Assembly: GCA_003212515.1 (NCBI GenBank)
Contig: QCPL01000005.1
Location: 1-64,000, forward strand
Direction of reading: 5' to 3'
Length of the DNA: 64,000 bases
Origin: Prochlorococcus sp. AG-436-M02
GTDB taxonomy: Bacteria; Cyanobacteriota; Cyanobacteriia; PCC-6307; Cyanobiaceae
The position numbers and the translations under genes are program-made. A model generated the notes under the pieces. That model was not told the DNA's origin. It did no database searches and saw only the letters and a list, made by a program, of their open reading frames with translations. Each line of letters starts with the position of its first letter. The stretch's first letter is position 1. Shown here in pieces: positions 1-64,000 of the stretch.

Positions 1-78
1 GGCCGTTCAACAACATTAAATGATGTAAATATAGCTATAGAAAATATTTCAAATGTCGTGCGTGAATTGCGTGCTTAA
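1..78 (+). CDS. C-terminal end of a probable cysteine desulfurase (truncated by window edge)
   Basis: Open frame from base 1 gives GRSTTLNDVNIAIENISNVVRELRA*, resembling the NifS/IscS-type C-terminus. Confidence 0.5.
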   Translation, partial: GRSTTLNDVNIAIENISNVVRELRA

Positions 79-87
79 TTTTTGAAC

Positions 88-993
88 TTAAAGTTTCTTT
101 GCCATTCGAAATTTTGCACTTCTGCTCCGAGTATTAATTGAGTTTTCGTTAGCACTTGCAACAATTGGCTTACGAGTGATTCTCTCTAAACGTTCATCTT
201 TTAGAAAGGAATGCTTGACTAATCGATCTTCAAGAGAATGAAAACTAATTATGCCCATAATACCTCCAGGTAAAAGCCAATTTGGAGCTTTTTCTAGAAG
301 CGTCTCCAGAGCTTCTATTTCATTATTAATAACTATTCGCAATGCTTGAAAGGTTTTAGTTGCAGGATGAATACGCCCATTCCGAAACTTTGCTGGATAG
401 CAGCTTGCGATTGCATGGGCAAGAGAAGCTGTGCCTGTGTAGGAATGATTGACCGATAAATCGTTTTTTATGCGTCGAGCTATACGTCTTGAAAATCTTT
501 CTTCACCATACTTATATATCAAATCAGCGAGAGTTCTTTCATCAGTTTCTTTTATTAATTTTGCAGCTGTAAGATCTTTTTTAGGATTCATTCGCATATC
601 TAAGGGCCCATCTAAGCGAAAACTAAAGCCCCTTTGTGCCTCATCAATTTGCGGACTGCTTACACCTAGATCAGCAAAAATAAATGAAACTTTCTTTTCT
701 GGAAAAAAATCAGCAAAATTTGATGACACAATTTTTACTCTAGAACCATAAATGCTAAGTCGATCTGTCGCTGCTTTAATAGCCACTGGGTCTTGATCTA
801 AGCCAATTATGTGAAGATTTGAATAGGTTTCAAGGATTAAGGAAGCATGACCACCACCACCAATCGTTGCATCAATGAGAGTCCCTTTTTTTAGTATGGT
901 TGCTGGAAGTTGGCTAATTGCTTCAATTACTTCGCTAGAAAGAACAGGTGTGTGTTTGAACTTGGATGTGACAATCTTTGATTCTTCTTTCAT
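88..993 (-). CDS. rsmH: 16S rRNA (cytosine1402-N4)-methyltransferase
   Basis: 301 aa; [34 protein letters not shown] motifs. Confidence 0.96.
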
Positions 994-1037
994 GAGTAGT
1001 TCCTAATATCTAAGTGTCTCTGGAAATGTTTGGCCCC

Positions 1038-2222
1038 ATGTCGCAGCTGGAAACTAGAACAGAGCCAATGGTGGTTAACTTTGGCCCTCATCATCCTTCA
1101 ATGCACGGTGTTCTGAGATTAGTAGTGACACTGGATGGTGAAGATGTAATTGATTGTGAGCCAGTCATTGGATATCTACATCGTGGGATGGAGAAAATTG
1201 CTGAAAATCGAACAAATGTCATGTTTGTTCCTTATGTCAGCCGTATGGATTATGCGGCAGGAATGTTTTATGAGGCAATAGTGGTTAATGCGCCTGAACG
1301 TTTAGCAAATATCTCAATACCTAAGCGTGCGAGTTATATTCGTGTCTTAATGCTTGAACTTAATCGAATTGCTAATCATCTTCTTTGGCTAGGACCATTT
1401 TTAGCTGATGTTGGTGCTCAAACACCGTTTTTTTATATTTTTAGAGAGCGTGAAATGATTTATGACCTTTGGGAAGCAGCAACTGGCCAAAGGTTAATCA
1501 ATAATAATTTTTTCCGAATAGGAGGTGTTGCTTGTGACTTGCCATGGGGATGGCTTGAGAAGTGTAGGGATTTTTGCAATTGGTTTGGTCCAAAGATCGA
1601 TGAATATGAAAAACTTATTACTAATAACCCAATTTTTAGACGTCGTATTGAGGGCTTGGGAGCAATTTCTAAAGAACAAGCAATTAACTGGAGTTTGTCG
1701 GGGCCAATGCTTCGAGCATCAGGGGTTCCCTGGGACTTAAGGAAGGTTGATCAATATGAATGTTATGACGATTTTGATTGGGAGGTTGCTTGTGAACAGG
1801 AAGGCGATTGTTTTGCAAGGTATAGAGTTAGAATTGAGGAGATGCGTCAATCTCTAAGGATTCTACGTCAGGCAATCGAAGCCATCCCTGGTGGACCTAC
1901 TGAGAATCTTGAGGCTTCTCGACAGTCAGAAGGAAAAAATAGTCCTTTTGCAGGTTTTGACTATCAGTATGTGGCTAAGAAAGTTGCTCCAACATTTAAG
2001 ATACCTAATGGTGAGCTTTATACACGCTTAGAGTCAGGTAAGGGAGAAATCGGTGTTTTTATCCAGGGAAATAATGATGTAACGCCCTGGAGATTTAAAA
2101 TACGTGCGGCTGATTTAAATAATTTGCAAATTCTTCCTCATATTTTAAAAGGTGCAAAAGTAGCAGATATTATGGCAATTCTTGGTTCTATAGACGTCAT
2201 TATGGGTTCAGTAGATCGTTAG
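1038..2222 (+). CDS. ndhH: NAD(P)H-quinone oxidoreductase subunit H
   Basis: [21 protein letters not shown] motif. The track starts at 1014 (GTG); ATG at 1038 ([10 protein letters not shown]) fits the family better. Confidence 0.95.
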
Positions 2223-2224
2223 TT

Positions 2225-2695
2225 GTGGTATCACCTATCAACCCGAAAGATTGGCTGTTATTAAAACATATTGTTCGCTTTGGGGATATAGATGCTGCAG
2301 GTGTTATTCACTTCCATCATTTGTTACGCTGGTCTCATGAGGCTTGGGAAGAAAGTTTGCAGATATATGGACTTAAAGCAATAGATGTTTTTCCTTCTTC
2401 AGTAGATATTCATCACTACATTGATATTGCTCTGCCAATTGTGCATTGTGAGGCGGATTTTATGGCACCTATTTGTATAGCAGATGAATTAGAAATTCAA
2501 TTAGCTCCTTTGAAAGTAGATGCTGGCTGCTTTCAAGTAAAATATGCTTTTAAAAGAGATGAAAGGCTTGTTGCACACTCTCTTATTAAGCATCGAGCAA
2601 TTAATGGTGAGTCACGTTATCCATGTGACTTGCCTGAAGACATTCACCGTTGGTTGGAGGCATCTTCGATAGGTCAAGGGGTTAGCTCTCTTTAG
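2225..2695 (+). CDS. Hotdog-fold acyl-CoA thioesterase, probable DHNA-CoA thioesterase of phylloquinone synthesis
   Basis: VRFGDIDAAGVIHFHHLLRWSHEAWE hotdog motif; sits within the men gene cluster. Confidence 0.8.
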   Translation: MVSPINPKDWLLLKHIVRFGDIDAAGVIHFHHLLRWSHEAWEESLQIYGLKAIDVFPSSVDIHHYIDIALPIVHCEADFMAPICIADELEIQLAPLKVDAGCFQVKYAFKRDERLVAHSLIKHRAINGESRYPCDLPEDIHRWLEASSIGQGVSSL

Positions 2696-3932
2696 TTTCT
2701 AGCCAAGATCTCCATTTCTCTATTTCCCATTTACCTAACGAATTGGTTGAGAGTTTAGGACAATGATGCCATGCAATTGGCCTTTCAATATAAGGCCAAT
2801 TTTTAACAATGTTTTTTAGTTGATCAAATAGCTCTGATAAATTGAGGTTGTCGTTAGAACTTTGAAATTTTATAAGTGCCTCTAGCCTTGCTCCCCATTC
2901 CTCATCTTTTGTAGGTATTAGTAAAATATTATCAATAGGCATACCTCTTTCTTGTGCCTCATTTACTAGAAGTTTTTGAAGCTGTTCAGGGAAAATAGTC
3001 TCTCCTCCAGAATTAATTGCTGTATCTCTTCTCCCAATAATTTTCAGGTGTTGCATATTATGAGAATTAGTTAGTTGTGCTGCATCTCCTGATTCCCACC
3101 AACCATCTTTATTAGCGATTGACTGAAGGCTTCCATCTTTATTAAGAATGCTAGCTAATCTTTTTGCACGAATGTGTAACGCATTTGCTTGTCCAAGCTT
3201 TAATTCAATACCTTCTAGGGGTTCTCCGACGGAGTCTATTCCGCGTAGGAAATCCTCTGGTTTTTGGACAGTTACCATAGCAGCAGTTTCAGTTGCGCCA
3301 TAACAAGGCGCTAAACGAATTTCTAAACTCCTTGCTTTTGTTGCTAGGTTTTTTGATATCGAACTACCACCGATCCAGATAACAGAAAATAATTTCAACC
3401 ATCTAACCCCTGAAGAATCATTCATGAGGCGATTGAGTTGTGTTGGCACTAAAGATGTAATGAGTGGTCCTGGATGTTTTGAAATTAGCTCATGACTGAT
3501 TTTTTCGAGTTGTTGTGGAAGATGCAGCAAGCTTGGTTTGATCCAATGATGCTCTGCGCCCCAGCAACGACTTCTCCACCAAGGCAGTAATCCACTGACA
3601 TGATGAAGCGGCAATGTATTTACAATAAGACATTGTTGAGGTTCTATCCCTTGAGCCTTTAGCCATTGCGCTGTTGCAAGTGCTGAGTTGTCTAAATTGC
3701 TACAAGTATGTAGACATTGCTTATGTTCATTCAGACTGCCACCACTTCGAATAATTACTCCAGCTTCTTTGGAGGAGATATTTTTTCTTAAAAGTTTTTC
3801 TTTTGTAGATTCATTAGGTAACAATTGAGCCCACTTTCCAGAATCTAAAATATTTCCCAACTTTTGAGAGCATACTTCGAGCTTGTTGCGATCGCAAAAA
3901 ATTATAGTAACTTCCTTCATGCTGCTTCCCAT
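2682..3932 (-). CDS. menE: O-succinylbenzoate-CoA ligase
   Basis: AMP-binding family (YGATETAAM, GWWESGD, GRRDTAINSGGE); next to menC. Start may be MKEVTI at 3920. Confidence 0.85.
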   Translation of the reverse strand: MGSSMKEVTIIFCDRNKLEVCSQKLGNILDSGKWAQLLPNESTKEKLLRKNISSKEAGVIIRSGGSLNEHKQCLHTCSNLDNSALATAQWLKAQGIEPQQCLIVNTLPLHHVSGLLPWWRSRCWGAEHHWIKPSLLHLPQQLEKISHELISKHPGPLITSLVPTQLNRLMNDSSGVRWLKLFSVIWIGGSSISKNLATKARSLEIRLAPCYGATETAAMVTVQKPEDFLRGIDSVGEPLEGIELKLGQANALHIRAKRLASILNKDGSLQSIANKDGWWESGDAAQLTNSHNMQHLKIIGRRDTAINSGGETIFPEQLQKLLVNEAQERGMPIDNILLIPTKDEEWGARLEALIKFQSSNDNLNLSELFDQLKNIVKNWPYIERPIAWHHCPKLSTNSLGKWEIEKWRSWLETKES

Positions 3933-4891
3933 ACTGTCTTTGGATTTGTGTTAAAAAGAGGACTATTTGGCAGCCAACCGGGAGCAAGCCCTGGCTGTGC
4001 AGGCGTACAACTTTTTTGTTGTAATGCAGCTAAATGCTCAATCCAACGTCGACCGATTCCTGTTTCAAAGGAAGTGCTAATAACTCGATATCCAGTTTTA
4101 TTAAGTAATTCTTTCAGTAAAATTTGTGGATCTCCTTCTAGTAGTGGTCTGCGAATTTGCCAGCTTTTCCAGGTTTGACGTAAAGATGGAGTCGTCATTA
4201 AAGATTCATCAAGAGCTACTGGAATATATTCAGCCAATTCTTGTAATCCTTCAATGTCTTCTACAGGTAGAGGTTGCTCTAGCCATTCTAATCTTGGATC
4301 AAGGTGTAATTCTTGGGCCCATTCTTTAGCTTTGCTTCTGGTCCAACCACCATTTGCGTCAATTCTTAAATGCGTGTTATTTGGTAATTTCCCTAAGATT
4401 TTTTGTAGTAAAACTGCTTCAACTGCATTTGAGTAATTAGCAACTTTCCACTTGAACGTCAGCTGTTTTGCAGAATCATTATCTTTATTTTCAAGAATAG
4501 AATCTAGCGTTTGTAGTAGCTCTAGTTCTTTAGTAGGCAATAAGATTGCTGAGGAAGAAACCCGTAGCCATTCTTGTGTTGAATAAGATCCTACTATGGA
4601 GTTGATTTCAGCGAGTGCTGATCCAAATCCAAATCCCATTGACCCTGGCCATTTATGTAGTTGATTCTCTAACGATTCTTTAGAAAGTGAGCTGCCAAGT
4701 CTTTCAAGTATCTTTTCACATTGATTTAGCTCTAAGGAATTGAATGGAGAAATTTCACCCCATCCAATTTGATTATTTTGATCTTGAAGTTTTATCAGCC
4801 ATCCTTTTTTGCTTGTGATCACCCTTTGCGATGTTTGGATAGGTTTCAGTAGATGAAACGAAAATGGTTTGATTTCTAGTTTTAGTGTCAT
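3917..4891 (-). CDS. menC: o-succinylbenzoate synthase
   Basis: Enolase-superfamily motifs (RIDANGGW, LEQPLP, ALDES); next to menE and menA. Confidence 0.85.
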   Translation of the reverse strand: MTLKLEIKPFSFHLLKPIQTSQRVITSKKGWLIKLQDQNNQIGWGEISPFNSLELNQCEKILERLGSSLSKESLENQLHKWPGSMGFGFGSALAEINSIVGSYSTQEWLRVSSSAILLPTKELELLQTLDSILENKDNDSAKQLTFKWKVANYSNAVEAVLLQKILGKLPNNTHLRIDANGGWTRSKAKEWAQELHLDPRLEWLEQPLPVEDIEGLQELAEYIPVALDESLMTTPSLRQTWKSWQIRRPLLEGDPQILLKELLNKTGYRVISTSFETGIGRRWIEHLAALQQKSCTPAQPGLAPGWLPNSPLFNTNPKTVWEAA

Positions 4892-4907
4892 AAATTATTT
4901 CTTTTCA

Positions 4908-5864
4908 TCAGAATGTATTTAAGGTCTTACTAAGTGCCAAACCGATACTTAAACCAATCCCATTTAGAGCTTGAAAACGTAAAGCTAGAAATTTACTTTC
5001 ACTAATTATTGTTGGATGATTATGGTGTTTTTTAAGTAAACGTATAAGTGTGATCGCAGGAGGTAAACCAATTATGCCCAGTACAGCAGTGATAGGCCAT
5101 TCACCAAAAAAAATTGGGATCCATTCAAGACTAATACACAGACCAACTAACCAAGGCACAAGTGCTGCAGATTTCTGTGTTCCTATGCGGACCAACAATG
5201 TTTTTTTCCCATGAGCGGAATCTTGAATTACTTGATGGAAATTTGCACAAAAAAGGACTAGTGAAGTTGCTACCGCTGGGCCTGCACCAAGCATTATCGC
5301 TGTATTCCAAGGAATTGAATTCACATTGCTTGAATTAGGTGAAAGGACCAAGAGAGCTGCCGCTGTTGCTAAGGGGCCAAAAGCTAACCAGCATAAAGGT
5401 TCTCCCCAGCCTTGATAGCCAAGTCGAAATGGAGGACCTTGATAGAGATAACCTAAGCAACAGCTTCCTATTACTAAAACAAAAACTGCAAAATGACTTC
5501 TTATTGCCAGCATTAGGATTAGTGAAAGACCTAAGGAAAGTGTTAAATAAGCGAGATTACGGATCAGTTTTCTTTTACCAGTTAGTGCAACAACTGAATG
5601 AAGCTTGAATTCATCTATTCCAGTAGATGAATCAAATAGATCGTTTGTTAGGTTCTCCCAGATTAAAAGTAAAATAGATGCAAGTACAAAACCTAGAAGT
5701 TGATCTAAGCGAATAATTTCACCTGCACCATGCTTCCAGCCTGCTGCCAAAATGATCGGCATAACTGCGACTGAATATAAAGGCCATTTAATTGCTTTTT
5801 TCCATAATTCTCTTCTGCTGTTTCTTGAAGGATGAAGTGATGCAACAGCATTTTTGTCTTTCAT
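4908..5864 (-). CDS. menA: 1,4-dihydroxy-2-naphthoate phytyltransferase
   Basis: Multi-TM UbiA-type prenyltransferase with NLTNDLFD; men cluster context. Confidence 0.88.
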   Translation of the reverse strand: MKDKNAVASLHPSRNSRRELWKKAIKWPLYSVAVMPIILAAGWKHGAGEIIRLDQLLGFVLASILLLIWENLTNDLFDSSTGIDEFKLHSVVALTGKRKLIRNLAYLTLSLGLSLILMLAIRSHFAVFVLVIGSCCLGYLYQGPPFRLGYQGWGEPLCWLAFGPLATAAALLVLSPNSSNVNSIPWNTAIMLGAGPAVATSLVLFCANFHQVIQDSAHGKKTLLVRIGTQKSAALVPWLVGLCISLEWIPIFFGEWPITAVLGIIGLPPAITLIRLLKKHHNHPTIISESKFLALRFQALNGIGLSIGLALSKTLNTF

Positions 5865-5928
5865 AGGATTTTGAGCTCCCGCTTCTAATCTGAATTACGA
5901 TTATCTATTTGATTAGTCTCTTTCATCA

Positions 5929-7371
5929 TTGCCCAAATTAGCCATGAAGACTAGTCTCACTTTTAGTGAAATTCTTCAAGTTTCTTTAAGAAGCTGGGCT
6001 TTAAGGCGGTCTGATGAGTGTGTCTTAAGTCTTGCATTGCCAACAAATATTGTAGATCCAGTCGATGCCTTAACTGTAATTGCAGATCAATTGCAATTTA
6101 GTTTTCTATGGGATCAGCTTCCTGGTCTTTCTATAGCTGCTTCAGGTCAATGTCAAAATTTCGACTTAACTGGTCCAAGGCGATTTGAATTAGCTGAAAG
6201 ATTCAGTTACGAGACTCTTGAAAGAGTGGTTAACTTATCACCTGAGGCTCCTAATCATGCTAACCCAAGGATTTTATTTAAATTTACTTTTTTTGAGCAA
6301 GCTGCTCATGAAAAGAAGATTGTCAAGAGTAACCCTGCTGTTCAGGCAGTACTCCCTCGTTGGCAGTTAACCCGTCAAGCTGGGAGTGGATGGTTAAGGC
6401 TGAATGCTGTAGTTGCTGATGAAACTGATGTTAGAGAGTTTATAGAGCAATCTTGGTTGATGCGCCAGAAGCTCGATAGATCAATATTAGCTTGGGAGAA
6501 AAGTTCCAAACGAATTAATACAGATTTAACAATACCAACTTCTCAAACATGGCAGAAAAGTTATCGATTAGCCCTTGAAAAAGGAATTGATTTAGTTAAT
6601 TCTGGTGAATTGAATAAATTGGTGCTTGCAGTAAGACATTTAGCATTACTTAATAAGCCCTTAGATCACCTTGCATTACTTGCAAGCTTGAGAAGACATC
6701 AAAAGGGGAGTTGCCGTTTTCTTTGGAAGACTTCTCATGATGAATCATTCTTTGGAGCTTCGCCAGAGCGTTTAGTGAGTGTAAAGAAAACCATTCTGCA
6801 TACTGATGCCCTTGCAGGTACAGCAGGTTGCAATGATGAAGGATGGGACTTGCTGAAATCGGAGAAAAACTTAAGGGAGCATGAATTAGTTGTTTCATCA
6901 ATAAAGAATCAATTGATTGAGAAAGGTTTGGATCCAATTTGTCTTAGACCCCCTCGATTAGCAAAGCATGGTAATCTCATTCACTTACATACTCCACTAA
7001 AAGCTTTTTCAAAAGGTCTTTCTGCCCTTGAATTAGTAGAAGCATTGCACCCGACACCAGCCGTAGCTGGATTGCCGAGAATTAAATCAATGCAATGGTT
7101 AAGAACTTTGGAACCTTTTGATCGCGAATCTTATGCGGCTCCTATTGGATGGATAGATAATAATGGAAATGCCGATTTTAGAGTTGCTATTCGATGTGGA
7201 TATACAAAAGGTAGTCATCTATATTTAATGGCTGGTGCAGGCTTGGTTAAGGGATCAATTCTAGAGAGTGAGTTGCAAGAGGTTGAGTTGAAATTAGCTG
7301 TTCTTGCGGATCAATTAGAACTTAACTCTTCTTCTCAAGGGAAATCTCTTAGTAGACGCTCGATGATTTGA
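5929..7371 (+). CDS. menF: Isochorismate synthase
   Basis: Chorismate-binding family motifs ([39 protein letters not shown]); divergent from menA. Confidence 0.9.
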
Positions 7372-8261
7372 TCAGCAAGGGGAATATTTGCTAAATGCTC
7401 TACTTCTCTAATACCTGTCGGACTTGTGACATTGATTTCGCTTAACATTCCTCCAATTACATCAATACCTACAAAGAATAGACCTTCTTTTTTTAATGAA
7501 GGTCCTAACTTCGAGCAAATCTCTTGTTCTCGTTCTGAAAGTGTTGTAGCTTCAGCTGTGCCACCTAGAGCTAGATTACTTCGGAAATCTCCGTACTTGG
7601 GCTTACGATTAATAGCACCGAATGGTTCACCATTGACTAATAAAATTCGCTTGTCTCCTTCAATGACTTTTGGCAAAAACTTTTGCATCATTACTGGAAT
7701 TTGTTCTTGAGATGTAACTAGTTCCAACAATGCATTAAGACCTGCCGCTGAATCTCCTACTCGAATCACCCCTTGCCCACCTTTACCACCAAGAGGTTTT
7801 AAAACGACTTCTCCTTGGTCTTGAGCAAATGCTTTTAATTCATTGACTCTACTAGCAACAAATGTTGGTGCCATCAAGTTGCTAAACCTTAGTGCACCAA
7901 GCTTCTCGTTCCATGCCCTTAAAGATGCTGGTTTATTGAGAACAAGAACACCGTTGCGTTCTGCAACTTCCAATAAATGTGTTGCATATAAAAAGGCTTC
8001 ATCTACTGGAGGGTCTTTACGCATCCAAATGCAATGAAATTCATTAAGGGAAAGATTTTCAGGTTCACCAAGCGTTACCCATGGCTCAGGAATAATAGTT
8101 TTTGCTACTACACCAGCTTGGGCACCTTTTGCCTGAAGGTCAGATGGGGTGCATACCCAAATTTCAAGAGATGCACGATAACAAGCTTCTATTAGAGCGG
8201 CTGAAGAATCCTTTGCAGGATTAATTAACTCAATTGGGTCAAGAACAAATAACTGTTTCAT
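7335..8261 (-). CDS. gshB: Glutathione synthetase
   Basis: ATP-grasp fold with [14 protein letters not shown] and [12 protein letters not shown]. Confidence 0.94.
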
Positions 8262-8265
8262 TGCT

Positions 8266-8529
8266 TTATTTGTCTTGTTTGATGAGTTTGTCTAATTGCC
8301 CAGCACTTTCTAGTGAATAGAGTTCGTCACAGCCTCCAATTCCTTCATTGTTAATAAAAATTTGTGGAACAGTCGTTCGACCATCTGATCTATCGCACAT
8401 TTTTGATCGGGCTGCTGGGTCACCATCTATTGAATATTCTTCATAATTTATCCCTTTTTGATCTAACAATGCTTTTGCTCTGATGCAAAAAGGGCAGTAT
8501 TGCCATGTGTAAATCTCAACTTTTGCCAT
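8266..8529 (-). CDS. grxC: Glutaredoxin
   Basis: CPFC active site, [19 protein letters not shown]. Confidence 0.93.
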
Positions 8530-8608
8530 GAACTTGATGCTTGGTTGATGGTTATCCTAACGATGATTGTTATGCTGGATTTTTTTAACAGCTTTAGGGA
8601 TTCTAGTT

Positions 8609-9746
8609 GTGCATGATCTTACTGATTTTAAAAAGTCTATTTCTTTTTTGAGTGATCGCCTGAGCAATGCTCAGGACTGTCTTTGACGTACCTGCTTTAC
8701 ATGCTAGGAAGTTAGATCTTGAACAAATTGCAGCTCAGCCAGATTTCTGGAACGATCAACAGAAGGCTAAAAAACAAATGCGCCTCTTAGACGAGGTTAG
8801 GGATCAATTGAATAAATTAATAGAATGGCAAGGGATTCTTCAGGATGCGATAGCTGTTTTAGATTTGTATGAGATTGAGGAGGATGATGAATTTCTTACA
8901 GAAGCTCAACATGGATTAAATAAATTAGAAGCTGAACTTGATCTTTGGGAGCTTGAAAGGCTCTTGAGTGGTCCTTATGACAAGGATGGCGCGGTCTTAG
9001 CAATAAATGCTGGTGCAGGGGGGACAGATGCCCAAGACTGGGCTCAGATGCTTTTAAGAATGTACACACGTTGGGCGGAATCACATGGGATGAAAGTGAC
9101 GCTAAATGAACTTTCTGAAGGAGAAGAAGCAGGTATTAAAAGTGCGAGTATTGAAATAGAGGGACGTTATGCATACGGTTATTTGCAGAATGAAAAAGGG
9201 ACGCATCGCTTAGTGAGAATCTCCCCTTTTAATGCCAATGGGAAACGTCAGACTAGCTTTGCAGGTGTAGAGGTTATGCCACAACTTGATGAGGATATTC
9301 AACTAGAAATCCCTGATAAAGATTTAGAGATAACCACAAGTCGATCAGGGGGAGCTGGTGGACAAAATGTCAATAAAGTTGAAACTGCAGTTCGTATTCT
9401 TCATATACCAACTGGTTTAGCAGTTAGGTGTACTCAAGAACGTTCACAGCTTCAGAATAAAGAGAAGGCTATGGCATTATTGAAAGCAAAATTGATGATA
9501 ATTGCTCAGGAACAGCGTGCTGCAGAGATTGCTGATATTCGCGGTGACATGGTCGAAGCAGCTTGGGGAAATCAGATTAGAAACTATGTGTTTCATCCTT
9601 ATCGGATGGTTAAAGACTTACGCACTGAGAAAGAATCTACTGATGTAGAAGGAGTTATGAATGGAGACATAGATTTATTTATTCAATCTCTTCTATTACA
9701 AGGCATTGAGCAAAAAGATCATCAATTAGACGGTACAGATCAATGA
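8609..9746 (+). CDS. prfB: Peptide chain release factor 2, translated by programmed +1 frameshift
   Basis: GTG at 8609 opens [25 protein letters not shown], stopping at TGA 8684-8686. A +1 shift at CTT_TGA_C joins [22 protein letters not shown]... ([10 protein letters not shown] present). The track reports only the shifted frame from 8667. Confidence 0.93.
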
Positions 9747-9934
9747 AGGAAAAAATTATGTCAACCCAAAATTCTGAGACTAAGGTGCCCTCTCCAAGTT
9801 TTGTCAAACTAGCTATGAAAAATATGGTGAGGAAAGGTAGTCAAAGCCTTTTTCATTTTTCATTAACAGCTATTGGACTGCTTGGCTTTCTTTTGATGCT
9901 TGCATTTTTCTTTAGACCATCTGTACCTCATTGA
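9743..9934 (+). CDS. Small conserved membrane protein
   Basis: 63 aa with one hydrophobic segment ([17 protein letters not shown]); ATGA overlap with prfB stop, alternative ATG at 9758. Confidence 0.7.
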
Positions 9935-9937
9935 TTT

Positions 9938-10522
9938 ATGAAGATAGAACAGCCTTTAAGCTCTGAAATCTTAAATCTTGATCTTGCTTTTACTAGCGAT
10001 ATACCTTTGAAAATAAAGAATCAAATTAATCAAGAAAGTATCAACCTTTTAAAAGATTCAGATTTTTGGCGTCTTACTTTAACAAAATGGATAAGTTTTA
10101 TAAGAAAGAACCCTAAATTAACTTGCCCAGAATCTGTAAGGAGAAATAATTATTTAAGTCTTGGATTAGTTTTTACTGATGATTTAGTTATCTCAGAATT
10201 AAACAAAGAATGGCGAAATAAAAATCTACCAACCGATGTTCTTTCTTTTGCAGCATTAGAGGGTGATTATGTGCAACCTGAAATTGCTGCTTTAGAGTTA
10301 GGGGATATCTTTGTTTCAGTAGAAACTGCTTTTAAGCAAGCAAGTTTTTATAATCAATCATTAGCACAGGAGTTAACTTGGTTGGTAAGTCATGGGACTT
10401 TGCATTTACTTGGTTGGGATCATTCTTGTTCAGAAAGCCTTAGTAAAATGTTGACTTTGCAAGAAGAGCTAATCAAAATGCAGAAAAATAGAACCTCTTA
10501 TAAATGTGTTAAACCTAATTAA
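9938..10522 (+). CDS. ybeY: Endoribonuclease YbeY (rRNA maturation)
   Basis: HGTLHLLGWDHS metal-binding motif; NLPTDVLSF. Confidence 0.93.
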   Translation: MKIEQPLSSEILNLDLAFTSDIPLKIKNQINQESINLLKDSDFWRLTLTKWISFIRKNPKLTCPESVRRNNYLSLGLVFTDDLVISELNKEWRNKNLPTDVLSFAALEGDYVQPEIAALELGDIFVSVETAFKQASFYNQSLAQELTWLVSHGTLHLLGWDHSCSESLSKMLTLQEELIKMQKNRTSYKCVKPN

Positions 10523-10525
10523 AAA

Positions 10526-10993
10526 ATGACACATAACACTAAACAACAGAATATTGAGGAAGTCCCAGATTTATTTACTCATATAAATAAATCTGGCCGA
10601 AGAACCTCCTGGAATATCTCCAAAGATTTGTCTGCAAGTTTTAAATATGCCTTGAACGGAATTGGATATGCTTTGAAAAGCCAAAGAAATTTCCGGATTC
10701 ATACCTTTATTGGTTTTTTAGTTGCGCTTTTAGCTATTTGGTTAGATTTACCCTTAGCTGATCTTGCGATAATTTCTATTACTATAGGTTCTATTTTGGT
10801 TTTGGAGTTAATCAATACATCTATAGAGGCAGTTGTCGACTTATCTATTGGTAGGCGTTTTCATCCTTTGGCAAGAGTTGCTAAAGATTGTGCAGCAGCC
10901 TCAGTATTAATTGGATCAATGACTGCATTGATTATTGCTATTCTTTTGATAATTCCCCCAGTCTTAGAGAAAATCGGAGCCTACAAATTGTAA
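10526..10993 (+). CDS. dgkA: Diacylglycerol kinase family protein
   Basis: ELINTSIEAVVDL motif and TM segments. Confidence 0.88.
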   Translation: MTHNTKQQNIEEVPDLFTHINKSGRRTSWNISKDLSASFKYALNGIGYALKSQRNFRIHTFIGFLVALLAIWLDLPLADLAIISITIGSILVLELINTSIEAVVDLSIGRRFHPLARVAKDCAAASVLIGSMTALIIAILLIIPPVLEKIGAYKL

Positions 10994-10997
10994 TACC

Positions 10998-11591
10998 ATG
11001 CTTTTAGTTATTGACAATTATGACAGCTTTACATACAACCTTGTTCAGTATTTTGGAGAGTTGTCTGGGGAACATCCCTTAGCAAAAGATATTCTAGTAA
11101 AACGTAATGATGAGATTTCTATTTCTCAGATAAAGAATCTCAAACCTGAAGCAATTGTACTTTCCCCTGGACCAGGAGACCCTGATCAATCTGGAGTTTG
11201 TTTAGATATTTTAAATGAATTATCTAGCAATCAACCTATTCTTGGAGTTTGTTTAGGTCATCAAGCAATTGCTCAGACTTTTGGTGGGAAGATAATTAGA
11301 GCTAACGAACTTATGCATGGAAAAACATCCAAGGTTTTTCATCATGGGAAGGGTATTTTTTCTGGCTTATCAGATCCTCTTGTTGCAACTAGATATCACA
11401 GTTTAATTGCTGATAGAGCTACTTTGCCTAAATCATTAGAAGTTACTGCTTGGCTAAAGGATGGCACAATTATGGGACTACATCATAGAGACTTCCCAAA
11501 TTTATATGGAGTCCAGTTTCATCCTGAAAGTGTTCTGACTGAATCTGGTCATCATTTGCTCAGTAATTTCTTAGGATTGGCTGATGCCTAA
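10998..11591 (+). CDS. trpG: Anthranilate / aminodeoxychorismate synthase glutamine amidotransferase component
   Basis: DNYDSFTYNLVQY, GVCLGHQAIAQ, GVQFHPESVLTE. Confidence 0.9.
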   Translation: MLLVIDNYDSFTYNLVQYFGELSGEHPLAKDILVKRNDEISISQIKNLKPEAIVLSPGPGDPDQSGVCLDILNELSSNQPILGVCLGHQAIAQTFGGKIIRANELMHGKTSKVFHHGKGIFSGLSDPLVATRYHSLIADRATLPKSLEVTAWLKDGTIMGLHHRDFPNLYGVQFHPESVLTESGHHLLSNFLGLADA

Positions 11592-12342
11592 CCATCTTCT
11601 TTATATGATTTCTAAATTTTTCAGATTTAAATTGATTTTCAAGCAAGCATCTCTTGCTATTGGATTGGTTGTTGCTTTAGTTTCACCAAGTATTGCTGAT
11701 GTGGTAGAGATTAAGAGTTTTGGCCATAGTTCTTTTCTAGTTCGAGGAGGTGGACATTCGATTTTATTAAATCCATTTAAGGCAGTTGGTTGTGCACAAG
11801 GGCTGAGAGAACCGAATGTGATTCCAGATATTGTTCTTGCAAGTTCTGAGTTGGCAGATGAAGGTTATTGGAAAAAGGAAGGTGTTTTTTTTGTTAAGCC
11901 TGGTTCATATCTTATTAGAGGTTTGAATTTAGAAGGTTTTTCTGCGGCTCATGATCACAATGGTGGCAGAAGATTTGGATATGGAACATTTTGGCAATGG
12001 ACGCAGGGAGGAGTCAATTTTGTTCATCTTGGAGGTATTGCAGGGAATATAGATTCTCAAGATAAATTGCTTTTGGGCCGCCCTGATGTTCTATTTATAG
12101 GAGTTGGTGGAGGTTCAAAGGTTTTTAGTGCTAAAAAGGCTGCTTCAATAGTTAATGAATTAAATCCGAGAATTGTGATACCAGTGCAATATAATCGTGG
12201 AGAAAGGCCTCCTAATTGTGATCAGACTGATATTCAGCCTTTTTTAGATGTCACGCAAAACTTTGAAAACAGGATAATTGGAAGAAACCTTGTAGTCCCC
12301 AATAAGCTACCAGAGAAAACTGTTATTCATTTAATGCAGTGA
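11584..12342 (+). CDS. Exported MBL-fold (UlaG-like) protein with degenerate metal-binding motif
   Basis: N-terminal signal-like segment; GHSSFLVRGG retained but no HxHxDH. Confidence 0.7.
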   Translation: MPNHLLYMISKFFRFKLIFKQASLAIGLVVALVSPSIADVVEIKSFGHSSFLVRGGGHSILLNPFKAVGCAQGLREPNVIPDIVLASSELADEGYWKKEGVFFVKPGSYLIRGLNLEGFSAAHDHNGGRRFGYGTFWQWTQGGVNFVHLGGIAGNIDSQDKLLLGRPDVLFIGVGGGSKVFSAKKAASIVNELNPRIVIPVQYNRGERPPNCDQTDIQPFLDVTQNFENRIIGRNLVVPNKLPEKTVIHLMQ

Positions 12343-13452
12343 TTTCACTGCATTTTTATACATCTTGAAAAATAGTTTCATTTGATCAGTTGTACCAATA
12401 CTGACTCTTAATGAACCGTCTATTGAATATTTATTCTTCATATTCCTAACAAGAATGCCAGACTTCTTGAGATGATCTTCTATTGCTGTTGGACTTTGCT
12501 TTGGCCAGAGTAAAAAGTAATTTCCAGAATCAAGGTGATGCTCTATTTTCTCTTTTGACATTTCTTTTTTCACCCACAATCTAGCTTTTAATACCTCGGC
12601 TACATATTTGTCGATATATACTTGATCGTCAATTGCTGCAAAAGCAGCTGTAACTGCAAAGCTGTTAATATCATAAGGACCTGTTACGCGAGTAATGCGA
12701 TCAATCACCTCAGGGTTACCAATAGCAAAACCTATTCGTAACCCTGCTAAGCCTGAGGTCTTAGAAAGAGATCTGAGTACAACTAGGTTAGGTGTATTGT
12801 CAAAATTTACTATAGGAAGTATACTATCACCTAAAAATGCCTCGTAAAGCTCGTCAATAACTATTAATGTCTGAGGTGATTCATGCGCTAATTGAATAAT
12901 TCTCTTTGCATCTAGGTTGGTTCCTGTTGGGTTATTAGGGTTGCAGATAATAAGAATCTTTGGGTTTAGATTTTGTAGAGCTAGAGAGATTTGCTGAAGA
13001 GGGAACCGAAAACTTCTACCTTCATATGGAATCTCAGTGATCTTCATACCTTGCATATTTGCACATGGATTATAGTAACCAAAGGTAGGTTTTGTGGTTA
13101 AAAATGTTTTACCACGATCGCCATAAGCGTAAAAAATAGAGTGAATTGCAGCATCAACTCCATTAAATATACCTATATGATTGAATGTTAAAGAATTTGA
13201 GTGTAAAGAAGAATTTAGACTGGCTGCAAATGCTTCCTTTAAACCTCGGTATTCAGGATATATAGCAATTTCTTTAGAGGTTATGTTTCGAATAGCTTCG
13301 ATTACCTTAGGACTAGGACCAATAGTGTTTTCATTAAAGTCCAGACGAAGAAGGTTTCTACGGCCTTCTAAAGGAGCTGAGTATGGATTCATTCTTTCTA
13401 TCTCAAGACGGGCTCGAGGGATGTCTTTGGATAATGGATTTAAATGTTGCAT
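12331..13452 (-). CDS. hisC: Histidinol-phosphate aminotransferase-like PLP enzyme
   Basis: LDFNENTIGPSP, NPNNPTGT, RSLSKTSGLAGLRIGF. The track start at 13524 lies inside argS; ATG at 13452 overlaps the argS stop as TAATG. Confidence 0.85.
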   Translation of the reverse strand: MQHLNPLSKDIPRARLEIERMNPYSAPLEGRRNLLRLDFNENTIGPSPKVIEAIRNITSKEIAIYPEYRGLKEAFAASLNSSLHSNSLTFNHIGIFNGVDAAIHSIFYAYGDRGKTFLTTKPTFGYYNPCANMQGMKITEIPYEGRSFRFPLQQISLALQNLNPKILIICNPNNPTGTNLDAKRIIQLAHESPQTLIVIDELYEAFLGDSILPIVNFDNTPNLVVLRSLSKTSGLAGLRIGFAIGNPEVIDRITRVTGPYDINSFAVTAAFAAIDDQVYIDKYVAEVLKARLWVKKEMSKEKIEHHLDSGNYFLLWPKQSPTAIEDHLKKSGILVRNMKNKYSIDGSLRVSIGTTDQMKLFFKMYKNAVKSLH

Positions 13453-15263
13453 TACATTCTTTCCAATGTTGAGATACCTAAGAGATCTAACCCTTTCTTC
13501 AAAACATCTCGAGTTAGTTGGCATAGAGCTAATCGAGATGATCGTGCAGGTTCTTGTGCTTTTAACACTGGTATTTGATCATAAAAACGATTAAACGTTT
13601 GGCTTAATTCAAATAAATAACTACATAATCGATTAGGCAATAATTCTTCTTCTACGACTAGGATCACGTCATCAAATTTTAAAAGTTCTCTAATCAATAT
13701 CCACTCCTGAGGCTTGCTAAATTGTAGTGGTTTTTTAAAAATATCAAAATCTCCCCCTTTGCGATTAATACCAGCAATACGAACGAGAGCATATAATAGG
13801 TATGGTGCGGTATTGCCTTGTAATGAAAGCATTCGATCAAAACTGAATTGATAATTTGTAGTTCTGTTCTGACTAAGGTCAGCGTATTTGACAGCCCCAA
13901 TCCCAATTGTAGATGAGACATGATCAATAAATTCTTGTGATTCTTCACGGTTTTCTTCATGAAGACGTTTTTCAATATCTACTTTTGCTCTTTCTATTGC
14001 TTCATCAAGTAAATCTTTGAGACGTACTGTTTCCCCTGAACGTGTTTTGAGTTTTTTACCATCTTCACCTTGAACAAGACCAAATGGGACATGCTCAAGC
14101 TTGCATTTTTCTGGAATCCATTCTGCTCGCTTTGCAACTTGAAATACACTTGAAAAGTGATTGGCTTGCCCTGAATCAGTAACGTAGATTATCCTTCCTG
14201 CCCCATCACCATTGGGTGGAAATCGAAGTCTATATCGAATTGCAGCCAAGTCAGTTGTTGCATAATTAAATCCTCCATCAGACTTTTGAACAATTAAAGG
14301 TAGAGCCTTACCCTCTTTGCCGGTTATACCTTCAAGAAAAACGCATTGAGCACCTTCATCTTCAACTAACAAACCTAATTCTTTGAGATCTGTAACTACA
14401 TCCATTAAGAAAGGATTATAAAAAGATTCACCTCTTTCGCAAAGTTTAATATCTAAGCGATCATATATTTTTTGAAATTCTTGGCGAGATTGCTCGCACA
14501 ATAGTCTCCAGGCTTCAAGGCTTTCTTTGTTACCTTGTTGAAGTCTGACAACTTCTTCTCTTGAACATTGTTGAAAATATTCATCATCATCAAACTGTTT
14601 TTTTGCTTTTCGATAAAAATCAACTAAGTCTCCAATATTTATTAGATTGGCGGTTGTTAATGCTTCTGGAATAACTAATTTAAGATATGTGATTAACATT
14701 CCGAATTGAGTTCCCCAGTCACCAACATGATTTAGACGTAGAACTTCATAGCCACGGAAACTTAAAACCCTTGCAATTGAATCACCAATAATAGTTGACC
14801 GCAAATGCCCAACATGCATTTCCTTAGCGATGTTTGGACTAGAGAAATCAACAATTATTGGCTTGAGCTTCTTTTCTGTATAGCTATTTGTGACACGTGG
14901 AACTCCAAGATGCTTATCTTTCAGCCTTACAGACAACTCTTGAATGAGAGATTCATTTTTAATAGTTAAATTGATAAAACCAGGACCAGCAAGTTTGGGC
15001 GGATAACATAAGTCATTAAATCTACTGTTCTTTTCCAGTTGTCTTATTATTGTCTCGGCTATATGCCTGGGAGGTTGTTTAATTTTTTTTGCTAAGGTTA
15101 ATGCGCCATTTACTTGAAAGTCCCCAAACTCTGGTTTTGATGCTCGCATCAATTGTGGATCTAGGGATTCTCCGGCTTCTTTAGCAGCTAAGGCTTCTTT
15201 AGCAAAAGCAGTATCTAGTGCTTCGTTTAATTGGTTATTGATTGCTTTATAGATTTCAAACAT
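13452..15263 (-). CDS. argS: Arginyl-tRNA synthetase
   Basis: [25 protein letters not shown] signature; 603 aa. Confidence 0.97.
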
Positions 15264-16132
15264 TAGTTTTTTTCTCCATTTTCATTGAACCGCATGCTGA
15301 AATCTATCCAATTACTTTTAGTAATAGGAGCACTAGTTGAAATGATATCAACACCAGTAGATGCATAGTTTTTAATTTCTTTGGGATCGATACCAGAAGC
15401 CTCTATCATAATTTTTCTAGACATTTGCTTTGCGAGTGCACGTAAATGTGGAACTAACATACATATATGTTTGGCTGACATCTCATCAAGAAGAACCCCA
15501 TCAGCGCCAGCTGAAATGGCTTCTTTTGCTTGTTGATCTGTTTCCGCTTCGACAATAATTTTGCTTGTCCATGGAATGTTTTTCCTTAATGACTGGATAG
15601 ATTTATCGATCCCATCACTCCATGCTATGTGGTTCTCTTTTAACATTGCAGCATCATCGAGACCTAAACGATGATTAATTCCACCACCACACCTCATCGC
15701 ATATTTTTCTAATTGCCGCAGTCCCGGTGTCGTCTTCCTTGTATCTGCTAAAAGTACTCCTGTACCTTGAAGTTCTGAAACTAGCTTTTTAGTCGCTGTA
15801 GCTATTCCTGAGAGATGCATTGCTAAGTTGAGAGCTGTTCTTTCTCCAGCTAAGAGTGAATATACTGGCCCATGCAACTCAATAATTCTTTCACCAAGAG
15901 TAAAACTTTCCCCATCAGCTTTTTTAAGATCTATTTTGACTGATGAATCAAGATGATTATAAAGACATCTAACCAGTTCCCCTCCACAAAAAATTCCATC
16001 TTGCTTGCATTTCCAATAAGCATGCTTATTTTTGCTACTATCAATAGCTGCTTGAGTCAGATCACCACGGCCTATATCTTCGTCAAGCCATGTTTCTAGC
16101 ATATGTTTAATAGTTGGTGTAATTATCTTCAA
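15263..16132 (-). CDS. nadC: Nicotinate-nucleotide pyrophosphorylase
   Basis: [36 protein letters not shown]. Confidence 0.96.
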
Positions 16133-16233
16133 GATTCCAATAGATAAAAAAGATTTGAGTAGGCGGGTTTTAGAAGATTTTGAATGGATTGTTTTTAGGA
16201 GAATAAGGCTTCATTGCCCAATAATAAGTTGTT

Positions 16234-17601
16234 TTACTTTCCGATACAAAATCTTGAGAATATTCGGTCTAGCAATGCTTCTGTTATTTCCTCACCAGTT
16301 ACTTGATTTAACTTGTAGATAGCTTCTCTTAGGTCAATAGTCCAGAAATCCCAGGGTAAACGCTGTTTCGCCACCTCCTTGATTTGATCAATAGATTTGG
16401 CAGCATCTTTCACAAGATCAAGTTGCCTTTGGTTTAAGGCAATTTCCACTCCGGATGTTTCATTGGCCCCACATATATTTAACAATTTTCTAATCACTTC
16501 TTGTTCTCCTTCCCCAGTTAACGTACTCATAGTCACCTCTGCCATAGACTTTGTATCCTTAATTGGAAGATCAGATTTATTACCGACTAAAAGTTTTGGC
16601 GTTTCTCTTGGGATTTGTTCCAGGAGTTTTTGGTCATTATGTGTCCAACCTTGATTCAGATCAAAAATGAGTACAACCACATCTGCAGTTAATAAAGCTT
16701 TTTGGCTTAATGAAACACCTATTTTTTCTATTGCATCATTTGTTTCTCTAATGCCAGCAGTGTCAAGCAGTCTGATTGGGATGTTTTCTAGAATAATTTC
16801 ACTTTCTAAAAGGTCCCTTGTAGTTCCGGGTAAGTTTGTCACGATAGCTTTTTCTTTTTTACTTAAAAGATTGAGGAGTGAACTTTTCCCTACATTCGGA
16901 GATCCAATAAGTGCAATTTTTAAACCATTTCGTATTAAGCACCCTTGTTCTGCATTGGAAATAAGTTGACTTAGTTGGTTGTGAATTAACATTAGATCAT
17001 CTAAAAGAATCTTTGAATTGAGAGTTGGCAGATCTTCCTCAAAGTCAATTCGGGCTTCAATTTCACTTAGCTGATCAAGAAGTTTGTTTTTTATTTCATT
17101 TATGCTATTAGTAATATCACCATCAATTCCTGCAATAGCTAATTGAGCAGCTTTTTGAGTACGAGCACTTATCAATTCATGAATAGCTTCTGCTTGAGTA
17201 ATATCAAGGCGCCCATTTAAAACTGCACGTTGGCTGAATTCTCCAGGGAATGCCCTTCTTGTATTGGGTTGCATTAATACTTGTTCAAGGACTTGCTGAA
17301 CAACTATTAAGCCTCCATGACAATGAATTTCTACTACATCTTCTCCTGTGAAACTCCTTGGACCCTCCATGAATAATATTAAAACCTCATCAATTTTTTT
17401 TTGGGTTTGTAGATTGATAACATATCCATAAAGAATGGAGTGACTTTTCCAAATTTGGTTCCCTGGTATTTGAACAATACTTGACACAACTTGCTTTGCT
17501 AGAGGTCCAGATACTTTGACAATGGCAATGGCCCCTTCCTCTGGTGAGATTGCTGAAGCAATAGCAGCGATTGTTTCTTCTGTAGGAAATGTCAGACTCA
17601 T
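16234..17601 (-). CDS. mnmE: tRNA modification GTPase MnmE
   Basis: GSPNVGKSSLLN, GTTRD, DTAGIRET; C-terminal FCIGK. Confidence 0.97.
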   Translation of the reverse strand: MSLTFPTEETIAAIASAISPEEGAIAIVKVSGPLAKQVVSSIVQIPGNQIWKSHSILYGYVINLQTQKKIDEVLILFMEGPRSFTGEDVVEIHCHGGLIVVQQVLEQVLMQPNTRRAFPGEFSQRAVLNGRLDITQAEAIHELISARTQKAAQLAIAGIDGDITNSINEIKNKLLDQLSEIEARIDFEEDLPTLNSKILLDDLMLIHNQLSQLISNAEQGCLIRNGLKIALIGSPNVGKSSLLNLLSKKEKAIVTNLPGTTRDLLESEIILENIPIRLLDTAGIRETNDAIEKIGVSLSQKALLTADVVVLIFDLNQGWTHNDQKLLEQIPRETPKLLVGNKSDLPIKDTKSMAEVTMSTLTGEGEQEVIRKLLNICGANETSGVEIALNQRQLDLVKDAAKSIDQIKEVAKQRLPWDFWTIDLREAIYKLNQVTGEEITEALLDRIFSRFCIGK

Positions 17602-17669
17602 AAACTAATTATTGGATTTTTTCCTACGATTACATCGATGCAATGCACTACCATATTTAAGGATATGAA

Positions 17670-18131
17670 ATGATCAGCAATTGCCTGAAGTGGTTCAAGA
17701 AATTTAGACGATCGTTGATTGTGCTTTGGGAGCTTGAAGGAACACCCGCAGAGAGGGCTCGCGGTATAGGCGTTGGTGTTTTGAGTGGTTGTTTCCCTTT
17801 CTTTGGATTGCAATCCCTGATTGGAGTATGTTTGGCTAGCTTGTTTAAAGGTAATCATTTGCTTGCTGTTATTGGGACGTGGATTAGTAACCCTCTCACA
17901 TATATTCCTCTTTATTGGTTTAACTATAAGATTGGATCCTTCTTTTTGGGTACAGTGCGTGAATTAGATAATTTTAGTCGATTAACTCAGCGACAGATGT
18001 GGGATCAAGGTTGGCTGATTAGCAGTAGGGTATTATTTGGTTCATTAATTGTAGGATTGTTTTTAGGCTTAATTTTAGGTTTGAGTTCTTATATTCTCTT
18101 AAAATCTTTTTCTAATAAAAAATATTTTTAA
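17670..18131 (+). CDS. DUF2062 membrane protein
   Basis: GTPAERARGIGVGVLSGCFPFFGLQS and GTWISNPLTYIPLY motifs. Confidence 0.8.
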   Translation: MISNCLKWFKKFRRSLIVLWELEGTPAERARGIGVGVLSGCFPFFGLQSLIGVCLASLFKGNHLLAVIGTWISNPLTYIPLYWFNYKIGSFFLGTVRELDNFSRLTQRQMWDQGWLISSRVLFGSLIVGLFLGLILGLSSYILLKSFSNKKYF

Positions 18132-20401
18132 TTAAGTCCTGTGCGGGCTATATCAATAACATCTGCCATAGCACGAATTTTATTTATGGTAAGCATTAAC
18201 TGCTCAGAATTTCTTAATTCAATTTTTAGGTCAATACAGGCTGGTTTCCCAGAAGAAGTTTGAACACGAGCATCACTTACATTAATGCCATTATCTGATA
18301 GTCGCATCAATATATCTTTTAGAACACCTACGCGATCAATTACTTCAATACGTATTTGCGTTGAAAACTTATTGCTTTGACTAAGTTGACTATTATTCCA
18401 TCTAACAGGTAATCGCCTTGCACTAGGTACTGATTCTAAATTTATACAATTTTGTCTATGTATTGTAATCCCATGGTTCCCTAGCGCTACAGTGCCAACA
18501 ATATCTTCCCCTGGAAGGGGGCTACAGCAACCACCTAGTCGATACTCAAGTCCTTCTAGGCCAATAATAGGCGAACTTTTTAGTGAAGACTTAGTTGATG
18601 CTAATGTGGCTTGTTGATTACTTATATTATGTTCAACAATTTCATCTTCCTTCTCTGAAGATAAAGTAGTTATATTTTGAAGACGTATCTCTTCTCGTAG
18701 TCGATTAAGAATTTGATGAAGGGTAATTGCACCAAAACCAAGGGCTGCAAGTAAATCATCTGTTGATTTTAAATTACATCGCTCTGCGACTCGTTTCATT
18801 GCTTCACCATTGAGCAATGTATCGAAACCTGTTCTGCCTAAATCTCGTTCGAGGAGATCTTTCCCTCTCTGGATTGTTTCATCTCTGTGACTAATTTTAT
18901 ACCATTGTCTTATACGATTTCTTGCTGTAGGAGTTGCTACATAGTTCAACCAATCAAGACTAGGATGAGCTGTCTTGCTTGTAATAATTTCAACGAAATC
19001 ACCATTATTTAATGGGGTTGTCAAAGCACAAAGTTTGTCATTAATACGTGTGCCATGACAATGGTTGCCAATTTCAGAGTGGATTCTATAAGCAAAATCT
19101 ATTGCAGTCGAACCTTTCCTCAGGCCAACAACATCTCCTTTAGGTGTAAAAACAAAGACTTCTTCATCAAATAAATCTTCTTTAATAGATGAAAGATAGT
19201 CATTATGATCAGATCCACCTTCCTCTTGTTGCCAGTCAACAAGTTGACGTAGCCAATTAAATCGTTCTGTATTTCCTGCTGCAGGAGAACCACCTTCTTT
19301 GTATTTCCAGTGTGCAGCAATTCCAAATTCAGCAACCTGATGCATTTCAGGTGTCCTGATTTGCACTTCTATTGGTCTATGTCTGCCAATGACAGCTGTA
19401 TGAAGTGATTGGTAGCCATTTGGTTTGGGAAGACCTATGTAATCTTTAAAACGTCCTGGGATCGGTCTAAATGTATCGTGGACTACTGCTAAAGCTCGGT
19501 AACAGGTCTCTAAGTTTGGGACAATAATGCGAAGTGCTGCAACATCGTAAATCTCATGAAACTCTTTATCTTGACGTTGCATTTTGCTCCAAATACCAAA
19601 TAGGTGTTTTGGACGTCCAGTAATTTCACAATCGAGGAGACCTGATTCAATTAAGCGGGTTTTTAGAGATTTAACGGTTGTTTCTAAACGCTTTTCTCTT
19701 TCACTGCGCTTTGTAACTACTTCTTGTTGTATTTGCTTATAAGACTTTGGTTCGAGCAGTTTAAATGCAAGGTCTTCTAATTCCCATTTAAAACGACCTA
19801 TGCCCAGTCGATTAGCTAAAGGAGCATAGATTTCTCGAGTTTCAAGAGCAATGCGTTCTTGTTTGTCAGGTTGTAAAGCATCTATAGTTCGCATGTTATG
19901 CAACCTATCAGCAAGTTTTACAAGAACTACACGTATATCACTAGCCATTGCTAAAAACATTTTGCGAAGGTTTTCAGCTTGGGCTTCCGTCCTATTAGGG
20001 AAGTGAATACCTCCTAATTTGGTGACGCCTTCAACTAATCCTCTTACTTCAGCCCCAAAATATTCTTCTAATTGATCAAGGGAAATATTTGTATCTTCAA
20101 CAACATCATGAAGAAAACCTGCTGCTATGACTTTTGGACTGGCTCCAATTTCTTTAAGGAGATTGGCTACTGCAACAGGATGAACTATGTATGGATCACC
20201 ACTTACTCTAAATTGACCTTTATGTAATCTAAATGCTAAGTCAAAAGCTGATGCTAGTAATGCTTCTGAATCCGCAGGGCAGCATTCTCCTATAGGGTTT
20301 GGGACTTGCCTGATGCATTTTTTCAACCATTCTGGTAGAGAGATGCCATAGTCATCAGAACTTTGAATGAGATCCTCTCTAAGCAAAGGTTCATCAGACA
20401 T
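18128..20401 (-). CDS. spoT: (p)ppGpp synthetase/hydrolase
   Basis: HD motif HDVVEDT, RelA/SpoT synthetase domain, TGS and ACT domains. Likely start MSDEPLL at 20401; track start 20461. Confidence 0.93.
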   Translation of the reverse strand: MSDEPLLREDLIQSSDDYGISLPEWLKKCIRQVPNPIGECCPADSEALLASAFDLAFRLHKGQFRVSGDPYIVHPVAVANLLKEIGASPKVIAAGFLHDVVEDTNISLDQLEEYFGAEVRGLVEGVTKLGGIHFPNRTEAQAENLRKMFLAMASDIRVVLVKLADRLHNMRTIDALQPDKQERIALETREIYAPLANRLGIGRFKWELEDLAFKLLEPKSYKQIQQEVVTKRSEREKRLETTVKSLKTRLIESGLLDCEITGRPKHLFGIWSKMQRQDKEFHEIYDVAALRIIVPNLETCYRALAVVHDTFRPIPGRFKDYIGLPKPNGYQSLHTAVIGRHRPIEVQIRTPEMHQVAEFGIAAHWKYKEGGSPAAGNTERFNWLRQLVDWQQEEGGSDHNDYLSSIKEDLFDEEVFVFTPKGDVVGLRKGSTAIDFAYRIHSEIGNHCHGTRINDKLCALTTPLNNGDFVEIITSKTAHPSLDWLNYVATPTARNRIRQWYKISHRDETIQRGKDLLERDLGRTGFDTLLNGEAMKRVAERCNLKSTDDLLAALGFGAITLHQILNRLREEIRLQNITTLSSEKEDEIVEHNISNQQATLASTKSSLKSSPIIGLEGLEYRLGGCCSPLPGEDIVGTVALGNHGITIHRQNCINLESVPSARRLPVRWNNSQLSQSNKFSTQIRIEVIDRVGVLKDILMRLSDNGINVSDARVQTSSGKPACIDLKIELRNSEQLMLTINKIRAMADVIDIARTGLN

Positions 20402-20516
20402 GGTCAAATTCCCCACCAATGTGGTCTGTCTGCTATTTGAGGCAGAAGAGGTGTTTAACATCTGTCCCAGTGGGTTAACTCATCTTATTCGTGCTTAAGC
20501 AGCCTTGCTAAAATTT

Positions 20517-22127
20517 ATGAATTGTTCTCAAAAGGATGTCTTAAATATTAAAGATCTGTGTGTTTCATACCCACATAGCAAGAAGTGGGTCTTAGATAAT
20601 TTTACGTTGAATCTGGGGTCTGGAGAACGCCTTGCATTGCTTGGGAGTTCAGGCTCTGGGAAAAGCACTGTAGCTAAGGCCTTATTGCAAATAATCCCTG
20701 CTGGCAGTATTTGTAGAGGAGAAATTTTGTTGAATGGTAACGATTTACTGAAAAAACCTAATGAGGCTTTGCACAAATTACGAGGAGAATTAATTGGATT
20801 AGTTTTCCAGGATCCTGGTACTCGTCTGAACCCCTTAATGACCATTGGGGAGCATCTTATGGATACTTTGCATTCCCATCAGCCAGATCAGTCATCTTCT
20901 TTTAGAAGAATGAGATCAGAAGAATTATTGAAAAAAGTTGGGATTAATCCACAACGTTTCAATTCATATCCACATGAGTTCAGTGGTGGGATGCGCCAAC
21001 GTGTTGCTATTGCTTTGGCTATTGCTTTAAACCCACCTTTGATTATTGCTGATGAACCAACTTCTAGCTTGGATGTAGCAATTGCCAATCAAATTATGGG
21101 AGAATTGAGCTTTCTTTGTGATGAATTAGGAAGCTCTCTATTATTAATTACGCATGATCTTGCACTTGCCTCCAGATGGTGCTCAAGAATGGCAATTCTT
21201 GACCATGGAAAGATTGTAGAAGAGTCTCCTACTCAAAACTTGATCAATTATCCTGGTTCCTGTTTAGCTAAGAAGTTAGTTGATGCAGCAAAAAAACGAG
21301 AGGGGGCTGCTTTTGAAGTAAAGCCAGTTGCAAAAACTATTTTAGAAGTAAATCGATTACGTTGTTGGCATTCTTTGGGAGGTATGCCCTGGAAGTCGAA
21401 TTGGTTAAGGGCAATTGACGAAGTGAGCTTTTCATTACACGTAGGTGAAACATTAGGTGTAGTAGGAGTATCTGGTTGTGGTAAAAGTACATTATGTCGA
21501 GCTCTCTTAGGTTTAATCCCAATTAGGGGAGGTGAGGTCAATTTGCTTGGGACTAACCTGGCAAAGTTGAAAGGAAATCATTTGAAAATCGCGAGACAAT
21601 CTCTGCAAATGATTTTCCAAGATCCCTTTGCTTCCTTAAATCCCAAAATGACTGTTTTAGAAACAGTTTCTGATCCTCTTTTACTCCATGGTTTAGCAAC
21701 AAAAACTAGTGCAAAAGAACAAGTCCGCTTCTTACTAGAACAAGTTGGTTTAACCCCAGTAGATTATTTTATAAATCGTCTACCAAATCATCTTTCAGGT
21801 GGCCAGCAACAGAGAGTCGCAATTGCTCGTTCATTGAGCCTATCTCCTAAGATTTTAATCTGTGACGAAAGTATCAGTATGTTGGACCTAGAAATTCAGG
21901 CAGATATATTGGATTTACTTCACTTGTTACAAAAGGATCTTGGATTAGCCATTATTTTCATTACGCATGACTTATCTGTGGCTAGTTCTTTTTGCCATAG
22001 AGTCATTGTTTTGGATCAAGGGAAAATCGTAGAGGAAGGGCCTGCGCAGCAAATCTTTCAAGATCCTAAGTCTCTTTTAACAAAGGAGTTAATTCGTGCT
22101 TCACCAACAATTTTTTCTCCAGTCTGA
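20517..22127 (+). CDS. ABC transporter, two fused ATP-binding domains (oligopeptide/nickel type)
   Basis: Two Walker A motifs (GSSGSGKST, GVSGCGKST) and two signature motifs (FSGGMRQR, LSGGQQQR). Track starts at 20505; ATG at 20517 (MNCSQKD) preferred. Confidence 0.9.
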   Translation: MNCSQKDVLNIKDLCVSYPHSKKWVLDNFTLNLGSGERLALLGSSGSGKSTVAKALLQIIPAGSICRGEILLNGNDLLKKPNEALHKLRGELIGLVFQDPGTRLNPLMTIGEHLMDTLHSHQPDQSSSFRRMRSEELLKKVGINPQRFNSYPHEFSGGMRQRVAIALAIALNPPLIIADEPTSSLDVAIANQIMGELSFLCDELGSSLLLITHDLALASRWCSRMAILDHGKIVEESPTQNLINYPGSCLAKKLVDAAKKREGAAFEVKPVAKTILEVNRLRCWHSLGGMPWKSNWLRAIDEVSFSLHVGETLGVVGVSGCGKSTLCRALLGLIPIRGGEVNLLGTNLAKLKGNHLKIARQSLQMIFQDPFASLNPKMTVLETVSDPLLLHGLATKTSAKEQVRFLLEQVGLTPVDYFINRLPNHLSGGQQQRVAIARSLSLSPKILICDESISMLDLEIQADILDLLHLLQKDLGLAIIFITHDLSVASSFCHRVIVLDQGKIVEEGPAQQIFQDPKSLLTKELIRASPTIFSPV

Positions 22128-22136
22128 GCGGACATA

Positions 22137-23093
22137 TTATTTGCGTAAAATAGAAAGAATTTTCAGAAAAGCATCAGGTAATGGAGCCTCGAAAAGCATC
22201 TCTTGCTTTGAGATGGGATGCTTCAAGCCAAGATGTACGGCATGTAAGACTTGACCTGCAAGTTTTGTTGGTAATTTTTTGCAACGACTATAAGTTGGAT
22301 CTCCAAGGATTGGATGTCCTATATGAGCCGAATGCACGCGAATTTGATGGGTACGTCCAGTATCTAATTTAAATTTCAGAAGAGAATAGTCGCCCAAGCG
22401 TTCTTTTAGTTCCCAATGAGTACAAGCATATCGACCTGATTCATCATTGACTACTGCATATTTTTTCCTATCTACTGGATGACGACCAATAGCCCCTATA
22501 ACTATTCCTTTGTCGCCATTTGGGACTCCATGAACTAAAGCGAGGTATTGCCGAGAAGCAATCCTTTTTTGGATTTGTATCTGCAGATTTAACAAGGCTT
22601 CTTGGCTTTTGGCAACAACAATACAGCCTGTAGTATCTTTATCGAGTCTATGTACAATTCCAGGACGAAGTTTACCGTTAATTCCAGGGAGGTCGGGGCA
22701 GTGATGCAATAATCCATTGACTAATGTCCCGCTTTTATTCCCTGGAGCAGGATGAACAGTTAGTCCTGCTTGCTTATTAATAATTATAAGATGTTCATCT
22801 TCATAAAGGATGTCTAAGTCTATTTTCTCTGGCTTTAGATATGGCAATGGTTCTGGTGGAAGTACCCATACTTTAATTTCATCATTTGTTCGAAGAGGAG
22901 TTTTCGCTTTGCCTTGTTTTCCATTCACTAGTACTAAACCATTTTCAATGAATTTTTGAATTCTTGCTCTACTTTGTTCTGGCCTTTGACTCACTAGCCA
23001 TCGATCTAAACGCATTGGTAATGGATTGAGATAATGGAGTACCGCCAATTCTCCTTCACCTTCACCAAAGGGATGTGTTTGAGTTGTAGACAT
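22137..23093 (-). CDS. rluD: RluA/RluD-family 23S rRNA pseudouridine synthase
   Basis: S4-like N-terminus, GIVHRLDKDTTGCIVVAK. Confidence 0.92.
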   Translation of the reverse strand: MSTTQTHPFGEGEGELAVLHYLNPLPMRLDRWLVSQRPEQSRARIQKFIENGLVLVNGKQGKAKTPLRTNDEIKVWVLPPEPLPYLKPEKIDLDILYEDEHLIIINKQAGLTVHPAPGNKSGTLVNGLLHHCPDLPGINGKLRPGIVHRLDKDTTGCIVVAKSQEALLNLQIQIQKRIASRQYLALVHGVPNGDKGIVIGAIGRHPVDRKKYAVVNDESGRYACTHWELKERLGDYSLLKFKLDTGRTHQIRVHSAHIGHPILGDPTYSRCKKLPTKLAGQVLHAVHLGLKHPISKQEMLFEAPLPDAFLKILSILRK

Positions 23094-23956
23094 CAGGGAA
23101 GTTCTAAAGAGATAGGACCAATTAGTTTTTTGCGAAAATCATCTAATAATCTTTGAGCCATTCGATTTGTATTACCCGAGGTATGATGGTCAGCAGCATT
23201 TTTCAACCATAAGTGTCCATTGCTTTGAGCTTTCTCAAGCCTTATCCCATACCGTTTTTCAAGTGTACGGCAAGGTTTGCCAGATAAACTTGTTTGCTCA
23301 CATTGTTCGAGTACTCCTAGAAATCGTATTGCAACAGATTCCACATCGTAGGATGCTTGGCCAATATCATCGCAGAAGGCAAGCCTTAATGCAGCTTCTT
23401 GGTTTTCTAACCTACTCGGAAGGACTCCTGGTGCATCCAGTAGATCAAGTTGTTGTCCAACGCGTACCCATCTTAGAGAGCGTGTAACACCTGCACGTCT
23501 AGAGCTTTGCACGACTTTCTTATTTACTAATCTATTTATTAGAGCTGATTTCCCAACATTAGGGAAGCCAAGAGTTAATGCTCTAACTGCTCGATGTTTC
23601 ATTCCTCTTAATTGGCGACGATTATTTAATTCTTTGCCTAGTTTTATGGCTGTTTCTTTGATCTGCTTAGTTCCCATTCCTGTTTTGGCATCACACCATA
23701 GTGCTGTTTGCCCTTGTTGTTTAAACCACGTATCCCATACTTCTAAAGATTGTTCAGAGATCATATCTCTCCTATTAATCACTAATAAATGTTTTTTGTT
23801 CTTGATCCATTTTTCAAGACATGGGTGAGATGTAGAGCGTGGTATTCGAGCATCTCTCACTTCTATAACAAGGTCTACTTTCTCAAGGCTGAGAGTAAGT
23901 TGTTTTTCTGCTTTGGCTATGTGCCCTGGATACCATTGGATAATTTGGGAGGTCAC
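23093..23956 (-). CDS. rbgA: Ribosome biogenesis GTPase YlqF/RbgA
   Basis: Circularly permuted GTPase: INRRD (G4) precedes GFPNVGKSALINRL (G1). Confidence 0.92.
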   Translation of the reverse strand: MTSQIIQWYPGHIAKAEKQLTLSLEKVDLVIEVRDARIPRSTSHPCLEKWIKNKKHLLVINRRDMISEQSLEVWDTWFKQQGQTALWCDAKTGMGTKQIKETAIKLGKELNNRRQLRGMKHRAVRALTLGFPNVGKSALINRLVNKKVVQSSRRAGVTRSLRWVRVGQQLDLLDAPGVLPSRLENQEAALRLAFCDDIGQASYDVESVAIRFLGVLEQCEQTSLSGKPCRTLEKRYGIRLEKAQSNGHLWLKNAADHHTSGNTNRMAQRLLDDFRKKLIGPISLELP

Positions 23957-24276
23957 GGCATAATTGGTATTAAATGGAGGACAAAGTAATTACGAAAATA
24001 GGACAAACTAGCTTAAATGAATTTTCTATAGATTAATAGTTCATTGGTGTGACGAGGAAAAATTAGTATTGAACTTTTTCTTAGATTTGGGGCAATTTTC
24101 GAAATTTAGCTAACTAATTTCTCACTTTTAATAGAAGTAAGAGAAATTGATTTCTTGTAATAACAATGCTTTTCAGCCTTTAGGACTATGGTCAGGTGAA
24201 TACTCTGGCTGATTGTGGAAGTATTTTCACTGTTCTCGAGCTAGTCTCACCGGGTTTTTAATACCCAAGGCAATTC

Positions 24277-25485
24277 ATGGCAAAGCGTTCTCTTTCAAGT
24301 CTCGGCGTAGAGGACCTATGTGGTAAAAGAGTTTTGGTTCGCGTTGATTTTAATGTTCCTTTGAATGAAGAAGGTTCAATAACCGATGACACAAGAATCC
24401 GTGCAGCACTTCCAACAATTCAACATTTAATAGAGAATCAAGCCAAAGTTATTCTTGCCGCACATTTTGGAAGGCCTAAAGGTCAAGTCAATGAAGATAT
24501 GCGCCTTACTCCTGTATGTAAAAGGTTAAGCGATCTAATAGATCAAACTGTTATTAAGACTGAAAGTTGTATTGGTCCTGATGCTGAATCTAAGGTCAAT
24601 GCTATGAACAATGGTGATGTTGTTCTTTTGGAGAATGTACGTTTTATTGCTGCGGAAGAAAAGAATGATTCGGATTTTGCTAAGAAATTATCTTCTTTAG
24701 CAGAAGTCTATGTGAATGATGCTTTTGGAGCAGCCCACAGAGCCCATGCATCTACTGAAGGAGTGGCTAAACATTTGAATCCGAGCGTAGCTGGGTACTT
24801 AATGGAAAAAGAGCTTCAATATCTGCAAGGTGCTGTTGATGCACCTAAAAGACCTTTAGCTGCAATCGTTGGTGGTTCTAAAGTCAGTAGTAAGATTGGT
24901 GTTCTGGAATCTTTAATTGATAAATGTGACAAAGTTTTGATTGGTGGGGGTATGATTTTTACTTTTTACAAGGCAAGAGGTTTATCTGTCGGGAAAAGCT
25001 TAGTTGAAGAGGATAAGCTTGAACTTGCTAAAGCTCTTGAGGAAAAAGCCAAAGCAAAGGGTGTTGAGTTGCTTTTACCTAACGACGTTCTGCTAGCTGA
25101 CAACTTTTCTCCTGAGGCTAATAGTCAGTTGGCTCAAATAAATTCAATCCCAGACGGTTGGATGGGCTTAGACATAGGACCTGATTCAGTAAAATTATTT
25201 CAAGATGCTTTGGCTGATTGTCAGACTGTAATTTGGAATGGACCAATGGGTGTTTTTGAATTTGATAAATTTGCTAAAGGAACCAATGCTATTTCGACAA
25301 CTTTGGCTGAGTTGAGTTCAAAAGGTTGCTGCACAATCATTGGTGGTGGTGATTCCGTTGCAGCAGTTGAAAAGGCTGGTTTAGCATCCAAAATGTCTCA
25401 TATTTCAACAGGAGGAGGAGCGAGTTTAGAGTTACTTGAAGGTAAAGTCCTCCCAGGTGTAGCTGCTTTAGACGATCAAATTTGA
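24277..25485 (+). CDS. pgk: Phosphoglycerate kinase
   Basis: [30 protein letters not shown]. Confidence 0.98.
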
Positions 25486-25497
25486 ATTGAAAAATCT

Positions 25498-26241
25498 TTA
25501 AGGTTTTAATTCACTAGTTGAAGAGACTATTCTAATTTTTTTTGTTATAGATATTAGGCCTTGAGGATGAGCTATGAGAGCAGCCAGGCGATGTTCACCT
25601 GGCTTTAATGGAGCACGAGCAGATTTGAATATTCCACCAGAGCCCATGGGCATTAGTTCTAATTCTTTCTTCGAGGATTTTGTTTTTTGACCGCTTATAG
25701 CTATTAAACCGCCAGCAATTATTGAGTCTTCAAGAGGCTCTTCAAGTATTATGTCTATGTCATACATACTCCCTGTAAGAACTGCATCTGGAATTTGAAC
25801 AGTCACATCTAGCATTTTATTTCCACTTTTAAGAATTGAGTAGTCACTAAAACTTTCTTTTTTTATCACTTTCCCATTATTAATCGAAATAGCTATTTTT
25901 TGCTTTGATATGAGGTTGTAATTTTGATCATTTCTTTTTTTTGAACCTTTGACTGTTATTTCAAGTAATTTGCGCTCATCTTTTAGATCCTTTAAAAATT
26001 TTATATTCCAAGAGGCATCAGGAAAAACTTTTATAAAGGCATCAAATCTTTGTGATATATCTTTGGCTATTTCTTCTGAGAATAGATTGAATAATTCATT
26101 TTTATTTTTGCTGTTAAATGTTTTCTCGAGTCCTTGTTGTAGTACTTCAATTTCTCTGGCTTGCGAAAAATCACTAGATAAAATGATTGAGAGGATAAAC
26201 ACCCCAGAAATCAACAAAAATTTTAGTGATTTTTGTACCAC
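25498..26241 (-). CDS. Hypothetical exported protein
   Basis: 247 aa; N-terminal signal-like helix; no family recognised by eye. Confidence 0.7.
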   Translation of the reverse strand: MVQKSLKFLLISGVFILSIILSSDFSQAREIEVLQQGLEKTFNSKNKNELFNLFSEEIAKDISQRFDAFIKVFPDASWNIKFLKDLKDERKLLEITVKGSKKRNDQNYNLISKQKIAISINNGKVIKKESFSDYSILKSGNKMLDVTVQIPDAVLTGSMYDIDIILEEPLEDSIIAGGLIAISGQKTKSSKKELELMPMGSGGIFKSARAPLKPGEHRLAALIAHPQGLISITKKIRIVSSTSELKP

Positions 26242-26294
26242 AGATGCTCTTGATTTATCTATAACCTAATTGTAGGCATAGAAAAGGATTTTTT

Positions 26295-27365
26295 ATGACT
26301 AAGCTTCTCATTGCTGCTAGTGGTACAGGTGGGCATATTTATCCTGCACTTTCAGTTTCAGAAGCGTTGCCTGAATCTTGGGAAGTATGTTGGCTGGGGG
26401 TTAAAGATCGTCTAGAACAAGTAGTTCTGCCCACAGAATTTGAACTGATCACCATCCCTGTGAAGGCTGTACAAGCGAAAGGAATTAAAAAGTTTGTACA
26501 GCTTATTAAACTTTTGTTTTCAGTCATCTTTGTAGTTCGATTAATTAGGAGAAAAAGGATTGACATTGTTTTCACGACAGGAGGTTATATCTCGGCACCT
26601 TCAATAATTGCTTCTAGGTTATGTAGAGTCCCTGTTATTTTGCATGAGTCCAATGCTTTCCCAGGGAAAGTTACACGCTTGTTAGCTAGATTTTGTGACC
26701 AGGTTGCGTTGGGTTTACCTGTTGCAGAAGAGCATCTGAAAAACTGCAAGCTAACTGTTACGGGGACCCCTGTTAGACCTCAATTTCTATTTTCCAACCC
26801 TTTGCCATCTTGGGTCCCGATGGGAATTACTCCTTTAATCGTTGTAATGGGAGGTAGTCAGGGTGCTGTTGGGTTGAACAAAATGTTCAGAAGGATTCTA
26901 CCTTCTTTATTGAAGAAGGGATGTCGAGTAGTTCACATCATTGGGGAAAATGATAACCCATCAGATATTCAAAACTCCAAATTTGTAGAAAAGACTTTTA
27001 CTGAGGAAGTTGCTGGATTATTGCAACATGCTGATCTTGTAATTAGTAGATCAGGTGCTGGCGCTTTAAGTGAAATTGCAGTGTGTAATACCCCCGCAAT
27101 TCTTATTCCATATCCCTATGCAGCTGATAACCATCAGGAGATCAATGCTGCTTATGCAGCTCAGTTTGGTGGGGTATTAATAATTCATGAAAATATATAT
27201 GCTGCTCAACCTCTGCTTAAATCAATAGGGAATTTACTAGATCTTTCTCCTTCTATTAATGACCAAGGGAAAACCTTGTTAAGTAAAATGAGTGAGGGGA
27301 TAGGCAAGATTGCATCTCCTAAGGCACATCTAGATTTGGTTGAGATTATTCGTCAATACAGCTAA
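26295..27365 (+). CDS. murG: UDP-GlcNAc:lipid II transferase
   Basis: ASGTGGHIYPAL, HESNAFPGKVTR, GGSQGA. Confidence 0.96.
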   Translation: MTKLLIAASGTGGHIYPALSVSEALPESWEVCWLGVKDRLEQVVLPTEFELITIPVKAVQAKGIKKFVQLIKLLFSVIFVVRLIRRKRIDIVFTTGGYISAPSIIASRLCRVPVILHESNAFPGKVTRLLARFCDQVALGLPVAEEHLKNCKLTVTGTPVRPQFLFSNPLPSWVPMGITPLIVVMGGSQGAVGLNKMFRRILPSLLKKGCRVVHIIGENDNPSDIQNSKFVEKTFTEEVAGLLQHADLVISRSGAGALSEIAVCNTPAILIPYPYAADNHQEINAAYAAQFGGVLIIHENIYAAQPLLKSIGNLLDLSPSINDQGKTLLSKMSEGIGKIASPKAHLDLVEIIRQYS

Positions 27366-28470
27366 GAACTTGTTGCATAGCATTAATTATTTTTTCATTG
27401 TCAGATTTTTTCTTAAGACTAATTCTTAGCCAGTTTTCTCCTAATTCATTAAAAGACCTACAATCTCGTAATAAGATATTTTTTTTAGCAAGAGCTTCTC
27501 GGAAGTGGGTAAGTGAAACACTACTTTCTATTAATTGGAAATTAGTAGCTGATGGATGTGCGGTGATGCCTGAGAGTTTTTGTAAATTTGTTTGAAGCCA
27601 TTCCCCCTCAACTTTTACCCAATCCTGAATTTTTTTTACTTGTGTTTTCAGGATGTCTTCGTCTTCCATTAGCTTTATCCCTACCATTGCCGCTAATCCA
27701 TTTACTGGCCATGGGTCTCTCCATTCTTGCCATTGTTGGAGTCTCCTGGGAGAGCTAATTGCGTAGCCCAGCCTTAATCCTGCGATAGAAAATAATTTTG
27801 TAAGACTTCGAATAACAATTAGATTTGGATAATGAGCGACGAATGGGATAAGTGATTCTTTTTCACCATCTGGTACTAATGGCAGGAAAGCTTCATCGCA
27901 AATTACCAGGCTTTGAGATGAAAGCATGGCTTTTAGAGAATTAAGACTCCAAGATTGTCCAGTGGGATTATGTGGGTTTGTAATCCAGATCACATTTTCA
28001 TGAGGTTTTAATGGAAAGAATTGTGGAAAAAAAGAGTTCCATTTTAAGGGAATGGGACAAGTTATAAATTTGCCATTCCAGCATCTAAGTGCTCTTTTGT
28101 AATCTAAGAAACCTGGTGAAGGTAAGATGCTGACTCCATGCCAGGCGGCATCACGAGCAGCCCAAGTTATCAGCTCTGAAGCTCCATTTCCTGGCAAGAC
28201 CATAGAAGAGTCGACTTCATGAAATTTACCGATTGCTTCTCTTAGCCTTAAATAACTGCGATCAGGGTAGATTTTCAGTGCAGTGCCATTAACTCCTTGG
28301 GATAGACATTTTTGCAGATTAGGAGGAAGAGGAAAGGGGGTTAAAGAGGCACTAGCGTCAATAAGAGAACTTATATTTACTTTTAGCCTGTTTGCTTCTT
28401 GCTCTAGATTTCCACCATGTTGAAGCAAAAGTTTTTGACCATGTTCCGAAAACTTATTGTTTAAACCCAT
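27346..28470 (-). CDS. HisC/CobC-like aminotransferase, possible threonine-phosphate decarboxylase
   Basis: [39 protein letters not shown]. Confidence 0.75.
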
Positions 28471-29657
28471 GGCAATTCACTGCCTACAGCTTCTTTGATA
28501 TTCCGACATCCATGTCGATTCAGTTGAGTGATTAAACCCTCAAGTATATGAGGAACTAGAATAGGACCTTGAAAAATCCATCCTGTGTATACTTGTATAA
28601 GAGATGCACCAGCTGCAATACGCTCCCAAGCACTTTCTGCAGAATCAATACCTCCAACACCTACTAAAGGTAAATCTTCTCCTGCATTTTTTCTTAACCG
28701 TCTAAGTACTTCTAAGGCTCTTGAACGCAATGGATTGCCACTAAGTCCACCTTGCTCTAGGCTAAGTGGCTTTCCAGTTTGTAAAATAATGCGTTTTTCT
28801 AGACCTAATCTATCTAAACTAGTATTAGTGGCGATAATTCCCGCCAACCCTTCTTGATAGGCTACTTGTGCTAGATTATCAATTTCTTTATTATTTAAAT
28901 CTGGAGCAATCTTAACAAGGAGTGGTGGGCAAGAAGTCAAACGTCTAAGTTTTTTTATCAATTTTCTTAATTCTGTTGAATCTTGTAATTTACGTAGTCC
29001 CGGTGTATTTGGCGAACTGACATTAATAACTGCATAATCAGCCAATGATCCCAAGATTTCAAGAGAATAAGCATAATCATCAGGCGCATCTTCAAGAGCA
29101 GTTATTTTTGACTTGCCTAAATTCAGACCAATGATTGACGACCTACTCCCTGGTGGTGGTAACCTCTGCTTCTCAAGAGTTTCTTTCATTTTTGATGCCC
29201 CACGATTGTTAAATCCCATTCGATTTAAAGCAGCCTTTTCTTTTGAGAGTCGGAAAAGTCTTGGCTTGGGGTTGCCTAATTGAGCATGCCAAGTGACTGT
29301 GCCCAGTTCAACAAAGCCAAAGCCAAAGTTGTGCCATATAGAAGCTGCAATTCCATTTTTGTCAAATCCTGCAGCAAGCCCTAAGGGATTCTGAAAGTTA
29401 CATCCAAATAAAGTTTGCTCTAGCTTGGCATCTCTACGCTGTAGCTCTTTCTCTAATTCCTCCAACAATGTAGCTATACCTGGCCATTTTCTATAAAGGG
29501 CGGCTTTCTCTAGACTATTAAGAGTGAGTTGGCTTAGTTGTTCAGCATCAATGCCATCGTCTCGTTCAAGGATGTGCCCAAAGAACTGCTTGTACAAAAA
29601 ATTACTTGAGAAGAACCTAGTTTGTGAGTTATTTCCCATTTTACTTTTAATGATCAC
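28461..29657 (-). CDS. pyrD: Dihydroorotate dehydrogenase (quinone), class 2
   Basis: [51 protein letters not shown]. Confidence 0.96.
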
Positions 29658-30189
29658 ATTGAAGTTTTATAGCAATTTTTTTTGAAAAGCTTACTGCGAT
29701 ATCATCTACTCTTTCATTATCAGGATCGCCATTATGACCTTTTACATATTTGAGAGATACATTAGATAAACGAGATTCATCTAATACTTTCCATAAATCT
29801 TGATTAAGAACTGCTTTTCCAGAAGCGGTTTTCCAACCTTTTTTCTTCCAGCCTTGCATCCAAGTATCAAAGCCATTAATTAGATATTTACTATCTGTTC
29901 GGATTGCAAGTGTTGGATGTCTATCAAGTTGTTTTAATTCCTTAAGAATCTCTATTGCAGCCTGAAGTTCCATACGATTATTTGTTGTTTGTGCTTCATA
30001 TCCACCAAATTCTTGAATTGTCCCATCTTCAAAACGTATTAGTGCACCCCATCCACCTGGGCCAGGATTGCCACTACATGCTCCATCAGTTGCGGCTGCT
30101 ATTACTTGACCATGTGCTTGGATCATTGAAAAAAATAGCCGGTCAAATATGACCGGCGACAAAGAACAGAAATTAGACCTTATGCGCAA
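29647..30189 (-). CDS. rnhA: Ribonuclease HI
   Basis: [45 protein letters not shown]. Likely start MIQAHG, inside the ORF. Confidence 0.96.
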
Positions 30190-30203
30190 ATAATAGCTAG
30201 GAA

Positions 30204-30596
30204 TTACTTAAGAGTTACTTTCCCACCTACTTCTTCTATTGCTTTTTTTAGAGCTTCAGCTTCATCTTTGGAAATGCCTTCTTTTATGGTTTTTGGCGCT
30301 GCCTCTACCATTGCTTTAGCATCACCTAAGCCTAAGCCCGTAGCGTTTCTTACTTCTTTAAGAACTTTGATTTTGGCAGAAGCATCGAAGCTTTCTAGCA
30401 CAACATCAAATTCGGTTTTTTCTTCAGCAGCAGCTTCACCACCACCACTGGCTGCACCTGGAGCTGCCATGACGACCCCAGCAGAAGCTGCTGCTGAGAC
30501 GCCAAAGGCATCTTCTATTTGTTTAACAAGCTCTGAGGCTTCTAGCAGGGAAAGAGACTTAAGTGACTCTAAAATCTCGTCTGTTTTTGAAGACAT
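30204..30596 (-). CDS. rplL: 50S ribosomal protein L7/L12
   Basis: [41 protein letters not shown]. Confidence 0.98.
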
Positions 30597-30651
30597 GATT
30601 GGAATACAAAAAGTATTTGGGAGAAAAAGTTTTAGTCGAAGATTTTGCTAG

Positions 30652-31215
30652 TTAGCTTTCGCTACTTTCAGCATGTTGTTTAAGCGACCTTGCTATGCCA
30701 GAAGGAACCTCATTAATACCAACAGCAATTTTTGTAGTGATGGAATTTAATGCTCCAGCAATTTGTGCCATGAGTACTTCTTTCGAAGGTAGAGCAGCAA
30801 TTGCTTTTATTTCATCAAGAGTAAGAAGTTTGCCTTCAAAAAGGCCTCCTTTTGTCTCAGATTTTTTGGTTTCCTTTTGGAAAGATTGGACTGCTTTAAG
30901 AGCACTTCCTACATCGCCTTTTACAAGAACAAATGCATTAGTGCCACTTAATAAAGATTCAAGGCCTGTCCAAGAAGAATTCCCATTAATTGCTTTACGC
31001 ATCAAGGTGTTTTTAGCAACCTTGCAGATGCCTTTGCTTGGCTCTAGACGAGAACGCAAATCAGACATCTCTTTAATGGATAAGCCCTTGAAATCAAGAA
31101 CTAAAGCCATTTCAGCTTCGTCGAGGAGGCCTTTAATCTCTTCGACAATTTGTTTTTTGCTCTCCAGCGTGCGGCCCATAGGGATTGGATCGAATCGGGG
31201 GAAGAAGCGGGACAT
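30652..31215 (-). CDS. rplJ: 50S ribosomal protein L10
   Basis: L10 family sequence; likely start [10 protein letters not shown] at 31179. Confidence 0.97.
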
Positions 31216-31284
31216 ACGGCCGTTTAATCTCTCAAAACAAAGAGACGAGGCAGCCGTTGATTCAATCCATTTATGGAAAATCTT

Positions 31285-31365
31285 TGCGTTTACCTCGGCA
31301 GGATTTTAATGAATTAATCTGAAAGTTTTATTCAGAACCATCCAGACCTGCTGTCTATGGCCGGG
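31285..31365 (-). ncRNA. Ribosomal protein L10 leader
   Basis: Minus-strand ATAGACAGCAGGTCTGG...AATCCTGCCGAGGTAAAC pairs GCAGG with CCTGC, as in the L10 leader consensus; located between rplA and rplJ. Confidence 0.75.
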
Positions 31366-31418
31366 CGCATGCCCGTTTTGGAATTAACCAATACTCTTAC
31401 CTTACAACAAAGAGGTTT

Positions 31419-32123
31419 CTAATCTTCTTTATTGTCTTGCAAAGCAGCAAAATCTACCTCGACAGAAGGTCCCATAGTTGAAGTGATATAAAGACTTTTC
31501 CAGTAACGGCCCTTTGCACCACTTGGCTTATTCCTATCAATAGTCTCATGCAAGACCTTAAGGTTTGCATAAAGATCTTCTTCCGAAAAACTTGCTTTTC
31601 CAAAACGAACATGGACAATTCCTGCCCTGTCAGCTCTGAATTCAAGTTTCCCAGCTTTAAATTCTTTTATTGCTCCAGTTAGATCTGTAGTAACAGTTCC
31701 AGCCTTAGGGTTTGGCATTAGGCCTCTAGGACCAAGTACACGGCCTAGTTTTGCAACTTTAGGCATCATGTCTGGTGTTGAAATCAGTAGATCAAAATTG
31801 AGTTCTCCTTTATTGATTGTTTCAATTAAATCTTCTTCTCCAGAAAGGTCTGCTCCTGCTTTGTTCGCCTCAACAATTTTTTCGCCTTTTGAGATAACCG
31901 CAATTCGTACTTTTTGACCAGTACCTTTTGGAAGTGCAACTGTAGTTCTTAGTTGTTGGTCCGTGTATTTTGGGTCAATACCTAAACGGATATGCGCTTC
32001 GATAGTTTCATCGAACTTTGCATTTGCATTTTCTTTAACTAACTTGATTGCGTCTAAAGGCAAATATGACCTCCCCTCAACTTTGGAGGATAGGGCGGCC
32101 ATTCTTTTGGAAGTTTTTTTCAT
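31419..32123 (-). CDS. rplA: 50S ribosomal protein L1
   Basis: [15 protein letters not shown]; 234 aa. Confidence 0.98.
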
Positions 32124-32211
32124 AAAATTTGGGGTTCAAGCGACGTTTTGGTCTCCCCCTGTAAATGTGGAAAAATTAGGTATGAGAGATAAAGAGTGGT
32201 AAGTGAATTAA

Positions 32212-32637
32212 TCACTCACTAATCGAAACACCCATATTGCGGGCAGTCCCTTCAATTACCTTCATTGCTGATTCAATATTATTACAGTTGAGATCAGGCA
32301 ATTTGGTTTTTGCAATTTCTTCTAGTTGGCTACGGTTAATACTACCGGCTTGACCTTTAGCAGATTCTCCCGAGCCTTTAGCAATTCCTGCAGCCTTGGT
32401 AATAAGCACTGATGCAGGGGGGGTTTTAGTGATAAAAGTGAAACTTCTGTCTTCAAAAACAGATATCTCAACAGGGATTACAAAACCTGCTTTGTCTTGG
32501 GTTCTGGCATTGTATTCCTTACAAAAAGCCATAATGTTAACCCCATGCTGGCCAAGAGCGGGACCAACTGGAGGGGCTGGATTTGCTTTGCCGGCCTGAA
32601 GGGCCAACTTGATCACAGCTACAACTTTCTTTGCCAT
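32212..32637 (-). CDS. rplK: 50S ribosomal protein L11
   Basis: [32 protein letters not shown]. Confidence 0.98.
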
Positions 32638-32754
32638 CTTTCTTGAGAAAATGATTAATTACGGATTACCTTGATAAAAGGAAAATTTTGAAAAGGTTAT
32701 GGGAAACCTACTTCATTTGGATGCCCACTAATTAAATAATGGGCAATTCATCAG

Positions 32755-33414
32755 TTAGTTCTGTTTACTGATCTGAGAGAATTCAAGCTCTACGGGAGTT
32801 TCTCTGCCAAAAATTGAAAGAAGGGCTTTTAACTTATTGCGCTCTCCAGATACCTCTATGACTTCTCCTTGGAAATCTTTAAAAGGTCCTGACGTCACAA
32901 GAATCTGGTCTCCCTCACTTAAATCGAGTTTCACAACTGTTTTCTTTTCTGCCGCTCGTTTGAAAATTCGATTTACTTCTTGCCTACTTAGTGGCCTTGG
33001 TTTTATATGACCACGCCCTCTACCAGTTGCCCTACGGTCTTCAGCTCCAACAAAATTGATGACGTTTGGTGTACTTCGAACCGCCATCATTGTGTCTTCA
33101 TCAAGAACCATTCGCACAAGTACGTATCCAGGGAAGACTTTCTCTTCAGTTGATTGTCTACTCCCATCTTTTTTTACTTTCACCGCAGGAGAGTGAGGAA
33201 TTTCTATCTCAAGGATTCTATTGCTAACCCCTAATGTGACAGATCTTTGCTCAAGAGTAGCTTTGACTTTTTTTTCGCAACTTGAAGCTACTTGAATTGC
33301 ATACCAGCGAGCAATAGTTGTTTTTCCATAAGAGCTGTTCTCCTCGCTATTAGTGGGAGAAGGTATATCCATTACTTGGCTAGATTTGTTGGGTGTGGGT
33401 TCAATTTCTGACAC
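32755..33414 (-). CDS. nusG: Transcription antitermination factor NusG
   Basis: WYAIQVASSCEKKV, FPGYVLVRM, KOW-like C-terminus. Confidence 0.96.
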   Translation of the reverse strand: MSEIEPTPNKSSQVMDIPSPTNSEENSSYGKTTIARWYAIQVASSCEKKVKATLEQRSVTLGVSNRILEIEIPHSPAVKVKKDGSRQSTEEKVFPGYVLVRMVLDEDTMMAVRSTPNVINFVGAEDRRATGRGRGHIKPRPLSRQEVNRIFKRAAEKKTVVKLDLSEGDQILVTSGPFKDFQGEVIEVSGERNKLKALLSIFGRETPVELEFSQISKQN

Positions 33415-33468
33415 TTTTGAAAGTTGAATTTAAGTGAGGTTGAAAGAAGATGTTGAACTTTTATTTAT

Positions 33469-33711
33469 TCAACGGAAGATTTGTGAGGCCCCCCAGCCGA
33501 AGAACCGGCTGACGGATGCTATTAATGCTGCCGATAGTGTAACCATTAAAATCACGGCTATCGACTCGCTAAATAGTTGTTGTCTACTGGGCCACACAAC
33601 CAGTTTTAACTCATCAACAGTAGAACCTATGAAGCCCTTTTTAGGAGAGGGCTTCTCTTTCTCTGGTTGAGAGAGGGAATCTGGTGTTTCTTGAGGAGTT
33701 GAGCTTGACAC
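33469..33711 (-). CDS. secE: Preprotein translocase subunit SecE
   Basis: Small single-TM protein with ELKLVVWPSRQQL, upstream of nusG. Confidence 0.92.
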   Translation of the reverse strand: MSSSTPQETPDSLSQPEKEKPSPKKGFIGSTVDELKLVVWPSRQQLFSESIAVILMVTLSAALIASVSRFFGWGASQIFR

Positions 33712-33792
33712 GCTATATAAGCCTGAGGCTAATTATGCCTGTGCGTATGCAATGGCCTTTTATAAATAATAGGTTAATCGATAAACAAATTG

Positions 33793-36570
33793 TTAGTTTT
33801 CTGCACAAAACTCTAATGATTTTGAACTGTTTGTAGAAGAGGTTACTCTTACTGCCTTTGCCCCTACAAATTTATTTTCTAATAATTTTGTTGCTAAGGG
33901 ATTTTCTATACGTCTTCTAAGAATTCTTCTTAAGGGTCTAGCACCATATTCTGGTTCATATGCTTCAACAGCAAGACTTTCAATAATCGTGTCATCTAAA
34001 CGCAGTTCTAAGTCTTGTTCTCCTAATAATTTTGTTAATTCAATTAACTGGAGCTTGATTATTTTCTGAAGACTTTCTTGCGTAAGAGGATTAAAACGAA
34101 TAATTTCGTCAATTCGATTTAGGAATTCAGGGCGAAAATTTTTACTTAGTGCATCATTGATACTTTGGCTCAGTTTTAATTCAAGTTCAGAGTGATCTTC
34201 TGTTGGAAGTTGAGAAGATTTTGCATTTTTTAAGATTTCCCTGCTTGCAAGATTGCTTGTCATTACTACGACGGTGTGACGAAAATCTATTGTTCTGCCT
34301 TGAGAGTCAGTTAAGCGACCATCGTCCAAAACTTGTAAAAGGATATTGAATACATCTGGATGCGCTTTTTCAATTTCATCAACTAATAAGACAGCATATG
34401 GTCTGCTACGGATTGCTTCTGTTAGTTGTCCTCCTTGTTCATAGCCGACATATCCAGGTGGTGCTCCAATAAGACGTGCGACTGCATTTCTCTCCATAAA
34501 TTCACTCATATCAAGTCTTACTAAAGCTTCTGACTCGTCAAATAAAGAAGCTGCAAGTGTTTTAGCAAGTTCTGTTTTACCAACACCTGTTGGTCCAAGG
34601 AATAAAAACGAGCCGATAGGCCTGCGACTGTCTTTCATGCCAGCACGCGCTCTTTTGATAGCGGCAGCAACAGCTTTAACGGCTTCATTTTGACCAATGA
34701 CTTTATTAGATAAATCTTGTTCTAGATTCAATAGTTTTTGTCTTTCTTCAGCAAGGACTTTGTTTACTGGGATACCTGTCCATCGCGCAACAATATCTGC
34801 TATATCCTCAGGCGCAACTTCGTTTTTGATAATTGTGTTTCCATCATTTTTTAATCTTTGTAATTCGTTAGATATGAAATTAATTTTTTTCTGTAAATGA
34901 TGCAGTTCATCATATTGAAGCCTTGCAGCTTCCTCTAATTGCCCGTTTGACTCTTCTTCTGAAATAGATAGTTTAATATCCCTCTCTTCATGTATAAGTT
35001 CATTTACTTCCTCTAATAAATTTTTCTCATTATGCCATTTTTCAGTTAGATCATTTAACTTCTGTTCTAAAATATATTGCTGCTCTTCATATTCTTTCCT
35101 ATCACATTCTTCTATTTCATCCTCATCATTTAATAACATAGATTCTATTTTCCTAAGGTTTAATTCTATTTCTTCAATAATTTTAGGTTTAGTAGTTGAT
35201 TCCATTCTAATTTGTGCTGCAGCTTCATCTATAAGATCAATTGCTTTATCTGGTAAACAACGGTCACTGATATATCTATCAGCTAAACGAGCAGCTGTAA
35301 TTAAAGCTTCATCAGCAATATTTACTTCATGATGCTTTTCATAACGCTCTTTAATGCCTCTTAGGATTTCTATGCTTAATTCAAGAGATGGTTCTTTAAT
35401 ATGAACTTGTTGAAATCTTCTATTGAGGGCTTGATCTTTTTCTATGGTTTTCCGATAGCTTTCGGGTGTGGTGGCTCCGATACATCTGATATCGCCATTT
35501 GCGAGTACAGGTTTCAATAAGCTTCCTGCATCTGTGCTAGACCTTTCGCTACTTATAATTGTGTGTAAATCGTCAATAAATAAAACAATACCTGCATTAG
35601 GCTGACTGGCTTCTTTTAGAACTGATCTAAAGCGCTCTTCGAATTGTCCACGGAATTTAGTTCCAGCTATTAATGCACCAATATCTAATAAAATAATCTT
35701 CAAACCTTTTATAGAGTCTGGAACATCTCCTTTAATTATTCTTTGAGCTAACAATTCCGCTATTGCTGTTTTACCTACGCCAGATGAGCCAATAAGAACT
35801 GGGTTATTTTTACCCCTTCTAGATAACACTTTTATTGTAAGCTGAATTTCATTGTTCCTTCCAATTACTGGGTCAAGCTCACCTTTTTCAGCTGCAAGAG
35901 TAAGATCTTTACCATATAAATTAAGTGCGTTAGGTTCTTTTTCTAATGCAAGCTGATTATTCTCTTTTATTTGTTTAGTTTCTATAATTCTATTGCTAAT
36001 ATCAGGATCTTTGCTTTTTCTTATTTTACCATTTTCAGACTTAACTGAGCTGTTTGTAGATCTAGAAATAGTTTGCTGTGATCTTTTCTTGCTTATTGGA
36101 TTTGGAAGACTTTTTAATTTACCTTCTAAGATTTCACTTGTTAAGCCAAGCTCATTAAATAATTCAGAACCAATACGATTATCTCTGGCTAATGCAACAA
36201 GTATGTGTGAGATTTCAATAAATTTCGACCCCCAACTTCTCCGAAATGTATCTGCCCGATCAAGAAGAATTTCTAGGTCTTCACCAATAAATAATTCGAG
36301 TGAATTACAAGCTTCAGTAGTTGCAAGAAATTCTTCTAAGTTATCAAGTAGCTCTAACTTATTAATTGGAAGTGCGTCAATTACATCACGATAGTTTTCA
36401 TCATTAAAGAGAACTTGGAGAATATGCTCTATATCGAAATATTCATGCTTCCACCTTCTAGCTTCTTGTTCACCACTGATTAAGAGATTCCAAGCATCAT
36501 CACTAAAACGATCGGGAGAGGAAGTAAGACTATTAGTCATTGTTAGTGATTGGTTTTTCTGATATAGCAT
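33793..36570 (-). CDS. ClpB-like AAA+ ATPase (ClpB2-type paralog)
   Basis: Two AAA domains (GSSGVGKTA, GPTGVGKTE), coiled-coil M-like region, Clp N-like domain. Alternative start at 36540. Confidence 0.88.
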   Translation of the reverse strand: MLYQKNQSLTMTNSLTSSPDRFSDDAWNLLISGEQEARRWKHEYFDIEHILQVLFNDENYRDVIDALPINKLELLDNLEEFLATTEACNSLELFIGEDLEILLDRADTFRRSWGSKFIEISHILVALARDNRIGSELFNELGLTSEILEGKLKSLPNPISKKRSQQTISRSTNSSVKSENGKIRKSKDPDISNRIIETKQIKENNQLALEKEPNALNLYGKDLTLAAEKGELDPVIGRNNEIQLTIKVLSRRGKNNPVLIGSSGVGKTAIAELLAQRIIKGDVPDSIKGLKIILLDIGALIAGTKFRGQFEERFRSVLKEASQPNAGIVLFIDDLHTIISSERSSTDAGSLLKPVLANGDIRCIGATTPESYRKTIEKDQALNRRFQQVHIKEPSLELSIEILRGIKERYEKHHEVNIADEALITAARLADRYISDRCLPDKAIDLIDEAAAQIRMESTTKPKIIEEIELNLRKIESMLLNDEDEIEECDRKEYEEQQYILEQKLNDLTEKWHNEKNLLEEVNELIHEERDIKLSISEEESNGQLEEAARLQYDELHHLQKKINFISNELQRLKNDGNTIIKNEVAPEDIADIVARWTGIPVNKVLAEERQKLLNLEQDLSNKVIGQNEAVKAVAAAIKRARAGMKDSRRPIGSFLFLGPTGVGKTELAKTLAASLFDESEALVRLDMSEFMERNAVARLIGAPPGYVGYEQGGQLTEAIRSRPYAVLLVDEIEKAHPDVFNILLQVLDDGRLTDSQGRTIDFRHTVVVMTSNLASREILKNAKSSQLPTEDHSELELKLSQSINDALSKNFRPEFLNRIDEIIRFNPLTQESLQKIIKLQLIELTKLLGEQDLELRLDDTIIESLAVEAYEPEYGARPLRRILRRRIENPLATKLLENKFVGAKAVRVTSSTNSSKSLEFCAEN

Positions 36571-36575
36571 TTGAA

Positions 36576-36977
36576 TTAATTCTTTGTCTCTTTCGATGCA
36601 AGATCAATTAATTCAATCTTGTAGCCATCTGGGTCTTCAATGAAAGCAATAATTGTTTTGCCATGTTTCATTGGTCCTGGTTGCCGATGAATTTTGCAAC
36701 CATTTTTTTCAATTGATGAACAGGTTTTATAAATATTCTGAACACCTAGTGCAATATGGCCAAAACCATTTCCTAAATCATAATCTTTAGTATCCCAATT
36801 ATGTGTTAGCTCTAGCACGGAAGTCTCTTCTTCTGAACCATAACCAAGAAATGCGAGTGTAAATCGACCCGAAGGATAATCTTTTTGTCTTAAGAGTTGC
36901 ATGCCTAATATTTTCGTGTAAAACCAAATTGATTTTTCTAGATCAGTAACACGAATCATCGTATGAAGTATTTGCAT
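36576..36977 (-). CDS. gloA: Lactoylglutathione lyase (glyoxalase I)
   Basis: MIRVTDLEKSIWFYTKILGMQLLR, FGHIALGV, EDPDGYKIELI. Confidence 0.93.
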   Translation of the reverse strand: MQILHTMIRVTDLEKSIWFYTKILGMQLLRQKDYPSGRFTLAFLGYGSEEETSVLELTHNWDTKDYDLGNGFGHIALGVQNIYKTCSSIEKNGCKIHRQPGPMKHGKTIIAFIEDPDGYKIELIDLASKETKN

Positions 36978-37106
36978 TTTTCAGCAACTCTTTTTTTAAG
37001 ATATCTCCATTCTGCATGTTGTTTTGATTTTTGAAAAAGCTCAGCAAATGCCAAAACCCTGAAAAATTCTCAGTAAATGGGCCCTGGAACTCATAAGATC
37101 TGATAA

Positions 37107-38423
<1,317 letters not shown>

Positions 38424-38443
38424 TTTCCAAATCTATTTATTCT

Positions 38444-40138
38444 TTAGTTATTAGTTGAGTTATTCTTTCTTTGTAGGTGCTCAAGTTTTTCGTCTCGTCT
38501 TATTTTCATTTGAAGTGTTAACCATTTTAAGGAAATGGGAAAAGCAATTCCTATTGGTATTAATGAGAATATAGATCTATTGTTTGATGCTAAAAGAGCA
38601 GCAGAGATCCCAAGACAACCTAATAAAATTGATTGCCCCATTGATTGCTGAGCATTAATCATTCTTCGCAGTTGGCGATCAGACTCTCCAAGCCTGATTT
38701 GTAGTTGAAGATCACCTTGTTCCAGTCTTTCTAAGTTTTCATCCAGACGCTTTGGTAGGCCTACTGCTTTACTTCCTAGTTCGCCAAATTGGCGCCCTAT
38801 TTCGTTTATCAAATCATTTGGATTGGGATTACTAGATGTCATTAGTGGGATTAGGTATGGCTTGGTAATTGCGATTAGATTAAAGCTTGGATCAAGGCTT
38901 CTACCCACGCCCTCAAAAGTAGATAAAGCTCTCATTACAAAAATGAGTTCAACAGGAAGCCTAAATGGTTGTCCATAGACTAATTCATAAAGATCTACAG
39001 ATAATTTCTCAATTGTATCTGTGTCAAAGGGTGGAGTAAGTCTTTCCTTTAACATTATCCTCACTAATCGTCTAACTGGCCCTAAATCAATTCCTTTTGC
39101 TAGTAATCCAGCTTCTTGCAATTTTCTTACAAGTTTAGTGGCATCTCCTAGGGCAGCAGCTTTAACCATGCTCCCAAGTTCATTTCTTAGACGATCAGAA
39201 ATCATACCCATCATTCCAAAGTCGTAAAAGATTAGGGAGCCATCTTTCGACACAGCTAGGTTCCCAGGATGAGGATCTGCATGAAAGAAGCCAAATTCAA
39301 TAAGTTGTTTTAAATAGCTCGATGCTCCTAGCTCTGCAATTGAAGAAGGGTTAATACCATTTTTTATAATTTCTTCTTGATCATTGATTTTGATACCTGG
39401 TAGATAATCCAAGCAAAGAACTTTCTTTGTGCTTAATTCCCAAATAACCCTAGGAACTTTGATCTTGGGATCCTCAAGAAATTGTTGACGAAATCTTGCT
39501 GCATATTCAGCTTCTACTTGAAAATCAAGTTCTTTTAATAAAACCTTTTTGCATTCTCTAGCTATCCCAATCCAGTCGCGTCCTTGGCTCCAAGATTTCT
39601 TTTTTTGTAGGACTACAGCTACTTGTTGCATTATTTCAAGGTCTATTCTGAAAAAAGTTTCTAAACCAGGACGCTGAATTTTTAAAACTACTTTTCTTCC
39701 ACTACTTAGACAGGCTCTATGAACTTGCGCTATTGAAGCAGCAGCAATGGGTTTTTCATCAAGATCGATAATTTCTTTGCACCTTTCCCCTAGCTGTGTC
39801 TCTAAGATTGCTTGTACTTTTTCAAAGTCAAATGCGGGAACTTTATCTTGTAATCCAGCGAGTTCTATGATCCAATTTTTTGGCAAAACATCAGGCCTTG
39901 CTGAAATTAATTGGCCAAGTTTTATAAAGGCAGAGCCTAGATCAAGCAACTCTTTTGTAAGCCATTTAGCTCTAGAATGCTGCCTAATATTTTCTTTAGT
40001 TTTTGAGAAGCCGCCTAGATAAGTCCATTTTTGCGAGTCGCACCATAAGATGAATAACAATGTTATTACAGATCGCCAAATTCTTATGGCACGGAAATAT
40101 TGACGTAAGGATTTGATTATTGAGCTTTGAAGTATCAA
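38444..40138 (-). CDS. ABC1/UbiB-family atypical kinase
   Basis: LGSAFIKLGQLISARPDVLP, ASIAQVHRA, FFHADPHPGNL. Confidence 0.92.
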   Translation of the reverse strand: MILQSSIIKSLRQYFRAIRIWRSVITLLFILWCDSQKWTYLGGFSKTKENIRQHSRAKWLTKELLDLGSAFIKLGQLISARPDVLPKNWIIELAGLQDKVPAFDFEKVQAILETQLGERCKEIIDLDEKPIAAASIAQVHRACLSSGRKVVLKIQRPGLETFFRIDLEIMQQVAVVLQKKKSWSQGRDWIGIARECKKVLLKELDFQVEAEYAARFRQQFLEDPKIKVPRVIWELSTKKVLCLDYLPGIKINDQEEIIKNGINPSSIAELGASSYLKQLIEFGFFHADPHPGNLAVSKDGSLIFYDFGMMGMISDRLRNELGSMVKAAALGDATKLVRKLQEAGLLAKGIDLGPVRRLVRIMLKERLTPPFDTDTIEKLSVDLYELVYGQPFRLPVELIFVMRALSTFEGVGRSLDPSFNLIAITKPYLIPLMTSSNPNPNDLINEIGRQFGELGSKAVGLPKRLDENLERLEQGDLQLQIRLGESDRQLRRMINAQQSMGQSILLGCLGISAALLASNNRSIFSLIPIGIAFPISLKWLTLQMKIRRDEKLEHLQRKNNSTNN

Positions 40139-40449
40139 TTGATTTCCTCAATTTGATTTGTTAGGTTTACAATTTCCTTTCTTATTTGATTTATTTTACT
40201 TTGAACAGTAAAAGAAGCGTCCTTTTTAAAAAGATTCTTTGTTAGATTTTTCTTTTCATTTTCTATTGCATTAATTCTCTCAGCTTCATCGACAATTTCT
40301 TTTTGAAATAGATCCCACTCTTTCTTGATGCCAGAAGGTGAATCCCTGATGAATCCTGCTGCTTCATATAATGAAGCAGTCAAATTCTTGTCTAAGCGAG
40401 TCTTGAGTCGTTTGAATATAGCTTTGAGCAAAGTTTCAGAGGATGCCAT
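40135..40449 (-). CDS. Hypothetical coiled-coil protein
   Basis: 104 aa; ATGA-type overlap with the downstream ABC1 gene. Confidence 0.65.
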   Translation of the reverse strand: MASSETLLKAIFKRLKTRLDKNLTASLYEAAGFIRDSPSGIKKEWDLFQKEIVDEAERINAIENEKKNLTKNLFKKDASFTVQSKINQIRKEIVNLTNQIEEIN

Positions 40450-40645
40450 TAAGTGCCTGTATTAAGACTAGAATTTTAGAAGATTTTCCTAGAATTATGA
40501 CTTCTATGAGTTGACTTTTTCTACTTTGGACTGATAAACGTAAAGGAATTTAGGACAGGTTTAGTAATTTTAGCCCTTTTAAACAATTGGAAGGTATTCG
40601 AATCACTTTTCAATAGATCTTTTTATTTGATTATTTGAAATGATC

Positions 40646-40888
40646 TTAGAAAAATAACTCTGCATATTGTTTACCTTTTGCAGTTAAAACACTTTCTTCT
40701 TGGAGAGATTGGCTGCTATACATGGTTTGATTTGGAAGTCTAGTTAAGGCTTTACGAGTAATTTTATATCCTATTGCTAGAGATCCACCAATTAAAAATG
40801 GTAAAAGCCAATAATTGATGAATGGTTGGAATTTTTTTTTGATTTTTTCATTTCCTAGATTTGGGAAATTGAAATTGCCACAAAGCAT
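40646..40888 (-). CDS. Hypothetical small membrane protein
   Basis: 80 aa with one TM-like segment; no family recognised. Confidence 0.5.
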   Translation of the reverse strand: MLCGNFNFPNLGNEKIKKKFQPFINYWLLPFLIGGSLAIGYKITRKALTRLPNQTMYSSQSLQEESVLTAKGKQYAELFF

Positions 40889-41111
40889 CTCTTTAAGTTG
40901 GGAGCAAAAATTTCTTCTATTTAGTTTTTCTAATTCTATTGAGATATCTGGTTCATCATGATATACGACACCATAATGAATTAATGCAGTTTTAAATTTT
41001 CTAAAAGGGATGTGAGGATTGATTATTGCTCTATGCCTTGGTCACTTTTCCTTTGTTAGTCTTAATATGCTGCTCTCAGTAAAAACCAATTTTTAAGGAG
41101 CGTCACAAATC

Positions 41112-42068
41112 TTGGAAACAATTGAAACTGATGTGGTGATAGTTGGGGGTGGACCTGCTGGCTGCAGTTGCGCTCTCTATACATCCAGAGCGGATTTGAA
41201 GACAGTTATTCTTGATAAGAATCCTTCAGTAGGGGCACTTGCTATAACTCATCAGATTGCAAATTACCCTGGTGTGCCAACAGATATTAGTGGAGAAGAC
41301 TTGCTTAACTTAATGAGAGATCAAGCTGTTCAATATGGAACTGATTATCGACGAGCTCAGGTTTTTGGCATAGATACCACTGGCGATTGGAAGACAGTGT
41401 TTACTCCTGAAGGTACATTTAAAGGCCGGGCCCTAGTTGTTGCGAGTGGTGCAATGGGCAGGCCCGCTTCATTTAAAGGTGAAGCCGAGTTTCTTGGTAG
41501 AGGTGTGAGTTATTGTGCAACTTGTGATGGGGCATTTTATAAATCACGGGAGGTTGCTGTTGTAGGAGTCAATAAAGAGGCAATAGAGGAAGCACAAGTA
41601 CTTACAAAATTTGCTTCAACCGTACATTGGATTACATCAAATGATCCTAAAGAAGACAATATTGAAGCGATGGATTTGATCTCTAAGAAGAATGTAAAGC
41701 ATTGGAGCAAAACGAGATTAATGAAAATAGATGGCAGTGATGCTGGTGTAACAGGGGTTGTTTTGAAGACCCGCTCTAATGAAGAGACTCAACCTTTACC
41801 AGTTGAGGGAGTATTTGTTTATATGAGTGGTTCAAAACCTATTACTGATTTTTTGGGTGATCAAATTGCATTAAAAGAAGATGGCGGGGTAATCGTGGAT
41901 GATTTTATGTCAACAACTTCTGAAGGTGTTTGGGCTATAGGTGATATAAGAAATACTCCTTTTAAACAAGCAGTAGTAGCTGCTTCTGATGGATGTATTG
42001 CTGCTATGGCTATAGATAGATATTTAAATAGTCGTAAGTCAATTCGTGTAGATTGGGTTCATTCTTAA
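41112..42068 (+). CDS. Thioredoxin-reductase-like flavoprotein, cyanobacterial DTR/FFTR type (TTG start)
   Basis: FAD motif GGGPAGCSCALY, redox CATCDG, C-terminal GVWAIGD; no NADPH-binding GxGxxA. Confidence 0.8.
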   Translation: METIETDVVIVGGGPAGCSCALYTSRADLKTVILDKNPSVGALAITHQIANYPGVPTDISGEDLLNLMRDQAVQYGTDYRRAQVFGIDTTGDWKTVFTPEGTFKGRALVVASGAMGRPASFKGEAEFLGRGVSYCATCDGAFYKSREVAVVGVNKEAIEEAQVLTKFASTVHWITSNDPKEDNIEAMDLISKKNVKHWSKTRLMKIDGSDAGVTGVVLKTRSNEETQPLPVEGVFVYMSGSKPITDFLGDQIALKEDGGVIVDDFMSTTSEGVWAIGDIRNTPFKQAVVAASDGCIAAMAIDRYLNSRKSIRVDWVHS

Positions 42069-42127
42069 CTTAATTAGATATATTTATTGAATTGAGATTA
42101 TTGAGCTAGATTTTATTTAGTCAACTT

Positions 42128-42409
42128 TTATAGTTCAATCGCTTCAGAAACATAAGCGACTCCACCGTAATAGCTAAGGATTGATTTGACATTATCTTTT
42201 AGCTTACTAATAATGTCTTCTTCACAGAAGACTATTACATGAGCATTTGCTCCTAGACCAGAAAACTCCATATCTTCTGAAACTACTGTTTCAGGACCTC
42301 TCCCAGTAGCATGCTTTGTAACTGTATATCCTGGGACATCTGCAGCTTCTAATGCTTTTAAAATGGCATCCAACTCTCTTTCACTAAAGATAAGATCTAA
42401 TCTTTTCAT
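42128..42409 (-). CDS. PII-like protein, SbtB/CPII-related
   Basis: 93 aa ferredoxin-like fold pattern, directly downstream of sbtA. Confidence 0.75.
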   Translation of the reverse strand: MKRLDLIFSERELDAILKALEAADVPGYTVTKHATGRGPETVVSEDMEFSGLGANAHVIVFCEEDIISKLKDNVKSILSYYGGVAYVSEAIEL

Positions 42410-42412
42410 TTT

Positions 42413-43408
42413 TTAACCTGCAGAAGGAATGATGTTATTCACAAGACCCATATATAAAGGAATCCCAATAACAATGTTAAATGGAAAAGTTAGTCCTAGA
42501 GTAGTAGAAATGTAATAACTTGCTTTAGCTTCAGGGACAGTCATCCTCATGGCGGCTGGGACCGCAAGATAAGATGCACTTGCGCAAAGTACAGCGAATA
42601 GAAGTGCATTTCCAGGTTCAAGAAGTAATGCTTTCGCTACAAATACGCCTAAAACAGCATTCAATAGAGGAATTAATACAGCAAAGAAAATCAGGAATGA
42701 ACCTGCCTTTTTGAGACCAGGTAATCTTTGTGCTGCAACTATACCCATATCAAGTAAAAAGAAACATTCTGCACCGTAAAATAATTTTCCGGTAAAGGGT
42801 TGCATTTTTTCTACTCCGCTTGGATTATGAGCTGCAGTTAGGAATCCAATTAACAGACTTCCAAGAAGTAAATACACCGAACCATTAAGAACTGATTCTC
42901 GGAATATTGAACTCCATTTCATTTCTCTAGAAATGGGTCTATTTTTTGGTGCTGCAAGCTTTACGAGGAGCAACCCAACAATAATTGCTGGTGATTCCAT
43001 TAATGCGAGTGCTGCAACCATGAAACCATCAAAGTGAATATTTTGACTTTCCAAGAAACTTTCTGCAGTTATGAATGTAACCGCACTTATGGAACCATAG
43101 GCTGCTGCAATTGCGGCTGAATTAAATACATCAAGTTTTAGTCTAAGTATCACGAAACAAATCAGCGGAATCACTAAAGACATTGCTATTGCAGAGGACA
43201 CTGTCGGAACTACTTGTCCCCCAAATCCACTTTTTTCAAGTTCCATTCCTCCTTTAAACCCAATTGCCAGAAGAAGATATAAAGAGAACAGTTTTGGAAG
43301 CGGGGCTGGTATTTCTAAATCAGACCTTAAAAGAACAGCAATTATTCCTAAGAAAAAGAAAAGAACAGGTGGTGTTAGTACGTTTTGAAGAACAAGGTTA
43401 GTCTCCAT
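42413..43408 (-). CDS. sbtA: Sodium-dependent bicarbonate transporter SbtA
   Basis: SbtA-family membrane protein (PPVLFFFLGIIAVLLRSDLEIP, ALMESPAIIVGLLL). Confidence 0.9.
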   Translation of the reverse strand: METNLVLQNVLTPPVLFFFLGIIAVLLRSDLEIPAPLPKLFSLYLLLAIGFKGGMELEKSGFGGQVVPTVSSAIAMSLVIPLICFVILRLKLDVFNSAAIAAAYGSISAVTFITAESFLESQNIHFDGFMVAALALMESPAIIVGLLLVKLAAPKNRPISREMKWSSIFRESVLNGSVYLLLGSLLIGFLTAAHNPSGVEKMQPFTGKLFYGAECFFLLDMGIVAAQRLPGLKKAGSFLIFFAVLIPLLNAVLGVFVAKALLLEPGNALLFAVLCASASYLAVPAAMRMTVPEAKASYYISTTLGLTFPFNIVIGIPLYMGLVNNIIPSAG

Positions 43409-43432
43409 AGCTTTCTAATATATAAATGATTT

Positions 43433-45106
43433 TTATATTGCTTGAAGCTGATTCTTGGCTAATTCAAGAGCTTCTTTTCTGGTACTAATAAGACCTTCAA
43501 CTCCAAACTTTGAAAGCCTTTCTTTTACTTTTCCTGTAGCACCAGCAACATATGCTTTCCTAGAATTAATTTGAGCTTCTTGAATCATATCTTCAATAGC
43601 TAGGGTTGCGGTCACTCCTAAACGAGGGACATCAGTTATATCTAGAATTAAGATTTTGTAATTTCTAATTAACATCATTCTTTCAGTTATTCCTTTTGCT
43701 GCACCAAAGCTCAGAGGACCTTTAAGTCTAAATAACATTACTTCTCCAGAGCAGCTTTCTAACAAAGTTTGCTCATCTTGAGGGAGTGGGAAATCAGTTT
43801 CATCAGAATTTCCTAAGGGGTTGTCAGCTTCCATTCCTTCTAATTGAGTTTGAGTAATTGAGTCGATAGTGAGCATATTTGCTACAAAAACCCCGACTAA
43901 AACTGCCCAAATTAGATCCCAAAAGACTGTCATCAAAAGGACTCCATACATAACACTTGCGGTTTTAAGCGAAAGTTTATGTGCCCTCATTAGAAATCCC
44001 CAGTCAATAATATCTAGTCCAACCTTTATAAGAATTCCAGCAAGGAGTGCAGTTGGAATTTGTTCAGCGAGAGGTCCAGCACCTACAAGAACTATTAAAA
44101 GAACTATGGAATGCATCATCCCTGATAGAGGAGTGCTGCCTCCTGATTTCACATTTATAACCGTTCTCATTGTTGCTCCTGCACCTGGTAGACCTGAGAA
44201 AAGACCTGCGACTGCATTTCCTATGCCTTGTCCGATTAATTCTCTATCTGAATCGTGCCTACTTTGAGAAATATTATCTGCTACAAGAGAAGTGAGTAAA
44301 GAATCAATTGCTCCGAGAACTGCGAGAACTAAGCCTGCTTTTAGAATGATTGGGAAATATTGAGTAAAGCTAGGAATACTAAGTGAGGGTATTCCTCTTG
44401 GAATGTCACCTATTCGATCTAAATTCGTATCACCAAAAAACAGTATGGAGAGCGGAGTAACAATTAATAAAGCTAATAGTGGGGATGGGACCCATTGGCT
44501 TATGCGTCTTGGCGTAAGAAAAACAATACCTAAGGTCATTATTGCGACTGCTATTGCTGATCCATTTGGTTGAAAATTGGAAAAAACAGTTGATAGAGAA
44601 TCAACTACTCCACCTCTTGTAATTATTCCAAGCAATGGCCCTATTTGAAGGGCAATAATAATTACACCTATTCCAGACATAAAGCCTGAAACAACTGAGT
44701 AAGGAACAAGAGTTATATATTTCCCAAGCTTTAGGATGCCAAATAAAATTTGAAATAGCCCACCAATTACAACCGCTGCCATGACAAGGGGCAGGATTTG
44801 TTCCGCTGATAGATCTCTTGGGACACCAACTGCTGCAAGACTTGCTACAACTCCAGCAACCGTGACACTCATCGGGCCTGTTGGACCACTTACTTGAGAT
44901 GGGGTTCCACCAAATAAAGCTGCTAAAAAACCAACAACAACAGCACCATACAGTCCATAAATTGCACCGCCTGGACCAAGCGCAGCATTACCAAATGCTA
45001 GAGCGAGTGGCAGTGCAACTACTGCTGCGGTCAGACCACCTAATACATCACCTCGAATATTTTTTAGGTGAAAGCCATGAATTAGGTTCAATTGCTTAGA
45101 CTCCAT
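43433..45106 (-). CDS. bicA: SulP-family bicarbonate transporter, BicA-like
   Basis: SulP motifs with C-terminal STAS domain; operon with sbtA. Confidence 0.85.
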   Translation of the reverse strand: MESKQLNLIHGFHLKNIRGDVLGGLTAAVVALPLALAFGNAALGPGGAIYGLYGAVVVGFLAALFGGTPSQVSGPTGPMSVTVAGVVASLAAVGVPRDLSAEQILPLVMAAVVIGGLFQILFGILKLGKYITLVPYSVVSGFMSGIGVIIIALQIGPLLGIITRGGVVDSLSTVFSNFQPNGSAIAVAIMTLGIVFLTPRRISQWVPSPLLALLIVTPLSILFFGDTNLDRIGDIPRGIPSLSIPSFTQYFPIILKAGLVLAVLGAIDSLLTSLVADNISQSRHDSDRELIGQGIGNAVAGLFSGLPGAGATMRTVINVKSGGSTPLSGMMHSIVLLIVLVGAGPLAEQIPTALLAGILIKVGLDIIDWGFLMRAHKLSLKTASVMYGVLLMTVFWDLIWAVLVGVFVANMLTIDSITQTQLEGMEADNPLGNSDETDFPLPQDEQTLLESCSGEVMLFRLKGPLSFGAAKGITERMMLIRNYKILILDITDVPRLGVTATLAIEDMIQEAQINSRKAYVAGATGKVKERLSKFGVEGLISTRKEALELAKNQLQAI

Positions 45107-45252
45107 CAGTCACTTATTCTGTAGCACCTTATCTTGTTAAGGGTCCTTAGTGTGATTTTTTAGGATGAAAAGTTAGTTTCAGCGAGTTCGCTTAGTAATT
45201 TTTAGTATTTTTAAGGTCATTTTTATCAGAATAGAATTAATTTAAAATCCTT

Positions 45253-46191
45253 ATGGCTGTAGGTGGTTATCGAGATTATTTCAAGGTTCTTGGGGTTGAG
45301 AGGAAGGCAAGTCTTGATGAAATTAAAAATGCTTTCCGACGACTTGCTAGAAAGTTTCATCCTGATGTCAATCCAGGAGATCAGGATGCAGAAGAACGCT
45401 TCAAAGAAATTAATGAGGCCTATGAAGTTCTATCTGACCCCCTGAAGAAAAGAAAATATGAACAATTTGGCAAATATTGGAATCAATCTACTGGTGTTGG
45501 TTCGGGATTAGATGGTTTTGATATTGATTTTGGGCGCTATACAAATTTTGATGATTTTGTTAAGGATCTTCTTGGAAGATTTGTTAGTGGAAGAGGGATG
45601 GAAGGATTTTCTCAGTCTTATAATTCTTCTGGTACGCAATATAGACGGCCAGCAAATCTTGATGTGCACATTACATTGAAAATAAGTTTTGCTGAGGCAT
45701 TTGCTGGTACTCAGCGTTCTCTATTTGTAAATGATGAACAAGTTGAAGTGAGAATTCCGAGAGGAGTTGTTAATGGGACTCGTCTTAGAGTTAAAGAAAA
45801 AGGGAATTTGCAGCCTGGAAAAGGACGCAGGGGAAATATATTGATCAATCTTGAGGTCGGAAATCATAAGGTTTGGCAATTGGATGGAGTTCAGCTCAAA
45901 GCAGAATTACCGGTTTCCTATGATGAGCTGCTTTTAGGCTCAATTGTTACAGCTATGACACCAGATGGAGAGACTCAATTAACTATTCCACCTAGGACCT
46001 TACCAGGTTCAAGCTTAAGATTAAAAGGTAAGGGTTGGCCTCTTAAGAATTCTCGTGGCGACTTGATTCTTGCTCTTTCATTACGATTTCCTGCTTCTTT
46101 GTCTTCTACTGAAATTGCTCTATTTAATAAATTAAAAGAGACTAGTCTTTTTGATCCTAGAAAAGAGTGGATTAACTCTGCTCGTCTATAG
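45253..46191 (+). CDS. DnaJ-class co-chaperone lacking the zinc-finger domain (CbpA-like)
   Basis: J domain with HPDVNPGD; no CxxCxGxG repeats. Confidence 0.92.
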   Translation: MAVGGYRDYFKVLGVERKASLDEIKNAFRRLARKFHPDVNPGDQDAEERFKEINEAYEVLSDPLKKRKYEQFGKYWNQSTGVGSGLDGFDIDFGRYTNFDDFVKDLLGRFVSGRGMEGFSQSYNSSGTQYRRPANLDVHITLKISFAEAFAGTQRSLFVNDEQVEVRIPRGVVNGTRLRVKEKGNLQPGKGRRGNILINLEVGNHKVWQLDGVQLKAELPVSYDELLLGSIVTAMTPDGETQLTIPPRTLPGSSLRLKGKGWPLKNSRGDLILALSLRFPASLSSTEIALFNKLKETSLFDPRKEWINSARL

Positions 46192-46218
46192 AAGGCTTTA
46201 CGATCATGATTAATTGGT

Positions 46219-47238
46219 TTGGTTTTTAACCATATGGAACTTACTTATCGCCCTCGTCGTCTTCGCAGAACATCTGCTTTAAGAAGCATGGTTAGAGAAA
46301 ATAGCCTAACTGCTTCTGATTTTATTTATCCTTTGTTTGTTCATGAGGGAGATTCGATTGAACAGATTGCTGCAATGCCTGGAGCAAACCGGTGGCCCCT
46401 GGATGCTTTGATCGGAGAAGTTACAAGGGCATGGAATTTAGGTGTTAGATGTATTGTCTTATTTCCTAAAGTTGATGATTCGCTTAAAACCGAAGGTGGT
46501 GAAGAGTGTTTTAACCAGAATGGTTTAATTCCAAGGGCTATTAGACGTATAAAACAAGAATTGCCGGAAATGACAATTATGACTGATGTTGCATTAGATC
46601 CTTATTCAATAGATGGTCATGATGGGATAGTAAGTGCCGAGGGAATTGTTTTAAATGATGAGACAATTGATCACCTTTGTAAGCAAGCAATTGTTCAAGC
46701 TGCTGCAGGTGCTGATTTGATTGGACCTAGTGACATGATGGATGGACGTGTGGGGGCTATACGTGAATCTTTGGATGATGAAGGTTTTGAGAATGTTGGA
46801 ATTATTAGTTATACAGCCAAATATTCGTCAGCCTACTATGGCCCTTTCAGAGAGGCACTCGATTCGGCCCCTAGATCTGTTAATGAGAAGCCAATCCCTA
46901 AGGACAAAAGTACTTATCAAATGGATCCTGCTAATTCAAGGGAAGCTATTACAGAAGCTCAATTAGATGAGCAAGAAGGTGCTGATATTTTGATGGTTAA
47001 ACCTGGACTTGCCTATCTGGATATCATTTATAGATTAAGAAAAGAATCTGAATTGCCTATTGCTGCCTATAATGTTAGTGGAGAATATTCAATGGTAAAA
47101 GCTGCTGCTGCAAAGGGTTGGATAGATGAAAGATCTGTAGTTTTAGAAACTTTGTTGAGCTTTAAGAGAGCTGGTGCTGATCTGATTTTGACTTATCACG
47201 CATGTGATGCAGCAGCATGGCTAAAGAATAAGTCATGA
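46219..47238 (+). CDS. hemB: Delta-aminolevulinic acid dehydratase
   Basis: RPRRLRRTSALRSMVREN, SDMMDGRVGAIR, MVKPGLAYLDI. Likely start MELTYRPRR at 46234. Confidence 0.97.
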   Translation: MVFNHMELTYRPRRLRRTSALRSMVRENSLTASDFIYPLFVHEGDSIEQIAAMPGANRWPLDALIGEVTRAWNLGVRCIVLFPKVDDSLKTEGGEECFNQNGLIPRAIRRIKQELPEMTIMTDVALDPYSIDGHDGIVSAEGIVLNDETIDHLCKQAIVQAAAGADLIGPSDMMDGRVGAIRESLDDEGFENVGIISYTAKYSSAYYGPFREALDSAPRSVNEKPIPKDKSTYQMDPANSREAITEAQLDEQEGADILMVKPGLAYLDIIYRLRKESELPIAAYNVSGEYSMVKAAAAKGWIDERSVVLETLLSFKRAGADLILTYHACDAAAWLKNKS

Positions 47239-47295
47239 CTATTTAACAAAATTGACTCTAATCTTCTTTATTTAAGTTGTGCAAACTTTTTCAAA

Positions 47296-47700
47296 ATGGC
47301 TGAGCAAAATTTAGAGAACAGTTCAATTAATGTTCAAAGACTAGGGCATGTAGCTATACGTGTTAAAGATGTCGATAGAGCAAAACAATTTTATCTGAAC
47401 TTAGGAATGAAACTTACTTGGGATGACCCTGATTGGTGTTATTTAGAAGCAGGACCTGGTAATGATGGCCTTGCTTTATTGGGACCAGGATATAAAGCTG
47501 CAGGACCGCATTTTGCCTTTCACTTTACTGATAAACGTGAAATAGAAGAGCTGCATATACAGTTGATTGCCGCTGGAGCCAAAGTTGGGACTTTGCATGA
47601 TCATCGTGATGGGACTTCTTCTTTCTATCTCCGAGACCCTGAAGGTAATTGGTTGGAAATGCTTTATCACCCTCAAGATGGTGTCCCTTCCAACCAATGA
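47296..47700 (+). CDS. Glyoxalase/VOC-family protein
   Basis: LGHVAIRVKDVDRAKQFYLNLGM; RDPEGNWLEML. Confidence 0.88.
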   Translation: MAEQNLENSSINVQRLGHVAIRVKDVDRAKQFYLNLGMKLTWDDPDWCYLEAGPGNDGLALLGPGYKAAGPHFAFHFTDKREIEELHIQLIAAGAKVGTLHDHRDGTSSFYLRDPEGNWLEMLYHPQDGVPSNQ

Positions 47701-47716
47701 AGTCGTGAGGTTTTGA

Positions 47717-50140
47717 ATGAGTTCCCAAGATAAAGAACTTCAATTAACTAATAATGCTAATGCTTTGGAAGAAACACTTTATTTGTTGGAGTGGGCTAAG
47801 GTGTGCGAACACCTTTCAACGTTTGCTAGCACTACGCAAGGTAAGAGAAAATGCATCACTTCATCTATTCCTAATGAGTTAACTCATAGTCGTAGATATC
47901 TTGCTGAGACTATAGAAATAGGTGCTATAGATTTAGAAGAGGAAGGTGGGGTCCGGCTTGCTGGAGTTCATGATATAGAAAAGATTTTGCTTAGGTGTTC
48001 TAAAGGAGGTGTTGTATCTGCTCCTGAACTCTTAGAAGTCATATCTACATTGAGATCTGCCCGCAGGTTGCGTAGGCAGCTTGAGGATTCAGAAAAGAGA
48101 CCAACTATCTCAAAACTATTCTCTAATTTGTCAACCTTACCAGATTTGCAGAAGCTTATTCAATCGGGTATAGAAGAAGGTGGACGTATTGTAGATAGTG
48201 CCAGTGATAAATTGGCTAGCTTACGTCGACAATCTCAAGTATTACGAATAGAGAGAAAAGATCTCTTAAAAGATCTCATCAGGAGACAGCATTCAGTCTT
48301 GCAGGATACTGTTATTGCAGAACGCTATCAGAGACCAGTCGTGGCTTTGAAAGCTGGTGCAGTCGATCATATGCCAGGAACTGTCCATGATATATCGTCT
48401 TCAGGTAATACTGTCTTTATTGAACCTAAGGTGGTTATACCCTTAGGGAATCAGATCGCTAAACTAGAAGCTTCGATTTATATCGAAGAGCAGAGATTAT
48501 TAGCATATTGGAGCAGTCAAATTGGCGATAATTTTCTTCCTCTTCATCATCTTTACAAGATGCTTTTGGAATTAGATTTTGCTTTAGCAAGGGCACGTTA
48601 TGGTTATTGGCTATCGGGAGTGGCTCCTAAACTCAAAGAAGAACCTGAGGCTCCGTTCCTCATTAAAGATTTCCGGCATCCATTACTTGTCTGGCAAGAG
48701 CATTATAACCAAGGCTCTAAAGTTATTCCTATTACATTTGAAGTTTCTTCGACGTTGAAAGTTCTTGCAATTACAGGGCCAAATACAGGTGGAAAAACAG
48801 TTGCTATAAAAAGTTTTGGCTTAGCGATTCTCATGTCAAAGTTTGGGTTGCTATTGCCATGTGCAGGCCAACCATCTTTACCTTGGTGTAATCAAGTCTT
48901 GGCAGATATTGGTGATGAACAATCTCTGGAACAAAATCTATCGACATTTAGTGGACATATTGTTCGAATTACTCGGATTTTAGATTCAATCTCTAAGTTC
49001 CCTGGACCATCAATCGTTTTACTTGATGAATTAGGTGCTGGGACTGATCCTACGGAAGGGACTGCTTTAGCTACTGCGTTGTTAATGTCATTAGCCGATA
49101 GAGCTCGCTTGACTATCGCTACTACACATTTTGGTGAACTTAAGGCTCTGAAATATAGTGATTCTCGTTTTGAAAATGCCTCTGTTGGTTTTGATAGTGA
49201 AACGATAAAACCTACTTATCATTTGCAATGGGGCATCCCTGGAAGAAGTAATGCATTGGCAATTGCTCGAAGACTTGGACTTGATGATGTAGTGATGGAT
49301 AAAGCACAGCAATTTATGCAAAGGAATGGTATAGATAATGTGAACAATGTTATCGAGGGTCTTGAGGCGCAAAGACTAAGGCAACAAGAAGCAGCAGAAG
49401 AGGCTGCTTCTTTATTAGTTCGGACTGAATTACTTCATGAGGAGTTAATTAGTCGATGGGAGACGCAATGTCGTCAATCAGAGAATTTCCAAGAAAGAGG
49501 TCGAAAGAAATTAGAGAGTTCTATTCGACGTGGTCAATTGGAGGTGAGAGACTTAATTCGTCGATTGCGTGATGATTCGGCTGATGGGGAAATAGCTAGA
49601 AGAACCGGAAAAAGATTAAAGCAAATGGAAAATACCTTTCGTTCAGAAAGATCTATTAGCAATCATCAAAACTGGCAACCTAAAAAAGGTGATCGAGTTA
49701 GGGTCAGTGCTATAGGTAAAACTGGTGAAGTTATAGCAGTTGCTGCAGATGGCTCACAATTAACAATTATGTGTGGTGTTTTTAGAAGTACGGTTGAGTT
49801 GAATGAAGTGGAAAGTCTTGACGGACAAAAACCTAGTTTCAACGCTCAGGACTCAGTGGTAACAATCAAATCAAAAGCTTCTTTGAGTGTTCATTCTAAT
49901 TTCCGGACTAAAAAGAACACAATTGATGTTAGAGGTTTAAGAGTCCATGAAGCTGAGGCTGAGGTTGAAGAGAAAATGCGTAATACATCAGGACCAGTTT
50001 GGGTTATACACGGTATAGGGACAGGTAGACTGAAGAGAGGATTGCTTGAGTGGTTACAAAAACTTGAGTATGTGGACAAAGTTACTATTGCCGATCAATC
50101 AGATGGAGGAGCAGGTTGTAGTGTTATTTGGTTGAAGTAA
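47717..50140 (+). CDS. mutS2: MutS2 family ATPase with Smr domain
   Basis: TGPNTGGKTVAIKS, LLDELGAGTDPTEG; C-terminal Smr (DVRGLRVHEAEAEVE...HGIGTGRLKRG). Confidence 0.96.
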   Translation: MSSQDKELQLTNNANALEETLYLLEWAKVCEHLSTFASTTQGKRKCITSSIPNELTHSRRYLAETIEIGAIDLEEEGGVRLAGVHDIEKILLRCSKGGVVSAPELLEVISTLRSARRLRRQLEDSEKRPTISKLFSNLSTLPDLQKLIQSGIEEGGRIVDSASDKLASLRRQSQVLRIERKDLLKDLIRRQHSVLQDTVIAERYQRPVVALKAGAVDHMPGTVHDISSSGNTVFIEPKVVIPLGNQIAKLEASIYIEEQRLLAYWSSQIGDNFLPLHHLYKMLLELDFALARARYGYWLSGVAPKLKEEPEAPFLIKDFRHPLLVWQEHYNQGSKVIPITFEVSSTLKVLAITGPNTGGKTVAIKSFGLAILMSKFGLLLPCAGQPSLPWCNQVLADIGDEQSLEQNLSTFSGHIVRITRILDSISKFPGPSIVLLDELGAGTDPTEGTALATALLMSLADRARLTIATTHFGELKALKYSDSRFENASVGFDSETIKPTYHLQWGIPGRSNALAIARRLGLDDVVMDKAQQFMQRNGIDNVNNVIEGLEAQRLRQQEAAEEAASLLVRTELLHEELISRWETQCRQSENFQERGRKKLESSIRRGQLEVRDLIRRLRDDSADGEIARRTGKRLKQMENTFRSERSISNHQNWQPKKGDRVRVSAIGKTGEVIAVAADGSQLTIMCGVFRSTVELNEVESLDGQKPSFNAQDSVVTIKSKASLSVHSNFRTKKNTIDVRGLRVHEAEAEVEEKMRNTSGPVWVIHGIGTGRLKRGLLEWLQKLEYVDKVTIADQSDGGAGCSVIWLK

Positions 50141-50453
50141 TTGATTCCTTAATTAGCTAATATTTTTTGACGTTATCTAGAACCTTTATTAGATTTTTTA
50201 CTTGGATTGATTCTTGCTAATGCATAGGTTTTTTTAATGACGTATTTTCTGATGTTAATATTTTCTTTTTGAATAACGGAAGATAGGAAATTTATTTCTC
50301 AGCATTTCTCTCTAAAATGGGGCCAATTTTTTAAGTAGTATTTGAGCTTGATATTAATTACTAGGTTTTCTCTTTATAATTTTGTCTTATGTGGTAATTA
50401 GGTGAGCCTATATCGGCTCTTATCCTTTAAACCAACTGCAGCAAAAGCTAAAA

Positions 50454-51443
50454 ATGCAATTTATTGATCAAGCTATTATAAAAGTTAGAGCTGGAAGAGG
50501 CGGTGATGGGATAGTAGCTTTTCGCAGAGAGAAGTATGTTCCCGCTGGTGGGCCTTCTGGAGGTGATGGTGGTAATGGTGGGAAGGTAATTTTTCAAGCT
50601 GATTCAAATCTCCAGACCTTGCTTGATTTTAAATTTAAGCAATTAATTGTTGCGGAAGATGGCCGGAGAGGAGGGCCGAATAAATGCAGTGGAGCTTCTG
50701 GTACTGATCTTGTGTTAAAAGTTCCATGTGGTACAGAAGTTAAAGATGCACATTCAGGAATAATCTTTGGGGATTTAAAAATTAATGGAGAAAAACTAAT
50801 TGTTGCATTTGGCGGTATTGGAGGATTGGGTAATGCGCATTATTTAAGTAATAGAAACCGTGCACCTGAGAAGTTCACAGAAGGAAAGGATGGTGAAGAA
50901 TGGCTATTAAATTTGGAATTGAAATTATTGGCAGAAGTAGGAATTATTGGTTTACCTAATGCAGGCAAAAGTACATTGATATCAGTTCTTTCCTCTGCGA
51001 AACCCAAAATTGCTGATTATCCTTTTACGACACTAATACCTAATCTTGGTGTGGTACGAAAGCCCAGTGGAGATGGCACCGTATTTGCTGATATTCCTGG
51101 CTTAATAGCAGGTGCAGCGCAAGGAGTTGGTTTAGGGCATGAGTTTTTAAGACATATTGAAAGAACCAAATTGTTAATTCATATTGTTGATGCTTCTTCT
51201 TTAGACCCTGTAAGAGATATTCAAGTTGTTGAAAAGGAACTTCTCGCTTATCAACACGGTCTTATCGATCGACCTAGAATTTTAGTTTTGAATAAGAAAG
51301 AGCTTTTAAATCAAAAAGCTTTGAGCAAGTTAAATGAAAATTTCAAGAGAGAAATAGGCATTGATGTGTTATTTATTTCAGCCGCAATGAATGAAGGCCT
51401 TGAACTTCTTCTGCAAAAAATCTGGCAAAAACTAGAGACTTAA
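50454..51443 (+). CDS. obgE: Obg GTPase
   Basis: [52 protein letters not shown]. Confidence 0.97.
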
Positions 51444-51526
51444 TATTCTTTCCATATTTTGGGGCAGATTAAAGGTTGTCGAGAGTCAAAGAATTAGTCA
51501 TAAATAAGTATAAGGCTATCATTCTT

Positions 51527-51709
51527 ATGACTTTTTACACATGCTTTGATGATGAAGGAGGTGTCATCGCACGATGTCAGACTTCTCAAGATATTGAGGT
51601 TTTGAGGCGAATGGGAAGACCTATAAAAAGAATAAAGGAAATGAGAAATGAAGAATCTGTTGTTTGTTCACTTACTGGAAGTCCATCAGATTTTAATATG
51701 GATTATTAA
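51527..51709 (+). CDS. Small conserved hypothetical protein
   Basis: MTFYTCFDDEGGVIARCQTSQDIEVLRRMGRP... Track starts at 51476; ATG at 51527 preferred. Confidence 0.65.
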   Translation: MTFYTCFDDEGGVIARCQTSQDIEVLRRMGRPIKRIKEMRNEESVVCSLTGSPSDFNMDY

Positions 51710-51732
51710 ATTTAATTTTGAGTAAATTTGCA

Positions 51733-51766
51733 TTAAAAAAAGTGGGCGATTGCCCACTTTTTTTAA
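51733..51766. terminator. Bidirectional terminator between convergent genes
   Basis: Perfect inverted repeat TTAAAAAAAGTGGGC-GATT-GCCCACTTTTTTTAA. Confidence 0.9.
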
Positions 51767-51981
51767 TCATCGTATACAAGGCATTCCGGTTCATCTGGAT
51801 TGGCATCGCAGAATAATTCCAAAGCATTGGGATCGTGCTTATCTTCTGGATGATGCTCTTTATACTCCTCAAGGGAGTGAAGCTCTTCTTCAAGATGCCT
51901 CGCTTTGGCAGCATTACCTTCTGCTTTGGCAGAAAGAATCTCGCTTTGATCTTTTTGAATGTGTTCGTCGATTGAGTTCAT
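51763..51981 (-). CDS. CP12-like protein, minimal variant
   Basis: C-terminal LELFCDANPDEPECLVYDD motif typical of CP12. Confidence 0.85.
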   Translation of the reverse strand: MNSIDEHIQKDQSEILSAKAEGNAAKARHLEEELHSLEEYKEHHPEDKHDPNALELFCDANPDEPECLVYDD

Positions 51982-52175
51982 TGGGTTTGTTGCTTTAAGC
52001 CTTAGCTTTCAACTTTCTTACATTAAATAGATTATTCAATTATGCCACTAAAAGTTGGGTTGGTTTACAACACCTTTTCTTCTAACAAGTAGCTATAAAT
52101 ACAATCTAGAATCTAAATGTCTGGCTTTGATGATTAATTAAAATTTTTCTAGATCCTGTTAGTCTTTTCCTATAG

Positions 52176-52817
52176 TCAAGATTCAGCTGGCTGATCTTTG
52201 TTTCTGAGATATTCAAAAATACTTTTATCTCCTATATCAGAGGCTGCATCCATACCAAATTTTCGTATTGAAAGAATTAATAAAAGTAGTGCTGACAGAT
52301 ATAGGAAAATCATTTCTATATCCTGACTGAATACTCCAACTAAGTGACTGCCAAGACTAATTGGTAAAAATAAGGTCAGCCCAATAGCTTCGGGACGTTG
52401 GAAACAGAAAAATTCTTTAAATCCTAAGCCAGCCATTGCTGCAAAGTAAGGTCCAACAAGTAAAGTCAACATAGGTCTAGATACAAGATCAGAAATTAAT
52501 TCTTGCGAATTGCCTTTTAAAATTAGAATAGTAATTCCTAAGGAGCCTATAGCCCAGAAGATTTGAAGGGTGCGGTGAAGAAATTGAGCATATATATGTA
52601 TCCATTTCAGGGCAAGCCCTAAAGATATGCACATTGGTATAAACCAAATCCATGCATCAGAAGCTCCAAATAATAACCAATGACTTAGACCAGAAGTAAA
52701 TGAGATTCCACAAACTAATAGAGCTAACCTATAATTCCTTACCTCTAATTCATCACTTCGTGTAATTTCGTATTTTCCATAAACCCCTTCGAACTCTAGC
52801 TCAGCTGTATTTTCCAT
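52176..52817 (-). CDS. Hypothetical multi-TM membrane protein (DUF2301-like)
   Basis: Several hydrophobic helices; FEGVYGKYEITRSDELEVRNYR N-terminus. Confidence 0.6.
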   Translation of the reverse strand: MENTAELEFEGVYGKYEITRSDELEVRNYRLALLVCGISFTSGLSHWLLFGASDAWIWFIPMCISLGLALKWIHIYAQFLHRTLQIFWAIGSLGITILILKGNSQELISDLVSRPMLTLLVGPYFAAMAGLGFKEFFCFQRPEAIGLTLFLPISLGSHLVGVFSQDIEMIFLYLSALLLLILSIRKFGMDAASDIGDKSIFEYLRNKDQPAES

Positions 52818-52841
52818 GAATTTAGAATAAACTTTGTGGCT

Positions 52842-53819
52842 TCAATAGTTATTAACTATTTCATTCACATTAGGCCCTTTTGGAATAATATTGCTTGGAT
52901 TTAGAGGAAATAAAGCTCCAAAGTAGTCATTTCTCCAATTTGTAGCATTACAAGTTTCTGAAACTTTTGGAATATTGAAAAATTTCTTTCGCCAATTCAA
53001 AAGTGCTGGGAAAGATGATAAAGATTCCTGAGTACATCCAAATAAAGGAGAGTAGACAGATTCCCATCGAATAATGGTCGGGAATAATCTTATATCTGCT
53101 AGCGTTAGTTTCTCCCCACAGAGCCAAGGCCCTTTAAGAGAAAGACTTTTTTCTACTACATTTAATGAATGAAATAGTTCTGTGCTGGCTTGATTGTAAG
53201 CTGACTGGTTTCTAGAAAAACCACATTTATAGACCCCATTGTTGATTGATTCTTGGATTAATTCTTGCCAGTTATCTATATCTTTTTTGAGTTCTTTAGG
53301 GTAAAAATTAGGAACTTGTTTTTGAGCGGGCCATTCATTCAAAATCTCTACTAATTGGGCACTTTCATTCCCCAATAATTTAGGTTTGATTTTGCTGGTT
53401 TGTTTTGGATCAAATAAAGCTGGGACAGTAGCCCTATGCGTCGGAGGCGAATTACAGAATTTATAAATTTCTAGAAGCGATTCACAGCCCTTCCAGCTTG
53501 GATAAATTTTCCATAGGCCCTCTTGAGGCTCAGGTTGGGCGATTAAGAGATTTAAAGAACTCCTTAAATCTCTTAATTCATACATTAGCCATGTCCTATG
53601 AGCCCATGGACAGCTTCTTCCGATCACTAGTAATGGGAATTTATCTGGCGATCGATTTAAGAGATCTGTTGCATTTGGAAGAACGGCATTCTTTGCTTGA
53701 CTAGGTTTGCGGCAAAATCTTCCTGATTTGTCTGCAGGGGCAAGGCCATTCATTAATTGATTCCATTGCCATTTCCAACCCATTCGGGCTGATGAAACAA
53801 TTGCGGGAGGTATTGACAT
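52842..53819 (-). CDS. Xi-class (ECM4-like) glutathione S-transferase / glutathionyl-hydroquinone reductase
   Basis: RSCPWAHRTWL motif and GST C-terminal domain. Start MSIPPAIVSS at 53819 preferred over track start 53879. Confidence 0.85.
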   Translation of the reverse strand: MSIPPAIVSSARMGWKWQWNQLMNGLAPADKSGRFCRKPSQAKNAVLPNATDLLNRSPDKFPLLVIGRSCPWAHRTWLMYELRDLRSSLNLLIAQPEPQEGLWKIYPSWKGCESLLEIYKFCNSPPTHRATVPALFDPKQTSKIKPKLLGNESAQLVEILNEWPAQKQVPNFYPKELKKDIDNWQELIQESINNGVYKCGFSRNQSAYNQASTELFHSLNVVEKSLSLKGPWLCGEKLTLADIRLFPTIIRWESVYSPLFGCTQESLSSFPALLNWRKKFFNIPKVSETCNATNWRNDYFGALFPLNPSNIIPKGPNVNEIVNNY

Positions 53820-53872
53820 GAAAATTATTTTGTCGATATTTTCGTAAATAGGACACAACTTAATATTGTTTG

Positions 53873-54793
53873 ATGTCAAATTTTCAGGTGCTTTTGGTTG
53901 CAGGCACCCATGGAAATGAAATAAACGCCCCTTGGGTTTTTGATCAGTGGGAACAAAATCCTGATCTCCTTGATAGACACGGTTTGCAGGTTATTCCAGT
54001 CATAGGAAATCCTATTGCACTTGAAAAGTGTCAAAGGTATCTACAAAGAGATCTAAATAGAAGCTTCACTCCAGAGTTCCTTAATTCTTCAAAGTTTACT
54101 GATTTGGAAATTTCTCGAGCAAAGTATTTGTTTGAGCTTTTTGGGCCTAAAGGTAAAAGTTCTTCTCAAATTGTGATTGATTTTCATAGCACCACTTCCT
54201 GCATGGGAACTAGTCTTGTGATTTATGGAAGACGTCCTGCTGATCTGGCATTAGCCTCTTTAATTCAGAATCGTATTGGTTTACCAGTATATTTGTATGA
54301 AGGTGACTCATCACAAAAAGGATTTTTAGTTGAAGCTTGGCCTTGTGGATTTGTGGTAGAAATAGGACCTGTCCCTCAGGGAACTCTCAATAGCAGAATT
54401 ATTAAGCAAACCTTCCTAACATTAAAGATTTGCTTAGAAGAAATATCTAAATCTATTACCGGTAAGAGCTGTTTCCCTGAAAATTTAATAGTGCATAGAC
54501 ATTTGAAGAGCATTGATTTTCCAAGAGATTTTTCTGGAAAACCCATTGCATTTATCCATGGAGATCTTGAAGGTAGAGATTGGAAAACAATTACTCAAGA
54601 ATCTCCATTATTTGAGGATTTAAAAGGAGAGATTGTGCGACTCTCTGATTATTCTTGTCAAGATGAAGTGGTTCCAGTTTTTGTTAATGAGGCTGCATAC
54701 ACTGAAAAAAATATTGCTATGAGTCTTACTAAAAGGGAGGTTTGGACTTTTGATGAAAATTGGAAAGATGCTTTTTATGAATTGATAAGTTGA
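53873..54793 (+). CDS. Aspartoacylase/AstE-family zinc hydrolase
   Basis: AGTHGNEINAPW, RDLNRSF, IDFHSTTS. Confidence 0.88.
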   Translation: MSNFQVLLVAGTHGNEINAPWVFDQWEQNPDLLDRHGLQVIPVIGNPIALEKCQRYLQRDLNRSFTPEFLNSSKFTDLEISRAKYLFELFGPKGKSSSQIVIDFHSTTSCMGTSLVIYGRRPADLALASLIQNRIGLPVYLYEGDSSQKGFLVEAWPCGFVVEIGPVPQGTLNSRIIKQTFLTLKICLEEISKSITGKSCFPENLIVHRHLKSIDFPRDFSGKPIAFIHGDLEGRDWKTITQESPLFEDLKGEIVRLSDYSCQDEVVPVFVNEAAYTEKNIAMSLTKREVWTFDENWKDAFYELIS

Positions 54794-55006
54794 TAAAAAG
54801 TAAATAATTTTACGAAAGTTTTTCTTCAATATTCAATTCAATTTGCGTTTATTTTTGCAGTTGGATTTCAAATCAAATATTAGGTTGTAGATCTAAGATA
54901 ATTGATATTCCAGTAAGTATTTTTAAGAATACCTCCCTTCTAGTACGAATCAACCACATTGAATTTGAGTGAACATATATATTTTCTTTATAAGAAACAG
55001 GTCCCT

Positions 55007-55035
55007 TTGGCTCGCGAAATTGCAGTTTTTACTAT
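55007..55035 (+). promoter_or_regulatory. Candidate psbA promoter
   Basis: TTGGCT - 17 nt - TACTAT upstream of psbA; weak consensus match. Confidence 0.35.
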
Positions 55036-55103
55036 AAACTCCTCCTGGCGGGGATCTCTCCGTTCTTACATAATGTCCCTTTCGGGATTTAATTCACGTC
55101 CTC

Positions 55104-56186
55104 ATGACCACCATTCAGAAGCAACGTTCTTCGTTGCTCGGCGGTTGGCCGCAGTTCTGTGAGTGGGTCACATCCACTGATAACCGTATTTATGTCGGTT
55201 GGTTCGGTGTATTGATGATTCCTTGCCTTCTAGCGGCAGCAATCTGCTTTGTAGTTGCTTTTATAGCAGCTCCTCCAGTTGACATTGATGGCATCCGTGA
55301 GCCTGTTGCAGGATCTTTCATTTATGGAAACAACATCATTTCTGGTGCTGTAGTTCCATCTAGTAATGCAATTGGTCTTCACTTTTACCCAATTTGGGAA
55401 GCTGCAACTCTTGATGAGTGGCTTTATAACGGCGGTCCTTACCAGCTTGTTGTTTTCCACTTCCTCATTGGTATTTGTGGTTGGATGGGCCGTCAGTGGG
55501 AGCTTTCATATCGTTTAGGTATGCGTCCTTGGATCTGTGTTGCTTACTCAGCTCCAGTTTCTGCTGCTTTTGCTGTGTTCCTTGTTTACCCATTTGGTCA
55601 GGGATCTTTCTCTGACGGAATGCCTTTAGGTATTTCAGGAACATTTAACTTCATGTTCGTCTTCCAGGCTGAGCACAACATTCTTATGCACCCATTCCAT
55701 ATGGCTGGTGTTGCAGGTATGTTTGGCGGAAGCCTGTTCTCAGCTATGCATGGTTCTTTGGTGACTTCTTCACTTATCCGTGAAACCACCGAGACTGAGT
55801 CTCAGAACTATGGTTATAAGTTTGGGCAAGAGGAAGAAACATACAACATCGTTGCAGCTCATGGCTACTTCGGTCGTTTGATCTTCCAATATGCAAGTTT
55901 CAATAACAGTCGCAGTCTTCACTTCTTCTTGGCTATCTTCCCTGTTGTTTGTGTTTGGTTGACTTCTATGGGTATTTGTACCATGGCATTTAACCTCAAC
56001 GGATTCAACTTCAACCAGTCTGTGGTTGACGCAAATGGAAAGGTTGTTCCAACTTGGGGAGATGTACTTAACCGTGCAAACTTAGGTATGGAAGTTATGC
56101 ATGAGCGTAATGCTCACAACTTCCCTCTTGACTTGGCAGCTGCTGAATCCACTTCTGTGGCATTAGTTGCTCCTGCAATAGGTTAA
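55104..56186 (+). CDS. psbA: Photosystem II D1 protein
   Basis: 360 aa canonical D1 ([59 protein letters not shown]). Confidence 0.99.
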
Positions 56187-56229
56187 TAATTGGTTTTAAA
56201 AGAACCAAAAACTCTATTATTGAGTTTTC

Positions 56230-56262
56230 AACCCCTCTGAACTTTCAGAGGGGTTTTTTTTT
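56230..56262 (+). terminator. Rho-independent terminator of psbA
   Basis: CCCCTCTGA-ACTT-TCAGAGGGG followed by T9. Confidence 0.95.
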
Positions 56263-56346
56263 AGAAAAATTTTTAATTTCTGCTAAATGGGTAATGATTG
56301 ATTAGGCTTTCACTTAAAGAACACTTCTTAGTATTTTAAAAAATTT

Positions 56347-57435
56347 ATGGGGAGTAGTTTTGGGAATTTTTTCAGAGTTACCACATTTGGTGAATCTCAT
56401 GGGGGTGGAGTTGGTGTTGTTGTTGATGGTTGCCCTCCTCGCTTGGAATTAGATATTCAGAAAATACAAGATGAGCTTGATAGAAGAAGACCTGGTCAAA
56501 GTAAAATAACTACTCCAAGAAAAGAACTAGATCAAGTAGAAATTTTAAGTGGAACAGTTGATATGAAAACTCTTGGGACACCAATAGCAATGATGGTTCG
56601 GAATAAGGATCAAAGACCTAGTGATTATGGTGGAATGAAAAATGTTTTCCGACCTTCCCATGCGGATGGTACATATCAGTTGAAATATGGTATTCAGGCC
56701 CAAAGTGGCGGAGGCAGGGCATCTGCAAGAGAAACAATTGGACGAGTTGCAGCTGGAGCTATTGCAAAGCAAATACTTAAGAAAGCTTATGGTACTGAAG
56801 TTCTCGCTTGGGTAAGGCGTATTCATGATATTGAGGCACAAATAGATATCAATAAGGTTTCCCTTGAAGAAATCGAATCAAATATTGTTCGATGTCCAGA
56901 TCAGAAAAATGCCAATGTGATGATAAAACGAATTGAAGAGATAAGCCAAGAAGGCGATTCTTGTGGAGGTGTTATTGAATGCATTGTTCGTGATTCACCA
57001 GGAGGTCTTGGGATGCCAGTGTTTGACAAATTAGAAGCTGATCTTGCTAAGGCTGTAATGTCATTGCCTGCGACCAAGGGATTTGAAGTTGGATCAGGCT
57101 TTGGAGGTACATTCTTGAAAGGAAGTGAACATAATGATGCATTCTTGTCTTATGAGTCGAACAGATTACGTACTGCATCGAACAAATCAGGGGGAATTCA
57201 AGGTGGTATTAGTAATGGCGAGCCAATAATTCTTAGAGTTGGATTTAAGCCAACAGCGACAATTCGGAAGCAGCAGCAAACTATTAATTCAGAGGGCACT
57301 CGCACTGTACTAGCGGCAAAAGGTAGACATGATCCATGTGTTTTACCAAGAGCAGTTCCTATGGTTGAAGCAATGGTTGCAATAGTGTTAGCTGATCATC
57401 TTCTAAGAAATAAAGGTCAATGTAGCCTTTGGTAG
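56347..57435 (+). CDS. aroC: Chorismate synthase
   Basis: [33 protein letters not shown]. Confidence 0.98.
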
Positions 57436-57500
57436 CCTTGGCTTTTATTTAAATATTATTTCCATTACTTATAATTTATTAGAGATAAATAGTCAATTAG

Positions 57501-58172
57501 TTATTCCCGATTGATCCATTTTTCTAGGCTTGGATCTATTTGAGAATTGTTTATTAAATCTCTCCCAATAACTATCGCTCCGTAACCATTTGAAAGCCAT
57601 GAGTTGATATCTTTAATTTTAATTCCACCTGCAGCAATAAAAAAAGGAAGTGGTTGCATTGATTCTTTTATTTGATGTATATAGTTTTTCCCTAGTAATG
57701 ATGCAGGAAAAATTTTTACTACTCGATGCCCAAAATTAATAGCTTGTTGAATCTCTGAAGGAGAATAAACACCTGGAACAACTAATTGATTCAAATCGCG
57801 AGCTTTTGATTGAAACTCTAAGTCCCAATATGGAGACATAGCAAAGCTAAATTCAAGTTCAGATATTAATTCTAAGGAGCTTGGTTCAGTTAATGATGCT
57901 GCACCAAATGAAATTCCCTGAAATTGACTCTTAAGTTCTTTTATAAAAAAAAACCAATTAGAATGTGGAGACCATGCTATTTCTATATTCTTAATACCAG
58001 AACTAATAAGTTTATTTATTAAATATATAAGATTATCAAAATATAAGTTTTCAAGATTTCTTTGAGATATCCTTAGTAATACAATTAAGGGTTGAGAAAC
58101 TAGCGAAGAAATAAGTTCGTCTTGCTTCTCTTCCCAAAGATTAAATGAACTTGATTTAGATATATTCAGCAA
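57501..58172 (-). CDS. eda: KDPG/KHG aldolase family protein
   Basis: VVKIFPASLLG includes the Schiff-base Lys; VPGVYSPSEIQQA. Confidence 0.82.
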   Translation of the reverse strand: MLNISKSSSFNLWEEKQDELISSLVSQPLIVLLRISQRNLENLYFDNLIYLINKLISSGIKNIEIAWSPHSNWFFFIKELKSQFQGISFGAASLTEPSSLELISELEFSFAMSPYWDLEFQSKARDLNQLVVPGVYSPSEIQQAINFGHRVVKIFPASLLGKNYIHQIKESMQPLPFFIAAGGIKIKDINSWLSNGYGAIVIGRDLINNSQIDPSLEKWINRE

Positions 58173-60009
58173 CTTTTACTTCTCTTTTAATTAGTAACTG
58201 TTGAAGGTCTTCCGAATCAACTGTTTCTTTTTCTATAAGCATATTTGCAAGCTCATCAAGAACAGATCTATTGTCTTCAAGAGCCTTTGTTGCTCGTTTA
58301 TAAGCGATATCAACTAAAACAGACACTTCTTCATCAATTGTGGCAGCGGTATCTTCTGAAAAGTCTCTTTCAGCAGCAATATCTCGACCTAGGAACATTC
58401 CTCCTTGAGAGCGTCCTAAGGCTACTGGCCCCAGCTTTTCACTCATGCCAAAGCGAGTGACCATTTGCCTCGCAACCTGAGCAACTTGCTTGAGATCGTT
58501 AGAAGCTCCAGTTGTCACCTCATCTTCACCGTAAACTATTTCTTCTGCTACTCTTCCTCCGAGTGCAACAGCCATTTGGTTTTGAAGATAAGATCTTGAA
58601 TAAAGTCCAGACTCCATTCTCTCTTCACTTGGAGTGAAAAATGTTAGCCCCCCAGCTTGGCCCCGTGGAATAATGGAGATTTTCTGAACTGGATCATAAT
58701 CAGGCATAACTGCACCAACCAGAGCATGTCCAGCTTCATGGTAAGCAACTAGTTCTTTTCTTTTATTGCTCATAACTCTGTCTTTCTTTTCAGGACCAGC
58801 CATCACTCTTTCAATTGCATCACCGATTTCGATATTGCTTACTTCAGTGTGCTCTCTTCTGGCGGCTAATATTGCAGCCTCATTTAGTAAATTAGCCAAG
58901 TCAGCCCCTGTAAAACCAGGGGTTCTTCTTGCAACTTGATCAAGGTCAACATCTTTTGAAAGAGTTTTTTCTCTAGCGTGGACTTTGAGAATTTGCAGAC
59001 GTCCTAGATAGTCAGGTCTATCAACAACTACTTGTCTATCAAAACGACCTGGTCTTAATAGTGCTGAGTCAAGAACGTCTGGTCTATTTGTTGCTGCAAC
59101 TATAATGATCCCAGTATTACCTTCAAATCCATCCATTTCGGTTAATAATTGATTTAGCGTTTGTTCTCTTTCATCATTTCCTCCACCAAGACCAGCGCCT
59201 CTTTGCCGACCAACAGCATCAATTTCATCAATAAAAACTATGCATGGTGCATTTTTTTTCGCTTGTTCAAAAAGATCTCTAACTCTACTTGCTCCTACTC
59301 CTACAAACATTTCTACAAATTCAGATCCAGATATAGAAAAGAATGGAACTGCGGCTTCTCCAGCAACGGCTTTTGCTAATAATGTTTTACCAGTTCCTGG
59401 AGGGCCCACTAGAAGAACTCCTTTAGGAATTTTTGCTCCAACTGCAGTAAATCGGTCAGGATTTTTTAAAAAGTCAACAACTTCAGCAAGTTCTAGTTTT
59501 GCTCCTTCAATGCCAGCAACATCACCAAAAGTAACTTGAGTGGAAGGCTCCATTTGTAATCTTGCCTTACTCTTACCAAAGCTCATTGCTGGATTACCAC
59601 CTCCCCCGGCTCCACCTTGGGAACGACGGAAGAGAAAAAATAGACCTCCGAGGAGTAGAACTGGAAAAATTAAACTGCTAGCTGCTTGTTGCCAAGGATT
59701 CGCTTGCTGAGTTGGTTGAACAGCAATATCTACATCGTTTTCAGTAAGTAGTTGCAATAAGTCTTGATCTGGAGCAAGATTTACTTCAGCTCTACTTCCA
59801 TCATTTTCAATAATTTGTGCAGTTCCATTATCAGGTGAGATAAAGACTCTGCTGACTTGCTTGTCTTGCACTGCTTCAATAAAATCACTATATCGAAGTG
59901 TTCTTGACCCTTCAGATTGATTGGGCCTGTCTAAGAAAGCAGTCCCAACAAATAGTATTACTACAACCATAAGGAAGTAGAGAGCTATGTTTCGCCAGCG
60001 TTTGTTCAA
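58156..60009 (-). CDS. ftsH: ATP-dependent zinc metalloprotease FtsH
   Basis: [23 protein letters not shown] zinc motif, two N-terminal TM segments. Confidence 0.98.
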
Positions 60010-60057
60010 GGTTCTTACTCGTGATGAAGCAATATTAATAGGATTATGACCTATCTG

Positions 60058-61230
60058 TTAGGCACTTCGCAGTACCTCGACCACACTTCTGAAAGCAAAC
60101 CATTCTGGTATCTCTTCCCCATTACGAAGCATTTTTCTAAATTGCGTCCCGCTTAACTTTCTGATATTCAAGCCAGTACTCTCTGCATGAGAGGCAGTTA
60201 CGTATCCTTCTTCTTCGGTATAAACCAGGTTTAATGAAGGAACTGTTTGCATTCCCAGCTCTTCAGCGCATTCTTTTGCAAAATTTTGAGCATCATATGG
60301 ACCATAAAAATCTTCACCAGTTAATTGAGACTTACAGCCAGCCATGTCACGACCAATGATGAAATGTGAGCATCCATAGTTTCTGCGAATAATCATATGT
60401 TGAAGAGCTTCTCTTGGCCCTGCCATATGCATTGAATAAGGAAGATAGGCCCATCTAATCATTGGGTTGTTTACTTCTTCTGCGAGGCGTTCATAAGTTT
60501 GGAAACGAATTTCTCCTGGAATATCGTCTTGTTGAGTAGGTCCACACGTTGGATGAACAAGAACTACAGCATCTTTAGTTACATTGTTAGCATGAAGAGC
60601 TTGGGTGAATAATTCATAATGTGCTCTATGAATAGGATTTCTACATTGAAAAGCAACTACATCTTGATCTTTAGGAAGAGTTTTTCTTACTTCTAATGGG
60701 GTTTTGCAAGGAAAAATTCTCTTAGGAAGTTCTAAACCCTGTAAGTCCCCTCCTAGATAAAATTTCTTTCTTTCCATTGAAATCATCCTTACAGCAGGAT
60801 GTTCCAATGAAGTTGTTCCATAACAACCTTTAGCTTCAAGAACTTTATCGGGCTCCCAAATATCATTGATCGTTAAAATTGCTAGTTTTTGTTCTTTATA
60901 ACTAAGAATAACTTTCTCACCTATATCTAAATCTTGACGATTGGTGTCCAAAACTATAGGTAGACCAAATAATCTTCCATCACAGGTTCTATTTTTTTTA
61001 ACTACAGACTCATAATTCTGTTTGTTCATGAAGCCTTTTAGAGGAGAAAAACCTCCAATTAGAAGTAGTTCAATGTCACAAGCATTGCGATCTGAACATT
61101 CGATTGTCTTGTTAGCACTTTGAAGGATTTTTTCATGAGAATCCTTCTTTAGCATTAGGTTTTCGAGTTTCCCTCCATATGCTGCTATTACTTCAGATCT
61201 TGAATTTGATAATGCTTGTTTAAAGGTCAT
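60058..61230 (-). CDS. sat: Sulfate adenylyltransferase (ATP sulfurylase)
   Basis: FQCRNPIHRAHYE, HPTCGPTQQDDIPGE, GRDMAGCKSQL. Confidence 0.96.
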   Translation of the reverse strand: MTFKQALSNSRSEVIAAYGGKLENLMLKKDSHEKILQSANKTIECSDRNACDIELLLIGGFSPLKGFMNKQNYESVVKKNRTCDGRLFGLPIVLDTNRQDLDIGEKVILSYKEQKLAILTINDIWEPDKVLEAKGCYGTTSLEHPAVRMISMERKKFYLGGDLQGLELPKRIFPCKTPLEVRKTLPKDQDVVAFQCRNPIHRAHYELFTQALHANNVTKDAVVLVHPTCGPTQQDDIPGEIRFQTYERLAEEVNNPMIRWAYLPYSMHMAGPREALQHMIIRRNYGCSHFIIGRDMAGCKSQLTGEDFYGPYDAQNFAKECAEELGMQTVPSLNLVYTEEEGYVTASHAESTGLNIRKLSGTQFRKMLRNGEEIPEWFAFRSVVEVLRSA

Positions 61231-61296
61231 TAGCAGGAGTTATATCCGAGAAATTCTCCCAGATAGGAGGGAAAAAAACTAGGGGGAATAATTAAA

Positions 61297-61332
61297 CAAC
61301 AAAAAAGGGGTCATTAGACCCCTTTTTTGTTG
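61297..61332. terminator. Symmetric terminator downstream of psbO
   Basis: Perfect 16-bp inverted repeat CAACAAAAAAGGGGTC-ATTA-GACCCCTTTTTTGTTG. Confidence 0.93.
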
Positions 61333-61363
61333 TGCGGTCTTTAATTAAAGATCAGAAGTGTTT

Positions 61364-62155
61364 CTAGGCTTTACGACCATATAGTTCACCAATGATTTTT
61401 ACATCAACTGGTTCTTTTGATCCCAGATCGTTATCTGATGGTTGCACTGCAACAAAAGTTCCAGCAAATTCAGAAGTATCAGAATCGACACTATCAATTG
61501 AAAGGGTTATAACCCCTTTCCCATCAAGGTCTCTTTTGATGTTTTCTTTTGCAAGTTCTTCATCATCACCACCTAAAGCAACTAGACCTTGTGCGTATTC
61601 AACACCAGTATCTTTAGCGCGGCTTTTTGGATCTAGGAAATCACCTGTGCGATAGCTAGGAGTATAAGTGGTTCCTGAAGCTTCAGTGCCTGGAGCTATA
61701 GATTTCCCTTTGAAATCTACTGCCATTTCTTTAGCAGAGAAGACAAATGGGAATTCTTCTCCAGTAGGAGAAAGAACGGTAATTAATTGAAAGTCAATAC
61801 CACCTTGTTCTTTGAAGGTGCTTCCAGAAACATCACCATAAACCTGTTCAACAGTTGTGTTGTTTCTTGGACTAATGATTTTTGCTGGTACAAATTCAGC
61901 TTCTGCTCTTTTTGATCTAGCAACCTTCACATACACCTCTGTTGGGTGCATGCAGATATCGGTAAGACGTCCATCAATGCTGAATGATCCTTGAGATCCA
62001 GCAGATATTGTTGGGCAATCATTTGCTTTGCCGGTATTAACAACATCGGCAAATCTTGCATTGCCTCTTTCTCCAGAGGCAGAGACACTACTTGGGGCAG
62101 CTATGAAGGTGAGACAGAAAGCAAGCACCAGGGCTAGCAAAGGACGAAATCTCAT
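61364..62155 (-). CDS. psbO: Photosystem II manganese-stabilizing protein
   Basis: Signal peptide, CPTISAGSQGSFSIDGRLTDICMHPTEVYVK; 263 aa. Confidence 0.97.
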   Translation of the reverse strand: MRFRPLLALVLAFCLTFIAAPSSVSASGERGNARFADVVNTGKANDCPTISAGSQGSFSIDGRLTDICMHPTEVYVKVARSKRAEAEFVPAKIISPRNNTTVEQVYGDVSGSTFKEQGGIDFQLITVLSPTGEEFPFVFSAKEMAVDFKGKSIAPGTEASGTTYTPSYRTGDFLDPKSRAKDTGVEYAQGLVALGGDDEELAKENIKRDLDGKGVITLSIDSVDSDTSEFAGTFVAVQPSDNDLGSKEPVDVKIIGELYGRKA

Positions 62156-62343
62156 GGATGGGAAGCCTAAAGGCCAAATGTATGCGGTATAAAAACCGCC
62201 CTATTACTCAGTTGGGAGCTTACAGGGGGAATCGCGCCTTATGTATAGCCTTTTGCAGCTCTAAACAACTCGTAGCTTAATTATTTCGCTAAAAAGTGCC
62301 TCGAATTCTCGAGATCAATTCCAGTGCAGCTCTTTTTGCTATT

Positions 62344-63641
62344 TTAAGACTTGTGAACGGGATTGTTAACTTTTTTTGATTTAGCCATTAATTGAATTTT
62401 TAAAGCATCCAGTAAATGGTGTGCAATGGATATTTTTGAATTTACTTGGATATTTTGCATTTCATCGCTTGGACCTAGCAACCAACCTCCATTGAATTCT
62501 GATTCAAACCCTTGATTCATTCGGTCAATGGGGTTTGCCATTAAAAGATCACATCCTTTGTGTTTTTTTTGGCAAGTGCAAGTTTTTGTATTTCATTATC
62601 ATTCCCTGCAAGGGCTGCAAAGCCAAGGAAAACCTGATTTGATTGCTTTCTTTCAATTAGTTTTTTGAGTAAATCCGGGACGATCTCAAAATTTTCTTGC
62701 AATGACTCTACAAGTCTTTCCTTACGTATTTTCCCTGAAACTTTTCCCTTGATTTGTATATCTGCAATTGCTGCCGCCATTGCAATTACATCTGCAGAAC
62801 TTTGTAAGTTTTCAAGTGCTCTAAACATATCTTTAGAGCTTCTAGCTTCAATACAGTTTAATCCCTCTAGCAAAGCTGGATTGATTTGAAGTGATCCATG
62901 CAATAAATCAACTTTTGCACCTCTAAATCTTGCGGCTTGTGCTAAAAGAACGCCCATTTTTCCACTACTTCTATTACTGAGGTATCTAGCTCCATCAATA
63001 TCTTCGATTGTTGCCCCTGCAGTTACCAAGATTTTTAACCCTTCCCAGTCTTTTTCCAGTGGTAATTTCTGAATTGTTGCACTTTCTAAGGCCAGTTGAA
63101 TTAATTCAGGATTAGTCATTCGACCCTGCCCGATGCGATCACATGCCAAAAGTCCTTCTGATGGGGACAATGTAATTACATTTGGCAATCCTTTAAGTTT
63201 TCGCCAATTACTTTTTACTGCTTGGTTTTTCCACATTCCTGTATTCATTGCAGCTGCTGCTATAACAGGCTTCTCTGATGCTAAAAGTAAACTTGCTGCT
63301 AAACCATCACCAAGACCAAAGACCCACCTTGCAAGAGAGGATGCACTTAATGGTGCAATCACAATGAGATCTGCCCATTCCGCAAGTTCAATATGTAATG
63401 GTTTGCCTCTTTGAGGGTCCCATTGATCTGAATCTTGATAGCAGCAATTTCTACTTAATGTTGCTAAAGAAACTGGGCTAACTAATTGAGAAGCACTAGG
63501 AGTTAGAACGCAACGGACTTCAGCACCAATCTTAATTAAATTACTAATTAAGATCGGGGTCTTTACAGCTGCGATGCTCCCAGAAGCTATCACAAGGATT
63601 TTTCGCCCTTTTAAATTTTGAGTCTCCTCAGTCTTCATCAA
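62344..63641 (-). CDS. coaBC: Phosphopantothenoylcysteine decarboxylase/synthetase, reading frame interrupted (-1) at an A8 run
   Basis: ORF 62541..63641 ends LALAKKNTKDVIF*. A -1 shift at A8 gives LALAKKKHKGCDLLMANPIDRMNQGFESEFNGGWLL..., continuous with ORF 62344..62541 and matching the CoaB C-terminus. Confidence 0.88.
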
Positions 63642-63867
63642 ATGGTTCCTGATCTATTAAATGATGGTAATTAAGAGTTAATTCTGGCCTATGTATCGCT
63701 AGAGCTCTTAAAAGGTGCCAGTCATTTAAGCTTTCAAAAGGATTAGGGTAATCCTCTTCTTCTAGCCTTTCGGCTAGTTTTGCAGTTGATTGGTCATCAA
63801 ATTTTAGGAGGAGCTCTTCAGTAATTTTTCTGGGGGAGCAATTTAAATCTATATTTTTTTTAGCCAT
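63628..63867 (-). CDS. DUF2555-like small cyanobacterial protein
   Basis: ITEELLLKFDDQSTAKLAERLEEEDYPNPFESLNDWHLLRALAIHRPEL; recalled family resemblance. Confidence 0.7.
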   Translation of the reverse strand: MAKKNIDLNCSPRKITEELLLKFDDQSTAKLAERLEEEDYPNPFESLNDWHLLRALAIHRPELTLNYHHLIDQEPFDED

Positions 63868-64000
63868 GGTTTCTTTAGTTGAACTGAATCCACTGCCATT
63901 TATTTATTCTATTTAAAAACGGTACTAAATAAAAGCTTTATTTAATCTGTCTCATTTAAGAATAATGCAACCATTCTTTTCCCTTAAAGATTTAATTCTA

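Follow-up and report, generated by a model that had tools for sequence, protein, structure and literature searches.

The prfB gene of the window (the whole stretch of 64,000 nucleotides that was analysed, from a Prochlorococcus-type assembly of ~1.5 Mb) carries a programmed +1 frameshift site that is probably a variant, common to the class Cyanobacteriia, of the autoregulatory site of release factor 2 (RF2), in which a 7-bp hairpin would stand in place of a decayed Shine-Dalgarno (SD) sequence. RF2 frameshifting as such is already known and belongs to textbook biology; the apparently new part is the upstream hairpin in place of the SD, in a whole major class. By comparison of sequences, the role of +1 stimulator has most likely passed from the SD helix to the hairpin, a function that we infer. 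On balance, and with less assurance, we also favour a broader statement: that throughout the class Cyanobacteriia, including Gloeobacter-like deep branches, the SD:anti-SD stimulator was swapped for an mRNA hairpin that re-forms in the SD chamber of the ribosome, a natural SD mimic which would be, as far as could be found, the first conserved case in bacteria of +1 frameshifting stimulated by an upstream hairpin.

All features of the locus lie on the forward strand. In frame 0, prfB ORF1 (8609-8686) opens with GTG 8609 and comprises 25 sense codons, the last of which, CTT 8681-8683, is followed by TGA 8684-8686 and by C 8687; together these form the shift site CTT_TGA_C (8681-8687), with CTT as the P-site codon, a stop codon specific to RF2, and C in the +4 position. 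Reading of RF2 resumes in the +1 frame at GAC 8685 (D) and runs to the stop, at 9746; this ORF2 (8685-9746) encodes the RF2 body, according to the open reading frame list, the PF00472 match and the RF2 relatives. The sequence-only reading had placed a +1 shift at CTT_TGA_C and considered it missed by gene calling, and both statements hold: the exact frames are as proposed, and plain ORF calling of the window reports RF2 as 8667-9746 only. The genome encodes three PF00472 proteins, among which prfB (8609-9746) is the best match; the second, a release factor on contig 29, is presumably RF1. The third is a 174-aa protein on contig 14 (G000:C14:5111-5497, L003), possibly an ArfB-like rescue factor, judging by its size.

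RF2 matches were gathered at the genus, family, class and phylum levels, and the DNA ahead of the RF2 body was then read. CTTTGA, with frame 0 open upstream and RF2 downstream, was found in every readable Cyanobacteriia prfB (267 loci and 22 more), with an ORF1 start codon conserved 25 (or 24) codons ahead of the TGA; the C after the premature stop is kept in nearly all relatives. The programmed frameshift of the window prfB is thereby confirmed, at the level of sequence comparison, as real and not due to chance. The layout that defines such sites, CTT (or TTT) with an in-frame TGA or TAA behind it and RF2 in the +1 frame, is present here. In family f13, three loci (L255, L258, L318) read CTTTGAA or CTTTGAG, having lost the C after the stop and kept the hairpin. 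Among the picocyanobacteria listed, including the window (GTG 8609), most open ORF1 with GTG or TTG instead of ATG, which suggests weak initiation.

Initiation of RF2 at the +1-frame ATG 8667-8669, without any frameshift, would be compatible with a frame that is open from 8667, and deserves almost no credence: 64 of 202 unique relatives possess the equivalent ATG and two thirds lack it, while ORF1, its start and CTTTGA are conserved. The internal start was rejected on these counts, in agreement with the earlier view that this ATG, which lies inside the loop and 3' arm of the hairpin described below, is probably a false start.

The hairpin, overlooked in the earlier note, occupies positions 8659-8675 (CCTGAGC-AAT-GCTCAGG) and consists of a perfect 7-bp stem with a 3-nt loop, a predicted folding energy of -11.3 kcal/mol, and 5 nt between the end of the stem and CTT; its 3' arm includes the AGG of the supposed SD. 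The window site therefore has the feature by which upstream-hairpin +1 stimulators are recognized, namely a stable stem-loop immediately 5' to the shift codon's E site (7 bp, -11.3 kcal/mol, 5 nt). Conservation was counted on the 202 unique upstream sequences among the 267 Cyanobacteriia loci: all 7 pairs are formed in 176 of the 202, and at least 6 pairs in 196 of 199 sequences (about 98%), with variants such as CCTGGGT-AAA-ACCCAGG, CCTGGGC-AAT-GCCCAGG and CCTGAGT-AAA-ACTCAGG, among others. Weak stems of 4-5 pairs occur in L011, L018/L068 and L208, and L313 has 5 pairs, its outer pair and its AGGA both being lost without compensation. Scanning for the same stem and loop at other offsets gave none, the hairpin being found only at 5 nt ahead of CTT. 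For the 82-nt stretch taken as a whole, the folding z-score is modest (-1.35) because the 17-nt hairpin is diluted in it, and an Rfam search near the site at E<=5 returned only a chance snoRNA match. The case for the hairpin is carried by the comparative evidence.

The pairing was compared with several null models. In the codon null, amino acids were fixed and codons were drawn according to the usage of each gene (500 draws, 113 genes); complete hairpins were observed in 99 of the 113 genes, against a mean of 11 and a maximum of 20. In the permutation null, codons were shuffled between sequences sharing an amino acid (1000 rounds), and the 176 complete hairpins observed compare with a mean of 126 and a maximum of 138. 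Codon choice in the 28 low-GC genes points the same way: the Leu codon of the hairpin is CTG in 100% of them, against 4% expected from the share of CTG among their own Leu codons, and its Arg codon is CGC in 89%, against 11% expected. The excess over the codon null indicates that the protein sequence does not account for the hairpin.

Two pairs covary, pair 5 (G-C/A-T) and pair 7 (C-G/T-A), and in each of them one side is a synonymous and the other a nonsynonymous position. They were compared with a tree-aware null in which the two sides of the stem evolve independently along the RF2 tree. For pair 5, both measures lie above this null, the paired fraction with p 0.002-0.005 and the mutual information with p<0.001; for pair 7, the mutual information does (p 0.003), and the paired fraction by itself shows no excess (p 0.34-0.47). 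A strict test of independent pairs, made on the same tree, had few supported branches and low power. Pair 5 admits G-U (47 cells) and shows no A-C, of which 18 were expected; at pair 7, 4 occurrences of C-A compare with 43.5 expected. The asymmetry between G-U and A-C at pair 5 indicates that the sense RNA strand is concerned.

These results bear directly on the idea that the conservation stems from the peptide (RLGKTQDYL) or from a DNA palindrome instead of an RNA. The end of ORF1 is indeed conserved in amino acids, and the repeat is palindromic, but the synonymous choice is constrained far past the needs of the peptide, the bases opposite in the stem change together with the G/S and T/A residues, and a DNA palindrome does not predict that G-U should be common at pair 5 and A-C absent. 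Peptide-level conservation and a DNA palindrome, which we regard as very improbable, were rejected on the codon nulls and on this asymmetry.

The energies of the SD and of the hairpin were then compared between Cyanobacteriia, 14 prfB sites from sister classes of the phylum, and the E. coli site, whose sequence was confirmed. Upstream of CTT, pairing with the anti-SD is weak in Cyanobacteriia (median -4.0 kcal/mol) and stronger in the sister classes (-8.2 to -11.5) and in E. coli (-10.7). Folding of the hairpin region has a median of -11.7 kcal/mol in Cyanobacteriia, against 0 to -8.8 in the sister classes. The sister-class sites (L268, L270-L273, L275, L279, L280, L282, L291-L293, L295, L296) carry a strong SD, of the AGGAGG or AAGGAG kind, and no hairpin, and read, for example, AGGAGGcatCTTTGAC or AAGGAGtgtCTTTGAC, which suggests that a strong SD is ancestral in the phylum. 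The canonical form of the site has a strong SD (approximately AGGGGG/AGGAGG) 3 nt ahead of CTT, and the window has AGGAC (8673-8677) at that place, a weak residual SD-like sequence whose AGG lies within the 3' arm; the site was consequently classed as a variant and not as the canonical SD form. The 16S anti-SD of the window genome, CACCTCC, is intact, so that the change sits in prfB.

The sequence-only reading had correctly noted AGGAC 3 nt ahead of CTT, and had likened it to the E. coli site; the motif stands, and the E. coli-like mechanism finds little support. Under that mechanism AGGA would pair with the anti-SD, and the hairpin would be incidental or a mere insulator. It would fit with the presence of AGGA in most Cyanobacteriia members, with the intact anti-SD tail, and with the internal SD being a known stimulator of the prfB shift in other bacteria (PMC12421855; PMC5009743). 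Against this, the duplex amounts to only -4.0 kcal/mol (-8 to -11.5 elsewhere), and the AGG is buried in a hairpin of -11 kcal/mol; in genus g136 (L252, L308) the outermost pair has changed from C-G to G-C, a compensatory double change that makes AGCA of AGGA, with the hairpin kept; and the 5' arm is conserved against codon bias, for which an SD gives no reason. Ordinary SD stimulation is thus judged unlikely, although a weak SD may still contribute, AGGA being kept in most members.

Stimulation of the shift by the hairpin would proceed as follows. With little RF2 at hand, termination at UGA 8684 would be slow, as in the known mechanism, whose operation here is suggested by the cassette; the P-site tRNA-Leu would slip from CUU to UUU, and reading in the +1 frame would give full-length RF2. 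In Cyanobacteriia, where the strong SD would have decayed to AGGAC, the 7-bp mRNA hairpin would have taken over. Unwound by the translating ribosome, it would re-form behind the E site once CUU is in the P site, and in this form would fill the mRNA exit and SD-helix space and favour the forward slip. Counting with the first base of CUU as +1, positions -12 to -6 are occupied by the 3' arm of the hairpin, in the usual place of an SD/anti-SD helix.

A real hairpin could also have another role: it might mask AGGA and so damp the shift, make the ribosome pause, bind a protein or small RNA, or serve as an mRNA processing site. Hairpin formation and AGGA:anti-SD pairing are mutually exclusive, and conservation extends from the pairing to the arm sequence itself, CCTGRGY...RCYCAGG, both of which would suit such a role. 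The fixed 5-nt spacing, and the presence of the hairpin where the canonical SD is missing, fit a stimulator better, and the SD retains little strength that could be hidden; we therefore give another role a low probability, about the same as that of ordinary SD stimulation or very slightly above it.

If stimulation by the hairpin is correct, any short helix behind the E site could drive +1 slippage, and cyanobacterial prfB would offer a natural system for the question of how upstream structure moves the ribosome forward. It would also help annotation tools that search for an SD at prfB. If, in addition, a strong SD is ancestral in the phylum, the swap of stimulators would be dated to the base of Cyanobacteriia.

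For most bacteria, the driver of the RF2 slip is a strong internal SD helix beside the E site. The survey of Prince et al. 2025 describes the prfB cassette as nearly invariant across bacteria and its SD as hyper-conserved, and the words hairpin and cyano are absent from its main text (PMC12421855). Literature searches found no hairpin in cyanobacterial prfB and no experiment on any cyanobacterial prfB shift site; Baranov et al. 2002 lay outside their coverage, so that the priority of the hairpin is not certain. With prfB of the E. coli type (PMC12421855) the window gene shares CTT_TGA_C, the RF2-specific stop, an ORF1 of ~25 codons and an ORF2 encoding RF2; in place of AGGGGG/AGGAGG, it has the weak AGGAC inside a 7-bp hairpin that ends 5 nt ahead of CTT.

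The closest experimental counterpart is found in the designed upstream hairpins of Huang, Cho and Chang 2018, which at CUUUGA raise +1 shifting on 70S ribosomes in vitro to ~60% of the SD effect and were termed functional mimics of the SD duplex, their stimulation being seen only without RF2 (PMC6321510). They have in common with the window hairpin the position just 5' of the E site beside CUUUGA and the stimulation of the +1 shift, predicted in the case of the window; they differ in being designed 12-bp GC-rich stems of measured activity, whereas the window hairpin is natural, has 7 bp, is conserved across a class and is known from its sequence. Refolding of an upstream hairpin has been proposed to pull the mRNA or to touch the exit region (PMC3639245). 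Similarly, the 5' stem-loop of phage T4 gene 60 folds as the mRNA emerges from the exit channel, and a 5'-ward pull on the mRNA has been proposed for it (PMC5009743); gene 60 is, however, a case of bypass of a coding gap, while the window prfB would undergo a +1 slip governed by the level of RF2. Considering the position of the 3' arm together with the SD-mimic hairpins (PMC6321510), the refolding proposal (PMC3639245) and gene 60, the cyanobacterial hairpin is taken, by analogy, as a probable natural replacement of the SD.
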